A stretch of 50,806 bases of DNA from Pirellulales bacterium (GTDB lineage Bacteria; Planctomycetota; Planctomycetia; Pirellulales; JACPPG01). Of this stretch, positions 1 through 50,806 are shown piece after piece. The stretch is taken from NCBI GenBank assembly GCA_035546535.1, contig DASZWQ010000128.1, positions 1 to 50,806 on the forward strand. The letters run 5' to 3'. Position numbers and translations under genes: made by a program. The stretch's first letter is position 1. Every line of letters begins with the position of its first letter. The notes beneath the pieces are model-generated. The model had not been told where the DNA came from. It did no database searches and saw only the letters and a list, made by a program, of their open reading frames with translations.

Positions 1-297
1 GAAGCGGCGCACGGTGGGATGCGTCGGCCGCGGAAATTCCCCTCCCGGTCAGGGAGGGGCTAGGGCACGTGACGCGTGCAGCACCGCGCGACTTCGACTT
101 CGCGCAAGAGTCTTGTTGAAAGCAGACTCACCGTTTTGGCCCGCGGTGATTAGCGACCTGATTGGATCGCCGCGCGTTTCACCCCTCACCCCGGCCCTCT
201 CCCGAAGGGAGAGGGGGTTTCATCAGGCGCTGCCCTATTCTCCGAAGGGAGAGGGGGCTTCATTAGGCGCTGCCCTGTTCTCCCGAAGGGAGAGGGG
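1..297. repeat. Intergenic region with tandem hairpin repeat downstream of ftsK
   Basis: No gene is supported here. Positions 202-298 hold a tandem repeat of about 40-41 bases in 2.5 copies; each unit starts CCGAAGGGAGAGGGG and continues with a CAGGCGCTGCCCT-type spacer. The CCCTCTCCC/GGGAGAGGG arms around GAA (195-215) form a strong hairpin, repeated less perfectly in the next copies, and the last copy runs into the ftsK stop codon at 298-300. The hairpins could act as a transcription terminator for ftsK, although no T-run follows them on the minus strand. Positions 1-22 are an exact copy of 316-337, inside the ftsK 3' end. Confidence 0.6.
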
Positions 298-3126
298 TTA
301 CGCGCTTTCGGTTCTGAAGCGGCGCACGGTGGGATGCTTCGGTGGCGGCACGCCAGGGTGCTCATCCTCGGCGGCGATCGTGTCGGAGTTTGATTCTTCT
401 TCGTCCGATTCGTCGGCTACTTCGTCGGCAAGCTCTTCGTCGGAATCATGTGCTTCGTCGCTGTCGTCGTCGTCCGCCTCGTCGCTTGCTTCGTCTTCGA
501 ATTCGTCATTGAGCTCGTCCTCTTGCTCGTCGGCGAGTTGATCAGCGGCGTCTTCTTCGTATTCATCCTCGCCTTCGTCCGCATCGATCGAGTCGTCTAG
601 CTCCTCGTCTTCGTCGACGTCGGCATGCTCGACGTTCATGATCACCGAGTGCCGGGCTCGCCCGGTCGGCAATGGCGGGGCTGGCTCGTCATCTTCCGAG
701 GGGTCGGGCAGGATCTTGTTGCGGCGCGGCTTGGGGGGCTCGGGTACCGCGTCCGCAGCGCCGTTCATCGCGTGCCACTGGTCGATCGTGATCAGCACTT
801 CGCGGGCTTGCGAGCCGTTGTACGTGCCGACGACGCCGTCTTCGGCCATGAAGTCGATCAAGCGGGCGGCGCGGCCGTAGCCGATTCCCAGCGAGCGCTG
901 CAAGAGCGACACGCTGCCGCGCCCTTCGCGAATGACGATTTCGATCGCGGCATCGTACATTTCGTCGCGATGGCGCGGTTCGGCGGCCCCCTCGGACTCG
1001 GTCGGCGCCGCTGGCTTGAGCTGCACCAGCTCCTTGACGAACTCGGGCTCGTTGGTGCCGACGAATTCGACGATCTTGTTGATCTCGTCGTCGCCGACGT
1101 ACGTTCCTTGGCCGCGAAGCAGCGTGCTCGTGCCCGGCCACAGGAACAACAAGTCGCCGTTGCCCAATAGCTTGTCGGCCCCCATCTCGTCGAGCACCAC
1201 GCGGCTGTCCGTGCGGCTGGCGACCTGAAACGCGATGCGGGCCGGCAAGTTCGATTTGATCAGGCCGGTGATGACGTCGACGGTCGGTTTCTGCGTGGCC
1301 AGCACCAGATGGATACCGACGGCACGGCTCTTTTGCGCCAGGCGAATGATGTGCGTTTCGACTTCCTTGGCGGCCGTCATCATCAGGTCGGCCATCTCGT
1401 CGGCCACGATCACGATGTACGGCAAGTGCGTGGGAATGTTCTTGCGCTCTTCGTCGTTCTCCGGCTGCAACCGCTCCATGAGCTCTTCCTCGCCGAGCTG
1501 GTTGTAGCCCGAGATGTGCCGGACACCCGCGCGGGCCAAGAGGGCGTACCGCTCTTCCATCTTGTCGACGGCCCAGGCCAGGATCGCCTCGGCCTTGCGC
1601 ATGTCGGTGACCACCGGGTGCATCAAGTGCGGCAGCGTTTTGTAGCTGCTCATTTCGACCATCTTGGGATCGATCAAGAGCATGCGCACCTCGTCCGGAC
1701 GGCGCGTCATGAGCATCGACACGATCAACGTGTTCAGGCACACGCTTTTGCCGGTGCCCGTCCGCCCGGCGATGAGCAAGTGCGGCAGCGTGGTCAGGTC
1801 GACCACCAGCGGATTGCCGGCGACGTCCTTGCCCAGGTAGATGGGGATGCGCATCTTGCTGGCCTTGCCGTTGGCCTCTTCGATCACTTCGCGCAGACGT
1901 ACGATCTGCCGCTCGGCATTCGGCACTTCGATACCGACGGTGTTTTTGCCGGGGATGGGGGCCACGATGCGCACGCTGGGGACGCGCAGGGCGATGGCCA
2001 GGTCTTCGGCCAGGCCCGTGATCTTGCTGAGCCTTAGACCGGCTTCCAGCTCGATTTCGAACTGGGCGATGACCGGCCCCGTTTCGATCTCGACGACTTT
2101 GACGTTGAAGCCGAAGTCGAGGAAGGTCTTTTCCAGGATCTTGGCCTTGCGGCGGACGTCCTTCTCGTGCTCTTCGAAATGGATGGGCTCGCCTTCGACC
2201 AGCATTTCGATCGACGGCAGCTCGTACGGACGGTTGTCCTCGGTGCGTGCCGCCGCGTCGAGCGCGGCCATGACTTCCTGCCGTTCGCCGCGTTTGACCG
2301 GTGGCTTGATGCGCAGCGCGCCGGCGGCCGGTTCTTCCTCTTCGCCCTCGGCCTCATCGGTTTCGGGTTGTTCCGCGGCGGCGTCATCGGCAACGACTTC
2401 GTCTTCCTCGGCGGCGGCCTCCGGCGCGGCCAACTTGTCGATAGCCTTGCCGCGGATCTTCACGACGGCCAGGTCGCGCGTTTCGGCCTCGGCATCGTCG
2501 AGGTCGGTGCGCGGCGCGGCAGGCTTGCTTTCGCTACTGCTCTGAGCCATGGCACCGCGGACGCGCGACAGCCCGCGCCCCGCAGCGCGAGCCGGCACGC
2601 CCAGCACCAGGGCCGAGGCCCGAAAGACCAGGTAATCACTGCACAAGAGCAAGCCGCAGAGCAGCACGCTGAGGACGACCACGTAAGCGCCGGCGGTGGC
2701 CAGGTGCGTTTGCAGAACCGTCCGGCCGACGGCGCCCAAGTATCCGCCGGAACCGGCGACGGGCCCCGGCGATAGCCAGGGGACGGCCATGGCAAGCAAG
2801 GTCGTCAACCCGGCCAGAGAAATCAACCAGCCCATGCCGCGCATCCACGCCGCATCGAGCGGTCGCCGCGCGAGCAGCAGGAAGGCCACGGCGCCGAGCG
2901 AGATCGACAAATAGTAAGCACCCAGCCCGAGCGTTTCTAAAAGCAAGTGTGACGCCCGCGCTCCGAGCGGCCCGCACACGTTGTGCGTTTCGGTCTGCGG
3001 CGGGAACGTGAGCCTCGCCGGTGGATCGGCCGGATCGTACGTCGCGAGCGACAGGCCCAGGAACACGGCCAAGGCGACCAGGGCGAGCGCGAGCATGTCG
3101 CGCTTGAGATTACGGTTTTCAGACAT
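298..3126 (-). CDS. ftsK: FtsK/SpoIIIE-type DNA translocase with acidic C-terminal tail
   Basis: This is a septum-anchored DNA pump that clears the chromosome terminus and drives XerCD/dif resolution. I start it at MSENRNLKRD (942 aa), because the N-terminal membrane domain begins straight after; the frame stays open upstream, but with non-membrane, low-quality sequence. Order: four or so hydrophobic segments within residues 12-170, an acidic/Ala linker, the alpha-beta motor with Walker A GRTGTGKS near residue 456 and Walker B VIVADEMADLMM near 574, then the winged-helix gamma domain (GRGSVSLLQRSLGIGYGRAA) near 722-785. Normally the gamma domain ends the protein. Here about 110 more residues follow, of which roughly the first 95 are dominated by Asp and Glu, ending in a basic HPTVRRF tail. 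A xerD gene lies 25 kb away in the same window. No clear Shine-Dalgarno sequence is seen. Confidence 0.95.
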   Translation of the reverse strand: MSENRNLKRDMLALALVALAVFLGLSLATYDPADPPARLTFPPQTETHNVCGPLGARASHLLLETLGLGAYYLSISLGAVAFLLLARRPLDAAWMRGMGWLISLAGLTTLLAMAVPWLSPGPVAGSGGYLGAVGRTVLQTHLATAGAYVVVLSVLLCGLLLCSDYLVFRASALVLGVPARAAGRGLSRVRGAMAQSSSESKPAAPRTDLDDAEAETRDLAVVKIRGKAIDKLAAPEAAAEEDEVVADDAAAEQPETDEAEGEEEEPAAGALRIKPPVKRGERQEVMAALDAAARTEDNRPYELPSIEMLVEGEPIHFEEHEKDVRRKAKILEKTFLDFGFNVKVVEIETGPVIAQFEIELEAGLRLSKITGLAEDLAIALRVPSVRIVAPIPGKNTVGIEVPNAERQIVRLREVIEEANGKASKMRIPIYLGKDVAGNPLVVDLTTLPHLLIAGRTGTGKSVCLNTLIVSMLMTRRPDEVRMLLIDPKMVEMSSYKTLPHLMHPVVTDMRKAEAILAWAVDKMEERYALLARAGVRHISGYNQLGEEELMERLQPENDEERKNIPTHLPYIVIVADEMADLMMTAAKEVETHIIRLAQKSRAVGIHLVLATQKPTVDVITGLIKSNLPARIAFQVASRTDSRVVLDEMGADKLLGNGDLLFLWPGTSTLLRGQGTYVGDDEINKIVEFVGTNEPEFVKELVQLKPAAPTESEGAAEPRHRDEMYDAAIEIVIREGRGSVSLLQRSLGIGYGRAARLIDFMAEDGVVGTYNGSQAREVLITIDQWHAMNGAADAVPEPPKPRRNKILPDPSEDDEPAPPLPTGRARHSVIMNVEHADVDEDEELDDSIDADEGEDEYEEDAADQLADEQEDELNDEFEDEASDEADDDDSDEAHDSDEELADEVADESDEEESNSDTIAAEDEHPGVPPPKHPTVRRFRTESA

Positions 3127-3622
3127 GTGCGACCAAAAGTCTCGGGTGAGAGACTGACGCCATGCGCGTGGCGCAGCGGCGTCTTCGTGGGCGCATCCAT
3201 GCCCGTCAATCGTCCTGTGGAACCTCGCGTGGCCCGTGGGCCGCGCGGCAATCGGGTCTGTCGGATTAGATCGACCGGTTTTGGCGCTTGTCGCGAGGGT
3301 CATTTCTCGTGGCGGATTGAATTGCCTGAAGCGTAGGGCGGGAAAGTTCGGCCGCGCAGGCAGAATCGTCAGGACAGGCGCTCGCGCGACCGCTCTTTAG
3401 TCACTGTAGCGCCGAGTGGCGCGGCGGCTACGGCCGCGCAACGCAGGAAGTCATGCCAGCACGCGAACGATGGTCCGTTTATGACGGCTGGCCAAAGTTT
3501 TCTCGCGTCGAGTCGAACGCAGGCGAGGTGCACGCTTATTCGCCACAGGCGAAAAAGCACGGCACACCAAGCGAAGCAGATCACGGGGGTGCCACGGGTG
3601 GCTTGTCCATGCGTGCCGCCGT
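3127..3622. other. Intergenic region between truB and ftsK
   Basis: About 500 bases without a convincing gene on either strand; the open frames here lack family features. It must hold the ftsK promoter, but none stands out. At 3588-3611 there is a degenerate half copy of the window's dispersed repeat (GGTGCCACGGGTGGCTTG). No tRNA-like fold or T-run terminator was seen. Confidence 0.5.
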
Positions 3623-4591
3623 TCAAGCGCGGGGTAGAAGATTCAGCCTTGGTCCATACTGCCCCGGCGCGCGCTCGCGCAGAATCGCTACCAGTTCGCC
3701 GTGTGCATCGAGAGCGGCCAGTTCCGATCCACGAGCATCGCTCACGTCGGCGAGATCCAAGAACCGCCCATGGCCGATCATGTCGATCTGCTCGGCGGTA
3801 AGCGTAACGGCCGGCAAGTTGCGCACGGCGTCGCGCATCGGGCGCAGCCAGGCGTGGCAATCTGCGGACACAAGCGCTTCGCAACGCCAGGCCTCGTTCT
3901 GGTGGAACGGGCCGATCTCGGTGCGCGCCAGCCCCGCCATCACGGCGGCCGTGCCCAATGATTCGGCCAGGTCGCGTCCCAGCGAGCGAATGTACGTGCC
4001 CGATCCGCAGCGGATGTCGAGCACGAGTTGCGGGTATTCGTATTCCAATACTTCGATCGCGTGGATCGTGATGGGACGTGGCGCCAGTTCGACCGCGCGA
4101 CCCGCGCGCGCCAGATCGTACGAACGCCTACCGCCGACGCGCAAGGCAGAGAACGCCGGCGGCCGTTGCATGATCGCGCCGGTCAGCCGCGCGGCGGCGG
4201 CCACGATTTCGGCGCGCTCGGGGCGCGGTGGGTCGGGGAGGATCGTGACTTCGCCTTCGATATCCTCGGTGGGGCTTGCGCGGCCGAGCAAGAATGTGGC
4301 TCGATACCGCTTCGGCGCGCGCTGCACGTATTCGATCAGTCGCGTCGCCGCGCCGACGCACACCACCAGCACGCCGGTGGCCAGCGGGTCGAGCGTGCCC
4401 GCGTGCCCCGTGCGCGCGGGCCGCACCAGGCGCTTGACCACGTCCACCACCTCGCGCGAGGTCTTGCCGGCGGGCTTGTCGATGTTGACGATCCCGGAAT
4501 GCGGCGCGGAAATCGATCCGGAAAAGACCATGTCGGGGTTTAATGTCGTGCGACGCGAAGTGGCCGGCAACGCGGCCACGGGCGGGGCCAT
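3623..4591 (-). CDS. truB: tRNA pseudouridine(55) synthase TruB
   Basis: Converts U55 to pseudouridine in the T-loop of tRNAs. The N-terminal half carries the family signatures: GIVNIDKPAGKTS near residue 33, then the catalytic block GHAGTLDPLATGVL containing the nucleophilic Asp, and further on the RYRATFLLGRAS and RCGSGTYIRSLGRDLA motifs. The length (322 aa) fits the TruB family with a short C-terminal extension. The start used gives about 30 residues before the first motif; a second Met 20 codons on (4531) is equally possible, and neither has a good ribosome-binding site. It reads in the same direction as ftsK but about 500 bases upstream of it, so cotranscription is uncertain. In many bacteria truB sits next to rbfA/infB; those genes are not in view upstream here. 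Confidence 0.95.
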   Translation of the reverse strand: MAPPVAALPATSRRTTLNPDMVFSGSISAPHSGIVNIDKPAGKTSREVVDVVKRLVRPARTGHAGTLDPLATGVLVVCVGAATRLIEYVQRAPKRYRATFLLGRASPTEDIEGEVTILPDPPRPERAEIVAAAARLTGAIMQRPPAFSALRVGGRRSYDLARAGRAVELAPRPITIHAIEVLEYEYPQLVLDIRCGSGTYIRSLGRDLAESLGTAAVMAGLARTEIGPFHQNEAWRCEALVSADCHAWLRPMRDAVRNLPAVTLTAEQIDMIGHGRFLDLADVSDARGSELAALDAHGELVAILRERAPGQYGPRLNLLPRA

Positions 4592-4770
4592 CGGGCCAGG
4601 GTTACGAAACCAGAATTGTCAGGCGGAACGTTGATGGTCTATGCTCGAATATTGAGGAGTGAGCGCTCCGCGGAGCAGTCATTCCGTTGCAGAAGAATCC
4701 TGTCGGGGTAGACGCCGCGTGCAGAACGGAATTCGCCGCCCCATGACATATTTTGCCGGAAACTAGAGCC

Positions 4771-6084
4771 ATGAACAGTAACTGCAAGAAAGTCGTCGTG
4801 CCGCTTCGCTGTACCCTGACGCACTTGGCGATACTGGCGACCATCACGCTTGTGACGAACGAAAGTCATGCCCAGTTTGACGGCGTCTTGGGCGCGGCCA
4901 ACCGCCCGGCTGAAAAAGTTCACGAGAAAATCTACCTGGCGTCGGGCTTTGGCAACACCTTCATGGTGCTGACGGACGAAGGGAACGTGATTATCGACAC
5001 GTCGCTACCCGATATGGCCAGGCGGCATCACCAGGTGCTCACGGAAGTCAGCAAGGCGCCCACGCGGTACATCATCTTCACGCACGCCCACGAGGATCAC
5101 ACGAGCGGCGCCGGCCTGTGGAAGCAGCCTGACACGCAAGTGATCGCGCAGCGGCAGTTTGTCGAGATGCGGCAATACCAGGACCGCTTCGGTGAATTCT
5201 TCGCGCGGCGCAACGCCGCGCAATTCGGCTTCGACGAAGAGCGGGCTCGCGAAGCCGCGCGAAATCGCCCGGCACGCATCGAGCCCACGATACTCTTCGA
5301 CGAGAAACATGAATTCGAGCTGGGGGGCACGAAGTTCGAGCTTCTGCACACGCCCGGCGAAACGTACGACCACCTGACGGTCTGGCTGCCGCAATACAAG
5401 GCGGCCTTCGTCGGCGACAACTTCTACGCCTCGTTTCCGAATATGTATACGTTGCGAGGCTGCCGACCGCGGTGGGCGCTGGATTACATCGATTCGCTGA
5501 ACAAAGTGCTGGCCTTGCAGCCGGAAATCTTATTGCCGAGCCACGGCAATCCGATCGTCGGCGCTGAGAAGGTCGCGACGGCCGTAACCCGCTACCGCGA
5601 CGCCATTCAATACGTACACGACGCGACGGTCAAAGGCATGAACGACGGCAAGGACGTTTATACGCTCATGCGCGAGATTGTCCTGCCGGCCGATTTGGAT
5701 GTGGGGGACGCCTACGGGAAAGTTTCGTGGAGCGTGCGCGGCATCTACGAAGGCTACGTCGGCTGGTTCGACGGCGATCCGGCCACGATGTATGCCGAAG
5801 CGCCGCAAAAGGCCGACGTGGAATTGGTACGCATGGCCGGCGGTGCAGGGCCCGTCGCCAAGCGAGCGATGGAAATGGTCGAGGCGGGCGAGCACGTGCA
5901 AGGATTGCGCCTGGCCGGCGCCGCACTTGCGGCCGAGCCAAATAGCACTGCCGCGACCCAAGCCCGGGCCGCGGCGCTCAAGGCGCTGTTGGCCAAGTGT
6001 CGCAACTCGAACGAGCGCGGCTGGCTGGCCAGCGGCCTGCGGCGCGTCGAGAAATCCGCCGCAGCGACGTCGGGCGGAAGGTGA
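4771..6084 (+). CDS. Secreted metallo-beta-lactamase-fold hydrolase, alkylsulfatase-like
   Basis: A probable exported zinc hydrolase related to the alkylsulfatase SdsA1/YjcS group. I start at MNSNCKKVVV, because it gives a basic n-region, a hydrophobic stretch (THLAILATITLV) and a likely signal-peptide end after SHA. The metal-binding motif FTHAHEDHTSGA lies near residue 105; later parts of the site are GDNFYASF and LPSHGNP. The C-terminal third matches the alkylsulfatase dimerisation domain (VRGIYEGYVGWFDGDP, then a helical repeat). The C-terminal SCP2-like substrate-binding domain of SdsA1 is absent: the protein ends at about 438 aa, right after the dimerisation helices. The substrate could be an alkyl sulfate or another ester; sequence alone cannot decide. 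The gene converges on aat. Confidence 0.85.
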   Translation: MNSNCKKVVVPLRCTLTHLAILATITLVTNESHAQFDGVLGAANRPAEKVHEKIYLASGFGNTFMVLTDEGNVIIDTSLPDMARRHHQVLTEVSKAPTRYIIFTHAHEDHTSGAGLWKQPDTQVIAQRQFVEMRQYQDRFGEFFARRNAAQFGFDEERAREAARNRPARIEPTILFDEKHEFELGGTKFELLHTPGETYDHLTVWLPQYKAAFVGDNFYASFPNMYTLRGCRPRWALDYIDSLNKVLALQPEILLPSHGNPIVGAEKVATAVTRYRDAIQYVHDATVKGMNDGKDVYTLMREIVLPADLDVGDAYGKVSWSVRGIYEGYVGWFDGDPATMYAEAPQKADVELVRMAGGAGPVAKRAMEMVEAGEHVQGLRLAGAALAAEPNSTAATQARAAALKALLAKCRNSNERGWLASGLRRVEKSAAATSGGR

Positions 6085-6086
6085 GA

Positions 6087-6200
6087 AGCGCTGAGCGCTA
6101 AGTGATGAGTGATGAGTGATGAGCGGAAGAAGACGAAGAGACAGGCGTTGCCGCTCGCAGCCGTATTTTCGCTCATCACTCAGCGTTCATCACTCCGCAC
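6087..6200. repeat. Inverted repeat with TGATGAG heptads between convergent genes
   Basis: The left arm has three perfect 7-base units (AGTGATG at 6101-6121) after a GCGCTGAGCGCT palindrome. The right arm (about 6169-6200) carries the inverted words GCTCATCACTCAGCG and TTCATCACTCCGC and overlaps the aat stop codon at 6180-6182. The arms can pair around a roughly 45-base centre. Its place between two converging 3' ends suits a bidirectional terminator, but there is no T-run. Confidence 0.5.
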
Positions 6201-6887
6201 TTCTTCGCCGTTCCATTTCACCGGCGCAGCAAGCGCGCTCGCCAGTCGGCTCAAGAACTCCTCGCGGGGAATGGTGCTTGCGCCGAAGCGTGTCGTATGC
6301 GGCGTCAACTGCTGGATGTCGAGCAGTTCGAAGCCGCGCTCGCGTAAACGTTCCACCAGCGCGACCAGTGCGACCTTCGAGGCGTCGGGCACCTGGTAGA
6401 ACATCGACTCGGCCGCGAAATAGCCCGCCAGTGCCACGCCGTACACCCCGCCGGCCAGCCGACCCTCCTTCCAGGCTTCGATGCTATGAGCGTGGCCTTC
6501 CTCGTGCAACGTTACATACGCCTGTAGCATCTCGGGAGTGATCCAGGTACTGTCGGCGCGCTTTTGCGCCGTGGCGCAGCCAGTGATGACACCGCGAAAG
6601 TCGCGATCGACCGTCACGTCGAATCGCCCGCTGCGATACGTGCGCAGCAAGCGGCGCGACGGACGAAAGTCGGCGAATTCGATCACGGCCCGTGGGTCAG
6701 GAGACCACCAGGCGAGCAACCCATCCGTAAGCGGCCAGGGAAAAATGCCGTGCTGGTATGCGTCGAGCAGCCAATCGGTCGAAAGTTCACCGCCGACGCC
6801 GATCAAGCCGGCGGAATCCGCGTAAGCGGCCGGGGGAAAGTGGCGCGGCGCGCGAGCGACCGCGGCGCGGTGAGAGCCTGCGACCAT
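6180..6887 (-). CDS. aat: Leucyl/phenylalanyl-tRNA--protein transferase
   Basis: Adds Leu or Phe from aminoacyl-tRNA to proteins with an N-terminal Lys or Arg, marking them for ClpS/ClpAP degradation. The 235-aa protein shows the family signatures in order: GLIGVGGELSTDWLLDAYQ, HGIFPWP, WWSPDPRAV, TWITPEMLQAYVTLHEEGHA, HSIEAW, GGVYGVALAGYFAAESMF and the C-terminal LLDIQQLTPHTTRFGA. Length is normal. The start codon has only a weak upstream ribosome-binding site, so the first dozen residues are uncertain. It runs head-to-head with the HtrA-type gene and tail-to-tail with the metallohydrolase gene, so it is likely transcribed alone. Confidence 0.96.
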   Translation of the reverse strand: MVAGSHRAAVARAPRHFPPAAYADSAGLIGVGGELSTDWLLDAYQHGIFPWPLTDGLLAWWSPDPRAVIEFADFRPSRRLLRTYRSGRFDVTVDRDFRGVITGCATAQKRADSTWITPEMLQAYVTLHEEGHAHSIEAWKEGRLAGGVYGVALAGYFAAESMFYQVPDASKVALVALVERLRERGFELLDIQQLTPHTTRFGASTIPREEFLSRLASALAAPVKWNGEEVRSDER

Positions 6888-7023
6888 GCGTCACGACACG
6901 GTCTGAAGGGTGAAGGAAAGTCCGTCTCTATCTCTATTGCACTCTAACAGGGCGCCTGAGCAGCAACAAGCGCGGCGCGCAAGAAGCGCGTTGCCGTTAG
7001 CTGTTCCGTTAGCGCGCAGCATC

Positions 7024-7029
7024 TATAAT
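7024..7029 (+). promoter_or_regulatory. Candidate -10 box for the HtrA-type protease gene
   Basis: A perfect TATAAT lies 51 bases before the chosen start codon. The -35 position (about 7001-7006, CTGTTC) is a poor match; TTGCCG at 6991 is too far away. The -10 match is seen directly; its use as a promoter is inferred. Confidence 0.4.
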
Positions 7030-7080
7030 CACGACAGCGACCCAAAGTTTTGCGGCACCATTGCTGGAGCTTCCGTGGCG

Positions 7081-8286
7081 ATGCAGGAATTCGACTATAC
7101 GCGGCCACCACCACCGGCGCCGCCTCCACCGCGACGACCGCTGGCGCTCTTCTTCTTGCTAGCGATGCTGGTCGTGGTGACGACCGCCCCGTTCCTGGTC
7201 GAGCGCATCCAGTACGCCTCCACGCGCGGCAAGCTGCGGGCGCGGGCCGACACGGCCAGCGAGGAATTAGACAAGCTGAAGGATAAGGCGGGCCTGGTTT
7301 CGCTGGCCGACACTTCGCACGTCTTCAACCTGGTGGCGCGCAAGGTCGAGCCGTGCGTCGTACACATCGATGTCGAGCAATTGCCCGGCAGCCGGCCGGA
7401 CGAAATCGTGCTGCGCATTCCCGGACACGGTCCCCCGGTCACGCAAGGGCAGGGGTCGGGCTTCATTATCGACGCGGACGGGCACATCGTGACGAATCGG
7501 CACGTCGTCGAAGGGGCCACCGCGATTCGCGTCAACCTGGCCGACGGCCGCATGATCGAGGATGTAACACTGGTGGGCGATGACGAGCTGACGGATCTGG
7601 CGGTGTTGAAAATCAACGCCAGTGATTTGTCCGTGGCCTCGTGGGGCGACAGCAACGCCTTGGACGTCGGCGATTGGGTGCTGGCGGTCGGCAACCCTTA
7701 CGGACTCGATCGCACGGTGACCTCGGGGATCGTCAGCGCCACGCAGCGGCGCAAAATCGCGCCCTCGAGCACCTATCAAGACTTCCTCCAGACTGACGCC
7801 GCGGTGAATCCGGGTAACAGCGGCGGGCCGCTCGTAAATATGTTCGGCGAAGTCGTCGGCGTGACGACCGCGATCGTGGGGCGTTCGTACCAGGGCATCA
7901 GCTTCGCCATCCCCAGCGAAGTGGCGCGGAACAGCTTTGATCAAATCATCAAGAACGGCCACGTCGAGCGCGGCTACCTGGGCGTCGGCTTTCAGGATTT
8001 GAATCCGAAGCTGGTGCAAGGCTTGGGACTACAGAGTGACCAGGGGGCACTCGTCGCGGAAGTCGCGCCGGGTTCCCCCGCCGATGCGGCTGGCATTCAA
8101 GAGGGGGACGTGATTCTCGAATGGAATGATCGGCGAGTCATCGACCCCACGGATCTGGCGAGGGCCGTGGCGGGCACGGAAATCGGCTCGACGGCAAAGC
8201 TGGTGATCTGGCGAAAAGGCGAACGACAAACGATCGAGGCAAAGGTAGGGCGCAGGCCCGTGCGACCGCGCATGCGGGGACGGTAG
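7081..8286 (+). CDS. HtrA/DegP-type membrane-anchored serine protease with PDZ domain
   Basis: A periplasmic quality-control protease of family S1C. I start at MQEFDYTRPPPP, which follows a clean -10 box and directly precedes a proline-rich stretch and one hydrophobic anchor (LALFFLLAMLVVVTTAPFLV, residues about 22-42). The trypsin fold follows with the catalytic triad: His in TNRHVVEGA (about 141), Asp in DLAVLKI (about 172), Ser in NPGNSGGPL (about 247). One PDZ domain occupies about 300-390 (GYLGVGFQDL, GSPADAAGIQEGDVI). A single PDZ and an uncleaved anchor resemble DegS or planctomycete HtrA-like proteins more than DegP, which has two PDZ domains. At 401 aa it is complete. It stands alone between two divergent or unlinked genes. 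Confidence 0.93.
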   Translation: MQEFDYTRPPPPAPPPPRRPLALFFLLAMLVVVTTAPFLVERIQYASTRGKLRARADTASEELDKLKDKAGLVSLADTSHVFNLVARKVEPCVVHIDVEQLPGSRPDEIVLRIPGHGPPVTQGQGSGFIIDADGHIVTNRHVVEGATAIRVNLADGRMIEDVTLVGDDELTDLAVLKINASDLSVASWGDSNALDVGDWVLAVGNPYGLDRTVTSGIVSATQRRKIAPSSTYQDFLQTDAAVNPGNSGGPLVNMFGEVVGVTTAIVGRSYQGISFAIPSEVARNSFDQIIKNGHVERGYLGVGFQDLNPKLVQGLGLQSDQGALVAEVAPGSPADAAGIQEGDVILEWNDRRVIDPTDLARAVAGTEIGSTAKLVIWRKGERQTIEAKVGRRPVRPRMRGR

Positions 8287-8508
8287 CCTTCCGCACTTCG
8301 GATCGCGAAGCGTCGGTAACAAGCGAGATACCAAGGGAGGCTGACAACCGGCGTTAACAACTTGTCGGCAGTTTGCTCGCACCCGATCGGGGCCGTGATA
8401 GCACCAGGATCGCGCGGCGAATAGTGGGACCAAGCGCCGAGAAATGTCCGCGAAGAGCGCGCGATTTGGCATGCGATTTTTGTGTCCGAAGTCCAATCCA
8501 GGCTTAGC
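8287..8508. other. Intergenic region before the dnaG promoter
   Basis: No gene, RNA fold or repeat that I can support. Together with the promoter and the dnaG leader it forms a 460-base non-coding gap. Confidence 0.4.
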
Positions 8509-8537
8509 TTGACCCCTATTTTTTGCAGGGCTATAAT
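8509..8537 (+). promoter_or_regulatory. Near-consensus sigma-70 promoter for dnaG
   Basis: TTGACC (8509-8514) and a perfect TATAAT (8532-8537) are separated by exactly 17 bases; 11 of 12 hexamer positions match the consensus. Transcription would start near 8544, giving a leader of about 200 bases before the dnaG start. The leader repeats the words GCTTGACCC and TTTTTTGCAG found in the promoter itself. A housekeeping sigma gene (rpoD) is the second gene downstream. Confidence 0.8.
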
Positions 8538-8746
8538 CCCGCCCGCTTTTGACCCAAAGCGGATTGTCCGTGAACGTTTTTCGGCGACAGCGCTTGACCC
8601 ACACGTGCCTGTCGTCGTGTTTTTTGCAGCTGTTGATCTCCCGCGCTTCTTGTTGACCGTTCGCGCGCCGCGGCGTGCGCCGCCAGGCGTATTCGCCAAC
8701 GACGCGCGTGTAACGGATTGCCAGGCCGCCAGGCCGCGGAGTTGCC

Positions 8747-10579
8747 GTGTCTGCTGGATCGTCGTTCGAGATCAAAGAGCAGATCAAACGGTCGATCGAC
8801 ATCGTCGACCTGGTCGGCAGCTATGTGCAGTTGCGCCGCGAAGGGCGCGGTTACAAGGCGCTCTGCCCGTGGCACGACGATTCGCGCCCCAGCCTGCAAG
8901 TGAATGCCGAGCGGCAATCGTGGAAATGCTGGGTTTGTGACGTCGGCGGCGACGTCTTCAGCTTCGTCATGCGGATGGAGAAAGTCGAGTTCCCCGAGGC
9001 GCTGGCCATGCTCGCCGAGCGCGCGGGAATTCCGCTGGTGCGCACGGCCAGCTCGGGGCGGCCCACGGACGATAAGAAACTTCTGCACCAGGCCATGGCC
9101 TGGGCCGAGGAACTGTACCACCAGTTCTTGCTCAAAGCGCCGGCCGCCGCCGGGGCCCGTGACTACCTGGCCCAGCGTGGGCTGTCGGACGAGAGCGTGC
9201 GCCGCTTCCACTTGGGATTCGCGCCGTATGACTGGGAGTGGATTGTCACTCAAGCCCGGGGGACGCGCTTCACGCCGCAAATCCTGGAAGCGGTCGACTT
9301 GATCCGTCGGCGCGCCAACGGCCCGGGGCATTGGGACACGTTTCGCGGGCGGGTTCTGTTTTCGATCCGCGATACGCAAAGCCGTCCGGTCGGATTCGGC
9401 GGACGCGTCATCCCCGTCGAGGGGGAACAGACCCCGCCGGCCAAATATCTCAACTCGCGCGAGACGCCGCTCTTCACCAAGAGCAGCCTGCTCTATGGCC
9501 TTGATGTCGCTCGCGAGGCGATCACGAAGCAAAAGACGGCGATCGTGATGGAGGGGTATACCGATTGCTTGATGGCGCAGCAGTTCGGCATTGCGAATGC
9601 CGTGGCGGCCTTGGGAACGGCCTTCGGCGAGCGGCACGTGCAACTGCTGCGGCGTTACGCCGACCGCATCGTGCTGGTCCTCGACGGCGACAAGGCGGGC
9701 CGCGACCGGACGAACCAGTTGCTCGAGATGTTTATCGCCGAGCCGATTGATTTGCGCGTGCTGACGCTGCCCGACGAATTGGATCCGTGCGATTTCCTTC
9801 TGGCCCGGGGGCGCGCGGCCTTCGAAGCCTTGCTGGCCGGGGCGGCCGATGCGCTGGAGCACAGATTTCGCACGGCCACCGAGTCGATTTCGGCCGAAAG
9901 CGGCGTCCACGAAGCGAATCAGGCCCTGGAAGAGGTGTTGGGCACGCTGGCCAAGGCTCCCCGTCTGGCGGCCGCGTCCGCCGGCGCCGCGCGGCTGAAG
10001 GAAGAGCAAATTCTGAACCGGCTGGCGGCGAAGTTCGGTATTTCGGAAGAACGGGTACGAGCCCGCCTGACGTCGTTGCGACAGACCGCGCGACAGCCGA
10101 AGCGAGCCGCCGCCGGGAACGAAGCAGTCGCAGCGGCGGTCCTCGATCCGTGGGAACGCCGTTTGCTGGAGATTGCGATCGTCGCGCCCGAGCTCCTGCC
10201 GAGAATGCGCGAAGAAATTTTGACGGAACAGTTGACTTCGGCGTCGGCCCGCGCGATTCTGACATGCAGCTACGAGTGGTGTGGCGCGAGCCCATCTTTA
10301 TTCGACCACCTGCTCGTACAGTTTGACGAGCCCGAGCTGAAAAGTCTGATCGTCGATCTCGACGAGCGCGGGCGTGCGAAGGGGGGGACGGAGATCGCTG
10401 CAGAACTCGAGCAGCTGTTGGCGGCGCATCGCCATCGGGCTGACCAAATCGAACAGCGCCGAGGGATGTCTGCGCTGGCGGAGCGACGAGTGGACGAACA
10501 AGCAGAAGCGGAGATTCTGCGACAGATCTGTGAGCGTGAGCGGAGTCGGCAAGGTATTTCCGTGCCCACGGATGGGTAG
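8747..10579 (+). CDS. dnaG: DNA primase
   Basis: Makes RNA primers for replication, working with DnaB helicase at the fork. The start is GTG, supported by CGGAG five bases upstream. Domains: N-terminal CHC2 zinc-binding domain (LCPWHDDSRPSL then WKCWVCDVGGD, residues about 38-66), the RNA-polymerase core, the TOPRIM fold with VMEGYTDCLMAQQFG and VLVLDGDKAGRDR holding the metal-binding acidic residues (about 266-325), and a C-terminal helicase-binding region. The length of 610 aa is normal for DnaG. It is followed after about 120 bases by rpoD, the classic dnaG-rpoD arrangement of the macromolecular-synthesis operon; rpsU is not in front of it. Confidence 0.97.
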   Translation: MSAGSSFEIKEQIKRSIDIVDLVGSYVQLRREGRGYKALCPWHDDSRPSLQVNAERQSWKCWVCDVGGDVFSFVMRMEKVEFPEALAMLAERAGIPLVRTASSGRPTDDKKLLHQAMAWAEELYHQFLLKAPAAAGARDYLAQRGLSDESVRRFHLGFAPYDWEWIVTQARGTRFTPQILEAVDLIRRRANGPGHWDTFRGRVLFSIRDTQSRPVGFGGRVIPVEGEQTPPAKYLNSRETPLFTKSSLLYGLDVAREAITKQKTAIVMEGYTDCLMAQQFGIANAVAALGTAFGERHVQLLRRYADRIVLVLDGDKAGRDRTNQLLEMFIAEPIDLRVLTLPDELDPCDFLLARGRAAFEALLAGAADALEHRFRTATESISAESGVHEANQALEEVLGTLAKAPRLAAASAGAARLKEEQILNRLAAKFGISEERVRARLTSLRQTARQPKRAAAGNEAVAAAVLDPWERRLLEIAIVAPELLPRMREEILTEQLTSASARAILTCSYEWCGASPSLFDHLLVQFDEPELKSLIVDLDERGRAKGGTEIAAELEQLLAAHRHRADQIEQRRGMSALAERRVDEQAEAEILRQICERERSRQGISVPTDG

Positions 10580-10627
10580 AGGATGCCCTGCCGATTGATC
10601 GAAGCGCGAGGTGGCCAATCATGACCC

Positions 10628-10657
10628 TTGCTTGGACCTCGCGGCCGAGATCATAAT
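10628..10657 (+). promoter_or_regulatory. Candidate internal promoter before rpoD
   Basis: TTGCTT (10628-10633) and CATAAT (10652-10657) are 18 bases apart, a moderate sigma-70 match. It would let rpoD be transcribed independently of dnaG. This is weaker than the dnaG promoter. Confidence 0.35.
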
Positions 10658-10698
10658 CGTTGTCCGAGACGCGCGCTGCGACGCGCGGGAGGATGTCA

Positions 10699-12387
<1,689 letters not shown>

Positions 12388-12400
12388 TACCGAAAGGCAC

Positions 12401-12430
12401 AACCGCTGGCCGCAAGGCCAGCGGTTTTTT
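12401..12430 (+). terminator. Intrinsic terminator of the dnaG-rpoD unit
   Basis: Eleven-base perfect stem (AACCGCTGGCC / GGCCAGCGGTT) with a GCAA tetraloop at 12412-12415 and six T's at the end (12425-12430). It starts 13 bases after the rpoD stop codon. Confidence 0.93.
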
Positions 12431-12477
12431 CATTTATGAATCAGGCAAATCTTGAAAAGGACGGGAACCAACGCCCC

Positions 12478-13206
12478 ATGCCCGCCACGACCAACGTGCT
12501 GCGCGACCTGCATCGGATTCATCAGCAACTGGGCGACCTGCGCGACCGCTTGGAACGCGGTCCCAAGCAGATCAAGGCCCGCGAGGCGAATGTCGCTCGA
12601 CTGGAAGGCGAATTGAACCAGGTCAAAGCCAACGCCAAGGCGGCGCGGGTGACGGTCGACCAGAAGCAACTGCTCCTCAAAACCGGGGAAGGTAAAATCG
12701 CCGACCTCAAGACCAAGCTCAACCAGGCCAGCAGCAACCGCGAATATCAGGCGCTGCGCGACCAGATCGCTGCCGACCAGATGGCCAACAGCGTCCTGGC
12801 CGACGAGATCCTGGAAGCGATGGAAAAGATCGACGAGGTCGCCGGCGGCGTTGGCGAGGCCGAGCAGAAGGTCGCCAAGGGGAAAGAAGAGCTTGCCAAG
12901 ATCAAGCAGCAAGTCGCGAATCAGCACGACAGTCTGGCCGAGGACGTCCGCCGCCTGGAGGCGGAGTTGAAGGCCGCCGAGGCCGTGCTGCCCGACGACT
13001 TTCGCGAAGCCTATTACCGCATCGTGAAGAGCAAGGGTTCGGACGCCATGGCCCAGGTCGAAAATGGCTGCTGCACCGGCTGCTACCAGCAGATCACGCA
13101 AAACATGAACAACAACTTGCTCATGGGACGCATCGTTTTCTGCCAGGGCTCGTGTGGGCGATTGCTCTACCTGCCCGAGGATCGTTCGCCGGGCGGGGCT
13201 GGCTGA
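12478..13206 (+). CDS. Coiled-coil protein with C-terminal C4 zinc ribbon (CT398-like)
   Basis: The 242-aa product is a long alpha-helical hairpin (residues about 10-185, heptad-rich, charged) followed by a zinc ribbon: paired cysteines in GCCTGC and in FCQGSCGRLLY. This is the architecture of the CT398 / zf-RING_7 family, proposed in chlamydiae to bind sigma-54 or flagellar components; its role here is unknown. I start at MPATTNVLRDLH, as an in-frame ATG 42 bases earlier sits directly behind the rpoD terminator. Only about 50 bases separate that terminator from the gene, so it may depend on read-through or on a promoter inside rpoD. Confidence 0.8.
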   Translation: MPATTNVLRDLHRIHQQLGDLRDRLERGPKQIKAREANVARLEGELNQVKANAKAARVTVDQKQLLLKTGEGKIADLKTKLNQASSNREYQALRDQIAADQMANSVLADEILEAMEKIDEVAGGVGEAEQKVAKGKEELAKIKQQVANQHDSLAEDVRRLEAELKAAEAVLPDDFREAYYRIVKSKGSDAMAQVENGCCTGCYQQITQNMNNNLLMGRIVFCQGSCGRLLYLPEDRSPGGAG

Positions 13207-13579
13207 TATCCGGCGATTTTGATCGCGGTGCGGGTTTGATCGCGGTGCGGGCGAGGAGTGCGGCTTGCCGCGGAAGTGATCCGAGCGGAATTCAGGCCGC
13301 TATTCGCCGTTTCAAAACCGTGGTCGGGTGCCGCTGGTGGCTCGCCCACCAGTGAGGAAGTCTCGATAAAAGACTGGTAGACAAGCTACCAGTGGCACAC
13401 TTGCGGGAGCGTTCGTCAGGCATTTTTCAAACAGCGTCTCGGTCGCCGGCAGTGACGAATCGCCGCCCGTTCATTCCGCGGCGCTGGTCGCCTGACTGTC
13501 ACTTTAGCAAGGTCGGCTCGAGTGCCTCGAAACACCACTTTACACGGCTGTTACGGCCCGACAAAATGACCAATCGTCG
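13207..13579. other. Intergenic region upstream of greA
   Basis: No gene. It holds a perfect tandem duplication of 17 bases (TTTGATCGCGGTGCGGG at 13218-13234 and 13235-13251) and a full copy of the paired-hairpin repeat (13328-13398, listed separately). The greA promoter must lie in its last part, upstream of the attenuator hairpin; no clear consensus boxes were found. Confidence 0.5.
13328..13398. repeat. Paired-hairpin dispersed repeat, copy A
   Basis: A 71-base element bounded by GTGCC and GGCAC. Hairpin 1: CTGGTGG / CCACCAG around CTCGC (13334-13352). Hairpin 2: ACTGGTAG / CTACCAGT around ACAAG (13373-13393). It is nearly identical in sequence and design to 46386-46455. Confidence 0.85.
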
Positions 13580-13611
13580 TGCGGCCTCCCAAACGGGGGC
13601 CGCATTTTTTT
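13580..13611 (+). terminator. Terminator-like hairpin in the greA leader (probable attenuator)
   Basis: Ten-base stem TGCGGCCTCC / GGGGGCCGCA (one G-T pair), five-base loop, followed by seven T's (13605-13611). It ends only 20 bases before the greA start codon, with the greA ribosome-binding site in between, so no promoter fits after it. Any transcript reaching greA must read through it. Confidence 0.8.
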
Positions 13612-13631
13612 CGCCTTGGGAGTGAAGAGAC

Positions 13632-14114
13632 ATGTCTGACGTCATCCCCATGAGCCGCGGCGGCTACGACAAGCTCAAAGCCGAACTCGAGCACATGGAA
13701 CAGGTGGAAATGCCGAAGATCGCCCAGCGAATCGCCGCCGCGCGCAGCGAAGGTGATCTGAGCGAAAACGCCGAATACCACGGCGCCCGCGAATCGCAGG
13801 CGATGATGCAGGCCAAGATCAACTTGCTGCGCGACAAGCTGAGTCGGTCGCGCATCGTCGACCCGGCCACGCTCCCCAAGGACGAAGTGGTGTTCGGCTC
13901 GACGGTGGTCGTCAAAGACCTCGACTTCGGCGACACCGAAGAGTTCACGCTCGTCGGCGCCGGTGACGAAGACTATGACAACGGTAAGATCCAGATCACG
14001 AGCCCCCTGGCCCAAGGCCTGGTCGGACACAAGGTGGGCGACAAGGTCGAGATCCAGGTTCCGCGCGGGACGATGAAATTCGAGATTCTGGAAATTCGCG
14101 CTGGGCTGGAGTAG
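13632..14114 (+). CDS. greA: Transcription elongation factor GreA
   Basis: Rescues backtracked RNA polymerase by stimulating transcript cleavage in the secondary channel. The 160-aa protein has the N-terminal coiled coil (residues about 8-78) with the signature [18 protein letters not shown], including the acidic DL.EN tip residues at the hairpin turn, then the FKBP-like C-terminal domain ([20 protein letters not shown]). The length is standard. The start is preceded by a GGGAGTGAAGAG purine stretch. A terminator-like hairpin directly before the ribosome-binding site implies control by attenuation. Confidence 0.97.
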
Positions 14115-14174
14115 CGCTCGGCCCGACAGATCTTCTCGATCGGGCGCGCGAGTCGCTATGGGGTTTCATCGGTG

Positions 14175-14546
14175 ATGAGCAACAGCCCTCGCAAGGTAAA
14201 CCTGAAAGACAAGCTCGCGCTGTTCGCCGAGCATTGGAGCCCGCGGATCATTGCCGAGCTGAACGGGCAGCACGTCAAGCTCGTGAAGCTGCTGGGGGAA
14301 TTCGATTGGCACCACCATGCCGACGAGGACGAGCTGTTTCTTGTCGTTCGCGGACGCTTTCGGATGGATTTCCGCGACCATGCGGAGTGGGTCGAAGAGG
14401 GGGAGCTGCTGGTGGTGCCGCGCGGCGTCGAACATCGCCCGGTGGCCGAAACCGAGGCGCACGTTCTGCTCTTTGAACCCGCCTCGACGCTGAACACCGG
14501 CAATGTCGAAAGCGAACGCACCGTGCGCGAGCCGGAGCGGCTGTAG
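14175..14546 (+). CDS. Small cupin-domain protein
   Basis: The 123-aa product is a single cupin barrel. The metal-binding motif 1 is visible as WHHHADEDELFLVVRGRF (His, His, Glu in the usual order) and motif 2 as VPRGVEHRPVAET with the last His. Proteins of this size and sequence type are often annotated as mannose-6-phosphate isomerase-like or auxin-binding-like, but no substrate can be assigned. The ATG at 14175 is used; a GTG lies one codon earlier. It is about 60 bases after greA; a weak hairpin (GCCCGA / TCGGGC, near 14120-14146) without T's lies between. Confidence 0.85.
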   Translation: MSNSPRKVNLKDKLALFAEHWSPRIIAELNGQHVKLVKLLGEFDWHHHADEDELFLVVRGRFRMDFRDHAEWVEEGELLVVPRGVEHRPVAETEAHVLLFEPASTLNTGNVESERTVREPERL

Positions 14547-14650
14547 GAAGGCGATGCGATGAGCATCGGCGCCCGCGCAAGAGAACTGCGACGTTGAAGA
14601 TCGGCGCTAGGTTTCTGTCCCCGGCCTCTGCGATCTGCGAGGCGGGGGAC

Positions 14651-14717
14651 TGTAGGGTGCGCTATGCGCACCACGAACGAAAGTTCTCGGGTTATGGTGC
14701 CCACAGGGCACCCTACA
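14651..14717. repeat. Palindromic dispersed repeat (TGTAGGGTGC type)
   Basis: Bounded by TGTAGGGTGC and its exact inverse GCACCCTACA. Inside are GTGCGC-TAT-GCGCAC and GGTGCCC-ACA-GGGCACC hairpins. Part of the non-coding gap 14547-14813, which holds no gene. A related half (GGTGCACGCAGTGCACCCTACA) lies at about 28715-28736. Confidence 0.75.
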
Positions 14718-14813
14718 AAGTCTGGGGTTATAGCCCCGGCTACAGACCTTGCAGTTCCGAGCACCCACGTTGACATCTTCTCTTACAACGAGTTCTGAAT
14801 CTACAATTCGTGC

Positions 14814-15485
14814 ATGAGCCATAACGAGCGACAGGTCGTGGTGTTTGCCGATGCGCGGCCGACGTTGGCCAGCCTGGTACACAATCGGCTGGCCGAAGCC
14901 GGCATCGAATCGTTCGTCGAAAATGAATTCCTGGGGCAGGCCGCTGGCGACTTGCCCGCCGGGGCCATCATGCCGCGCGTGGTGGTCGCCGAGGCTGATG
15001 CCGAGGACGCGCACCAGGTCGTGGCGGACTTCCGGCGCGAGGCGTTCGGCGCGCTGGCGGTCATCAGTCGCGAGTCGGAAGACGCGAGCAGCACGGCCGT
15101 AGCGCGGCGCGCCGGCCCGGTTGCCGACGAAGACGTGGCCCCCGCCGAGCGCGTGATTGTTCTGTGCCCTGAGTGCGGCAAGCCCCGGATGACGGTCTGT
15201 CCCTATTGCAACACGGCCAGCGCCACGTTTCCGGCCGGCGATCGTACCGGCCTGCGCGCTGCGGACGACGTGCCAGGCCTGGTGATCTGCCAGACGTGCG
15301 ACGAACCGTTCGAGCCGGAATACTACCGGCGTTGTGCCTGGTGCGGCCACGATTTTGGCCACGGGCGCGAGACGGAACCGCCGGAAACGGTCGAGTACCT
15401 CAACGACCGGGTCACGGTGGCCGCGGTCGCCCTGGGGGCGGCGGTGTTCGTCGTTCTCGCGTACTTCAGCACGCTGCTGAAATAA
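14814..15485 (+). CDS. DUF2007-like domain, zinc ribbons and C-terminal membrane anchor
   Basis: The 223-aa product starts with a ferredoxin-like DUF2007 module (VVVFADARPTLASLVHNRLA, AGIESFVEN, RVVVAEADAEDAHQVV; residues about 7-85). Two cysteine clusters follow, CPECGKPRMTVCPYC near 118-132 and CQTCDEPF...RCAWCGHDF near 162-182, both typical of zinc ribbons, and it ends with one membrane segment (VTVAAVALGAAVFVVLAYF). Function unknown; a membrane-tethered sensing or adaptor role is only a guess. It converges on fliA across a strong hairpin. Confidence 0.75.
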   Translation: MSHNERQVVVFADARPTLASLVHNRLAEAGIESFVENEFLGQAAGDLPAGAIMPRVVVAEADAEDAHQVVADFRREAFGALAVISRESEDASSTAVARRAGPVADEDVAPAERVIVLCPECGKPRMTVCPYCNTASATFPAGDRTGLRAADDVPGLVICQTCDEPFEPEYYRRCAWCGHDFGHGRETEPPETVEYLNDRVTVAAVALGAAVFVVLAYFSTLLK

Positions 15486-15497
15486 AGCGACTGAAAT

Positions 15498-15525
15498 AAA
15501 AAAGACGGCCGGAGTTCCGGCCGTC
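15498..15525 (-). terminator. Intrinsic terminator of fliA
   Basis: Perfect stem GACGGCCGGA / TCCGGCCGTC (15504-15525) flanked on the fliA exit side by six A's on the plus strand, which are U's in the minus-strand transcript. The same hairpin lies 18 bases after the converging DUF2007 gene and may serve both, but only the minus-strand side has the U-run. Confidence 0.88.
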
Positions 15526-15564
15526 CTTGAATATTGTTGGGTAGTTGGCAGTTCGCCGCGCGGA

Positions 15565-16347
15565 CTACGTGCTGAACTCGGGGCGGCGCCGCTCGAGCTG
15601 GCTTTGCAGCCGCTGCACGATCGAGCTGTGCATCTGGCTGACGCGGCTTTCCGAGAGATCGAGCGTGGCGCCGATCTCCTTCATCGTCAGCTCCTCGTAG
15701 TAGTAGAGGATGATGATCAACCGCTCGTTGCGATTCAGGCCCTTGGTGACCAGTCGCATCAGGTCGTTTTTCTGGATGCGGCGCGTGGGGTCTTCCCCCT
15801 TCTTGTCTTCGAGAATGTCGATTTCGCGGACATCCTTGTAGCTGTCGGTCTCGTACCATTTCTTGTTCAGACTGATCAGATTGACGGCGCTGGCGTCGAG
15901 CATCATCTTTTCGAGTTCGGCGACGCTGATGCCCATGTGCTCCGAAAGTTCGGCTTCGGACGGCTGGCGGCCGAGTTTCGTTTCCAGCGTCTTGATCCCT
16001 TCGTTGAGCTTGCTGGCCTTCGAGCGCACCAGGCGGGGCACCCAGTCCATCGTGCGCAGCTCGTCGAGCATGGCGCCGCGAATCCGGGGCACGCAGTAGG
16101 TCTCGAATTTCACGCCGCGCGTCAGGTCGAAGGCGTCGATCGCGTCCATCAGGCCGAAGACGCCCGCCGATACCAGGTCGTCGAGTTCGACCCCTTCGGG
16201 CAGTCGGGACCAGATGCGCTCGCCGTTGTATTTCACGAGCGGCAGGTACATTTCGACCAGGCGATTGCGCAGGTCCTGATTATTGGGATCTGCCTTGAAA
16301 GCCTCCCAGATCTGGGTCACCTCTTCGGCAGCCATCGTCGTTACCAT
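15565..16347 (-). CDS. fliA: Flagellar sigma factor FliA (sigma-28 / WhiG family)
   Basis: Directs RNA polymerase to late flagellar and motility promoters. The 260-aa protein has sigma regions 2 (LVKYNGERIWSRLP, VELDDLVSAGVFGLMDAIDA, VKFETYCVPRIRGAMLDELR), 3 (VRSKASKLNEGIKTLETKLG) and 4 (NRNERLIIILYYYEELTMKE, LDLSESRVSQMHSSIVQRLQ); there is no region 1.1. The start at 16347 is set by GGAGG (16353-16357 on the opposite strand) five bases upstream. It is the last gene of the flhA-flhF-flhG group, 378 bases after flhG, and has its own strong terminator. The anti-sigma factor FlgM is not in the window. Confidence 0.95.
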   Translation of the reverse strand: MVTTMAAEEVTQIWEAFKADPNNQDLRNRLVEMYLPLVKYNGERIWSRLPEGVELDDLVSAGVFGLMDAIDAFDLTRGVKFETYCVPRIRGAMLDELRTMDWVPRLVRSKASKLNEGIKTLETKLGRQPSEAELSEHMGISVAELEKMMLDASAVNLISLNKKWYETDSYKDVREIDILEDKKGEDPTRRIQKNDLMRLVTKGLNRNERLIIILYYYEELTMKEIGATLDLSESRVSQMHSSIVQRLQSQLERRRPEFST

Positions 16348-16725
16348 GCCATCCTCCGTGAATCAGCCGGCAGCGTGTACGAATTGTTTTGAGCCTTAAT
16401 CCGCTGGCGGTGCGTGGCGCTCAATGCGTTTCAGCCCGCGCTCTTCGCGGCCGGCGAGACAATCGCTTCCGTGCGATTTGTGTCCCGCCTGCTTGGGGTA
16501 AGCGTTTGAACTCGGACGGCGATCGGTGGAAATTGTCCGCCACTCGGGCGAAAGCGTTCCCGCGATCGCGCCGTTAGAGTTCCAGCAGCCTTTCCAGATT
16601 GACTAAGCGGAATAAAGCGAAACTCGGTCCTGATATCGGCAGTTCGGTTCGTGTGAGTTGAATGAATTCGCATCGGTGTATTGCTTTCTCGCGCTGAGCC
16701 AGCTCTGGCCGCAGCGAGTGACGTC
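16348..16725. other. Intergenic region between flhG and fliA
   Basis: No gene supported. The gap is long for an operon, so fliA may have its own promoter here. No -10/-35 pair or sigma-28 box with correct spacing was found on the minus strand. Confidence 0.4.
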
Positions 16726-17604
16726 TCATCGTGCGGACATCGCCGCTGCGGTCTGCAACTCTCGCGTGCCCTCCGCCGGTGCGAACGATCGAGCCGCGGA
16801 CGTGAGCGCGCGGCCGGCGATACGTGATAGCTCGTCGGCGGCCGCCGAGCGGGGTGCCTGCACCACAAAGGGTTGCGCCGCCGCCGTATCCCGGATGGCA
16901 GCGTCGAAGGGGATCGATCCCAACACGCGTGTTTCGACGCCCAGGAAACGCCGGCACGCACGTTGCAAGCGTGTATGCGCGTCTTGGGCCGCGTGCAAAT
17001 CGGCCGCTTGATTGATGATCGTGGCGACCCGCAGGACGCGTTTTTCGGTGGCATGCGCCTTGACCGTGGCATAAGCATCCATGACCGCCACGCTGTCGGC
17101 CGAAGTCACGAGCAAAACCTCGTCGACGGCACGCCAGAAGGTCCGTGAAACCGGGTTGATGCTCGCGCCGACGTCCAACAGCACGACGTCGGTGTGCTGG
17201 CCCAGGCCGCGCAAACCGTCCAGTAACGATTCCTGATTCCGCGAAGTCCATTCGACCGAAGCCTGCGCGCGCCAGCGACCGGGCAGGACTTGCAGCCCGG
17301 ACGGACCGCGCTGAATGGCTTCGTGCAGAGAGCGCAGGCCGGACAAGACGTCGGCGATCGTCGGGCAATCGGACAGTCCGCACTGCGCCGCGACGTCGGC
17401 CCGCTCGGCGTCGGCGTCGACCAACAGGACGCGCCGGCCGTCCTGGGCCAGGGCAACTCCCAAATTCACCGCCAGCGTCGTGGCGCCGACGCCCCCCTTG
17501 CCCCCTGCCACGGCCAGCATGACGGGCGCAGCGTGCGCGCTCGCATGACTGCGGCGCGCTCCCTCGTGCATGAGTGTTCGCAGGCGAAAGGCTTGATCAG
17601 ACAT
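16726..17604 (-). CDS. flhG: MinD/ParA-family ATPase FlhG-like (flagellar number control)
   Basis: Partner of FlhF; in polar flagellates it limits flagellar number. The 292-aa product carries the deviant Walker A stretch LAVAGGKGGVGATTLAVNLG, the VLLVDADAERADV motif and the switch II region DVVLLDVGAS. The signature Lys (GKGG) is present, but the P-loop Lys of GKT/S is replaced by Ala (GVGATT); CpaE/TadZ-type relatives often have Thr at this place. An N-terminal MSDQAFRLRTLM helix resembles the FlhG DQA.RLR motif that contacts FlhF and supports the chosen start; a start 19 codons earlier would overlap flhF. It lies 37 bases after flhF in the same direction. Confidence 0.88.
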   Translation of the reverse strand: MSDQAFRLRTLMHEGARRSHASAHAAPVMLAVAGGKGGVGATTLAVNLGVALAQDGRRVLLVDADAERADVAAQCGLSDCPTIADVLSGLRSLHEAIQRGPSGLQVLPGRWRAQASVEWTSRNQESLLDGLRGLGQHTDVVLLDVGASINPVSRTFWRAVDEVLLVTSADSVAVMDAYATVKAHATEKRVLRVATIINQAADLHAAQDAHTRLQRACRRFLGVETRVLGSIPFDAAIRDTAAAQPFVVQAPRSAAADELSRIAGRALTSAARSFAPAEGTRELQTAAAMSAR

Positions 17605-17641
17605 GGTTTCGATCCACGCAGAACCGGTAAACGATGTACTT

Positions 17642-18784
17642 TTAAGAACGGGCAGCGACATTCAGCACGACCTGCGCGACGCGACGCGGCTGAGCCGTTT
17701 CGATGTCGTCCGGTACGTTCTGTCCGTTGGTCAGATAACTCAAGGGCAACCGCGCGCTGCGCAAGGCCGGCAGTAAGTGCCCCAGTCCGCTGGCCTCGTC
17801 CAGCTTGGTCAGAATCAGGGAGGTGGTGCCGGCGGCGGCAAAGCGATCGGCGGTGTTGATCAGGTTCGCGCCGCTGGCGGCACTGGACAGAACCAGGTGG
17901 ACTTCATCGGCCCGCGCTTCGGACAACAGCGCCCGCAGCTCGCGAATCTTGACTTCGTCGCGCGGGCTGCGGCCTGCCGTGTCGAGCAGCACCAGGTCGA
18001 GATGTGCCATGCGATCCACGGCCTCGCGCATCTCACGGGGCGTGCTCACTACTTGCATCGGCAGGTCGATGATGTCGGCGTAGGTGCGCAGCTGCTCGAC
18101 CGCCGCGATCCTGTACGTGTCGACCGTGATCAGGCCGACGTTCCATTTTTCGCGCAACCGGAAATTGGCGGCCAGTTTGGCGATGGTCGTCGTCTTGCCG
18201 ACGCCGGTCGGCCCGACCAAGGCCACCACGCGGCAGCGACCCGGGGCGAGCGCAATCGGCGGCTGCACCGCGATTTCGCGTTCGATGATTTGCACGACGC
18301 GCGTCCGCAGCGCGGCGGCATCGCCCAGCTCGTGCGGCAGCGCTTCACTCCGTACGCGCTCCATCAGGTCGCGCGCCACGTCCTCAGGCATTTCACAATC
18401 GATCAGCTCGGCATACAGGCCAAAGAGCGATTCGGGCAGCTCCGGCGTCGAGGGGCCGCGGCTGCGCCGGCACAGGTCTTCGACCATCGCCTGCAATTCG
18501 TTGATCTTGCGCGCCAGGTCTCCCGTCGGAGCGGCATTAGGCTCGGCGTGGTTGTGCGGCGCGGGCGCGTCGTCGCTTGTATCCGCTGGCGCGGGATACC
18601 GGTGCGGCACGACGACGTCGTTCGACGCCGTGACCTCGATCCTTCGCACGCCCGGCAGCCATCGCAGCAGCCGGCCCAGCGGCGCTTCCCGCGTATGCAG
18701 CACGGCGGCGCCGGGCCCTAGATCGCTGCGGACGAGCCGCAATGCTTCCTGCATCGAACTGGCACGATAAGTCCTGATTTCCAT
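17642..18784 (-). CDS. flhF: Flagellar biosynthesis GTPase FlhF
   Basis: SRP-type GTPase that marks the pole for flagellar assembly. The N-terminal basic domain begins MEIRTYRASSMQEAL, which is typical; a linker is followed by the NG domain with G1 GPTGVGKTTTIAKLA (residue about 195), VDTYRIAAVEQLRTYADI, G3 DTAGRSPRD and G4 TKLDEASGLG. Length is about 380 aa. Start: AAGGA lies six bases before the ATG at 18784; an ATG two codons upstream (18790) touches that site. It sits between flhA and flhG, the standard flhA-flhF-flhG order. Confidence 0.95.
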   Translation of the reverse strand: MEIRTYRASSMQEALRLVRSDLGPGAAVLHTREAPLGRLLRWLPGVRRIEVTASNDVVVPHRYPAPADTSDDAPAPHNHAEPNAAPTGDLARKINELQAMVEDLCRRSRGPSTPELPESLFGLYAELIDCEMPEDVARDLMERVRSEALPHELGDAAALRTRVVQIIEREIAVQPPIALAPGRCRVVALVGPTGVGKTTTIAKLAANFRLREKWNVGLITVDTYRIAAVEQLRTYADIIDLPMQVVSTPREMREAVDRMAHLDLVLLDTAGRSPRDEVKIRELRALLSEARADEVHLVLSSAASGANLINTADRFAAAGTTSLILTKLDEASGLGHLLPALRSARLPLSYLTNGQNVPDDIETAQPRRVAQVVLNVAARS

Positions 18785-18849
18785 GCTCATTCCTTGACCT
18801 GCCACGAACTCGTTTTTTCTTGAAGAATGGCTCGGCTATCCATGTCTCG

Positions 18850-20925
18850 TTATGCCGCTGCGCCCACCACGCTATCGGCAACGACCGCGACGCATTCGAC
18901 GCGCGTGTCGGACGTGATCTCCTGGAAACTCAACACGACGAGCTTCGGTAATCGGGCCGCCGTAACCTGCTTGACCACGGCGCGGATACCGGCGCTCACG
19001 AGGAGTATTGGCGTTCGGTGTTCGCTCTTGAGAATGTCCGCTTGCTCGGCAATCTGCTGGCAGAGTTGCTCGACGACTTGCGGCGGCAGTTTTACGGCCA
19101 GCCCGGCTTCGCCCTGCTCGCTGGCGGCGCGAATGCGCTCTTCCCACGTGGCATCCAGCGTCAGTACGTGCAGACACTGCTCGCGGTCGCGATAGCGGGT
19201 CGAGATCGCGCGAGCGAGCCGCTGCCGGGCATGCTCGGCCAGCACGAGCGGATCCCGGTCCTGCGGTGCATGATCGCCGAGCGCTTCGAGGATCAGGCCC
19301 AACTGTCGGATCGGCACGCTTTCGCGCAACAGCAGTCGCAATACTTGCTGCACTTCCGCCAGCTTCATGACGTCCGGCACCAGTTCGTCGACAACGGCGG
19401 GCGAACTTGCCCGTAATTCATCGAGCAAATGGCGGGTCGCATCGCGGGTGAGCAGCTCTTCGGCGTGCTCGCGCACGACTTCGGCCAGATGCGTGGCGAT
19501 AGCGTGTGTCGGCTCGTGTACTTCGTAGCCGTGCGATTCCGCTTCGCGGCGCTCGCTGGTCGGAATCCAAATGCCGGGACGATCGAAGGCGGCTACGTGC
19601 GACGCGTCGGCGATCGGCTCGACGACGGCCGAAGTTTCGATTGCCGCCAACAGCCCGGGACGGACGAATCCTTCGGCCACGGCGATGTCGGCAATCTTGA
19701 TGCGGTATTCGTTCTGTTCCAAACGGGTGTTGTCGCGAATGCGGACTTTTGGCAGCACGATGCCGATTTCCGCGGCGATGCGCTGGCGAATTTGTTGCAC
19801 GCGCGCGAGCAGGTCGCCGCCGCGCTTGGTGTCGGCCAGGCGGATCAAGCCGATGCCGATTTCGATCTCCAAGGGATCGATGGCCAGGTACTGCTCGACG
19901 CGTGGCTCGGTTTTCTTGGCTTCCGTGGCTTGCTGCGCCAGAGCGGCCTCGGCTTCGCGATGACGGCGTGACAAGACGACCGACAGCGCGGCGGCCCCGC
20001 CCGCGATGGCCAAGAGCGGCACCAGCGGCAAGCTCGTGAACGTCAACAGGGCCAGAAAGCCGGCGGTAACCAACAGCACTTCGGGGCGCGAGAACAGTTG
20101 CCGCACGAATTGCGCCGGCAGATCGGTCTCTTCGCTGGAGCGCGTCACCAACAGCGCCGCGGCCAAGGAAATCAAAAGGGCGGGCACCTGCGTAACCAGG
20201 CCGTCGCCGATCGTCAGCCGCGTGAAGATCGACGCGGCATTGGCCAGGTTCATGCCCGATTCGACCACGCCGACGAACAAACCGCCCACGATGTTGACCA
20301 GAATGATAACGATGCCGGCGATCGCGTCGCCGCGAACGAACTTGCTGGCACCATCCATGGCGCCGAAGAAATCGGCCTGGCGCGTGACGTCCGCGCGGCG
20401 CCGCTGGGCTTGCTTTTGGTCGATCACGCCCGCGTTCAGATCGGCATCGATGGCCATCTGTCTTCCGGGCATGCCGTCGAGGGCAAAGCGGGCGGCCACT
20501 TCGCTGATGCGCGCGGCTCCCTTGGTGATGACGACGAACTGGATGACGATGATGATCAAGAAGATGATCAGCCCGACCACCAGGCGGTCGCCGGCCACGA
20601 ACTCGCCGAAGGTGCGCACGACGCCGCCGGCGGCATCCAGGCCGTCGACGTCGGCGCGCGTCAGAATCAGGCGCGTGGTGGCGATGTTCAAAACCAGCCG
20701 GCCGAGGGTGGTGGCCAAGAGGAGCGAAGGAAAGACGCTGAACTCCAGCGGCGATCGCACGTAGACCGTCGTAAGCAACAGGACGACGGCGACCGCGATA
20801 TTGGCCGACAGCAGCAAATCCATCAGTGCCGCTGGCATGGGAACGAGGATCACCAGCAAGCTGGCCATCAGGCCAGCCGGCAAGACCAGCGTCGTGAGGC
20901 GCGCAAGCACACGATCGGTGCCCAC
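18850..20925 (-). CDS. flhA: Flagellar export gate protein FlhA
   Basis: Central ring protein of the flagellar type III export gate, taking protons and docking chaperone-substrate complexes. The N-terminal half shows the family signatures: PLEFSVFPSLLLATTLGRLV, LNIATTRLIL, the FHIPEP block ARFALDGMPGRQMAID, and around eight membrane segments; the cytoplasmic C-terminal half (IDPLEIEIGIGLIRLAD onwards) is complete. Start is uncertain: the frame is open to a TTG at 21063, but the extra residues are Pro/Leu-rich and not FlhA-like. The GTG at 20925 gives about 690 aa, normal for the family; a GTG at 20949 is the alternative. First gene of the flhA-flhF-flhG(-fliA) group. Confidence 0.95.
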   Translation of the reverse strand: MGTDRVLARLTTLVLPAGLMASLLVILVPMPAALMDLLLSANIAVAVVLLLTTVYVRSPLEFSVFPSLLLATTLGRLVLNIATTRLILTRADVDGLDAAGGVVRTFGEFVAGDRLVVGLIIFLIIIVIQFVVITKGAARISEVAARFALDGMPGRQMAIDADLNAGVIDQKQAQRRRADVTRQADFFGAMDGASKFVRGDAIAGIVIILVNIVGGLFVGVVESGMNLANAASIFTRLTIGDGLVTQVPALLISLAAALLVTRSSEETDLPAQFVRQLFSRPEVLLVTAGFLALLTFTSLPLVPLLAIAGGAAALSVVLSRRHREAEAALAQQATEAKKTEPRVEQYLAIDPLEIEIGIGLIRLADTKRGGDLLARVQQIRQRIAAEIGIVLPKVRIRDNTRLEQNEYRIKIADIAVAEGFVRPGLLAAIETSAVVEPIADASHVAAFDRPGIWIPTSERREAESHGYEVHEPTHAIATHLAEVVREHAEELLTRDATRHLLDELRASSPAVVDELVPDVMKLAEVQQVLRLLLRESVPIRQLGLILEALGDHAPQDRDPLVLAEHARQRLARAISTRYRDREQCLHVLTLDATWEERIRAASEQGEAGLAVKLPPQVVEQLCQQIAEQADILKSEHRTPILLVSAGIRAVVKQVTAARLPKLVVLSFQEITSDTRVECVAVVADSVVGAAA

Positions 20926-20949
20926 GCCTGGAGGTGATCCAGGTGACAC

Positions 20950-21281
20950 GGATTTGTCCCGCGGTCGCAGGGATAGAAAGAAACGCAAAAACGGTAGAAG
21001 TGAGGGGGGGACATTAGACAAAAGCCCGGGGAGTGTCCAGGGCGATTTAACAATCGCCGGCAAGCGTGAAGGAGCGCGCGTGACGCATGCCTTGGAATTC
21101 GCAACTATCTGCCTCCAAGAAGGTTACCGCCCCACGATGGCCGGCACGGTCCTTGCTGGTTCTCGCTCTGGAACGTTACGATAGGGCCCGTGCCGTCCGT
21201 GTTCTTGGACACATCGACTTGCTAGGGGCCGGTCGCCCCCCAGCCCGGACGGCGATCCAGCGTGCTCGTCAGCGATATCTC
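20950..21281. other. Divergent intergenic region flhA / sulfotransferase
   Basis: About 330 bases that must hold the promoters of both divergent genes. No strong -10/-35 pair is apparent on either strand, and no repeat or RNA fold was found. Confidence 0.35.
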
Positions 21282-22454
21282 ATGACGCAATCCCCTGCCA
21301 GCGATCCCCAGCCGCCTAAGAAGCCCGCCAAAGCGCGCGACTGGATGCCGATGTTCTGGGACGGGATGAACTTTCCGGCTTGGACCCGGCTGCTCATCAA
21401 GAACCGCTTTCGCCTGGGCTGGCAGTGGTGGTACATGCTGCCGATGGTCACCGCATTCAGCCTGTTTCACTCGGCTTACCGCGCGTGGCAGTGGATCCTG
21501 GTGAATTGGTGGATCAAGGAGAAGTTCGAGTACCAGCCATTGTTCATCCTGGGGCATTGGCGCTCGGGCACGACGCTCTTGCACGAGCTGTTGGTGCTCG
21601 ACAAGCGGCACACGTACCCGACGACCTATGAGTGCTTCGCGCCGAATCACTTCGTGATCACCGAATCGCTGGGGACCAAGCTGCTGGCATACATGGTGCC
21701 CACGCGACGGCCCATGGATAACATGGCCGCCGGCTGGCAGCGTCCGCAGGAAGACGAATTCGCGCTGTGCAACCTGGGCTTACCATCTCCGTACCTGACG
21801 ATCGCCTTTCCCAACGAGCCGCCGCAGGATCAGGAGTATTGGACGCTCGAGCACGTCCCCCGCGCCGACGTCGAGCGCTGGAAGCGCGTCTTTCGCCGCT
21901 TCTTGCAGTACATCAACGTGCGCACCAAGACGCCGCAGCGCATCGTCTTGAAATCGCCGCCACATACCGGCCGGGTGAAGGTGCTGCTGGAGATGTTCCC
22001 GGACGCGAAGTTCGTTCACATCGTGCGCGATCCGTTCGTGATCTTTCCCTCGACCGTGCACCTGTGGAAAACGCTCTATTCGACCCAAGGAATGCAGAAG
22101 GCGCGCTTCGAAGGATTGGAAGAATACGTGCTGGCGAATCTCACGCGCATGTACGAACGGTTCGAGATCGATCGCGAATTGATTCCCCAGGGCAATTTCT
22201 GCGAGCTGCGCTACGAGACGCTGGTGGCCGATCCGGTGGCCGGCATCAAGGAAGTCTACGAAAAGCTGGGCCTGGGAGGGTTCGACCAGGTGCTGCCGGC
22301 CTTGCAGGACTACGTAGCCTCGACCAAGGGTTACGAAACGAACAAGTACCGCGACCTGGCTCCGGAGCTGCGCGAAGCTATTTCTCAGCGGTGGCGTGGT
22401 TATATTGAAAAATATGGTTACGCGCGCGACATCGCCGCCGGCGCGCCGCGATAG
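21282..22454 (+). CDS. Sulfotransferase family protein
   Basis: A PAPS-dependent sulfotransferase-like protein of 390 aa. Both cofactor motifs are visible: the 5'-phosphosulfate loop ILGHWRSGTTLLHELL (about residue 87) and the 3'-phosphate motif FVHIVRDPFVIFPS (about 247), and KSPPHTGRVKVLLEMFP lies between. Start at MTQSPASDPQPPKK, after which family-like sequence begins; the 65 codons open upstream look non-coding. Planctomycetes carry many such genes; the acceptor (polysaccharide, lipid or protein) cannot be read from the sequence. A CAAG-loop hairpin repeat follows the stop. Confidence 0.9.
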   Translation: MTQSPASDPQPPKKPAKARDWMPMFWDGMNFPAWTRLLIKNRFRLGWQWWYMLPMVTAFSLFHSAYRAWQWILVNWWIKEKFEYQPLFILGHWRSGTTLLHELLVLDKRHTYPTTYECFAPNHFVITESLGTKLLAYMVPTRRPMDNMAAGWQRPQEDEFALCNLGLPSPYLTIAFPNEPPQDQEYWTLEHVPRADVERWKRVFRRFLQYINVRTKTPQRIVLKSPPHTGRVKVLLEMFPDAKFVHIVRDPFVIFPSTVHLWKTLYSTQGMQKARFEGLEEYVLANLTRMYERFEIDRELIPQGNFCELRYETLVADPVAGIKEVYEKLGLGGFDQVLPALQDYVASTKGYETNKYRDLAPELREAISQRWRGYIEKYGYARDIAAGAPR

Positions 22455-22461
22455 CTGCCCA

Positions 22462-22485
22462 GCGCCGAGCAAGCTCGGCGGCTAA
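22462..22485. repeat. Single CAAG-loop hairpin repeat
   Basis: CGCCGAG (22463-22469), loop CAAG, CTCGGCG (22474-22480), followed by GCTAA. The same stem with loop CGAG recurs at 29723-29740. Confidence 0.75.
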
Positions 22486-22522
22486 ATGTGTGTGAGAATC
22501 GCCACGGTTGAATCGCCTGCCT

Positions 22523-22921
22523 ATGTCGCCTCGCGCCAAACCTCCGGAGCCGCGTTGGCTGTTGCGCCGCGCTGATCAGGCCGTCGTAGCCGGGCTGGTG
22601 GCCGTGGCGCTCGTGGCGATGGGTCTGTGGTGGGCCGGCCAGGGAGGGCTGAGGGGCCGGCTGGTCGAGTTCGAACGGCTCCCGGCGCGCACGGCACAGT
22701 TCCAGGTCGATATAAATTCCGCGGCCTGGCCCGAGCTCTCGCAGTTGCCCGGCATCGGCGAGGCGTTGGCGCGGCGGATCGTCGAATCGCGCGAGCAGGA
22801 AGGCCCTTTCGCCGATCACCAGGAGCTGCGCCGCGTGCGCGGCATCGGCCCGCGCACCTTGGAGCGCATTACGCCGTTTCTGCGTCCGATGCCGGAGACG
22901 GCCAACGTCGCTGGGCCGTAA
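22523..22921 (+). CDS. ComEA-like helix-hairpin-helix protein
   Basis: A 132-aa protein with one membrane segment near the N-terminus (AVVAGLVAVALVAMGLWWAG) and a C-terminal double helix-hairpin-helix DNA-binding unit (DINSAAWPELSQLPGIGEAL, then LRRVRGIGPRTLERI). This is the layout of the DNA-uptake receptor ComEA, though many anchored HhH proteins of this type have no proven role in competence, and no comEB/comEC gene is adjacent. Start at the ATG 22523; a TTG five codons upstream is possible. No good ribosome-binding site is visible. Confidence 0.82.
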   Translation: MSPRAKPPEPRWLLRRADQAVVAGLVAVALVAMGLWWAGQGGLRGRLVEFERLPARTAQFQVDINSAAWPELSQLPGIGEALARRIVESREQEGPFADHQELRRVRGIGPRTLERITPFLRPMPETANVAGP

Positions 22922-23078
22922 CGCATCGGGATACTGCGGGCGCTTGGCACGACCTGACAGGGTTGCGACCGCGACGAGGGGGCGTTACTGTCAAAGACTC
23001 GCGCATGCGCCCCGCGAATTCGACGTTGGTTCGATCCCTCCCTTTGATCGTCGACAGGCATCGGCGCCGAATCACTTC

Positions 23079-24572
23079 ATGGATCACTTGCCGACCAGTG
23101 CCGACGCGCCCCATGACGAGCTGATTCGCGATTTTGGTCTGGCCAAGGCCACGGCCTTGAACATGTCGAACATGATCGGCATCGGGCCGTTCATCACGAT
23201 GAATCTCATCCTGGGGGCGATGGGAGGCCCGCAGGCCATTCTCGGTTGGATCGTCGGCGTCCTTCTGGCCATCTGCGACGGCATGGTATGGAGCGAGCTG
23301 TCGGCGGCCATGCCTGGCTCCGGCGGTAGCTACTTGTATCTCCGCGAGTGCTTCGGCCGCGAGCGGTGGGGTCGCTTCATGGCCTTCATGTTCATCTGGC
23401 AGTTCCTGCTCAGCGGGCCGTTGGAAATCGCCAGTGGCGCCATCGGCCTGAGCAAGTACGCCGCCTATCCGCTGGTCCACTTCGGCTGGGTCGAAGGGGC
23501 TCGTCCGAATGACGATGCGCTCGGCAGCGACGAAGAGTCGGCCGCCGCGATCGAGGCCGGCGTGCCCGAGGCCTGGAGCAGCAAAGCCATCGCCGAACGG
23601 GCGATCGCCTTCGGCGTCTCGGCAGTGGCGGTCATGCTCCTCTATCGCCGCATCACCGCCATCGGGCGCCTGACGCTGTTTCTATGGCTCGCCATGCTCG
23701 GCACCGTGCTGTTCATGATCGTCAGCGGCTTGATGCACTTCGACAAGAACCTGATCGTTCCGTTTCCCGAAAATGCCTTTCACGTGGACGGCAAGTTCCT
23801 GTTCGGACTGGGGACGGCGATGGGAATCGCCATGTACGACTACCTGGGGTATTACGACGTTTGCTACATCGGCGACGAGGTGCAGCATCCGGAAAAGAAC
23901 ATTCCACGATCGATCATGATCTCGGTCGTGGCCGTGGCCGTGATCTACATGACGATGAACATCAGCTTCATCGGCGTTATTCCCTGGCAGGAAGTAGGCG
24001 ACACCGTCGCGACGACGTTCGTCGAGAAACTCTATGGACCAGGCGCCGCCTGCCTGATCACGCTGTTCGTCGCGCTCACGGCCTTCGCGTCGATCTTCGC
24101 CATGTTCCTGGGCTACTCGCGGATTCCGTACGCTGCCGCGCGCGACGGAACGTTCTTTTCCTACTTCGATCACTTACACCCGAAGCAGAAATTCCCGGAT
24201 CGATCGCTGCTGGTGGTGGGAGTCATCACCATGCTCGCCAGCCTGTGGACGCTCGAAGACGTGATCAACGCCATCCTTGCCTGCCGTATCCTCGTGCAGT
24301 TCGTCGGACAGAATGCGGGACTGATGCACTATCGACGGACGCATTCCCAGCGCGCGATGCCCTTTCGCATGTGGCTCTATCCCTTGCCGTGCTGGATCGC
24401 CTTCGCCGGCTGGATGTTTATCTTTGGATCGAAGCTCGTCGGGCAGATCGCGAATCCCTGGTACAAGCAGGAAGCGCTCCTCGGTTTGCTCGTGATCGCG
24501 GCCGGTGCTGGGATCTTCCTGGTGTGGAGCGCGCGGGCACGTCAGTGGCCGTTCACACGAAGCCAGACGTGA
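23079..24572 (+). CDS. APC-superfamily amino acid/polyamine permease
   Basis: An inner-membrane secondary transporter of 497 aa with about 12 predicted membrane helices. The first helix has the unwound substrate-binding signature NMIGIGPFITMN, followed by GWIVGVLLAICDGMVWSELS and the conserved PGSGGSYLYLRECFG, all typical of the APC fold; helix 6 carries the GTAMGIAMYDYLGYYD region. A 40-residue acidic loop lies between helices 4 and 5 (EGARPNDDALGSDEE). The substrate is unknown. Start at MDHLPTSADAPHDEL; upstream codons are in frame but read as non-coding. Only about 155 bases separate it from the ComEA-like gene. Confidence 0.92.
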   Translation: MDHLPTSADAPHDELIRDFGLAKATALNMSNMIGIGPFITMNLILGAMGGPQAILGWIVGVLLAICDGMVWSELSAAMPGSGGSYLYLRECFGRERWGRFMAFMFIWQFLLSGPLEIASGAIGLSKYAAYPLVHFGWVEGARPNDDALGSDEESAAAIEAGVPEAWSSKAIAERAIAFGVSAVAVMLLYRRITAIGRLTLFLWLAMLGTVLFMIVSGLMHFDKNLIVPFPENAFHVDGKFLFGLGTAMGIAMYDYLGYYDVCYIGDEVQHPEKNIPRSIMISVVAVAVIYMTMNISFIGVIPWQEVGDTVATTFVEKLYGPGAACLITLFVALTAFASIFAMFLGYSRIPYAAARDGTFFSYFDHLHPKQKFPDRSLLVVGVITMLASLWTLEDVINAILACRILVQFVGQNAGLMHYRRTHSQRAMPFRMWLYPLPCWIAFAGWMFIFGSKLVGQIANPWYKQEALLGLLVIAAGAGIFLVWSARARQWPFTRSQT

Positions 24573-24886
24573 AATGACCCGCGGGTCACGTCCGCCGGTG
24601 TGTCGAGGGGGGACAAAGTTACCAGGGCAACCATCCTTTGCACCCACGTAAATGCCTACCGCTTCTCTGTTTATTTCAATGTCCCGCGGCCGGAGCCGAC
24701 CGCAATCCGAGGGGGGTCAAAAGGGGGGGCTGCGGATGCTATACTTGTCGAGAGGTCAGCTTGCGACGGATCGCCATCGCCCGCGGAGGGGGATCAATCT
24801 CCCAGACGGTAGGTGGAGCCAGTGGTTCGGGGTGGCTTGGCTGATTGGTTTTTGACCACTGACTCACCCGCGGGAATCTGGTTCAC
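24573..24886. other. Intergenic region with G-runs before the response regulator
   Basis: Non-coding. It contains GGGGGG and GGGGGGG runs at 24711-24716 and 24723-24729, and TATACT at 24740-24745 which may be a -10 box; the sequence at the matching -35 position is poor (TCAAAA). No repeat or RNA fold is evident. Confidence 0.4.
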
Positions 24887-25519
24887 ATGTCCATCCGACT
24901 GTTGATTGCCGACGACCATCTTGTCGTCCGCACCGGGTTGAAAAGCCTGGTAGCCACTACCGACATCGAAATCGTGGGGGAAGCATCCACCGGCGGTGAA
25001 TGCGTCCGTCTCGTCCAAGAACTAAACCCGGACGTCGTGCTCTTGGACATCCGCATGCCGGACGGCGACGGGCTGAACGCGTTGAGCCGTCTGAAGCTCG
25101 ATCGGCCGCAAATGCCGGTGCTGGTCTTTTCGACCTATGACAATCCGACATATGTCGCCCGTGCCGTGGCACTGGGCGCCAATGGCTACGTGTCGAAGGG
25201 AGCGACCAAGGACGAGCTACTGCTGGCCATTCATACCGTGGCCCGCGGCGAAAACGCCTGGACGCGCGATGAGCTGCGTCGCGTGACCGGCGCCCTGGCC
25301 ACGCCGCGCTTGGCATCGGATATCGACGTGCCGCTGACGCAGCGCGAAAGCGAAGTGCTGCGGCAGCTCAGCTACGGACTGACGAACAAGGAAATCGCGC
25401 AATCGCTGCAGATCAGCTACGAGACGGTGAAGGAGCACGTGCAGCACATCCTGCGCAAGCTTGGCGTCTCGGACCGTACGCAAGCCGCCGTGTGGGCGGT
25501 GCGCAAGGGGCTGGTCTAG
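24887..25519 (+). CDS. NarL/FixJ-family response regulator
   Basis: A 210-aa two-domain DNA-binding response regulator. Receiver: acidic pair in LLIADDHLVVRTGL, phospho-acceptor Asp in VVLLDIRMPDGDGLNAL (about residue 54), Ser/Thr in VLVFSTYD, Lys in GYVSKGATKDELL. Output: LuxR-type helix-turn-helix PLTQRESEVLRQLSYGLTNK, then EIAQSLQISYETVKEHVQHI. It is an orphan: no kinase gene is next to it, and its target is unknown. The start codon is preceded by only a weak purine stretch. Confidence 0.93.
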   Translation: MSIRLLIADDHLVVRTGLKSLVATTDIEIVGEASTGGECVRLVQELNPDVVLLDIRMPDGDGLNALSRLKLDRPQMPVLVFSTYDNPTYVARAVALGANGYVSKGATKDELLLAIHTVARGENAWTRDELRRVTGALATPRLASDIDVPLTQRESEVLRQLSYGLTNKEIAQSLQISYETVKEHVQHILRKLGVSDRTQAAVWAVRKGLV

Positions 25520-25590
25520 GCAAGGCGGTTTCTTCGGTCGCGTCACGTTCTGAAGCCGGGGTCCGCGACGTCGGGTGCAATCGATCGGGG

Positions 25591-25695
25591 GTGGCGCGGA
25601 CAACTTGCTTGTCCGTGCTGCGAAGTTAGCGAAAACCTTGTCGTGGTTTACGCTGAAGCGCCTGCGGCGCCCTGACAACGAGTTGTCAGGGCCAC
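25591..25695. repeat. Paired-hairpin dispersed repeat, copy B
   Basis: Bounded by GTGGC and GCCAC. Hairpin 1: CGGACAA / TTGTCCG around CTTGC (25597-25615). Hairpin 2: CTGACAA / TTGTCAG around CGAG, in a longer perfect CCCTGACAAC / GTTGTCAGGG palindrome (25670-25691). Same design as 13328-13398, but with completely different stems. It fills most of the gap between the regulator and MFS genes. Confidence 0.75.
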
Positions 25696-25756
25696 CCACG
25701 CGGTAGCAACAGGCCAGGCACAGGCTTGCAAACTGCGGCGACGTGGTGATTCGCCG

Positions 25757-27142
25757 CTAAGCGCCTGTGCGCTGAAGCTCTCGCTCGGCCGCGTCTTCTT
25801 CTGCCGCTTCGCGCATCCACTTCTGCAAACGTTCGGCGTCGGCGGCCACGGTGCGCGTGCCGAGGAAGAGGACGACCGCTAGTACGAGGTTCACCAGCGG
25901 CATCACGTACATTGCCTGATGAATGCCCTGGCCGGCAAATGGGGCAAGAGCATCGAAAATCTCGACCTTCGTCTTGCCGGCCAGCGAGACGCCGGCATCG
26001 AGCGCCGCTTGCGTCGTGAAATGTTGGCTGAGCTTGCCGAAGCCCACCGGGCCTAGCGCCCCGCCGAGAGCGTACATGGCGCAGAAATAGAGGGCCATGG
26101 CCGTTCCGCGCAGCGACGGTTCGATGACGTCCTGCACCGTCGAATAGACGGTTGAATAATACGTGTACATCAGCCCGCAGCCAAAACCGAACAGGACACT
26201 GAAGAGCAGCACCTGGCCGGTGGGCTGCTCGAGCGCGAAGTAGATCAAAGGCACGCTCAGCCCAAGCGCGGTCGCGGCCACGAGCAATCGACCGTTGATG
26301 CGGGTCTTGTACAGGCGGTCGCCGAGCCAGCCGCCAAGAAACAATCCTGGCACACCGACCAGTCCGTAGACGACCGTTGCCACATTTCCGGCGCTAGCTT
26401 TATCCAATTCGTGGTAACGGACGAGAAACGATTTGAGGAATCCGCCAATGGCGTACATGTTGAAATTGTGCAGGGCGCCGGAGGCGATGATCCAGCACAT
26501 GGTCGGGATGCTAAGCACGAGCCAGTAGGGCGAACCTTCGCGGCGGCGCGTGCTGACGGCGTGCTCTTCGGCTTGTCCGCGCACCGGCTCCGTGATCATG
26601 AGCGCGGCCGCGGCGCACAGCAAGCCCGGGATGAAAGCGACGAAGAAGGCCGATTGCCAGCCGTAATTGGCGGCCATGTATCCACTGACGGCAAAACTGG
26701 CGGCGTTCCCCAGCGGCAGGCCGAGCATAAAAAAGCCCATGGCTTTGGCGCGGCGGTTGGCCGGGAACAGGTCGCCAATCAGCGAAGAAGAGGCCGGCGC
26801 GCACGTTGCCTCGCCGACGCCCACGGCGAGGCGCAGCACGACCATTTGCCAGAAATTTCGCGCCAGTCCGCAAGCCGCGGTCAACAGGCTCCAGAAGAAC
26901 ACGCCGACCGTCAGAATGCGCGAGCGGTTGCCACGATCGGCAATGCGGCCCAGCGGGATACCGATCGCCGCGTAAAGCAGGATGAATGCGGTGCCGAGAT
27001 TGCCGAGATCGGTGTCGCTGATTTTCCAAGCATCACGAATGTCCTCGCCGACGGCTCCGATGATGAGCCGGTCGAAGAAGTTCATCATGTTGATGGCGAA
27101 CAGGACGCAAAGCGCGAAGATGGGCCCGGTGCGTGGTTTCAT
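25757..27142 (-). CDS. Major facilitator superfamily transporter (Spinster-like)
   Basis: A 461-aa inner-membrane carrier with about 12 membrane helices. Helix 1 has NMMNFFDRLIIGAV with the charged pair typical of Spinster-like MFS proteins; the MFS motif A appears in the helix 2-3 loop as IPLGRIADRGNRSRIL, and LRLAVGVGEATCAPAS marks helix 4. The substrate is not assignable; relatives move lipids, hexuronates or organic anions. The start at 27142 agrees with the first helix. No operon partner: galE, 165 bases on, is in the same direction and could be cotranscribed. Confidence 0.9.
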   Translation of the reverse strand: MKPRTGPIFALCVLFAINMMNFFDRLIIGAVGEDIRDAWKISDTDLGNLGTAFILLYAAIGIPLGRIADRGNRSRILTVGVFFWSLLTAACGLARNFWQMVVLRLAVGVGEATCAPASSSLIGDLFPANRRAKAMGFFMLGLPLGNAASFAVSGYMAANYGWQSAFFVAFIPGLLCAAAALMITEPVRGQAEEHAVSTRRREGSPYWLVLSIPTMCWIIASGALHNFNMYAIGGFLKSFLVRYHELDKASAGNVATVVYGLVGVPGLFLGGWLGDRLYKTRINGRLLVAATALGLSVPLIYFALEQPTGQVLLFSVLFGFGCGLMYTYYSTVYSTVQDVIEPSLRGTAMALYFCAMYALGGALGPVGFGKLSQHFTTQAALDAGVSLAGKTKVEIFDALAPFAGQGIHQAMYVMPLVNLVLAVVLFLGTRTVAADAERLQKWMREAAEEDAAERELQRTGA

Positions 27143-27307
27143 GTGCGCGGCCCCCCGGCCGTGGCGATCAAAAAGAGAACTCGGCTGGCAAAACGCCGCC
27201 GCGATCGCGTGCCCGAATCACCCTGAACGCGTCCGCTGCTGCGAGCAGCGCATTTTGTGGCGGCGCAGGGGGGCCGTCAAGAAAAAAATGGCGCCCGGTG
27301 TCCTTGG

Positions 27308-28294
27308 CTACGGAGCAGCGAATCCCTGCGGATGCGTGCTGTGCCAGCGCCAGGCGGTCTCGACGATTTGTTCCAGCTCCGGATAGCGCGGCTGCCAGTC
27401 GAGCACGCTCCGCGCTCGCGAGGCATCGGCCACGAGTTCCGCCGGATCGCCCGGCCGGCGCGGCGCCAGGCGCACGGGAATCTCGCGCCCGCTGACGCGG
27501 CGGCAGACGTCGACAACTTGCCGCACGCTGTGCCCGCGGCCGGTTCCCAGGTTCAGAAGCAGCTTCTGACCGGGGCTGAGTCGTTCGATGGCTTTCAAAT
27601 GCGCCGCGCCAAGATCGTCGACGTGGATGTAATCGCGAATGCAGGTTCCATCGGGCGTGGGATAATCGTCGCCAAAAATCGTGATCGCCTCGCGCTGCCC
27701 GAGCGCCACGCTCAGCACCAGCGGAATGAGGCGCGACTTCGAACGATCGACTTCTCCCAGGTCGCCGTCGGGGCTGGCGCCGGCCGCGTTGAAGTAACGG
27801 AGCGCCGCGAAGCCGAAATCGTAAGCGTGCGCGTAGTCCAACAGCGCCTGCTCGATCACCAGCTTGCTGAATCCATAGGGATTGATGGGGCGTTGCGGCG
27901 TGTCCTCGGTGATGGGCACGCGATCCGGCACGCCATAGGTGGCCGTCGTGCTGGAAAAGACGATGCGTTTGACGTCCGCGGCCCGCATCGCTTCCAGCAA
28001 GGCCAGGCTGGCGACGACATTGTTCTGATAGTATTTGTGGGGCTCGGCCACGGATTCGCCCACCAGGGCAAAGGCCGCGAAATGCATCACGGCTTCGATC
28101 TGCTTGTCGCGCAAAACGGCGGTGAGCTTCGCCTGGTCGGCGACTTCGCCTTCGATGATCCGCCCCGGCAGAGCAGCCTGGCGATGGCCGCGCGAGAGAT
28201 TGTCGTAACACCACACGTCGTGCCCAGCCCGCGCCAGCAGACGCGACGCATGGCTGCCGATATAGCCTGCTCCGCCGGTTACTAGTATCCTCAC
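27308..28294 (-). CDS. galE: UDP-glucose 4-epimerase
   Basis: Interconverts UDP-glucose and UDP-galactose for polysaccharide and glycoconjugate synthesis. The start is a GTG at 28294, decided by GGAGG nine bases upstream (28304-28308) and by the NAD-binding motif RILVTGGAGYIGSHASRLL that follows at once; the ATG at 28336 would add 14 unlikely residues. Short-chain dehydrogenase features: VMHFAAFALVGES, the Ser/Thr catalytic stretch VFSSTTATYG, YGFSK with the catalytic Tyr and Lys, and RYFNAAGA. About 328 aa, normal for bacterial GalE. A broader epimerase specificity (GalNAc) cannot be excluded. Confidence 0.94.
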   Translation of the reverse strand: MRILVTGGAGYIGSHASRLLARAGHDVWCYDNLSRGHRQAALPGRIIEGEVADQAKLTAVLRDKQIEAVMHFAAFALVGESVAEPHKYYQNNVVASLALLEAMRAADVKRIVFSSTTATYGVPDRVPITEDTPQRPINPYGFSKLVIEQALLDYAHAYDFGFAALRYFNAAGASPDGDLGEVDRSKSRLIPLVLSVALGQREAITIFGDDYPTPDGTCIRDYIHVDDLGAAHLKAIERLSPGQKLLLNLGTGRGHSVRQVVDVCRRVSGREIPVRLAPRRPGDPAELVADASRARSVLDWQPRYPELEQIVETAWRWHSTHPQGFAAP

Positions 28295-28739
28295 GCGGCC
28301 GATCCTCCGATGGACAGGTCCAGGGGCCGAGCGCAAGGCGGTGTGCCGGCGCCCCCTCTGACCTTACTTCTGTCAGGCAAAGCGTAGCATCTGCGCCGAT
28401 TATGCCAAATGGCAATGGTGTGGTTGGGAAGGCGTATAGGCCGTGACTGAGCCGTGTTTCAGTCCGCACGGTGGCAATCCCGAAAGCAAAGGCAAGGGGC
28501 TCGTCCAGGGTGGCCATTAGCCCGAAACACCAGCGAGGGATGAAACACTGCTCGCGGCTCAACCGTCGCTCGCGCTTCGGGCTGGTGGAGGTGAGTGGGT
28601 GCCGTGGCCCAAGCTGGTGGCCATGCAAAGGGATTGTGATCAATTGACGGTGCTGCTTCGCATGCTCGCGCAAGCGTGAGCACTGGCACTCGGCACCCAG
28701 CGTTCCGGTTTCTGGTGCACGCAGTGCACCCTACACAGC
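28295..28739. other. Divergent intergenic region galE / xerD rich in repeats
   Basis: No gene. It holds, in order, an inverted repeat of the type TTAGCCCGAA...CAGCGAG / CTCGCGCTTCGGGCT (about 28516-28585), a GGGTGCC...GGCACCC bounded repeat (28597-28698, listed separately), and a palindrome GGTGCAC-GCA-GTGCACC ending in CTACA just before xerD. The promoters of galE and xerD must share this space. Confidence 0.55.
28597..28698. repeat. GGGTGCC-bounded dispersed repeat, copy 1
   Basis: Bounded by GGGTGCC (28597-28603) and its inverse GGCACCC (28692-28698). Contains GTGGCCC early on and the hairpin GCTCGCG / CGTGAGC around CAAG (28664-28681). A second copy with the same order is at 48556-48640. 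Confidence 0.72.
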
Positions 28740-29681
28740 ATGGCTCCTTCCAAACGAAAACTGTTGCGGGCCGCGGCCAAGGGTGTGCCGGCTTCCGAAC
28801 ATCCGTGGGTCGAAGCTTTCGCCGGCTATTTGCAGAGCGAATGTCACCTGGCGGCCAACTCCGTGGCCGCTTATCGCCGCGACCTGCGACGATTCTACGA
28901 CTGGCTGGGCAAGCGCAACGTGGCCAGGCTGTCGATCCAGGAGCTGGCCGAATACGCCGGCTGGTTGCACGACCAGCAATTGGCCCCCGCATCGCTCGCG
29001 CGGCATCTGGTCTCGCTCAAGCTTTTTTTCCGGTATCTGCAATTGGAAGGAGCCCTGACCGAGAACCTGGCCGAGTTGCTCGGCAGTCAAAAGCTGTGGC
29101 AGCGCGTGCCCGAGGTGCTGTCGCCGACGATCGTCGAGAAGATGTTAGAGGGCCCGGTGGCCGGACAGCCGTGCTGGCGGCGCGATCGCGCCATGCTCGA
29201 GTTGCTGTACGCGAGCGGATGCCGGGCCTCGGAGCTGTCGGGCATGCAGCTGCGCGACATGCACCTCGACGAAGGGCATTGCTTGTGCCACGGCAAGGGA
29301 GACAAGCAGCGCCTGGTGCCGCTGGGGCGGCGGGCCATCGACGCGGTGCGGCAATATCTCGAACACGAGCGGCCGACGCTCGCGGCGTTTTCCATCCTGC
29401 CGCCGCCGTGGCTCTTATTGTCGCGGCGCGGCCAGCAATTGCGCCGTGAGCGCATCTGGGAACTGGTCAAACGATACGCCGTCGCGGCAGGCGCGCCGGA
29501 ATCGGTCAGCCCACACACATTGCGGCACACGTTCGCCACGCACTTGCTGTCGGGCGGGGCCGATCTGCGCCAGGTGCAAGAGATGCTCGGACACGCCAGC
29601 ATCGCCACGACGCAGATCTACACGCACGTGGATCCCACGCGGCTGAAGGCGGTCCACAAGCAATTTCATCCGCGCGGATAG
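28740..29681 (+). CDS. xerD: Site-specific tyrosine recombinase XerD-like
   Basis: Resolves chromosome dimers at dif together with XerC and FtsK. The 313-aa protein has the SAM-like core-binding domain (residues about 20-105) and the catalytic domain with all active residues: Arg in SGCRASELSGM, Lys in GKGDKQRLVPLG, His-x-x-Arg in HTLRHTFATHLL, His in MLGHASIATTQ, nucleophile Tyr in QIYTHVDP. The ending THVDPTRLKAVHKQFHPRG resembles XerD more than XerC. About 18 extra residues precede the usual start. No integrase-like att sites or mobile genes lie nearby, which favours a chromosomal housekeeping role. ftsK is in the same window. Confidence 0.92.
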   Translation: MAPSKRKLLRAAAKGVPASEHPWVEAFAGYLQSECHLAANSVAAYRRDLRRFYDWLGKRNVARLSIQELAEYAGWLHDQQLAPASLARHLVSLKLFFRYLQLEGALTENLAELLGSQKLWQRVPEVLSPTIVEKMLEGPVAGQPCWRRDRAMLELLYASGCRASELSGMQLRDMHLDEGHCLCHGKGDKQRLVPLGRRAIDAVRQYLEHERPTLAAFSILPPPWLLLSRRGQQLRRERIWELVKRYAVAAGAPESVSPHTLRHTFATHLLSGGADLRQVQEMLGHASIATTQIYTHVDPTRLKAVHKQFHPRG

Positions 29682-29720
29682 CGCGTTAGCACTTAGTCGC
29701 GCCCCGTGCACAACCGAAGA

Positions 29721-29793
29721 AGCGCCGAGCGAGCTCGGCGGTTAAGTACGAGGAACGAATCGTTTTCATTAGCCGCCGGGCTTGCCCGGCGTT
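29721..29793. repeat. Paired-hairpin dispersed repeat, copy C
   Basis: Hairpin 1: CGCCGAG / CTCGGCG around CGAG (29723-29740). Hairpin 2: CGCCGGG / CCCGGCG around CTTG (29774-29791). Between them the flanks GGCGGTTAA and TTAGCCGCC are inverted. It lies between the convergent xerD and TPR genes and may end transcription of both. Confidence 0.78.
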
Positions 29794-29805
29794 TGCGCGG
29801 CGGCG

Positions 29806-30867
29806 CTACTGCTTGGCCCACACGGTGCTCGCGTAACGATCTTTGAGCAGTTGCGTGGCTTGCAAAGCGCGCTCCGGCTTGCCCAGCTCGTTCCACAGCC
29901 GGGCCAGGTTGGAGAGCGCCTCGGCATGGGCTTCGCGGTTGCTGGGATATAACAGATCGACGTGCAGATACGCCAACAAGGCGTCTTTCGTAGCCCCTTC
30001 TTTTTGCCGGTAGCAATTGCCCAACGTGAGATACGCGCGGGCGTTGAGTTCGTTGTCTTCCGGATCGGCGTTATCGATCACCGCTTGCACGGCGGCGATG
30101 GCCGGGTCGGGTTGACCGGTGGCGGCCAGGCACGTGGCCTTGCCCAGCTGCGCGGCGAGCTTCAGACTTGCGGCCGGCCCTTTCTCATCGCCGGTCAGCT
30201 TCAGCACCGCATCGAAGGTGGCGAGCGCCTCGGGATATTTCTTTTGCGCCACGAGAATGCGCCCCTTGGCGACGCCGCCGCGCATTTTGTATTCGGGCCA
30301 GGGAGCACGCTCGACGGTCGCGTATTGTTCGAAGGCCAGTTCCGGACGCCCGATCGCCGCGAACAAATCGCCCAGCGTCTCGGCGGCGACCAGGAAGTGA
30401 TAGTTGGTCGGATTCTCTTTGACGAACTGGCGCATTTCGCTGCCGGCCTTGGGAATATCGCCCGAGCCTGCCAGCGCCAGGCGGGCGTGGCAGAAGGCGC
30501 GGTAAAACTGCAGATCGTGTTTGATCTCGGGGCGATTGACCTTGGCGGGGTCGATCTTGTCGAGCGACTTGAGCGCGCCTTCGTAGTTGCCGTTCGAGGA
30601 TTCGCTGCGCGCGAGCTTGAGTTCCGGCGGTTCGCCGTCGTAACTGATCGAGTCGATCTCGTTGACCGGAATCTGCTTCTTCTGGCCTGCCGCCATATCG
30701 AGCGCAACTTCCGTGGACGTCATCAAGCTGATCGACCCTTTGGCCGTTCCGCTGGGACGCATGCGCACGGTGTCATCGCCCGCCCGCGCTTGCGCGCCAA
30801 CGACGAGCAACAGGAAAACAGCGACGAGCATTCGAGGCGAGGTACGGGAGAAGTGTTTCGTTTTCAT
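29806..30867 (-). CDS. Secreted TPR-repeat protein
   Basis: Start at MKTKHFSRTSPRM, which gives a classic signal peptide (LVAVFLLLVVGAQARA, cleavage near residue 30). A short beta-rich region follows (MRPSGTAKGSISLMTSTEVA), then helical tetratricopeptide-like repeats over about residues 85-345 (SESSNGNYEGALKSLDKI, AKKKYPEAL-like units, LTLGNCYRQKEGATKDALLA). About 353 aa. No enzymatic domain. It is 29 bases after the larger TPR gene, so the two are probably one operon and may work together in the periplasm, for example as a scaffold; this is inference. Confidence 0.85.
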   Translation of the reverse strand: MKTKHFSRTSPRMLVAVFLLLVVGAQARAGDDTVRMRPSGTAKGSISLMTSTEVALDMAAGQKKQIPVNEIDSISYDGEPPELKLARSESSNGNYEGALKSLDKIDPAKVNRPEIKHDLQFYRAFCHARLALAGSGDIPKAGSEMRQFVKENPTNYHFLVAAETLGDLFAAIGRPELAFEQYATVERAPWPEYKMRGGVAKGRILVAQKKYPEALATFDAVLKLTGDEKGPAASLKLAAQLGKATCLAATGQPDPAIAAVQAVIDNADPEDNELNARAYLTLGNCYRQKEGATKDALLAYLHVDLLYPSNREAHAEALSNLARLWNELGKPERALQATQLLKDRYASTVWAKQ

Positions 30868-30896
30868 GCGATCGTAGAAACGCAAGTTGATGGTGA

Positions 30897-33800
30897 TCAC
30901 TTGGCGGCGGCGGCAGCGTCGGTTTGCGGCTTGGCCGTGGCCGGTTCGGTTTTGTGTGGGATACCGGTCTCAGGCTGGCCTGCTTCTTTTTGAATGCGGC
31001 GCAGCAGCTTGTCGTATTTCTTGGGCCACTCGCCGCCGCCCAGGTCGGGGTGCAGCTGGGCGATCAAGAGCACGGCCGACTCGGCCTTCTTCAGCGAAGC
31101 GGCTTTTTCCGAGCCGCTCTGCTGCTGCGCGTGCAACAAGTAGCACTTGGCCTGGTTGTAGCTGGCTTCGTGAAAGACGTCCTGGAATTTCTTGTCGCGG
31201 CGCGTGAGGGCGGCCAGCCGGGTCCAACCCCACAGCACGTTATACTCTTGCCCCTTGGCATCTTTCTCTTTACGGCCGCCACCGATGGCCAGGGCGTACG
31301 TCGCGGGGTTCTCGCGTCCCCAGTCCTGGTAGGTGTAGGCCGCTTCGCGCTGCGCGTCGAGCAGCATCGGCTTCTTCTTCAGCACATCGGTCAAGAGGTC
31401 GATGGCCTCCTTGAAGTGGCCGCCGCGGCGCTGACTTTTCGCCATGCGCACCTCGACGGCCATCGCCGCGTCGGGGCCGGCGAACTCGGAGTCGGCCTTG
31501 ATCAAGTCCAGGATTTTGCGATCGGCCGCGGCCGATTTCTCGAAGTACCTGGCCGCGCTCGGCGAAACGGAGTCGTCATCCGCTTCGTGGGCCGTGCCCA
31601 GGCGCGAATACGTCTCGGCCACCCAATTGAGCGAATTGAAGTTGTTGCCCGATTTCTTCTCGGCGACCTGGGTCAGGAATGCGTCTAAGCCATTGGAGAC
31701 GGCTTGCAGGTCGTCGGTGCGATTTTCCTTGCGCAGCGCCGCGACGTGATTCTCGAGCTCCCGTCCCAGGCTGCGATAGATCTCGATCAGCATCTGGTTG
31801 CTTTTGTCGTCGCCGTTTTGGGCCACGGCAGCTTCCAGCGCGGCCATCACCTTTTCGGCTTTGTCGAGCTGTTTCGTGGCGGCGTAGGCTCGCAGCGCCG
31901 CCTTGCAGGTTTCGATGGCGAAGGTACCCTCGGCCGTCAGCGGATTCTTGGCTTCGACGAGCGTCAGTGGCCCGATCTTCGGATCTTCGAGCAATTTCAC
32001 CGCTTGATCCGCGCGGTTGGTTTCGACGTAGATCTGCGCCAGCGATAACGCCGCGGCGGCCATCGTGAAGTTCACCCCCACCGCGTCGACCGACTTCATG
32101 ATGCGATCCACACCGCGGGCCAGCGTTTCCTGGGCCTGGGCACGCATCTTGTCGATCGAGTCTTGCGGCGGGCGCGATTCTTCGGGCTGTCGCGCTGCGG
32201 CGAGTGAGGCAATCCAGATGCCTTGGCCGGCCTTCAGCTCGGCCTCGGCGCGACGCGGGGACTGCTCGGGGATTTTGGCCAGGTAGGCGAGAATCTGATC
32301 GACGTCGTGCTCGTTCGTGGCCACGATCATCAATGTCATCCACGCTTCGTCCGCCTCGGCATCGCCGGCAAAGCGGCGCGTGATGAAATCGGCCATGCCC
32401 TCCATGCGCCGCTTCTCGCCCGCCCGATCGTCCGCGGTCGCAGCATTATAAAGCTGCATGTACGACAAGAGCGCGATCTTGGCCCCCTGTCGGGCGCCGG
32501 TGCTGGTGGGATGGCGTTTGGCGAGAAACTCGCCGAGCACGGCGGCGTCGAAATAATCGCTCGCCTGATACGCAAGGTAACAGAGGTAATAGCGGGCGTT
32601 GTTCACTTCCTCCAGCGGCGTCGAGCTATCGTGCAACTCGAGAGCCAGCCGGAATTGCTCGCGGGCGCTGTCGCGCGCCTCGCGGCTCTCTTTTTCGTAG
32701 GTCGGGATGTTCGCCTGATCGCTCAGCGACGGCGCGGCCTTGATCTGCGCGAGCTTCGCCTGCATCGTGTCGAGCGATTCCTTGGCGCGCTCGAAGGCTT
32801 CGGCGAAATTGGCGGGCGGCTTCTCGTCGGCGTCGGCCGAGCCGGCCAGCTCCTGCAAGAGCTGCTTGGCCTGATCCTGATACTCGCCCTGGAACGAAGC
32901 GGCTTCCTTGGCCTGCTTGCGGGCGTCGCGCAGCTCTTGTTTCTTTTGCGCGTCGTCCTTCTTGCCGAGCGACTCGGCGTGCTTGCGCAGGGCCACGGCC
33001 GTGAAGTAGCGTACGGCCAGCCAATCGCCCGAGCGCGTTTCGGCGCCGCGGCCCCCCTTGGCGATGAATTCTGCTCCCTTTTGCGCGGCCGTCTCGTAGT
33101 TCTTCTCGGCGTCGCTGGTCCAGGCCTGCATCGCCAGGTGCATCGCATGCGCTTTCAGGCGGCGTAGCTCCTCGGGCTCGTCGGGCTGCGCCAAGATCTC
33201 GGTGAATGCGCCCAGCGCACGCTTGGTGTCGCCCAGATCGAGATAGCAGTGCCCCTGCGACGTTGCGGCCAAGAGCCCTAACAACTGCGTCCGGTACTTC
33301 TCGTGCAGGTCGCCGAACTTTGTCGCCGCGCTTTCCAGCAGCTTCTTACGCTCGGCCGCATCGGCCGGATAGGCCTTCGACGATTCGTACAGCGCTTGCG
33401 CGGCAAACAGCCGGGCCCGGCGCAAATCGGTCCGCGCCTCCTGCCGGACTTCGGTCGCGCCCCCCTTCTCGCCTGGCTTGGGAAGCTGCTTCAGATAGTC
33501 GGCAAACTTCTGCTCGGCCGAGGTGAAGACCTTCTCGGCCTCGGCGAACAGTCCACGGGCTTCTTCGGTGAGCGCGGTCTTCTGCGACGCGTAGCGCGGC
33601 GAGCCGGCGCGCTGTAACAGCATCTTCGCGCGCTCGACCAGCACGTTTCCGAGCTGGCTCTCGGCCTCGGCCTTCAGCGAGGGATCGTTTTCGGTCTTGA
33701 TGAACTCGTTGAGCTTTTCGCGGGCGACGTTCAAATGGCGCGACTTCTGATCGGCGTCGCGTTCGGCGATCGCCGCGGCGATCGAGGTGACGCCCTCTTC

Positions 33801-34031
33801 GTAGGGAATCCGCGCCTTGAACTCGGCCGGTACCTGCGCGCTTGTGCGGAGGCGGGCCAGGTAATCGAGCGCTACGTCGTAGTAGCCGCGATCGCGCAGC
33901 GCTTCCAGGAACCGCTCGTAATCCTCGGCGGCCGACCCTCGGGGGGCGAGCAATAGCGGTAAGAACAACGCGCCCAGCACAGCGAGGATCCGCGTCACGC
34001 GGAAACAGTTTTGCCGGCTGAACAGGCTCAT
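30897..34031 (-). CDS. Large secreted TPR-repeat protein
   Basis: A 1044-aa protein with an N-terminal signal peptide (ILAVLGALFLPLLLAPRGSAA, about residues 15-35), then almost entirely alpha-helical, Lys/Glu/Ala-rich sequence with degenerate TPR units (for example YYDVALDYLARL, SQGHCYLDLGDTKRALGAFT, AAYTYQDWGRENPATYALAI). No catalytic motif is visible. Long secreted TPR proteins of this type are common in planctomycetes and mostly uncharacterised. Upstream gene of a two-gene unit with the 353-aa TPR protein. The C-terminus is Ala/Lys-rich and low in complexity. Confidence 0.85.
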   Translation of the reverse strand: MSLFSRQNCFRVTRILAVLGALFLPLLLAPRGSAAEDYERFLEALRDRGYYDVALDYLARLRTSAQVPAEFKARIPYEEGVTSIAAAIAERDADQKSRHLNVAREKLNEFIKTENDPSLKAEAESQLGNVLVERAKMLLQRAGSPRYASQKTALTEEARGLFAEAEKVFTSAEQKFADYLKQLPKPGEKGGATEVRQEARTDLRRARLFAAQALYESSKAYPADAAERKKLLESAATKFGDLHEKYRTQLLGLLAATSQGHCYLDLGDTKRALGAFTEILAQPDEPEELRRLKAHAMHLAMQAWTSDAEKNYETAAQKGAEFIAKGGRGAETRSGDWLAVRYFTAVALRKHAESLGKKDDAQKKQELRDARKQAKEAASFQGEYQDQAKQLLQELAGSADADEKPPANFAEAFERAKESLDTMQAKLAQIKAAPSLSDQANIPTYEKESREARDSAREQFRLALELHDSSTPLEEVNNARYYLCYLAYQASDYFDAAVLGEFLAKRHPTSTGARQGAKIALLSYMQLYNAATADDRAGEKRRMEGMADFITRRFAGDAEADEAWMTLMIVATNEHDVDQILAYLAKIPEQSPRRAEAELKAGQGIWIASLAAARQPEESRPPQDSIDKMRAQAQETLARGVDRIMKSVDAVGVNFTMAAAALSLAQIYVETNRADQAVKLLEDPKIGPLTLVEAKNPLTAEGTFAIETCKAALRAYAATKQLDKAEKVMAALEAAVAQNGDDKSNQMLIEIYRSLGRELENHVAALRKENRTDDLQAVSNGLDAFLTQVAEKKSGNNFNSLNWVAETYSRLGTAHEADDDSVSPSAARYFEKSAAADRKILDLIKADSEFAGPDAAMAVEVRMAKSQRRGGHFKEAIDLLTDVLKKKPMLLDAQREAAYTYQDWGRENPATYALAIGGGRKEKDAKGQEYNVLWGWTRLAALTRRDKKFQDVFHEASYNQAKCYLLHAQQQSGSEKAASLKKAESAVLLIAQLHPDLGGGEWPKKYDKLLRRIQKEAGQPETGIPHKTEPATAKPQTDAAAAAK

Positions 34032-35642
<1,611 letters not shown>

Positions 35643-36319
35643 CCCTGGCTCGCTCGGCGCAGCCGCACCGCGCAGCGCATCACTCGTAAAAATCGCGCGC
35701 GAATGTTTGTGCCCCCCGTTTGGCTCTCGTAGATTTTTGTGCGTCGCGGCAGAAGGCCAATCATTTCGCCGACGGCAGCAATGCTATCGCTCGCGCGTCG
35801 AGCCCTCGGTCCGGTCGCGCTTCTCGCTCGGCGAGCGGTTGCAGCGTTGACATCGTGGGTTGAATTGCAGTAGAGTCCGGTGCCGGTAGTTCGTGGTCAT
35901 TTTGTCGCGGTCGTCGACAGGTATTGGAATGGGCAAGCGGGCGGGAACAGAAGCCGTGTCGCGCAGAATGCGTACACAACGTCCGCTCCAGCGAGTGTCT
36001 CATGTTCGATAGGTTGCCAGATCGGCCGATCCCTCCTCGCCAGGGTCGTCGTGTGCGAGAGGCGGCGGCCTGCGTCGACTGCGGACAGGTTGACCGTGGA
36101 CGGGTTGACCCCGGACAGGGCGTTTGGAATTCCGATATCCACAGTTCGTCCAATCAGGACTGGTCTTCTCATCAGGACTGGCGGTTTCCGCGCCGGTCGA
36201 GCGTCGGGCCCGGGATGGCGAAAGTTCTCAGTCAAGCGTGACGGGCGGCGTGCCGCCTTGAATCGTTCGCCAACTTGTTGCGTGGATTCCCCTCAGACCC
36301 AGAGCAAACAGCGTACGCC
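35643..36319. other. Intergenic region after mdh
   Basis: About 680 bases without a supportable gene. Small direct repeats are visible: GGTTGACC-type words at about 36087-36112 and ATCAGGACTGG twice (36153-36163, 36171-36181). The minus-strand frame at 35897-36235 is open but has no recognisable domain and no ribosome-binding site. It may be a decayed gene or spacer. Confidence 0.4.
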
Positions 36320-37093
36320 ATGATGAATCGCCTCCGCGTTCCGCGCTCGCCGGCTGCACAGGCGCCGGCATTTCCTCCCTCGTCGCACCAGGTCGAGGCT
36401 GCGTCCTACAGCAGCGTGCGGACCAAGACCGATCAACCGCTCACGATCTTTGCTCCCGTGCATTACGAGCCCAACTACGCTTATCCGCTGGTGGTCTGGC
36501 TGCACGGGCCGGGCAATGACGAGCAACAGCTAAAACGCATCATGCCGCTTGTGAGCTTGCGGAATTACGTCGGCGTGGGCGTGCGCGGCACGACTCCTTG
36601 CGCGGCTGCCAGCGGCAAGACGGGCTTTGCCTGGACCCAGTCCGAGCCGCACACGGCCCTTGCCGGTCAACGCGTGCTCGAGGCCATTACGTTCATCCAA
36701 GGGCGCTACAACGTGTCCGATCGGCGCGTCTTCCTGGCGGGCTTCGATTGCGGAGGCACGATGGCGCTGCGCCTGGCTCTTGCCCATCCGCGCTGGTTTG
36801 CGGGGGTGTTATCGCTGGGAGGCGAGTTCCCGGTCGGAGGCGCGCCGTTATCACGGCTCAGCGAGGCCCGCCGCGTGCCGATCTTTCTGGCCTGTGGCCG
36901 CACCAGCGAGCGCTATCCGTCGGCGCTCGTGTGCGACAACTTAAAGCTGTTGCATTCGGCCGGCATGGATCTGACGCTGCGTGAATACCCGATCGGCCAG
37001 GAGCTATCGGAAGGGATGCTGGCTGATATGGATCGCTGGATGATGGAGCTCGTTACCGGCGCCCGGCCCAGCCCCGGCTTCGGCGATCGTTAA
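36320..37093 (+). CDS. Alpha/beta-hydrolase fold protein lacking the catalytic triad
   Basis: Resembles the phospholipase/carboxylesterase family: strand-turn PLVVWLHGPGNDEQQL with the oxyanion HG motif, then VFLAGFDCGGTMALRLALAH at the nucleophile elbow, FAGVLSLGGEFP, and a C-terminal helix. The catalytic residues are replaced: elbow G-F-S-x-G reads G-F-D-C-G (Asp codon 36746-36748), the HGxxD segment reads CGRTSE, and the GHE motif reads GQE (Gln codon 36998-37000). The fold appears intact with length about 257 aa and no frameshift. It is probably a pseudoenzyme, or uses Asp or Cys chemistry; function unknown. It precedes the kinase-like and flagellar genes by 330 bases. Confidence 0.8.
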   Translation: MMNRLRVPRSPAAQAPAFPPSSHQVEAASYSSVRTKTDQPLTIFAPVHYEPNYAYPLVVWLHGPGNDEQQLKRIMPLVSLRNYVGVGVRGTTPCAAASGKTGFAWTQSEPHTALAGQRVLEAITFIQGRYNVSDRRVFLAGFDCGGTMALRLALAHPRWFAGVLSLGGEFPVGGAPLSRLSEARRVPIFLACGRTSERYPSALVCDNLKLLHSAGMDLTLREYPIGQELSEGMLADMDRWMMELVTGARPSPGFGDR

Positions 37094-37420
37094 ATCGCGG
37101 CGCTTCGCGCGCGAACGCGAATTCCATTCAACGGGCGCCTGCGGCGCCGACCGCTAAACGGGTGCCGCCGACCGCTAAACGCGTGGCGCCATCGGCTAAA
37201 CGCGTGCCGCTTTCGGCCCAACCGGCGGGTGCCAGCATCCTTGGCCCTGTCGCGGCTTCTGCGACGCTTCGCCGGTTCCGAATTCGATAGCAAGCCACAT
37301 TGACACTCTCGCGCCGTTTCGGGTACAAGCCCTGCGCGTCTTCAAGCCTTGGACCTCTGACGCAAGGTCGCGGCTGCGCATTTCGCTCTATTTTTCTTGT
37401 TCGTAACGGGCATTCGGACC
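37094..37420. repeat. Intergenic region with 21-base tandem repeat
   Basis: No gene. Three units of 21 bases lie at 37146-37166, 37167-37187 and 37188-37208 (GCCGACCGCTAAACGSGTGSC, the third diverged), with a fragment of a fourth. In one plus frame they read as a heptapeptide repeat (PTAKRVP, PTAKRVA, PSAKRVP), but no start codon leads into it. It is the leader region of the kinase-like gene. Confidence 0.55.
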
Positions 37421-38281
37421 ATGAAGCGCACGAAGGCGGCTCACAACGAGCAAGAGGACAAGACACCCGGCATCGACGCCGATTTGCAGACCGTGCTCAC
37501 GGCCTGGCATGACGCGACGGTGCGTTGGGAGCAGGCGCACGAACAATTGCAGGCCGAGGTGCGCCGCTTGAGCGCGGCATTGGCCAGCCACGGCCACGAT
37601 GAGAAAACCGGCCACAGCACGGCCGACGTCGCGCCGCTTGCCGCCCGCGTCGCGCGCAAAGTTCGCAGCAGCGTGGCCCCCGTTTCTCTGTATCTCAATC
37701 TTCTCAGGCGGCGCTTGCTGGATGACGAGTACTCGCTCGACCTGCTGCGCAAAGCCGACCGTTGTTGTGCGGACGTCGACGCATGCCTGGAAGATCTGTT
37801 GCACCTTACTGCGGAGCGCCCACCCATGCTGCGAACGGTGAACCTGAGATCACTGGTCGAGGACGTGCACGCCAGTCTGCGGTCCCGCCTGCTGTCGCAG
37901 GGTGTGGCAACGACCGTCGATGTGCCACAACAAGCGTCGGCGCTGGTGGACTATGAAATGCTGCGGCAAGCGGTTTACAACCTGGAACTGAACGCCCTCG
38001 ATGCCATGCCCGAAGGGGGCGAATTGGTAGTAACTTCGCATACCGGCGCCGGGGCCGTCGAGCTGGAAATCGCCGACAGCGGCACCGGCCTCTGCGACGA
38101 AGCCAGGCGGCGGGCATTCGAGCCGTTCTTCAGCACCAAGAATCGCACCGGCCTGGGTTTGAGCGTCGTCCAAAGACTGTTGAGCGCTCATGGCGGAAGC
38201 GTGAGCGCCACGAACTGTGCCGAGGGAGGCGCCGCGTTCACGCTGCGCATTCCGCGCCGCGCCATGGAGGTCGCTGCATGA
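37421..38281 (+). CDS. Histidine-kinase-like protein without phospho-acceptor His
   Basis: A cytosolic protein of 286 aa: an N-terminal helical region, a HisKA-like dimerisation helix and an HATPase_c domain. The ATP-binding boxes are intact (N box NLELNALDAMPEGGEL, G1 IADSGTGLCDEA, F box FEPFFSTKNR, G2 TGLGLSVVQRLLSAHGG). The H box, usually AHEIRNPL, reads ARKVRSSVAP, with Arg (codon 37655-37657) where His is expected. No sensor or membrane domain is present. Its place directly before fliF recalls FlrB/FleS-type flagellar kinases, but no FlrC-type regulator gene follows. Start ATG 37421; a TTG eight codons upstream is possible. Confidence 0.82.
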   Translation: MKRTKAAHNEQEDKTPGIDADLQTVLTAWHDATVRWEQAHEQLQAEVRRLSAALASHGHDEKTGHSTADVAPLAARVARKVRSSVAPVSLYLNLLRRRLLDDEYSLDLLRKADRCCADVDACLEDLLHLTAERPPMLRTVNLRSLVEDVHASLRSRLLSQGVATTVDVPQQASALVDYEMLRQAVYNLELNALDAMPEGGELVVTSHTGAGAVELEIADSGTGLCDEARRRAFEPFFSTKNRTGLGLSVVQRLLSAHGGSVSATNCAEGGAAFTLRIPRRAMEVAA

Positions 38282-38406
38282 ATCTCAGAACGTACGCGGC
38301 GGCGGGATCGGCGGTGATTCTGGCGGCGTTTGACACCATGCTGAAGCGCCTAACCATCGCGACGATAACAGCCACGGGACACACACCGCGCGGCCAGCGC
38401 GGCTAA
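38278..38406 (+). CDS. Possible 42-aa small protein overlapping the kinase stop
   Basis: An ATGA overlap with the kinase-like gene's stop opens a 42-codon frame (begins MNLRTYAAAGSAVILAAF, ends with TAA at 38404-38406) with a hydrophobic first half. Overlapping start-stop is typical of coupled translation, but there is no homology I can name, and it could be chance or the remnant of a lost response-regulator gene. Low confidence. Confidence 0.25.
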   Translation: MNLRTYAAAGSAVILAAFDTMLKRLTIATITATGHTPRGQRG

Positions 38407-38553
38407 CCACGAGATCGTTGTCGACCGACGGCGTGATCGATCGAATCCACATTCTGTAATCACATCCGCGTCGTTCCGACGCATTTGTTCGAAATAGATT
38501 CACGAATCGGCAGGATCGGGGACCTCGGCTAATCGTGTCCGAGGCGCCAGGGA

Positions 38554-40083
38554 ATGGATTTCCTCAATCGCTTTTACGGTCAACTAGCCGAACTGGCGCG
38601 CGCCATGACGCCGCGCGCCCGCATCGTAGCTGGCGTGGCCATCGCCGTCGTGGTGGTCGCCCTGGCCTATGTCGGCCGGCGCGAATTTGCCCGCGACACC
38701 GTCTACTTGCTGGGCGGCCAGGAGCTTGCCGCGAGCGAAGTCATGGCCATGCAAGGAGCGCTGGGCAAGGCCAAGCTGAACGATTTCGTGGTCGAAGGAA
38801 ACCGCATTCGCGTACCGCGCGCCAAGCAAGCCGTCTACCTGGCGGCGCTGGCCGACGGCAATGCGCTGCCGCAAACCCTCACGGAGGTTTTTGCCGAAGC
38901 TACGGACAAGACCAATTGGTTCACGTCGCGGCAGCAACAGCTCGATCAGGCGCGGATCGCCAAGAAAAAAGGCCTGGCCTTGATGCTGCGCGGCATGCAA
39001 GGGGTGGAGAGTGCCGAGGTCGACTTCGACAAGGAAGAACCACGCGGCTTGCGGCGCGATCATATCTCGACGGCCTTCGTGGCCCTCAGGCTCAAGGCCG
39101 GACACATCCTCGACGAAAATCGTGCCGCTTTCTTCCAGAGAACCGTCGCGGCTGCCCTGGGCATGTCACCGCATGACGTGACCGTTGCCGACAAGGTCAA
39201 TCTGCTCATTTTCGGCGGCCGCGGCGCGGTGGGCCCCGCCGACGACGTGTACCGCGACCTGAAGCGCAAGTACCAGGCCGACTACGAAGAGACAGTGCGC
39301 AAGGCACTCATGTACGTGCCCGGCATTACCGTGAGTGCCGATGTCGAGCTGGACCGCGAATTGCGCCGCGAAGAGCGCCGCATCGAGTTCGACGCCAATC
39401 AGCCGGCGAATCTTGGCAAGGGTCCACGTGCGGAGTCGATGGTCTCGGACGATTCGGCCGCGCCGCACAGCCAGACGAAAATCGAGATCGCCGGCCTCAC
39501 GCCGAAGCGCGTGGCGATCTCGGTCGGCGTACCCGTCACCTATTTCGAAACCGTCTGGCGCCAGCGCCACGGAACCGCGCCCCAGAGCGAACGTTCGGTG
39601 CCGCCCGCGGGCGCGCTGGCACAGTTGGAAGCGGAAGAAATCGCGCGGATCAAGCAGCACGTTGCCGGACTGATTCCGGCGACGGACCAGGTGGGATCCG
39701 GACCCGCCGTGACCGTCACGCCGTTTTCGACGATCAACGAGCCGGAAACGCCTGCGCCGTCGGTGCCCGAGTTGCTCTTGGAGTGGTTGGCCGGATCGTG
39801 GCCGCGGTTGGCGACAGCGATCGCGATTGTCGTCGGCATGCTGATGCTGCGCTCGACGCTGCGCGGCGCGTCCGACTGGTCGACGAAGCGCGCGGAACAT
39901 CGGGCCGGCGCTTCGCTCGATACGGCCCGAGAGGGCGCCACCCCTTCGGCTCGGTTTCGCGCCGCGATGCGCGATCGCGAGGCCGGCGGCAAATCGATGC
40001 GGGACGAAGTGGCGGACCTGGTTCGCGAGGATCCGGCCGCGGCGGCCAGCGTCCTGCGATCCTGGATGGGGAATGCAAACTAG
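38554..40083 (+). CDS. fliF: Flagellar MS-ring protein FliF
   Basis: Forms the membrane ring on which rotor and export gate assemble. The 509-aa protein has an N-terminal membrane segment (IVAGVAIAVVVVALAYV, about 24-40), ring-building motifs (WFTSRQQQLDQARIAKKKGL, VESAEVDFD, ALGMSPHDVTVAD), a periplasmic region, a second membrane segment (LATAIAIVVGMLMLRSTL, about 412-430) and a C-terminal cytoplasmic tail MRDEVADLVREDPAAAASVL that binds FliG. It is a little shorter than the 550-aa norm. First gene of the fliF-G-H-I-J-N-O-P-Q-R-flhB cluster; fliE, usually beside it, is absent. Confidence 0.92.
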   Translation: MDFLNRFYGQLAELARAMTPRARIVAGVAIAVVVVALAYVGRREFARDTVYLLGGQELAASEVMAMQGALGKAKLNDFVVEGNRIRVPRAKQAVYLAALADGNALPQTLTEVFAEATDKTNWFTSRQQQLDQARIAKKKGLALMLRGMQGVESAEVDFDKEEPRGLRRDHISTAFVALRLKAGHILDENRAAFFQRTVAAALGMSPHDVTVADKVNLLIFGGRGAVGPADDVYRDLKRKYQADYEETVRKALMYVPGITVSADVELDRELRREERRIEFDANQPANLGKGPRAESMVSDDSAAPHSQTKIEIAGLTPKRVAISVGVPVTYFETVWRQRHGTAPQSERSVPPAGALAQLEAEEIARIKQHVAGLIPATDQVGSGPAVTVTPFSTINEPETPAPSVPELLLEWLAGSWPRLATAIAIVVGMLMLRSTLRGASDWSTKRAEHRAGASLDTAREGATPSARFRAAMRDREAGGKSMRDEVADLVREDPAAAASVLRSWMGNAN

Positions 40084-40086
40084 GAA

Positions 40087-41091
40087 ATGGCACTCGAACC
40101 AGAAATCTTGCGACGCGCAGCGATCCTCATCGCGACGCTCGATGCCGAGAGCGCTGATCGATTGCTCGATCAACTCGCGGCCGAGGATGCGGCCGAAGTG
40201 CGCCGCGCGGTTCTCGAGCTTGCGGAAGTCGACGCGCACGAAGAACAAGAAGTTATTGCCCGTTTTCTGCATCCCGACGCTGAGAGTGCCGGTGGCCGCG
40301 CGCCCGTCCAGGAAAACGCCGGCGTCGAGCTTTGCCTCTCGGCAGCCGCCGAGCACGTCGAGACCCAGGCCGTTATGGCCCGCGCTTGTTCGTCGGCCAG
40401 TGACGTGCGGGCTTTATGTGACAGGGTACCAGCGGACGAGCTAGTCGATTTACTTTCTGTCGAACGACCGCAGACGATCGCTCTGGTACTGTCGCGGCTT
40501 TCCGAGCCGCGCGCCTTGCACATACTGACAGCCTTGACCGACGAAGTGCAGTTGGAAGTCATGCGGCGATGGATGGAGCTCGACGTCGCGGACCCGATCC
40601 TCGTGCAGGAGATCGAGCAAGAGCTTTGCGCGCGATTGTCGCGACATTCCGATGCTGCGGGGCGGCGCGGGATGGGCTTAGCTCAGCTTGCCGGCGTCGT
40701 GCAGATGGCCAATCCGGCGGCACAGCGCAAGTTGCTGGCAACCCTGACACATTGTGACGCGGCCGCTGCCGAAACGATCAGCACGCCACGACTGGCTTTC
40801 GATGATCTGGAGTATTTAAGCGGCACGGGCCTGGCGGGTTTGCTGCGGCAGGCTGACCCGCGCACGCTGGTCTTGGCCCTGGCCGGCGCCACCGAGAGCT
40901 TTGCCGAGCGCGTGGCGCGACAACTGTCGCCCGTCGACGGACGCGAGCTGTTACGGGCGATCAATTCTCTGGGGCCCACACGGTTGGCCGACGTGGAAGC
41001 CGCGCAGCGCGAACTGACGAGGATTGCCGAGAAACTTTTCCACGACCACGACGCCGTCGTGTCGCCGCTACCGCTGAGCACGGCCGAGTAG
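40087..41091 (+). CDS. fliG: Flagellar motor switch protein FliG
   Basis: Rotor protein contacting FliF, FliM and the stator. It begins three bases after fliF, with TAGGAA as ribosome-binding site. The 334-aa protein shows the N-terminal FliF-binding region, the middle domain (ERPQTIALVLSRLSEPRALH) and the C-terminal armadillo domain (DPRTLVLALAGATESFAERV, then LGPTRLADVEAAQREL). Ungapped comparison of that C-terminal segment with E. coli FliG puts Ala, Val, Arg and Ala at the torque positions 264, 281, 288 and 289; only Arg297 is kept. Details are in the findings. Confidence 0.92.
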   Translation: MALEPEILRRAAILIATLDAESADRLLDQLAAEDAAEVRRAVLELAEVDAHEEQEVIARFLHPDAESAGGRAPVQENAGVELCLSAAAEHVETQAVMARACSSASDVRALCDRVPADELVDLLSVERPQTIALVLSRLSEPRALHILTALTDEVQLEVMRRWMELDVADPILVQEIEQELCARLSRHSDAAGRRGMGLAQLAGVVQMANPAAQRKLLATLTHCDAAAAETISTPRLAFDDLEYLSGTGLAGLLRQADPRTLVLALAGATESFAERVARQLSPVDGRELLRAINSLGPTRLADVEAAQRELTRIAEKLFHDHDAVVSPLPLSTAE

Positions 41092-41127
41092 ACGTCAATA
41101 GTACCTAATTGCACAACTCGCATGGGG

Positions 41128-41154
41128 TGGGTGGCACGGGTGGCTTGCCCACCA
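41128..41154. repeat. Half copy of the paired-hairpin repeat between fliG and fliH
   Basis: GGTGGCACGGGTGGCTTGCCCACCAG-type half element: GGTGG / CCACC around CTTGC. It sits in the 116-base gap between fliG and fliH, inside the flagellar operon. Confidence 0.65.
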
Positions 41155-41207
41155 GTTGCCGAACCCCGCCTGAGCACGCACAACCAGGCAATACAGGCGG
41201 CTTACTG

Positions 41208-41849
41208 ATGCCAAGGATCATTCGCGCGGGTCTCAACAAGGCCGCGCAATTCAATTTCGAAGACGTCGCGTCCCAGGCCACGGCCTGCGTGGCGCAAGCC
41301 CGGCTGGAGGCGGCGCAGATTCTGACGCAAGCCGCCGAGGAAGCCGAAGCGGTGCGCGCCCAGGCCGAGACCGCCGGACGCGCTGCCGCCGCCGAAGCGA
41401 TCGACCGCATGGTGGAAGAGCGAGTGGCCGCGCGCTTCGCACAGTTGGAGGGCGCGCTTGCATCCATCAAGAACGAGGCGCAGGCTGCCCGGCAAGATTG
41501 GGTGGCATCGTGGCAGGAGCAAGGTCTGAAGCTTTCGCTCGCCATCGCGCGGCGCGTCATCCGCCGCGAACTGGCCGCCCAACCCGAGATCCCCGTAACG
41601 CTCGCCCAAGAGGCCTTGCAATTGGCGACCGGCGCGACGCGCATGAAGCTACTGATGAATCCGGCCGACGTGCGGGGCCTGGCCGACAGAATTCAACAAG
41701 TGCTCAGCGCCGATGCATCGGGTGTGCCTGTGCAACTCGTCAGCGACAAGTCGATCGAGCCTGGCGGTTGCCGCGTGGAAACCGAGTTCGGTGCCATCGA
41801 TCAGCAGTTTACGGCGCAGCTGGCCCGCATCAGCGAGGAGCTAACCTGA
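41208..41849 (+). CDS. fliH: Flagellar export ATPase regulator FliH
   Basis: Peripheral stalk protein of the export ATPase complex, tying FliI to FliN. I start at MPRIIRAGLNKAAQFNFEDV; upstream in-frame codons are made of a dispersed repeat. The 213-aa protein has a long Ala/Glu/Gln-rich coiled coil (residues about 20-95), then the globular C-terminal domain (LKLSLAIARRVIRRELAAQP, MKLLMNPADVRGLADRI, IEPGGCRVETEFGAIDQQF), the latter matching the FliH/HrpE family. 25 bases before fliI. Confidence 0.88.
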   Translation: MPRIIRAGLNKAAQFNFEDVASQATACVAQARLEAAQILTQAAEEAEAVRAQAETAGRAAAAEAIDRMVEERVAARFAQLEGALASIKNEAQAARQDWVASWQEQGLKLSLAIARRVIRRELAAQPEIPVTLAQEALQLATGATRMKLLMNPADVRGLADRIQQVLSADASGVPVQLVSDKSIEPGGCRVETEFGAIDQQFTAQLARISEELT

Positions 41850-41874
41850 AACCGGATCAGGAAAGACGCGCCGC

Positions 41875-43218
41875 ATGAACGACATGAGCGAGCAACTCGC
41901 CGAGATCATACCCACGGCCATGACCGGCCGGTTGGTGCGCACCGTCGGCATGGCCGCCGCGGTGACCGGCTTCCGTGCGCCGCTGGGAGCCATGGTCGAA
42001 ATCGAGCGTGCCGGCGGACCGCCCGTGCCGGCCGAGGTGATCGGCTTTCGCGATCAACTGAGTTTGCTCGCGCCGCTGGGTGACCTGCAAGGTACACATC
42101 ACGGCAGCGTCGTACGCTTGCGGCGCACGCGCAATTGGCTGCGCGTCGGCGACGGGCTCTTGGGCCGTGTGATCGACGCGCAGGGCATGGTGATCGACGG
42201 TCGCCGGGCACCCGCGCTCTCCGAACGAACTTCCCTTGAAGGGGCCGCGCCCAGCGCAATGGCCCGGCCGCGCATCACAAAATCGTTTTCCACAGGCGTG
42301 CGGGCCATCGACGGCCTCTTGACGTGTGGCGAGGGGCAACGAATGGGCATCCTGGCCGGCGCGGGCGTCGGGAAAAGTGTCCTCTTAGGCATGCTCGCCC
42401 GCCACTCCACGGCCGACGTGAACGTAATCGCGCTGATCGGTGAGCGCGGACGCGAAGTCAACGAATTCCTCGAGCGCGATTTGCAGGCGAGTGGGCTGGC
42501 CAAAAGCGTGGTGGTCGTGGCCACGAGCGACGAGCCGGCCCCGCTGCGGACGCGCGCCGCGCATACGGCAACCGCCGTCGCCGAGTATTTTCGCGATCAA
42601 GGCGCCCAGGTACTGTTGCTCGTCGATTCGCTGACGCGTTTTGCGTATGCGCAACGCGAGATTGGCCTCGCGGCCGGCGAACCGCCAGCCATGCGCGGCT
42701 ATCCGCCGTCGGTATTCGGCGCCTTGCCGAAACTGGTCGAGCGGGCCGGCTTGAGCCCGCGCGGTGGTATCACGGCCTTTTACTCGGTGCTGGTCGAAGG
42801 GGACGATCCGAACGAGCCTGTCAGCGATTCGGTGCGAAGTTTGCTCGACGGTCACTTGTGGCTGTCTCGCAAGCTCGCCAATCGTGGCCATTTCCCGGCG
42901 ATCGACATCTTGGGCAGCATCAGCCGCGTGATGTCGGACGTGACCACGCCCGCCGAGCGCGAGGCCGCCACCATGATTCGCGAACTGCTGGCGGCTTATC
43001 GCGACCACGAAGATCTGATCTCGATCGGCGCCTACCGGCGCGGCAGCAATCGGCTGGTGGATACCGCGATCGACATGCTCGAACCGATTCAGCAATTCTT
43101 GCGGCAGGACGTCACAGAGCGCTCGGCGGCGGACCAGTCGCGCGAGCAACTTTTCGAATTGCTGCAACGAGCGCGCGGGCAGATGTCGACCGAGCCCCTG
43201 GCAAAAAGCATTCGTTGA
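41875..43218 (+). CDS. fliI: Flagellum-specific export ATPase FliI
   Basis: Hexameric ATPase that unloads chaperones and unfolds export substrates. 447 aa. Walker A ILAGAGVGKSVLLGMLAR (about residues 159-176), the FliI/F1-type Walker B with QVLLLVDSLTRFAYAQREI, the catalytic Glu stretch ALIGERGREVNEFLERDL, and GDDPNEPVSDSVRSLLDGHL. These follow the order of the alpha/beta F1 family, and the N-terminal barrel is short as in FliI. AGGAAAG upstream is the ribosome-binding site. Confidence 0.96.
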   Translation: MNDMSEQLAEIIPTAMTGRLVRTVGMAAAVTGFRAPLGAMVEIERAGGPPVPAEVIGFRDQLSLLAPLGDLQGTHHGSVVRLRRTRNWLRVGDGLLGRVIDAQGMVIDGRRAPALSERTSLEGAAPSAMARPRITKSFSTGVRAIDGLLTCGEGQRMGILAGAGVGKSVLLGMLARHSTADVNVIALIGERGREVNEFLERDLQASGLAKSVVVVATSDEPAPLRTRAAHTATAVAEYFRDQGAQVLLLVDSLTRFAYAQREIGLAAGEPPAMRGYPPSVFGALPKLVERAGLSPRGGITAFYSVLVEGDDPNEPVSDSVRSLLDGHLWLSRKLANRGHFPAIDILGSISRVMSDVTTPAEREAATMIRELLAAYRDHEDLISIGAYRRGSNRLVDTAIDMLEPIQQFLRQDVTERSAADQSREQLFELLQRARGQMSTEPLAKSIR

Positions 43219-43278
43219 TCGTCCGCCGGACCGTCGGCGTCCGGCACTGCTTCTTGGCTCCCCCTTTGAAACGTGCTC

Positions 43279-43722
43279 ATGGCGAAATTCACCTTCGCAC
43301 TCGATAGCGTGCTGCGCTGGCGGACTGCCGAGCGCGACCAGCGTCGGCAGGCGGTGGCCGATGCCATGCGGCTCGAACAGCTCGCGCAAGACCGCATAAT
43401 CGCTTGTGACGGTGAATTGCAGAAGCTCCGTGAGAACGACGGATCCACAGGCGCCATCGACATCGCCCGTCGCGTGGCGAGTGAGCAGTACGCCGCCGCG
43501 TTGCGGCGCGATCGGCAGCGTCTGGTCGTCGAGCGGAGCGAGCGAACGGCCGAAGTCGACTCGAGCCGGGCGGCGCTGGTCGAAGCAGACCGAGAAGTGC
43601 GCATGCTCGAACGCCTGCGCGAGCGAAAGCTCGAAGCCTTCGAGGCCGCGGAGCGCCGCCGCCAGCAGAGCGGCATGGAGGAACTGGCGCTCCGCAAGCA
43701 TCTGGCCGAACAAGACGCGTAG
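43279..43722 (+). CDS. fliJ: Flagellar export protein FliJ
   Basis: Small helical central-stalk-like protein linking FliI to FlhA. The 147-aa product begins MAKFTFALDSVLRWRTAERD, the usual FliJ opening, and is a single antiparallel coiled coil with many Arg, Glu and Gln. I use the ATG at 43279 rather than a GTG two codons earlier. Assignment relies on the opening motif, length, coiled coil and its place straight after fliI. Confidence 0.85.
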   Translation: MAKFTFALDSVLRWRTAERDQRRQAVADAMRLEQLAQDRIIACDGELQKLRENDGSTGAIDIARRVASEQYAAALRRDRQRLVVERSERTAEVDSSRAALVEADREVRMLERLRERKLEAFEAAERRRQQSGMEELALRKHLAEQDA

Positions 43723-43954
43723 CCGCGGCGTGCCCCCATCGGCCCGTCCGGGCATGCTAGCGGCGGTGGACCGGCCCTGCGCAGAAGCTCTATTCGCCCC
43801 GGATGCTTGCGCTGCCTCGGTGCCCTTCCTGGAAGCCTGCGTCCCGGGCGGTTGACCTTGATCCGACCACGGAATTGCGGGACAACTATCCGCCCGCGAG
43901 CTCGGCGCAGCTTTATTCTGGCAGCATTCCTTCTGCGATGAAAAAGAGATCGGC

Positions 43955-44413
43955 ATGAAGCCCGCGGATCGGTCTGCAGACACGGGAAATGCGAGCCAGA
44001 CCGGTCCGGCGGACCGACGGCCGGGCCACGTCGATCGCGTGCTTGCCGAAAGTGCCAGCGACCTGGCCGGGCTGCCGTTGTCGGAGGCAGAGGCCATCCC
44101 TGGCGTGCGGCATTTCGAGTTCCGAGAGTTTTCCGACGTGCCGCCGCGCGCGATCACGCCAGACGGCATGGCGGAGCAGGATCGGGAATTCGATGTGAGG
44201 ATTGAACTAGGTCACACGCAGATCAGCCGTGATGACCTGCCCGAGCTGCGCAGCGGTTCGGTCATCTCGCTCGACCGGCTCGTACACGAGCCGGTGGATC
44301 TGGTCGTGGATGGCCAGGTCGTGGCGCGTGGCGAGGTGATGGTGCTCGACGAGCGATTTTGCGTGCGGATCACGGAACTTTTTAGCGCCGACGGATCGAG
44401 AGTCCTCGCGTGA
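43955..44413 (+). CDS. fliN: Flagellar motor switch protein FliN
   Basis: C-ring protein. The C-terminal SpoA domain is clear: FDVRIELGHTQISRDDLPEL, GSVISLDRLVHEPVDLVVDG, VARGEVMVLDERFCVRITEL. The first 75 residues are poorly conserved and polar. Length 152 aa. FliM, normally just before FliN, is missing; the 230 bases between fliJ and fliN hold no fliM fragment that I can recognise. Its stop overlaps the fliO start (GTGA). Confidence 0.92.
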   Translation: MKPADRSADTGNASQTGPADRRPGHVDRVLAESASDLAGLPLSEAEAIPGVRHFEFREFSDVPPRAITPDGMAEQDREFDVRIELGHTQISRDDLPELRSGSVISLDRLVHEPVDLVVDGQVVARGEVMVLDERFCVRITELFSADGSRVLA

Positions 44414-45183
44414 GCATCGAGCGTAAGACTCAATTTGCTTCGCCAACCTGCCAGGGCGGCCTTATTCTTCGAGCGCGCCACGTTGCAGCGCTGGGGATTG
44501 CCGTTGGGATGCTGGTGGCTTTGCAGCCGGCACTTGCCGCGCCCCCCAACAACACGGTTCCGCCCGCGAGCCCGCCTGCGCGTGACGTGCAGCAGGCTTC
44601 GCACGCCGAGATCGTTCCGGCCGATCGAAAATTCGCGAATGCGCAGCCGCCGGTGGCGGCCCAGCGCGCCGCGCCGTCGGCCGCGCCGGTTACTGAACAA
44701 AAGACGCGCCTCGCATCCCAGGGGCCGACGCGCGAGCGGACGGGTTCGGCATCGGGCGGAATCCGGCAACTATTGGCCACCGGCGCGAGCCTGGCGCTCG
44801 TGCTGGGTCTGTTCGCTGCCGTGGTGTGGATGATGCGTCGTGGCATGCCGAAAGTTTCGTCGCAACGTTTGCCCCAGGAAGTGCTGGACGTCCTCGGCCA
44901 GGCGACCCTGGCTCACCGGCAGCAGGTGCAACTCGTGCGGCTGGGGCAGAAGCTGCTGCTGATCAACGTGTCGCCCAGCGGTGCCGAGACGCTCTCCGAA
45001 GTGACCGATGCGGCCGAGGTCGACCGCTTGACGGCACTCTGTCGCCGTACGTCATCGCGGAGCGCAACGCCCAGCTTCCGCGACGTGCTGCAACAGTTTC
45101 GCGGACCAGGCGTGACGACCGCGGCCGCCAAGCAACGCTCTCCGGAACTTCCGATCGGCAAAAGCGAGGTGGCCGATGGCTGA
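44410..45183 (+). CDS. fliO: Flagellar biosynthesis protein FliO
   Basis: Helps assemble the FliP ring. Start is GTG overlapping the fliN stop codon. 257 aa: a signal-like segment ([18 protein letters not shown]), a long Ala/Pro/Gln linker, one membrane helix ([20 protein letters not shown], about 118-137) and a conserved cytoplasmic domain ([37 protein letters not shown]). The preceding linker is longer than usual. It overlaps fliP by eight bases. Confidence 0.88.
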
Positions 45184-46027
45184 GCCGGTCCATTCGTCGT
45201 GGCGCCGCGCATTCGGCTTTTCGTGCGTTGCACGAATGCTTGCCGCGACGATCGTGCTCGGCTCGTTCGCCGCGCGCCCCGTGTTTGCCGAGGACGGCGC
45301 CAACGCGCCGGCCAGCTTGCAACTCGCCGAAGGTTTGCTCGCCGGGCCGGACAGTTGGACCAGCCCCGAGGGCTTGAGCTCGACCATGAAGGTGATGCTC
45401 GTCACGTCGGTGCTCAGCCTGGCGCCGGCGGTGCTATTGATGACGACCAGCTTCGTGCGCATCACGGTTGTCTTGAGCCTGCTGCGGCAGGCGGTGGGCA
45501 CGCAGCAATTGCCGCCGAACCAGGTGATGACTTCGATGGCGTTGTTCCTCACCATGTTGACCATGTGGCCAGTGTGGAAAGACGTTTACGACCAGGCGGT
45601 GATGCCCTACAGCAATCGGCAGATCAGCTTGGAAGAAGCGTGCAACATCGGCAGCAAGCCCGTGCGCCGCTTCATGACCATGCAATTGGAAAAGACGGGC
45701 AACGCCGACGACGTGCGGCTGTTTCTCGATTATCTGCCGAATACCGAGGAGCGCGACTATCAGTATTACGAGGACGTGCCGCTGACCGCGCTACTGCCCG
45801 CCTTCATGCTCAGCGAACTGAAGACCGCGTTCTTGATCGGCTTTCAGATCTATCTGCCCTTCTTGATTCTCGACATGGTGATATCGAGCGTGCTGGTGTC
45901 GATGGGCATGATGATGCTGCCGCCGGCACTCGTCTCGCTACCCTTCAAGCTGATGCTGTTCGTGCTGGTCGACGGCTGGCACCTGGTGGTGGGCATGCTG
46001 CTGAACAGTTTTCAAGCGTATCGCTGA
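45176..46027 (+). CDS. fliP: Flagellar export gate protein FliP
   Basis: Core of the export channel (FliP5-FliQ4-FliR1). 283 aa with a signal peptide ([18 protein letters not shown]), then the signatures [60 protein letters not shown] and [20 protein letters not shown], and [17 protein letters not shown]. Four membrane helices. It overlaps the end of fliO, so translation is probably coupled. Confidence 0.96.
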
Positions 46028-46075
46028 CCGCTTCGCGGCGCGCGGCGCAGACCATTTCCGCACGGAGTCTCAGTC

Positions 46076-46342
46076 ATGGATCCTCAATCGGCGGTCGACC
46101 TGGTACGCGAGGCGATCATGATGGCGCTCGTCGTCAGTGCGCCGGTTTTGATCGTCGGCATGGGCGTGGGGCTGGTCGTCGGCCTGTTGCAGGCCGTGAC
46201 GCAGATTCAAGAGCAGACGTTGTCGTTCGTTCCCAAGGTCGTGGCGGCGCTCGCCGTGTTGACCGTGACCATGCCCTGGGTCGTATCGCGGATGGTCGAA
46301 TACTTTCGCGACCTGGTAGAAAATATTCCGGCGTCGTTGTGA
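46076..46342 (+). CDS. fliQ: Flagellar export gate protein FliQ
   Basis: 88-aa two-helix gate subunit. It shows the standard pattern: AVDLVREAIMMALVVSAPVL, VGMGVGLVVGLLQAVTQIQE, QTLSFVPKVVAALAVL. A GGAG nine bases upstream sets the start. Confidence 0.95.
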   Translation: MDPQSAVDLVREAIMMALVVSAPVLIVGMGVGLVVGLLQAVTQIQEQTLSFVPKVVAALAVLTVTMPWVVSRMVEYFRDLVENIPASL

Positions 46343-46385
46343 GCGTGCGCAAATTGCCAAGGCGCAGTTTCGAAACCGCAATGTG

Positions 46386-46455
46386 GTGCCACTGGTGGCT
46401 CGCCCACCAGTGCGGAACTCTCGACAAACACTGGTAGACAAGCTACCAGTGGCAC
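46386..46455. repeat. Paired-hairpin dispersed repeat, copy D
   Basis: A 70-base element between fliQ and fliR, bounded by GTGCCACTGGT and ACCAGTGGCAC. Hairpin 1: CTGGTGG / CCACCAG around CTCGC. Hairpin 2: ACTGGTAG / CTACCAGT around ACAAG. Almost identical to 13328-13398. Confidence 0.87.
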
Positions 46456-46515
46456 ACGCAAGCAAGCCAACACCCGCAGTGGCAATCATCTCTTCTTGCA
46501 GGCAAACGAGCTGCC

Positions 46516-47316
46516 ATGCCAGCGCCGATCGAGCTGATTTCGACACACCTGTATGTCTTGCTGCTCGTGCTGGGGCGCGTCGGTGGGCTGGTCACGACGG
46601 CGCCTTTGTTTTCGGCGATCGCGGTGCCCAAGAATATCCGCGCGATCTTGGCGCTGGCGCTGGCTGTGCTGCTCGCGCCCGCTCAGGTTGCGCATTCGGC
46701 CGCGCAGCCTGAGAGTCTCGTCGCGGGAGCGCTCGCCGTTGGCGTCGAAGTTCTTATCGGCCTGGCCCTGGGCCTGGGCACGGCGCTTTTGATCGCCGGG
46801 GCGCAACTGGCCGGCCAATTGATCGCGCAACTGAGCGGTCTGTCGCTGGCCGAAGTTTTCGATCCGAACCTGGGCGCCGAGACGCCGCTGCTTTCTCAAC
46901 TGCTCGGCCTGTTCGGCGTGGCGGTGTACTTGCTGATCGGTGGGCATCGCTGGCTGCTGGCCGGTTTGCTCGATTCGTCCCGGGCGCTGCCGATCGGCGG
47001 TTGCCACTTGCCCGAAGCCGTGCCTCACGTACTGGTGTCGCTGGTCTCGGAAAGTTTCTCGCTGGGTATCCGTATCGCGGTGCCGGCCGTGCTGGCCCTG
47101 CTGTTGGCGTCGATCATGTTGGGCCTCGTCAGTCGCACGATCACGCAATTGAATGTTATGTCGCTGGGCTTCGGTTTGAATGTCGTGGTCGCGCTGTTCG
47201 CTCTGGCCATGTCGCTCGGCAGCGCGGCATGGCTGTTGGAGGATCAAGTGCAGCCGACGGTGAAGCAAATGATCGATACCCTGCAGGCAACGCCCACGAT
47301 GGACCGCGCGCAATGA
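46516..47316 (+). CDS. fliR: Flagellar export gate protein FliR
   Basis: 266-aa gate subunit with about six membrane helices. Visible family stretches: LLVLGRVGGLVTTAPLFSA, VPKNIRAILALALAVLLAPA, AGQLIAQLSGLSLAEVFDPN, and SRTITQLNVMSLGFGLNVVV. Follows fliQ after 173 bases containing a repeat; precedes flhB by 41 bases. Confidence 0.94.
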   Translation: MPAPIELISTHLYVLLLVLGRVGGLVTTAPLFSAIAVPKNIRAILALALAVLLAPAQVAHSAAQPESLVAGALAVGVEVLIGLALGLGTALLIAGAQLAGQLIAQLSGLSLAEVFDPNLGAETPLLSQLLGLFGVAVYLLIGGHRWLLAGLLDSSRALPIGGCHLPEAVPHVLVSLVSESFSLGIRIAVPAVLALLLASIMLGLVSRTITQLNVMSLGFGLNVVVALFALAMSLGSAAWLLEDQVQPTVKQMIDTLQATPTMDRAQ

Positions 47317-47357
47317 CGCCCGGCCGACATCACGAAAACTAAAACTCAACGGGCACG

Positions 47358-48416
47358 ATGGCTGAGCTCGACGACGAAAAAACGCTCGACCCGACCACGC
47401 ATCGCCGCCAGCAGGCGCGTGAGCAAGGGCATGTCGCGCGCAGCCAGGATGTCGGCTCGGTCATTCTGCTGTTGGGGAGTTGCGGATTGCTCCTGTGGCT
47501 CGGACGCCCGCTGGTCGATTTCCTGGGCCGCCTGATGGTGCGGCAACTAGGGGGTGAAGCGTGGCTGGCTGCCGATATTCCGTTCGTCATGCGGGCGTGG
47601 CACGAAACCATGAGCTCGCTGAGCGTGGCCCTGTTGCCACTTTTGGGCCTGATGCTCGTGCTGGTCGTCCTGGGTAACGTGGTCCAAGTGGGATGGTTAT
47701 TTCTTCCCGCCAAGGCGACACCCGATTTTTCGCGCGTCGATCCCTTGGCGGGCGTCGGACGCTTGTTTTCGCTCGCGAACCTCAGCCGGCTCGGGTTCGG
47801 CTTGTTGAAGCTGGTTGTCGTCGCGGGGGTTGCGTGCTTCAGCCTCGCGGCCGAAAGAGACAAAATCCTCCATTGTGGGCAACTGCCACTGCCCGATCTG
47901 GCGGCCTTCATGGCCGAGATCACGATCAGCACGGTGCTGAAGATCGGCATCGCACTGGCGGTGCTCGCCGGTCTGGATTATGCGTATCAGCGGCTGCGGC
48001 ACGAGCGTGATTTGCGCATGAGCCCGCAGGAGCTGCGTGCCGAAATGCGCAATACACAGGGGGATCCGCAAACGGCCAGTCGCCGCCGTGCGCTGTGGCG
48101 GCAATTGGGGCAAAACAACGCGCTCGCGGCGGTGCGAGCGGCCAGCCTCGTCGTTCGCAATTCCTCAGGTCAGGTCGTGGCGCTGCGATACAACAACCAG
48201 ACGGGTGACGCACCGATCGTTGCGGCCAAGGGGGAGGGGCCGCGCGGACAAAGCTTGTTGTCTCTGGCCGCGCGGCATCGCGTTCGAACCACCGCGCGCG
48301 AGGCATTGGCCAGCGACCTGTTCGCCGCGACCGAGCCCGAGCAGCCGATCCCGCCGCATCTATACGCCCAGGTCGCGGCGCTACTGGCCGATGGGAAAGA
48401 GCCGCGTGCGGGCTGA
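47358..48416 (+). CDS. flhB: Flagellar export switch protein FlhB with altered cleavage motif
   Basis: Controls export order from hook to filament proteins. The 352-aa protein begins AELDDEKTLDPTTHRRQQAR, the usual cytosolic opening, has four membrane helices, and the linker DYAYQRLRHERDLRMSPQEL / RAEMRNTQGDP. In the C-terminal domain, the self-cleavage site NPTH is replaced by NSSG (codons 48159-48170; context VVRNSSGQVVALRYNNQ, aligned to ITNPTHYAVALKYD). Later parts (APIVAAKGEGPRGQSLLSLA) fit FlhB. The Asn is kept but Pro, Thr and His are lost. Last gene of the cluster. Confidence 0.92.
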   Translation: MAELDDEKTLDPTTHRRQQAREQGHVARSQDVGSVILLLGSCGLLLWLGRPLVDFLGRLMVRQLGGEAWLAADIPFVMRAWHETMSSLSVALLPLLGLMLVLVVLGNVVQVGWLFLPAKATPDFSRVDPLAGVGRLFSLANLSRLGFGLLKLVVVAGVACFSLAAERDKILHCGQLPLPDLAAFMAEITISTVLKIGIALAVLAGLDYAYQRLRHERDLRMSPQELRAEMRNTQGDPQTASRRRALWRQLGQNNALAAVRAASLVVRNSSGQVVALRYNNQTGDAPIVAAKGEGPRGQSLLSLAARHRVRTTAREALASDLFAATEPEQPIPPHLYAQVAALLADGKEPRAG

Positions 48417-48555
48417 CGCGCCGCGAACGATTCTTCGGCGTCGGGCGAACAATCCTGCATCTGCGCCCTCTGGACTGTAGGGCTCCTGCCGCATTGGCCC
48501 GCGCGCAGTATGCTTTGCAGGAGCTAGCGCATGCTACGTATTCGAAGCGGAGTTC

Positions 48556-48640
48556 GGGTGCCATGGGCCATGTCGATCTGGGGAATCATCAAGCAACTGT
48601 TTTGAACCTCCATGCTCACGCAAGCGTGAGCATGGCACCC
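48556..48640. repeat. GGGTGCC-bounded dispersed repeat, copy 2
   Basis: Bounded by GGGTGCC (48556-48562) and GGCACCC (48634-48640), with hairpin GCTCACG / CGTGAGC around CAAG. Same order of parts as 28597-28698. Confidence 0.75.
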
Positions 48641-48691
48641 GGCAGTATGCTTTGCAGGAGCCATCACCGGTCTGCCGAACGACGGTGATTC

Positions 48692-48720
48692 GGCACTGTT
48701 GGACAAGCCAACAGTGGCAC
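48692..48720. repeat. Single hairpin copy of the dispersed repeat
   Basis: GGCACTGTTGG, loop ACAAG, CCAACAGTGGCAC. It matches the second hairpin of copies A and D in the flanks and loop, but the stem has changed on both sides (TGTTGG/CCAACA in place of TGGTAG/CTACCA). Confidence 0.78.
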
Positions 48721-48761
48721 CCCTTGTACCAACGATAGATGACCTCGAGCCGCCGATCCTG

Positions 48762-50806
48762 ATGCACGAAGCGCAAGAATTTCTGCAAACGCTGACGATG
48801 GTCCTGTGCGTGGCGGCGGTCACGACCGTCGTCTTTCAGCGTTTGCACCAGCCGGTCATCCTGGGCTACCTGCTGGCCGGAATGCTGGTCGGCCCCTACA
48901 TTCCCGTGCCGCTCGTGGCCGACAGCCATATTGTCAGCGAGCTGGCCGAGTTGGGCGTGATCCTGCTCATGTTCTCGCTGGGCATCGAGTTCAGTCTGCG
49001 CAAGCTGGCGCGCGTGGGGGCCACGGCCGGCTTCGTGGCCATCGTGCAATGCAGTTTGATGGTCTGGCTTGGTTACCTGATTGGCCAGGTGTTTGGCTGG
49101 GGTTGGCTGGCCAGCCTGTTCGCCGGCGCCGTGATCTCGATTTCCAGCACCACGATCATCGTCAAGGCCTTCGAAGAGCAGGGCATCAAGGGAGACTTCA
49201 CGCAGATCGTGTTCGGCGTCCTGATCGTGGAAGACATGATCGCGATTCTGCTGATCGCTATTCTGACGGCGCTATCGTCTGGCCAAAGCTTGGGGCCCGT
49301 CGACCTGACCATGCAGGGCGGCCGCTTGGCGCTGTTCCTCGCGACGCTGGTCGTGATTGGCTTGCTCACCGTGCCGCGTGCGATGCGCTCGATCGTGAGC
49401 CTCGGCCGGCAAGAGACGACCGTCGTGGCCAGCGTCGGCCTGGCGTTCGGCTTTGCGCTTTTGGCCATGACGTTCGGCTATTCGGTGGCGCTGGGTGCGT
49501 TTATCGCCGGCAGCCTGGTCTCCGAATCGGGCGTCGAGCGCACGGTCGAACATCTGGTGCAGCCGGTGCGCGACGTGTTCGCGGCCGTGTTCTTCGTTTC
49601 GGTCGGCATGCTCATCGATCCGGCCGACATCGCGGAGCACTGGTTCGAGGTCGCGGTGTTTTTGTGCGCCGTCGTGGTCGGCAAAGTCTGCTCGGTGACC
49701 TTCAGCGCCTTTCTCACCGGGCAGAGCATTCAGGCCTCGCTGAAGAGCGGCATGAGCCTGGCGCAGATCGGCGAGTTTTCCTTCATCATTGCCGGCATCG
49801 GCATGGCGACGCACGCCACGGATCACGTGCTGTATTCGATCGCGGTGGCCGTCTCGGCTCTGACCACGTTGCTGACGCCGTGGCTGATTCGCTCGGCCGC
49901 GTCGACGGCGGCTCTGGTCGATCGCAAGCTGCCGCACAGCCTGCAAACGTACGCCGCGTTGTACGGCTCGTGGTTCGAAAAGCTGCGCGCCACCGCGCCT
50001 GCCGGAGAGGTGTCGCGCGTGCGGCGACTGGCGCGGTGGCTCGTCGCCGATGCCGCGGTGTTTGCCGCCATCGTCATCGTGGCCTCGATCGAAATGGTCG
50101 ACCTGGCGACTTGGCTGGAACGCCGATTCAACCTTGCTCCGCGCGCGGCGATTTTCGTGATCGTGCTCGGCGCCGCCGCGCTCTCGGCGCCGTTCTGGCT
50201 GGGCATGATTCGCATGTCGCGCGCGCTGGGATTCGAGCTGGCCGAGCGCGCCTTTCCGCGCACCAGGAAAGACAAGGCCGACATGGCCGACGCGCCGCGG
50301 CGGCTGTTCGTCGTGACGCTGCAAATGGCCATGGTCGTGCTGGTCGGCATTCCGGTCGTCGCGATCACGCAACCGTTCTTGCCGCGCTTGCAGGGAGCCG
50401 TGGTGCTGCTCTTACTGCTGATGCTCTTGGCCGTGCGGCTGTGGCGCCAGGCGACGAATTTCCAGGGGCATACGCGCGCCGTGGCCCAGGCCCTGGCCGA
50501 GGCCTTGGTGCAAGAGACGCAACACTCGCAGGCTGTCGCCGCCAAGACGCGCAGTGCGGACGTGAATCGCGTGCTCGCAGGGCTCGGCTCGCCGATTCCC
50601 GTCCGCTTGGCCGACACGAGCCCCGTCGTCGGCAAGACGCTGGCCGACATCGACCTCCGCGGGCTGACCGGCGCCACGGTGCTGGCCATCCAGCGGGGCG
50701 AGCAAGTCGTGCCGGTGCCGGCCGGCCACGAGCGACTGGCCGCCGGAGACGTGCTGGCCGTAGCCGGCCGCGAGGAAGCGATCGAAGCCGCCCGCGAGCT
50801 ATTGCA
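48762..50806 (+). CDS. CPA2-family cation/proton antiporter with TrkA-C domain (partial)
   Basis: A KefB/Ybal-like monovalent cation:proton antiporter cut by the window end after 681 codons. The N-terminal part has about 12 membrane helices, with characteristic LGYLLAGMLVGPYIPVPLV, ELGVILLMFSLGIEFSLRKL, SSTTIIVKAFEEQGIKGDF, ILIVEDMIAILLIAI and FIAGSLVSES stretches. A further hydrophobic pair (AAIVIVASIEMVDLATWL and after) and a cytoplasmic TrkA-C domain (VGKTLADIDLRGLTGATVLA, AGDVLAVAGREEAIEAAREL) follow. No TrkA-N domain is seen between the two. Start at MHEAQEFLQTL; ribosome-binding site weak. Confidence 0.9.
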   Translation, partial: MHEAQEFLQTLTMVLCVAAVTTVVFQRLHQPVILGYLLAGMLVGPYIPVPLVADSHIVSELAELGVILLMFSLGIEFSLRKLARVGATAGFVAIVQCSLMVWLGYLIGQVFGWGWLASLFAGAVISISSTTIIVKAFEEQGIKGDFTQIVFGVLIVEDMIAILLIAILTALSSGQSLGPVDLTMQGGRLALFLATLVVIGLLTVPRAMRSIVSLGRQETTVVASVGLAFGFALLAMTFGYSVALGAFIAGSLVSESGVERTVEHLVQPVRDVFAAVFFVSVGMLIDPADIAEHWFEVAVFLCAVVVGKVCSVTFSAFLTGQSIQASLKSGMSLAQIGEFSFIIAGIGMATHATDHVLYSIAVAVSALTTLLTPWLIRSAASTAALVDRKLPHSLQTYAALYGSWFEKLRATAPAGEVSRVRRLARWLVADAAVFAAIVIVASIEMVDLATWLERRFNLAPRAAIFVIVLGAAALSAPFWLGMIRMSRALGFELAERAFPRTRKDKADMADAPRRLFVVTLQMAMVVLVGIPVVAITQPFLPRLQGAVVLLLLLMLLAVRLWRQATNFQGHTRAVAQALAEALVQETQHSQAVAAKTRSADVNRVLAGLGSPIPVRLADTSPVVGKTLADIDLRGLTGATVLAIQRGEQVVPVPAGHERLAAGDVLAVAGREEAIEAARELL

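Follow-up and report, generated by a model that had tools for sequence, protein, structure and literature searches.

A likely promoter-proximal terminator in the greA leader of Pirellulales

In the Pirellulales contig DASZWQ010000128.1, a hairpin followed by a run of T residues stands directly before greA. Does this element end the transcript of the genes upstream, or does it belong to the leader of greA itself and bear on how much GreA is made? We analysed the whole stretch of 50,806 nucleotides (the window), together with the greA loci of related genomes.

A promoter-like site and a hairpin before greA

The window carries a plus-strand row of dnaG, rpoD, a gene for a coiled-coil/zinc-ribbon protein and greA, whose product has the tip sequence GDLSENAEY and is the single PF03449 match in its genome. 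From the end of the zinc-ribbon gene (13206) to greA there are 425 bases, and the putative promoter, hairpin, T-run and ribosome-binding site fall within the last 93:

13539 to 13544, plus strand: -35 hexamer TTTACA of the putative greA promoter (from sequence and a conserved pattern)
13562 to 13567, plus strand: -10 hexamer CAAAAT of the same promoter, spacer 17 (from sequence and the conserved pattern)
13574 to 13611, plus strand: predicted short leader RNA of about 38 nt, its start placed 7 nt behind the -10 hexamer
13580 to 13589 (13579 to 13589 with the outer pair), plus strand: 5' arm of the stem, TGCGGCCTCC (sequence, terminator scan and alignment)
13590 to 13594, plus strand: hairpin loop CAAAC (sequence)
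13595 to 13604 (13595 to 13605 with the outer pair), plus strand: 3' arm of the stem, GGGGGCCGCA (sequence, terminator scan and alignment)
13605 to 13611, plus strand: seven-T run TTTTTTT (sequence)
13618 to 13622, plus strand: likely greA ribosome-binding site GGGAG (by eye)
13632 to 14114, plus strand: greA, 160 aa, transcription elongation factor GreA (TIGR01462, 173.1 bits; cut-off 139)

The original prediction described a 10-base stem with seven T's ending 20 bases before the greA start codon, and this is exact to the base: the 10-bp stem spans 13580 to 13604 with its loop, and exactly 20 bases lie between the end of the T-run and the ATG at 13632. A further, outermost pair is a G-U (13579 with 13605) that uses the first T of the run. 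An independent terminator scan recovered the hairpin with 11 pairs, this G-U included, eight of them G-C, and the hairpin script gave a dG of -21.2. The predicted 38-nt leader (13574–13611) folds at -21.7 kcal/mol (z = -4.4), which none of 200 shuffled sequences equalled. The greA hairpin is among 16 terminator-like sites in 10 kb, compared to 9.2 ± 3.0 in shuffles. A second hairpin, in which the U-run pairs with the region of the ribosome site, is also predicted in the window.

The original prediction did not mention the promoter-like site ahead of the hairpin; this site is conserved in relatives. Its -10 hexamer lies 11 bases from the stem-loop (13579). No promoter was expected to fit behind the hairpin, and we agree: there are only 20 bases there, with no -10-like hexamer visible by eye. 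When the pattern TTTACA-N15..18-[CTA]ANAAT was scanned for within 220 nt of greA, it was found in 51 of 118 loci of the order (one masked locus, L036, excluded), while shuffled sequences gave a mean of 0.06 and a maximum of 1. A hairpin (dG ≤ -8) follows in 49 of these 51 loci, with a spacer of 17 in 43 of the 49. The stem begins no more than 16 nt after the -10 hexamer in 36/49 loci and no more than 35 nt after it in 44/49. The distance from T-run to ATG varies from 25 to 143 nt. If transcription starts 7 nt behind the -10 hexamer, the terminated RNA would measure 25–74 nt in 44 loci (median, 39.5 nt); the short leader RNA that had been proposed as a by-product is thereby supported as a prediction, at about 38 nt in the window. 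When we took the most stable hairpin behind the promoter and did not require T's, 27 of 42 had at least six T in ten, a shortfall partly due to the T-run itself becoming paired. By sequence, then, an intrinsic terminator lies in the greA 5' leader; sequence and conservation place a greA promoter upstream of it and none behind.

Conservation of the element in relatives

Looking for the hairpin before greA in relatives had been suggested as a check. Our sample of the order held one greA locus from each of 119 genomes: 49 came from 51 genomes with a match in a first search (the other two matched only partly), and 70 from a second search with greA matches in 238 of 247 genomes. These 70 comprise the ten best new loci and 60 chosen manually, in most cases one for each genus. 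With a threshold of dG ≤ -12, followed by at least six T in nine and no more than 150 nt from the greA start, a hairpin with T-run was seen in 75 of the 119 loci, compared to 5 to 20 of 118 in ten rounds of dinucleotide shuffling (L036 being masked by N). For controls, the same scan was applied to four other genes in the relatives and gave 8/119 (rho 0/30, nusA 4/30, efp 1/29, rpsT 3/30), with the caveat that the rho and nusA start codons are uncertain and their upstream stretches may be partly coding. Promoter and hairpin together occur in 26/50 greA loci versus 0/119 control loci of the same genome batch. Within the window's own genome (322,826 bases, genes called by a custom script), 149 genes have 100 nt or more of upstream gap; such a hairpin precedes nine of them, and the combination of promoter, hairpin and T-run within 60 nt is unique to greA. 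On these sequence comparisons, the hairpin before greA is not due to chance.

Distribution of the element is uneven. At threshold it is absent from 44 of the 119 loci, including all 19 of one family (f8); a looser cut (dG ≤ -8) raises the counts to 80/119 for the order and 2/19 for f8. A second sample, fetched by protein scan, gave a hairpin in 31/80 and hairpin plus promoter in 18/80, although it overlaps the earlier genomes and, judged by its titles and contigs, seems rich in the family that lacks the element. Among six named strains, which include Lacipirellula, Bythopirellula, Botrimarina, Aeoliella and Adhaeretor, five have the hairpin at threshold and four of these five (Lacipirellula limnantheis I41, Bythopirellula polymerisocia Pla144, Botrimarina colliarenosi Pla108 and Aeoliella straminimaris ICT_H6.2) also carry the promoter pattern; the sixth, Adhaeretor, has by eye a similar hairpin with fewer T's. 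At dG ≤ -12, the hairpin was found in 16 of 34 loci from other orders of the class (6/6 in family f22), two of the 16 (L169, L171) being doubtful in that the "hairpin" includes a TTTACA motif. In other classes of the phylum the count at this cut was 4/20, to be read beside about 10/118 in the shuffles of the order sample. The GreA match in those other classes often lies within a frame of at least 700 codons, and GreA may there form the end of a longer protein.

To assess the stem, we aligned 37 hairpins, namely the 53 that passed a stem-motif and length filter minus 16 dropped by eye as more divergent or longer. At nine of the 11 stem pairs both partners vary (nine aligned sequences, for instance, have G-C in place of C-G), and 84.3% of cells are paired, compared to 44–60% when the partner is slid by one to three columns. 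Since the sequences were preselected as hairpins, these paired changes are support for the stem and not proof of it. The alignment model (R1) ranks the greA hairpin first in the window's own genome (E = 5.6e-5; next, 0.037) and in 6 of 9 relatives, with another site higher in G004, G016 and G017. The ranked greA hairpins sit in R1's own alignment and are bound to match it; the information gained is the scarcity of other sites that resemble them. R1 matches elsewhere were considered as greA-like leaders and rejected: 10 of the 14 examined sit 28–78 nt behind the end of a same-strand ORF (ORFs called mechanically), like ordinary terminators. In two genomes of the genus (G000, G001), a greA-like hairpin (L219 and L215, both 1201–1233) precedes an ORF with a shared N-terminal stretch, MPIRVSNIRLG-; this hairpin may be a further case of a leader terminator, or it may end the preceding gene. 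A stem core, G[GA][CT]C[TC][TC], was present in 49/75 greA hairpins versus 9/139 other hairpins of the own genome, as a motif picked post hoc. Loop and flanks differ among relatives.

Whose terminator, and what sets read-through

One alternative is that the hairpin terminates the upstream dnaG–rpoD–zinc-ribbon cluster, with greA expressed by leak-through or from an undetected start. The upstream gene in the window does lie on the same strand, with no other strong plus-strand terminator in the 425-base gap, and L007 has the hairpin within the 74 nt that separate its zinc-ribbon gene from greA. However, a conserved promoter precedes the hairpin, and greA's own RNA would therefore contain it. Moreover, in six loci (L006, L014, L019, L035, L059, L076) the upstream ORF is on the opposite strand and read away from greA, yet all six keep the hairpin at dG ≤ -12, so it cannot be that gene's terminator. 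Of the five of these ORFs compared with Pfam, four are recognisable (enolase, GIY-YIG/UvrC-like, CheX and MraZ) and the one in L019 had no match.

The spacing between the zinc-ribbon gene and greA also counts against upstream termination. Among loci with under 100 nt between the zinc-ribbon gene and greA, a single one of 19 has the hairpin; the fraction is 7/11 at 100–150 nt, 20/22 at 150–250 nt and 10/12 beyond, and 37/55 where no zinc-ribbon gene was found in the available stretch. In f8, all 19 genomes lack both promoter pattern and hairpin, and greA follows the zinc-ribbon gene by 52–138 nt (L022, L027, L067, L072 and L111 are examples of such loci). The simplest reading of these patterns is that the element accompanies greA's own promoter and has been lost along with it. 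We consider termination of the upstream cluster improbable, and the terminator very probably sits in greA's own leader.

Other signals in the row were seen as well. A strong terminator (12401–12435; 11 pairs, then TTTT) lies between rpoD, which ends at 12387, and the zinc-ribbon gene, ending just a few bases before the latter's ATG at 12436; the zinc-ribbon gene too would therefore be read through a terminator or from a very close start. A weaker layout of promoter, hairpin and T's (8572–8635) stands 127 nt before the start of dnaG, with dnaG and rpoD behind. In L100 and L101, the last 135 bases before greA hold, by eye, a tRNA-like stretch that ends just before the hairpin, and greA may there be read from a tRNA promoter through the hairpin.

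The reading we favour, and regard as probable, is that of an attenuator: an intrinsic terminator close to the promoter, within the leader of greA itself. We infer that RNA polymerase would start at about 13574, complete the hairpin by ~30 nt and reach the T-run at 13605–13611; in the cell, a large share of transcripts would then end as the ~38-nt RNA, and the remainder would read through to give greA mRNA. A classical antiterminator needs upstream RNA that competes for the 5' arm. Here, with the start placed as above, the transcript has about 0–9 nt ahead of the stem in most relatives (36/49 loci, those with the stem within 16 nt of the -10 hexamer) and about five in the window, such that an antiterminator made of upstream RNA is hardly possible and no competing upstream structure was found. 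Read-through is then probably set by the polymerase and its factors, or else is a fixed tax. Most likely, it would depend on the state of the elongation complex, meaning GreA itself, NusA/NusG or speed, in which case the element would act as a valve on the GreA level, by analogy with E. coli GraL (PMC6829880).

Two other devices were considered. A leader peptide ahead of the stem is excluded, as there is hardly any RNA before the stem; the one candidate frame (ATG at 13566, 19 codons to a TGA at 13623–13625) has its ATG partly inside the -10 hexamer, ahead of the predicted transcript start. CTCCCAA (13586–13592, in the 5' arm and loop) is complementary to TTGGGAG (13616–13622), which raised the idea of a translational switch. 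We rejected this as a general mechanism: L003 and L005 have, by eye, a shorter complementary stretch, and the distance from T-run to ATG is variable.

The terminator might instead be a fixed brake, which cuts greA expression by the same proportion at all times and responds to no signal. This is a possibility of some weight, although not our leading one: room for an alternative structure is absent, and several families live without the element. But a weaker promoter would be a simpler way to the same end, many families share the arrangement and some of the stem sequence, and the E. coli counterpart responds to GreA (PMC6829880). It is improbable that the hairpin mainly protects the 5' end of greA mRNA or that the leader RNA works chiefly in trans as an sRNA. 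The stem does begin almost at the predicted 5' end, and E. coli GraL also acts in trans (PMC6829880); yet protection would not need a T-run, the differing loops and flanks leave no common unpaired seed, and no Rfam family reached its gathering score at the greA leader (the best overlapping scores were 17.1 and 14.8 bits versus gathering scores of 58.7 and 39).

For the attenuator proposed originally, then, the parts that stand are a terminator in the greA leader, a promoter of its own and conservation in relatives; the regulatory half is plausible only. Whether read-through is regulated seems to us evenly balanced. Feedback by GreA, taken alone, is conjecture, and we would put it somewhat short of even. 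Feedback with an origin separate from that of E. coli GraL and with no need for an RNA switch, whereby a bare promoter-proximal terminator with a sequence-specific stem would sense GreA in the polymerase, is rather unlikely.

Comparison with GraL and other greA attenuators

Only roughly one in three greA transcripts of E. coli gets beyond the leader terminator (PMC6829880). According to the same source, deletion of greA raises a leader fusion ~3.5-fold and lowers GraL ~4-fold; GreA thus increases termination in vivo, which amounts to negative feedback. The effect involves the GreA tip residues D41 and E44, requires D41, the leader and the stem sequence, and is reported there as not reproduced in vitro. 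The planctomycete locus resembles GraL in its layout, in which a promoter is followed by a terminator hairpin and seven T's in the greA leader, and in the length of the leader RNA (predicted ~38 nt versus 37–59 nt for GraL; PMC6829880). Stability is similar too, with a dG of -21.2 compared to -19.3 for the proven E. coli greA leader terminator (same script, seven T in both). In contrast, the stem sequence differs, about 5 nt precede the stem here versus 18 in GraL, and the start of the T-run lies 27 nt from the ATG here versus 101 in E. coli.

The original prediction left the choice between independent and conserved autoregulation. Conservation holds within the order, while a shared ancestry with E. 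coli GraL finds no support: GraL was the best of ten weak R1 matches in 4 kb of E. coli sequence (8.4 bits, E = 0.5), and any strong terminator may score alike.

Naville and Gautheret (2010; PMC2965389) predicted greA- and rnk-leader attenuators with a terminator upstream of greA. Their ranking of attenuated families has greA/rnk in seventh place, with occurrences in Proteobacteria, bacilli and Clostridia, and they described a clear antiterminator for each cluster, whereas here the upstream RNA hardly leaves room for one. Planctomycetes and Rhodopirellula are unnamed in the main text of that paper, and the titles and abstract openings of open-licence PubMed Central articles yielded no report of a greA leader in planctomycetes. 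The greA leader terminator described here would extend the kind known from Proteobacteria, Bacilli and Clostridia to Planctomycetota, in a stripped-down form. Terminators close to the greA promoter would then occur in several phyla, with stems that look unrelated; should they have had several origins, some property of GreA itself would favour this form of control. Because the minimal planctomycete version has no room for an antiterminator and is kept over an order with cultured members, it could provide a clean comparison for the E. coli feedback, which is seen in the cell and not in the test tube.
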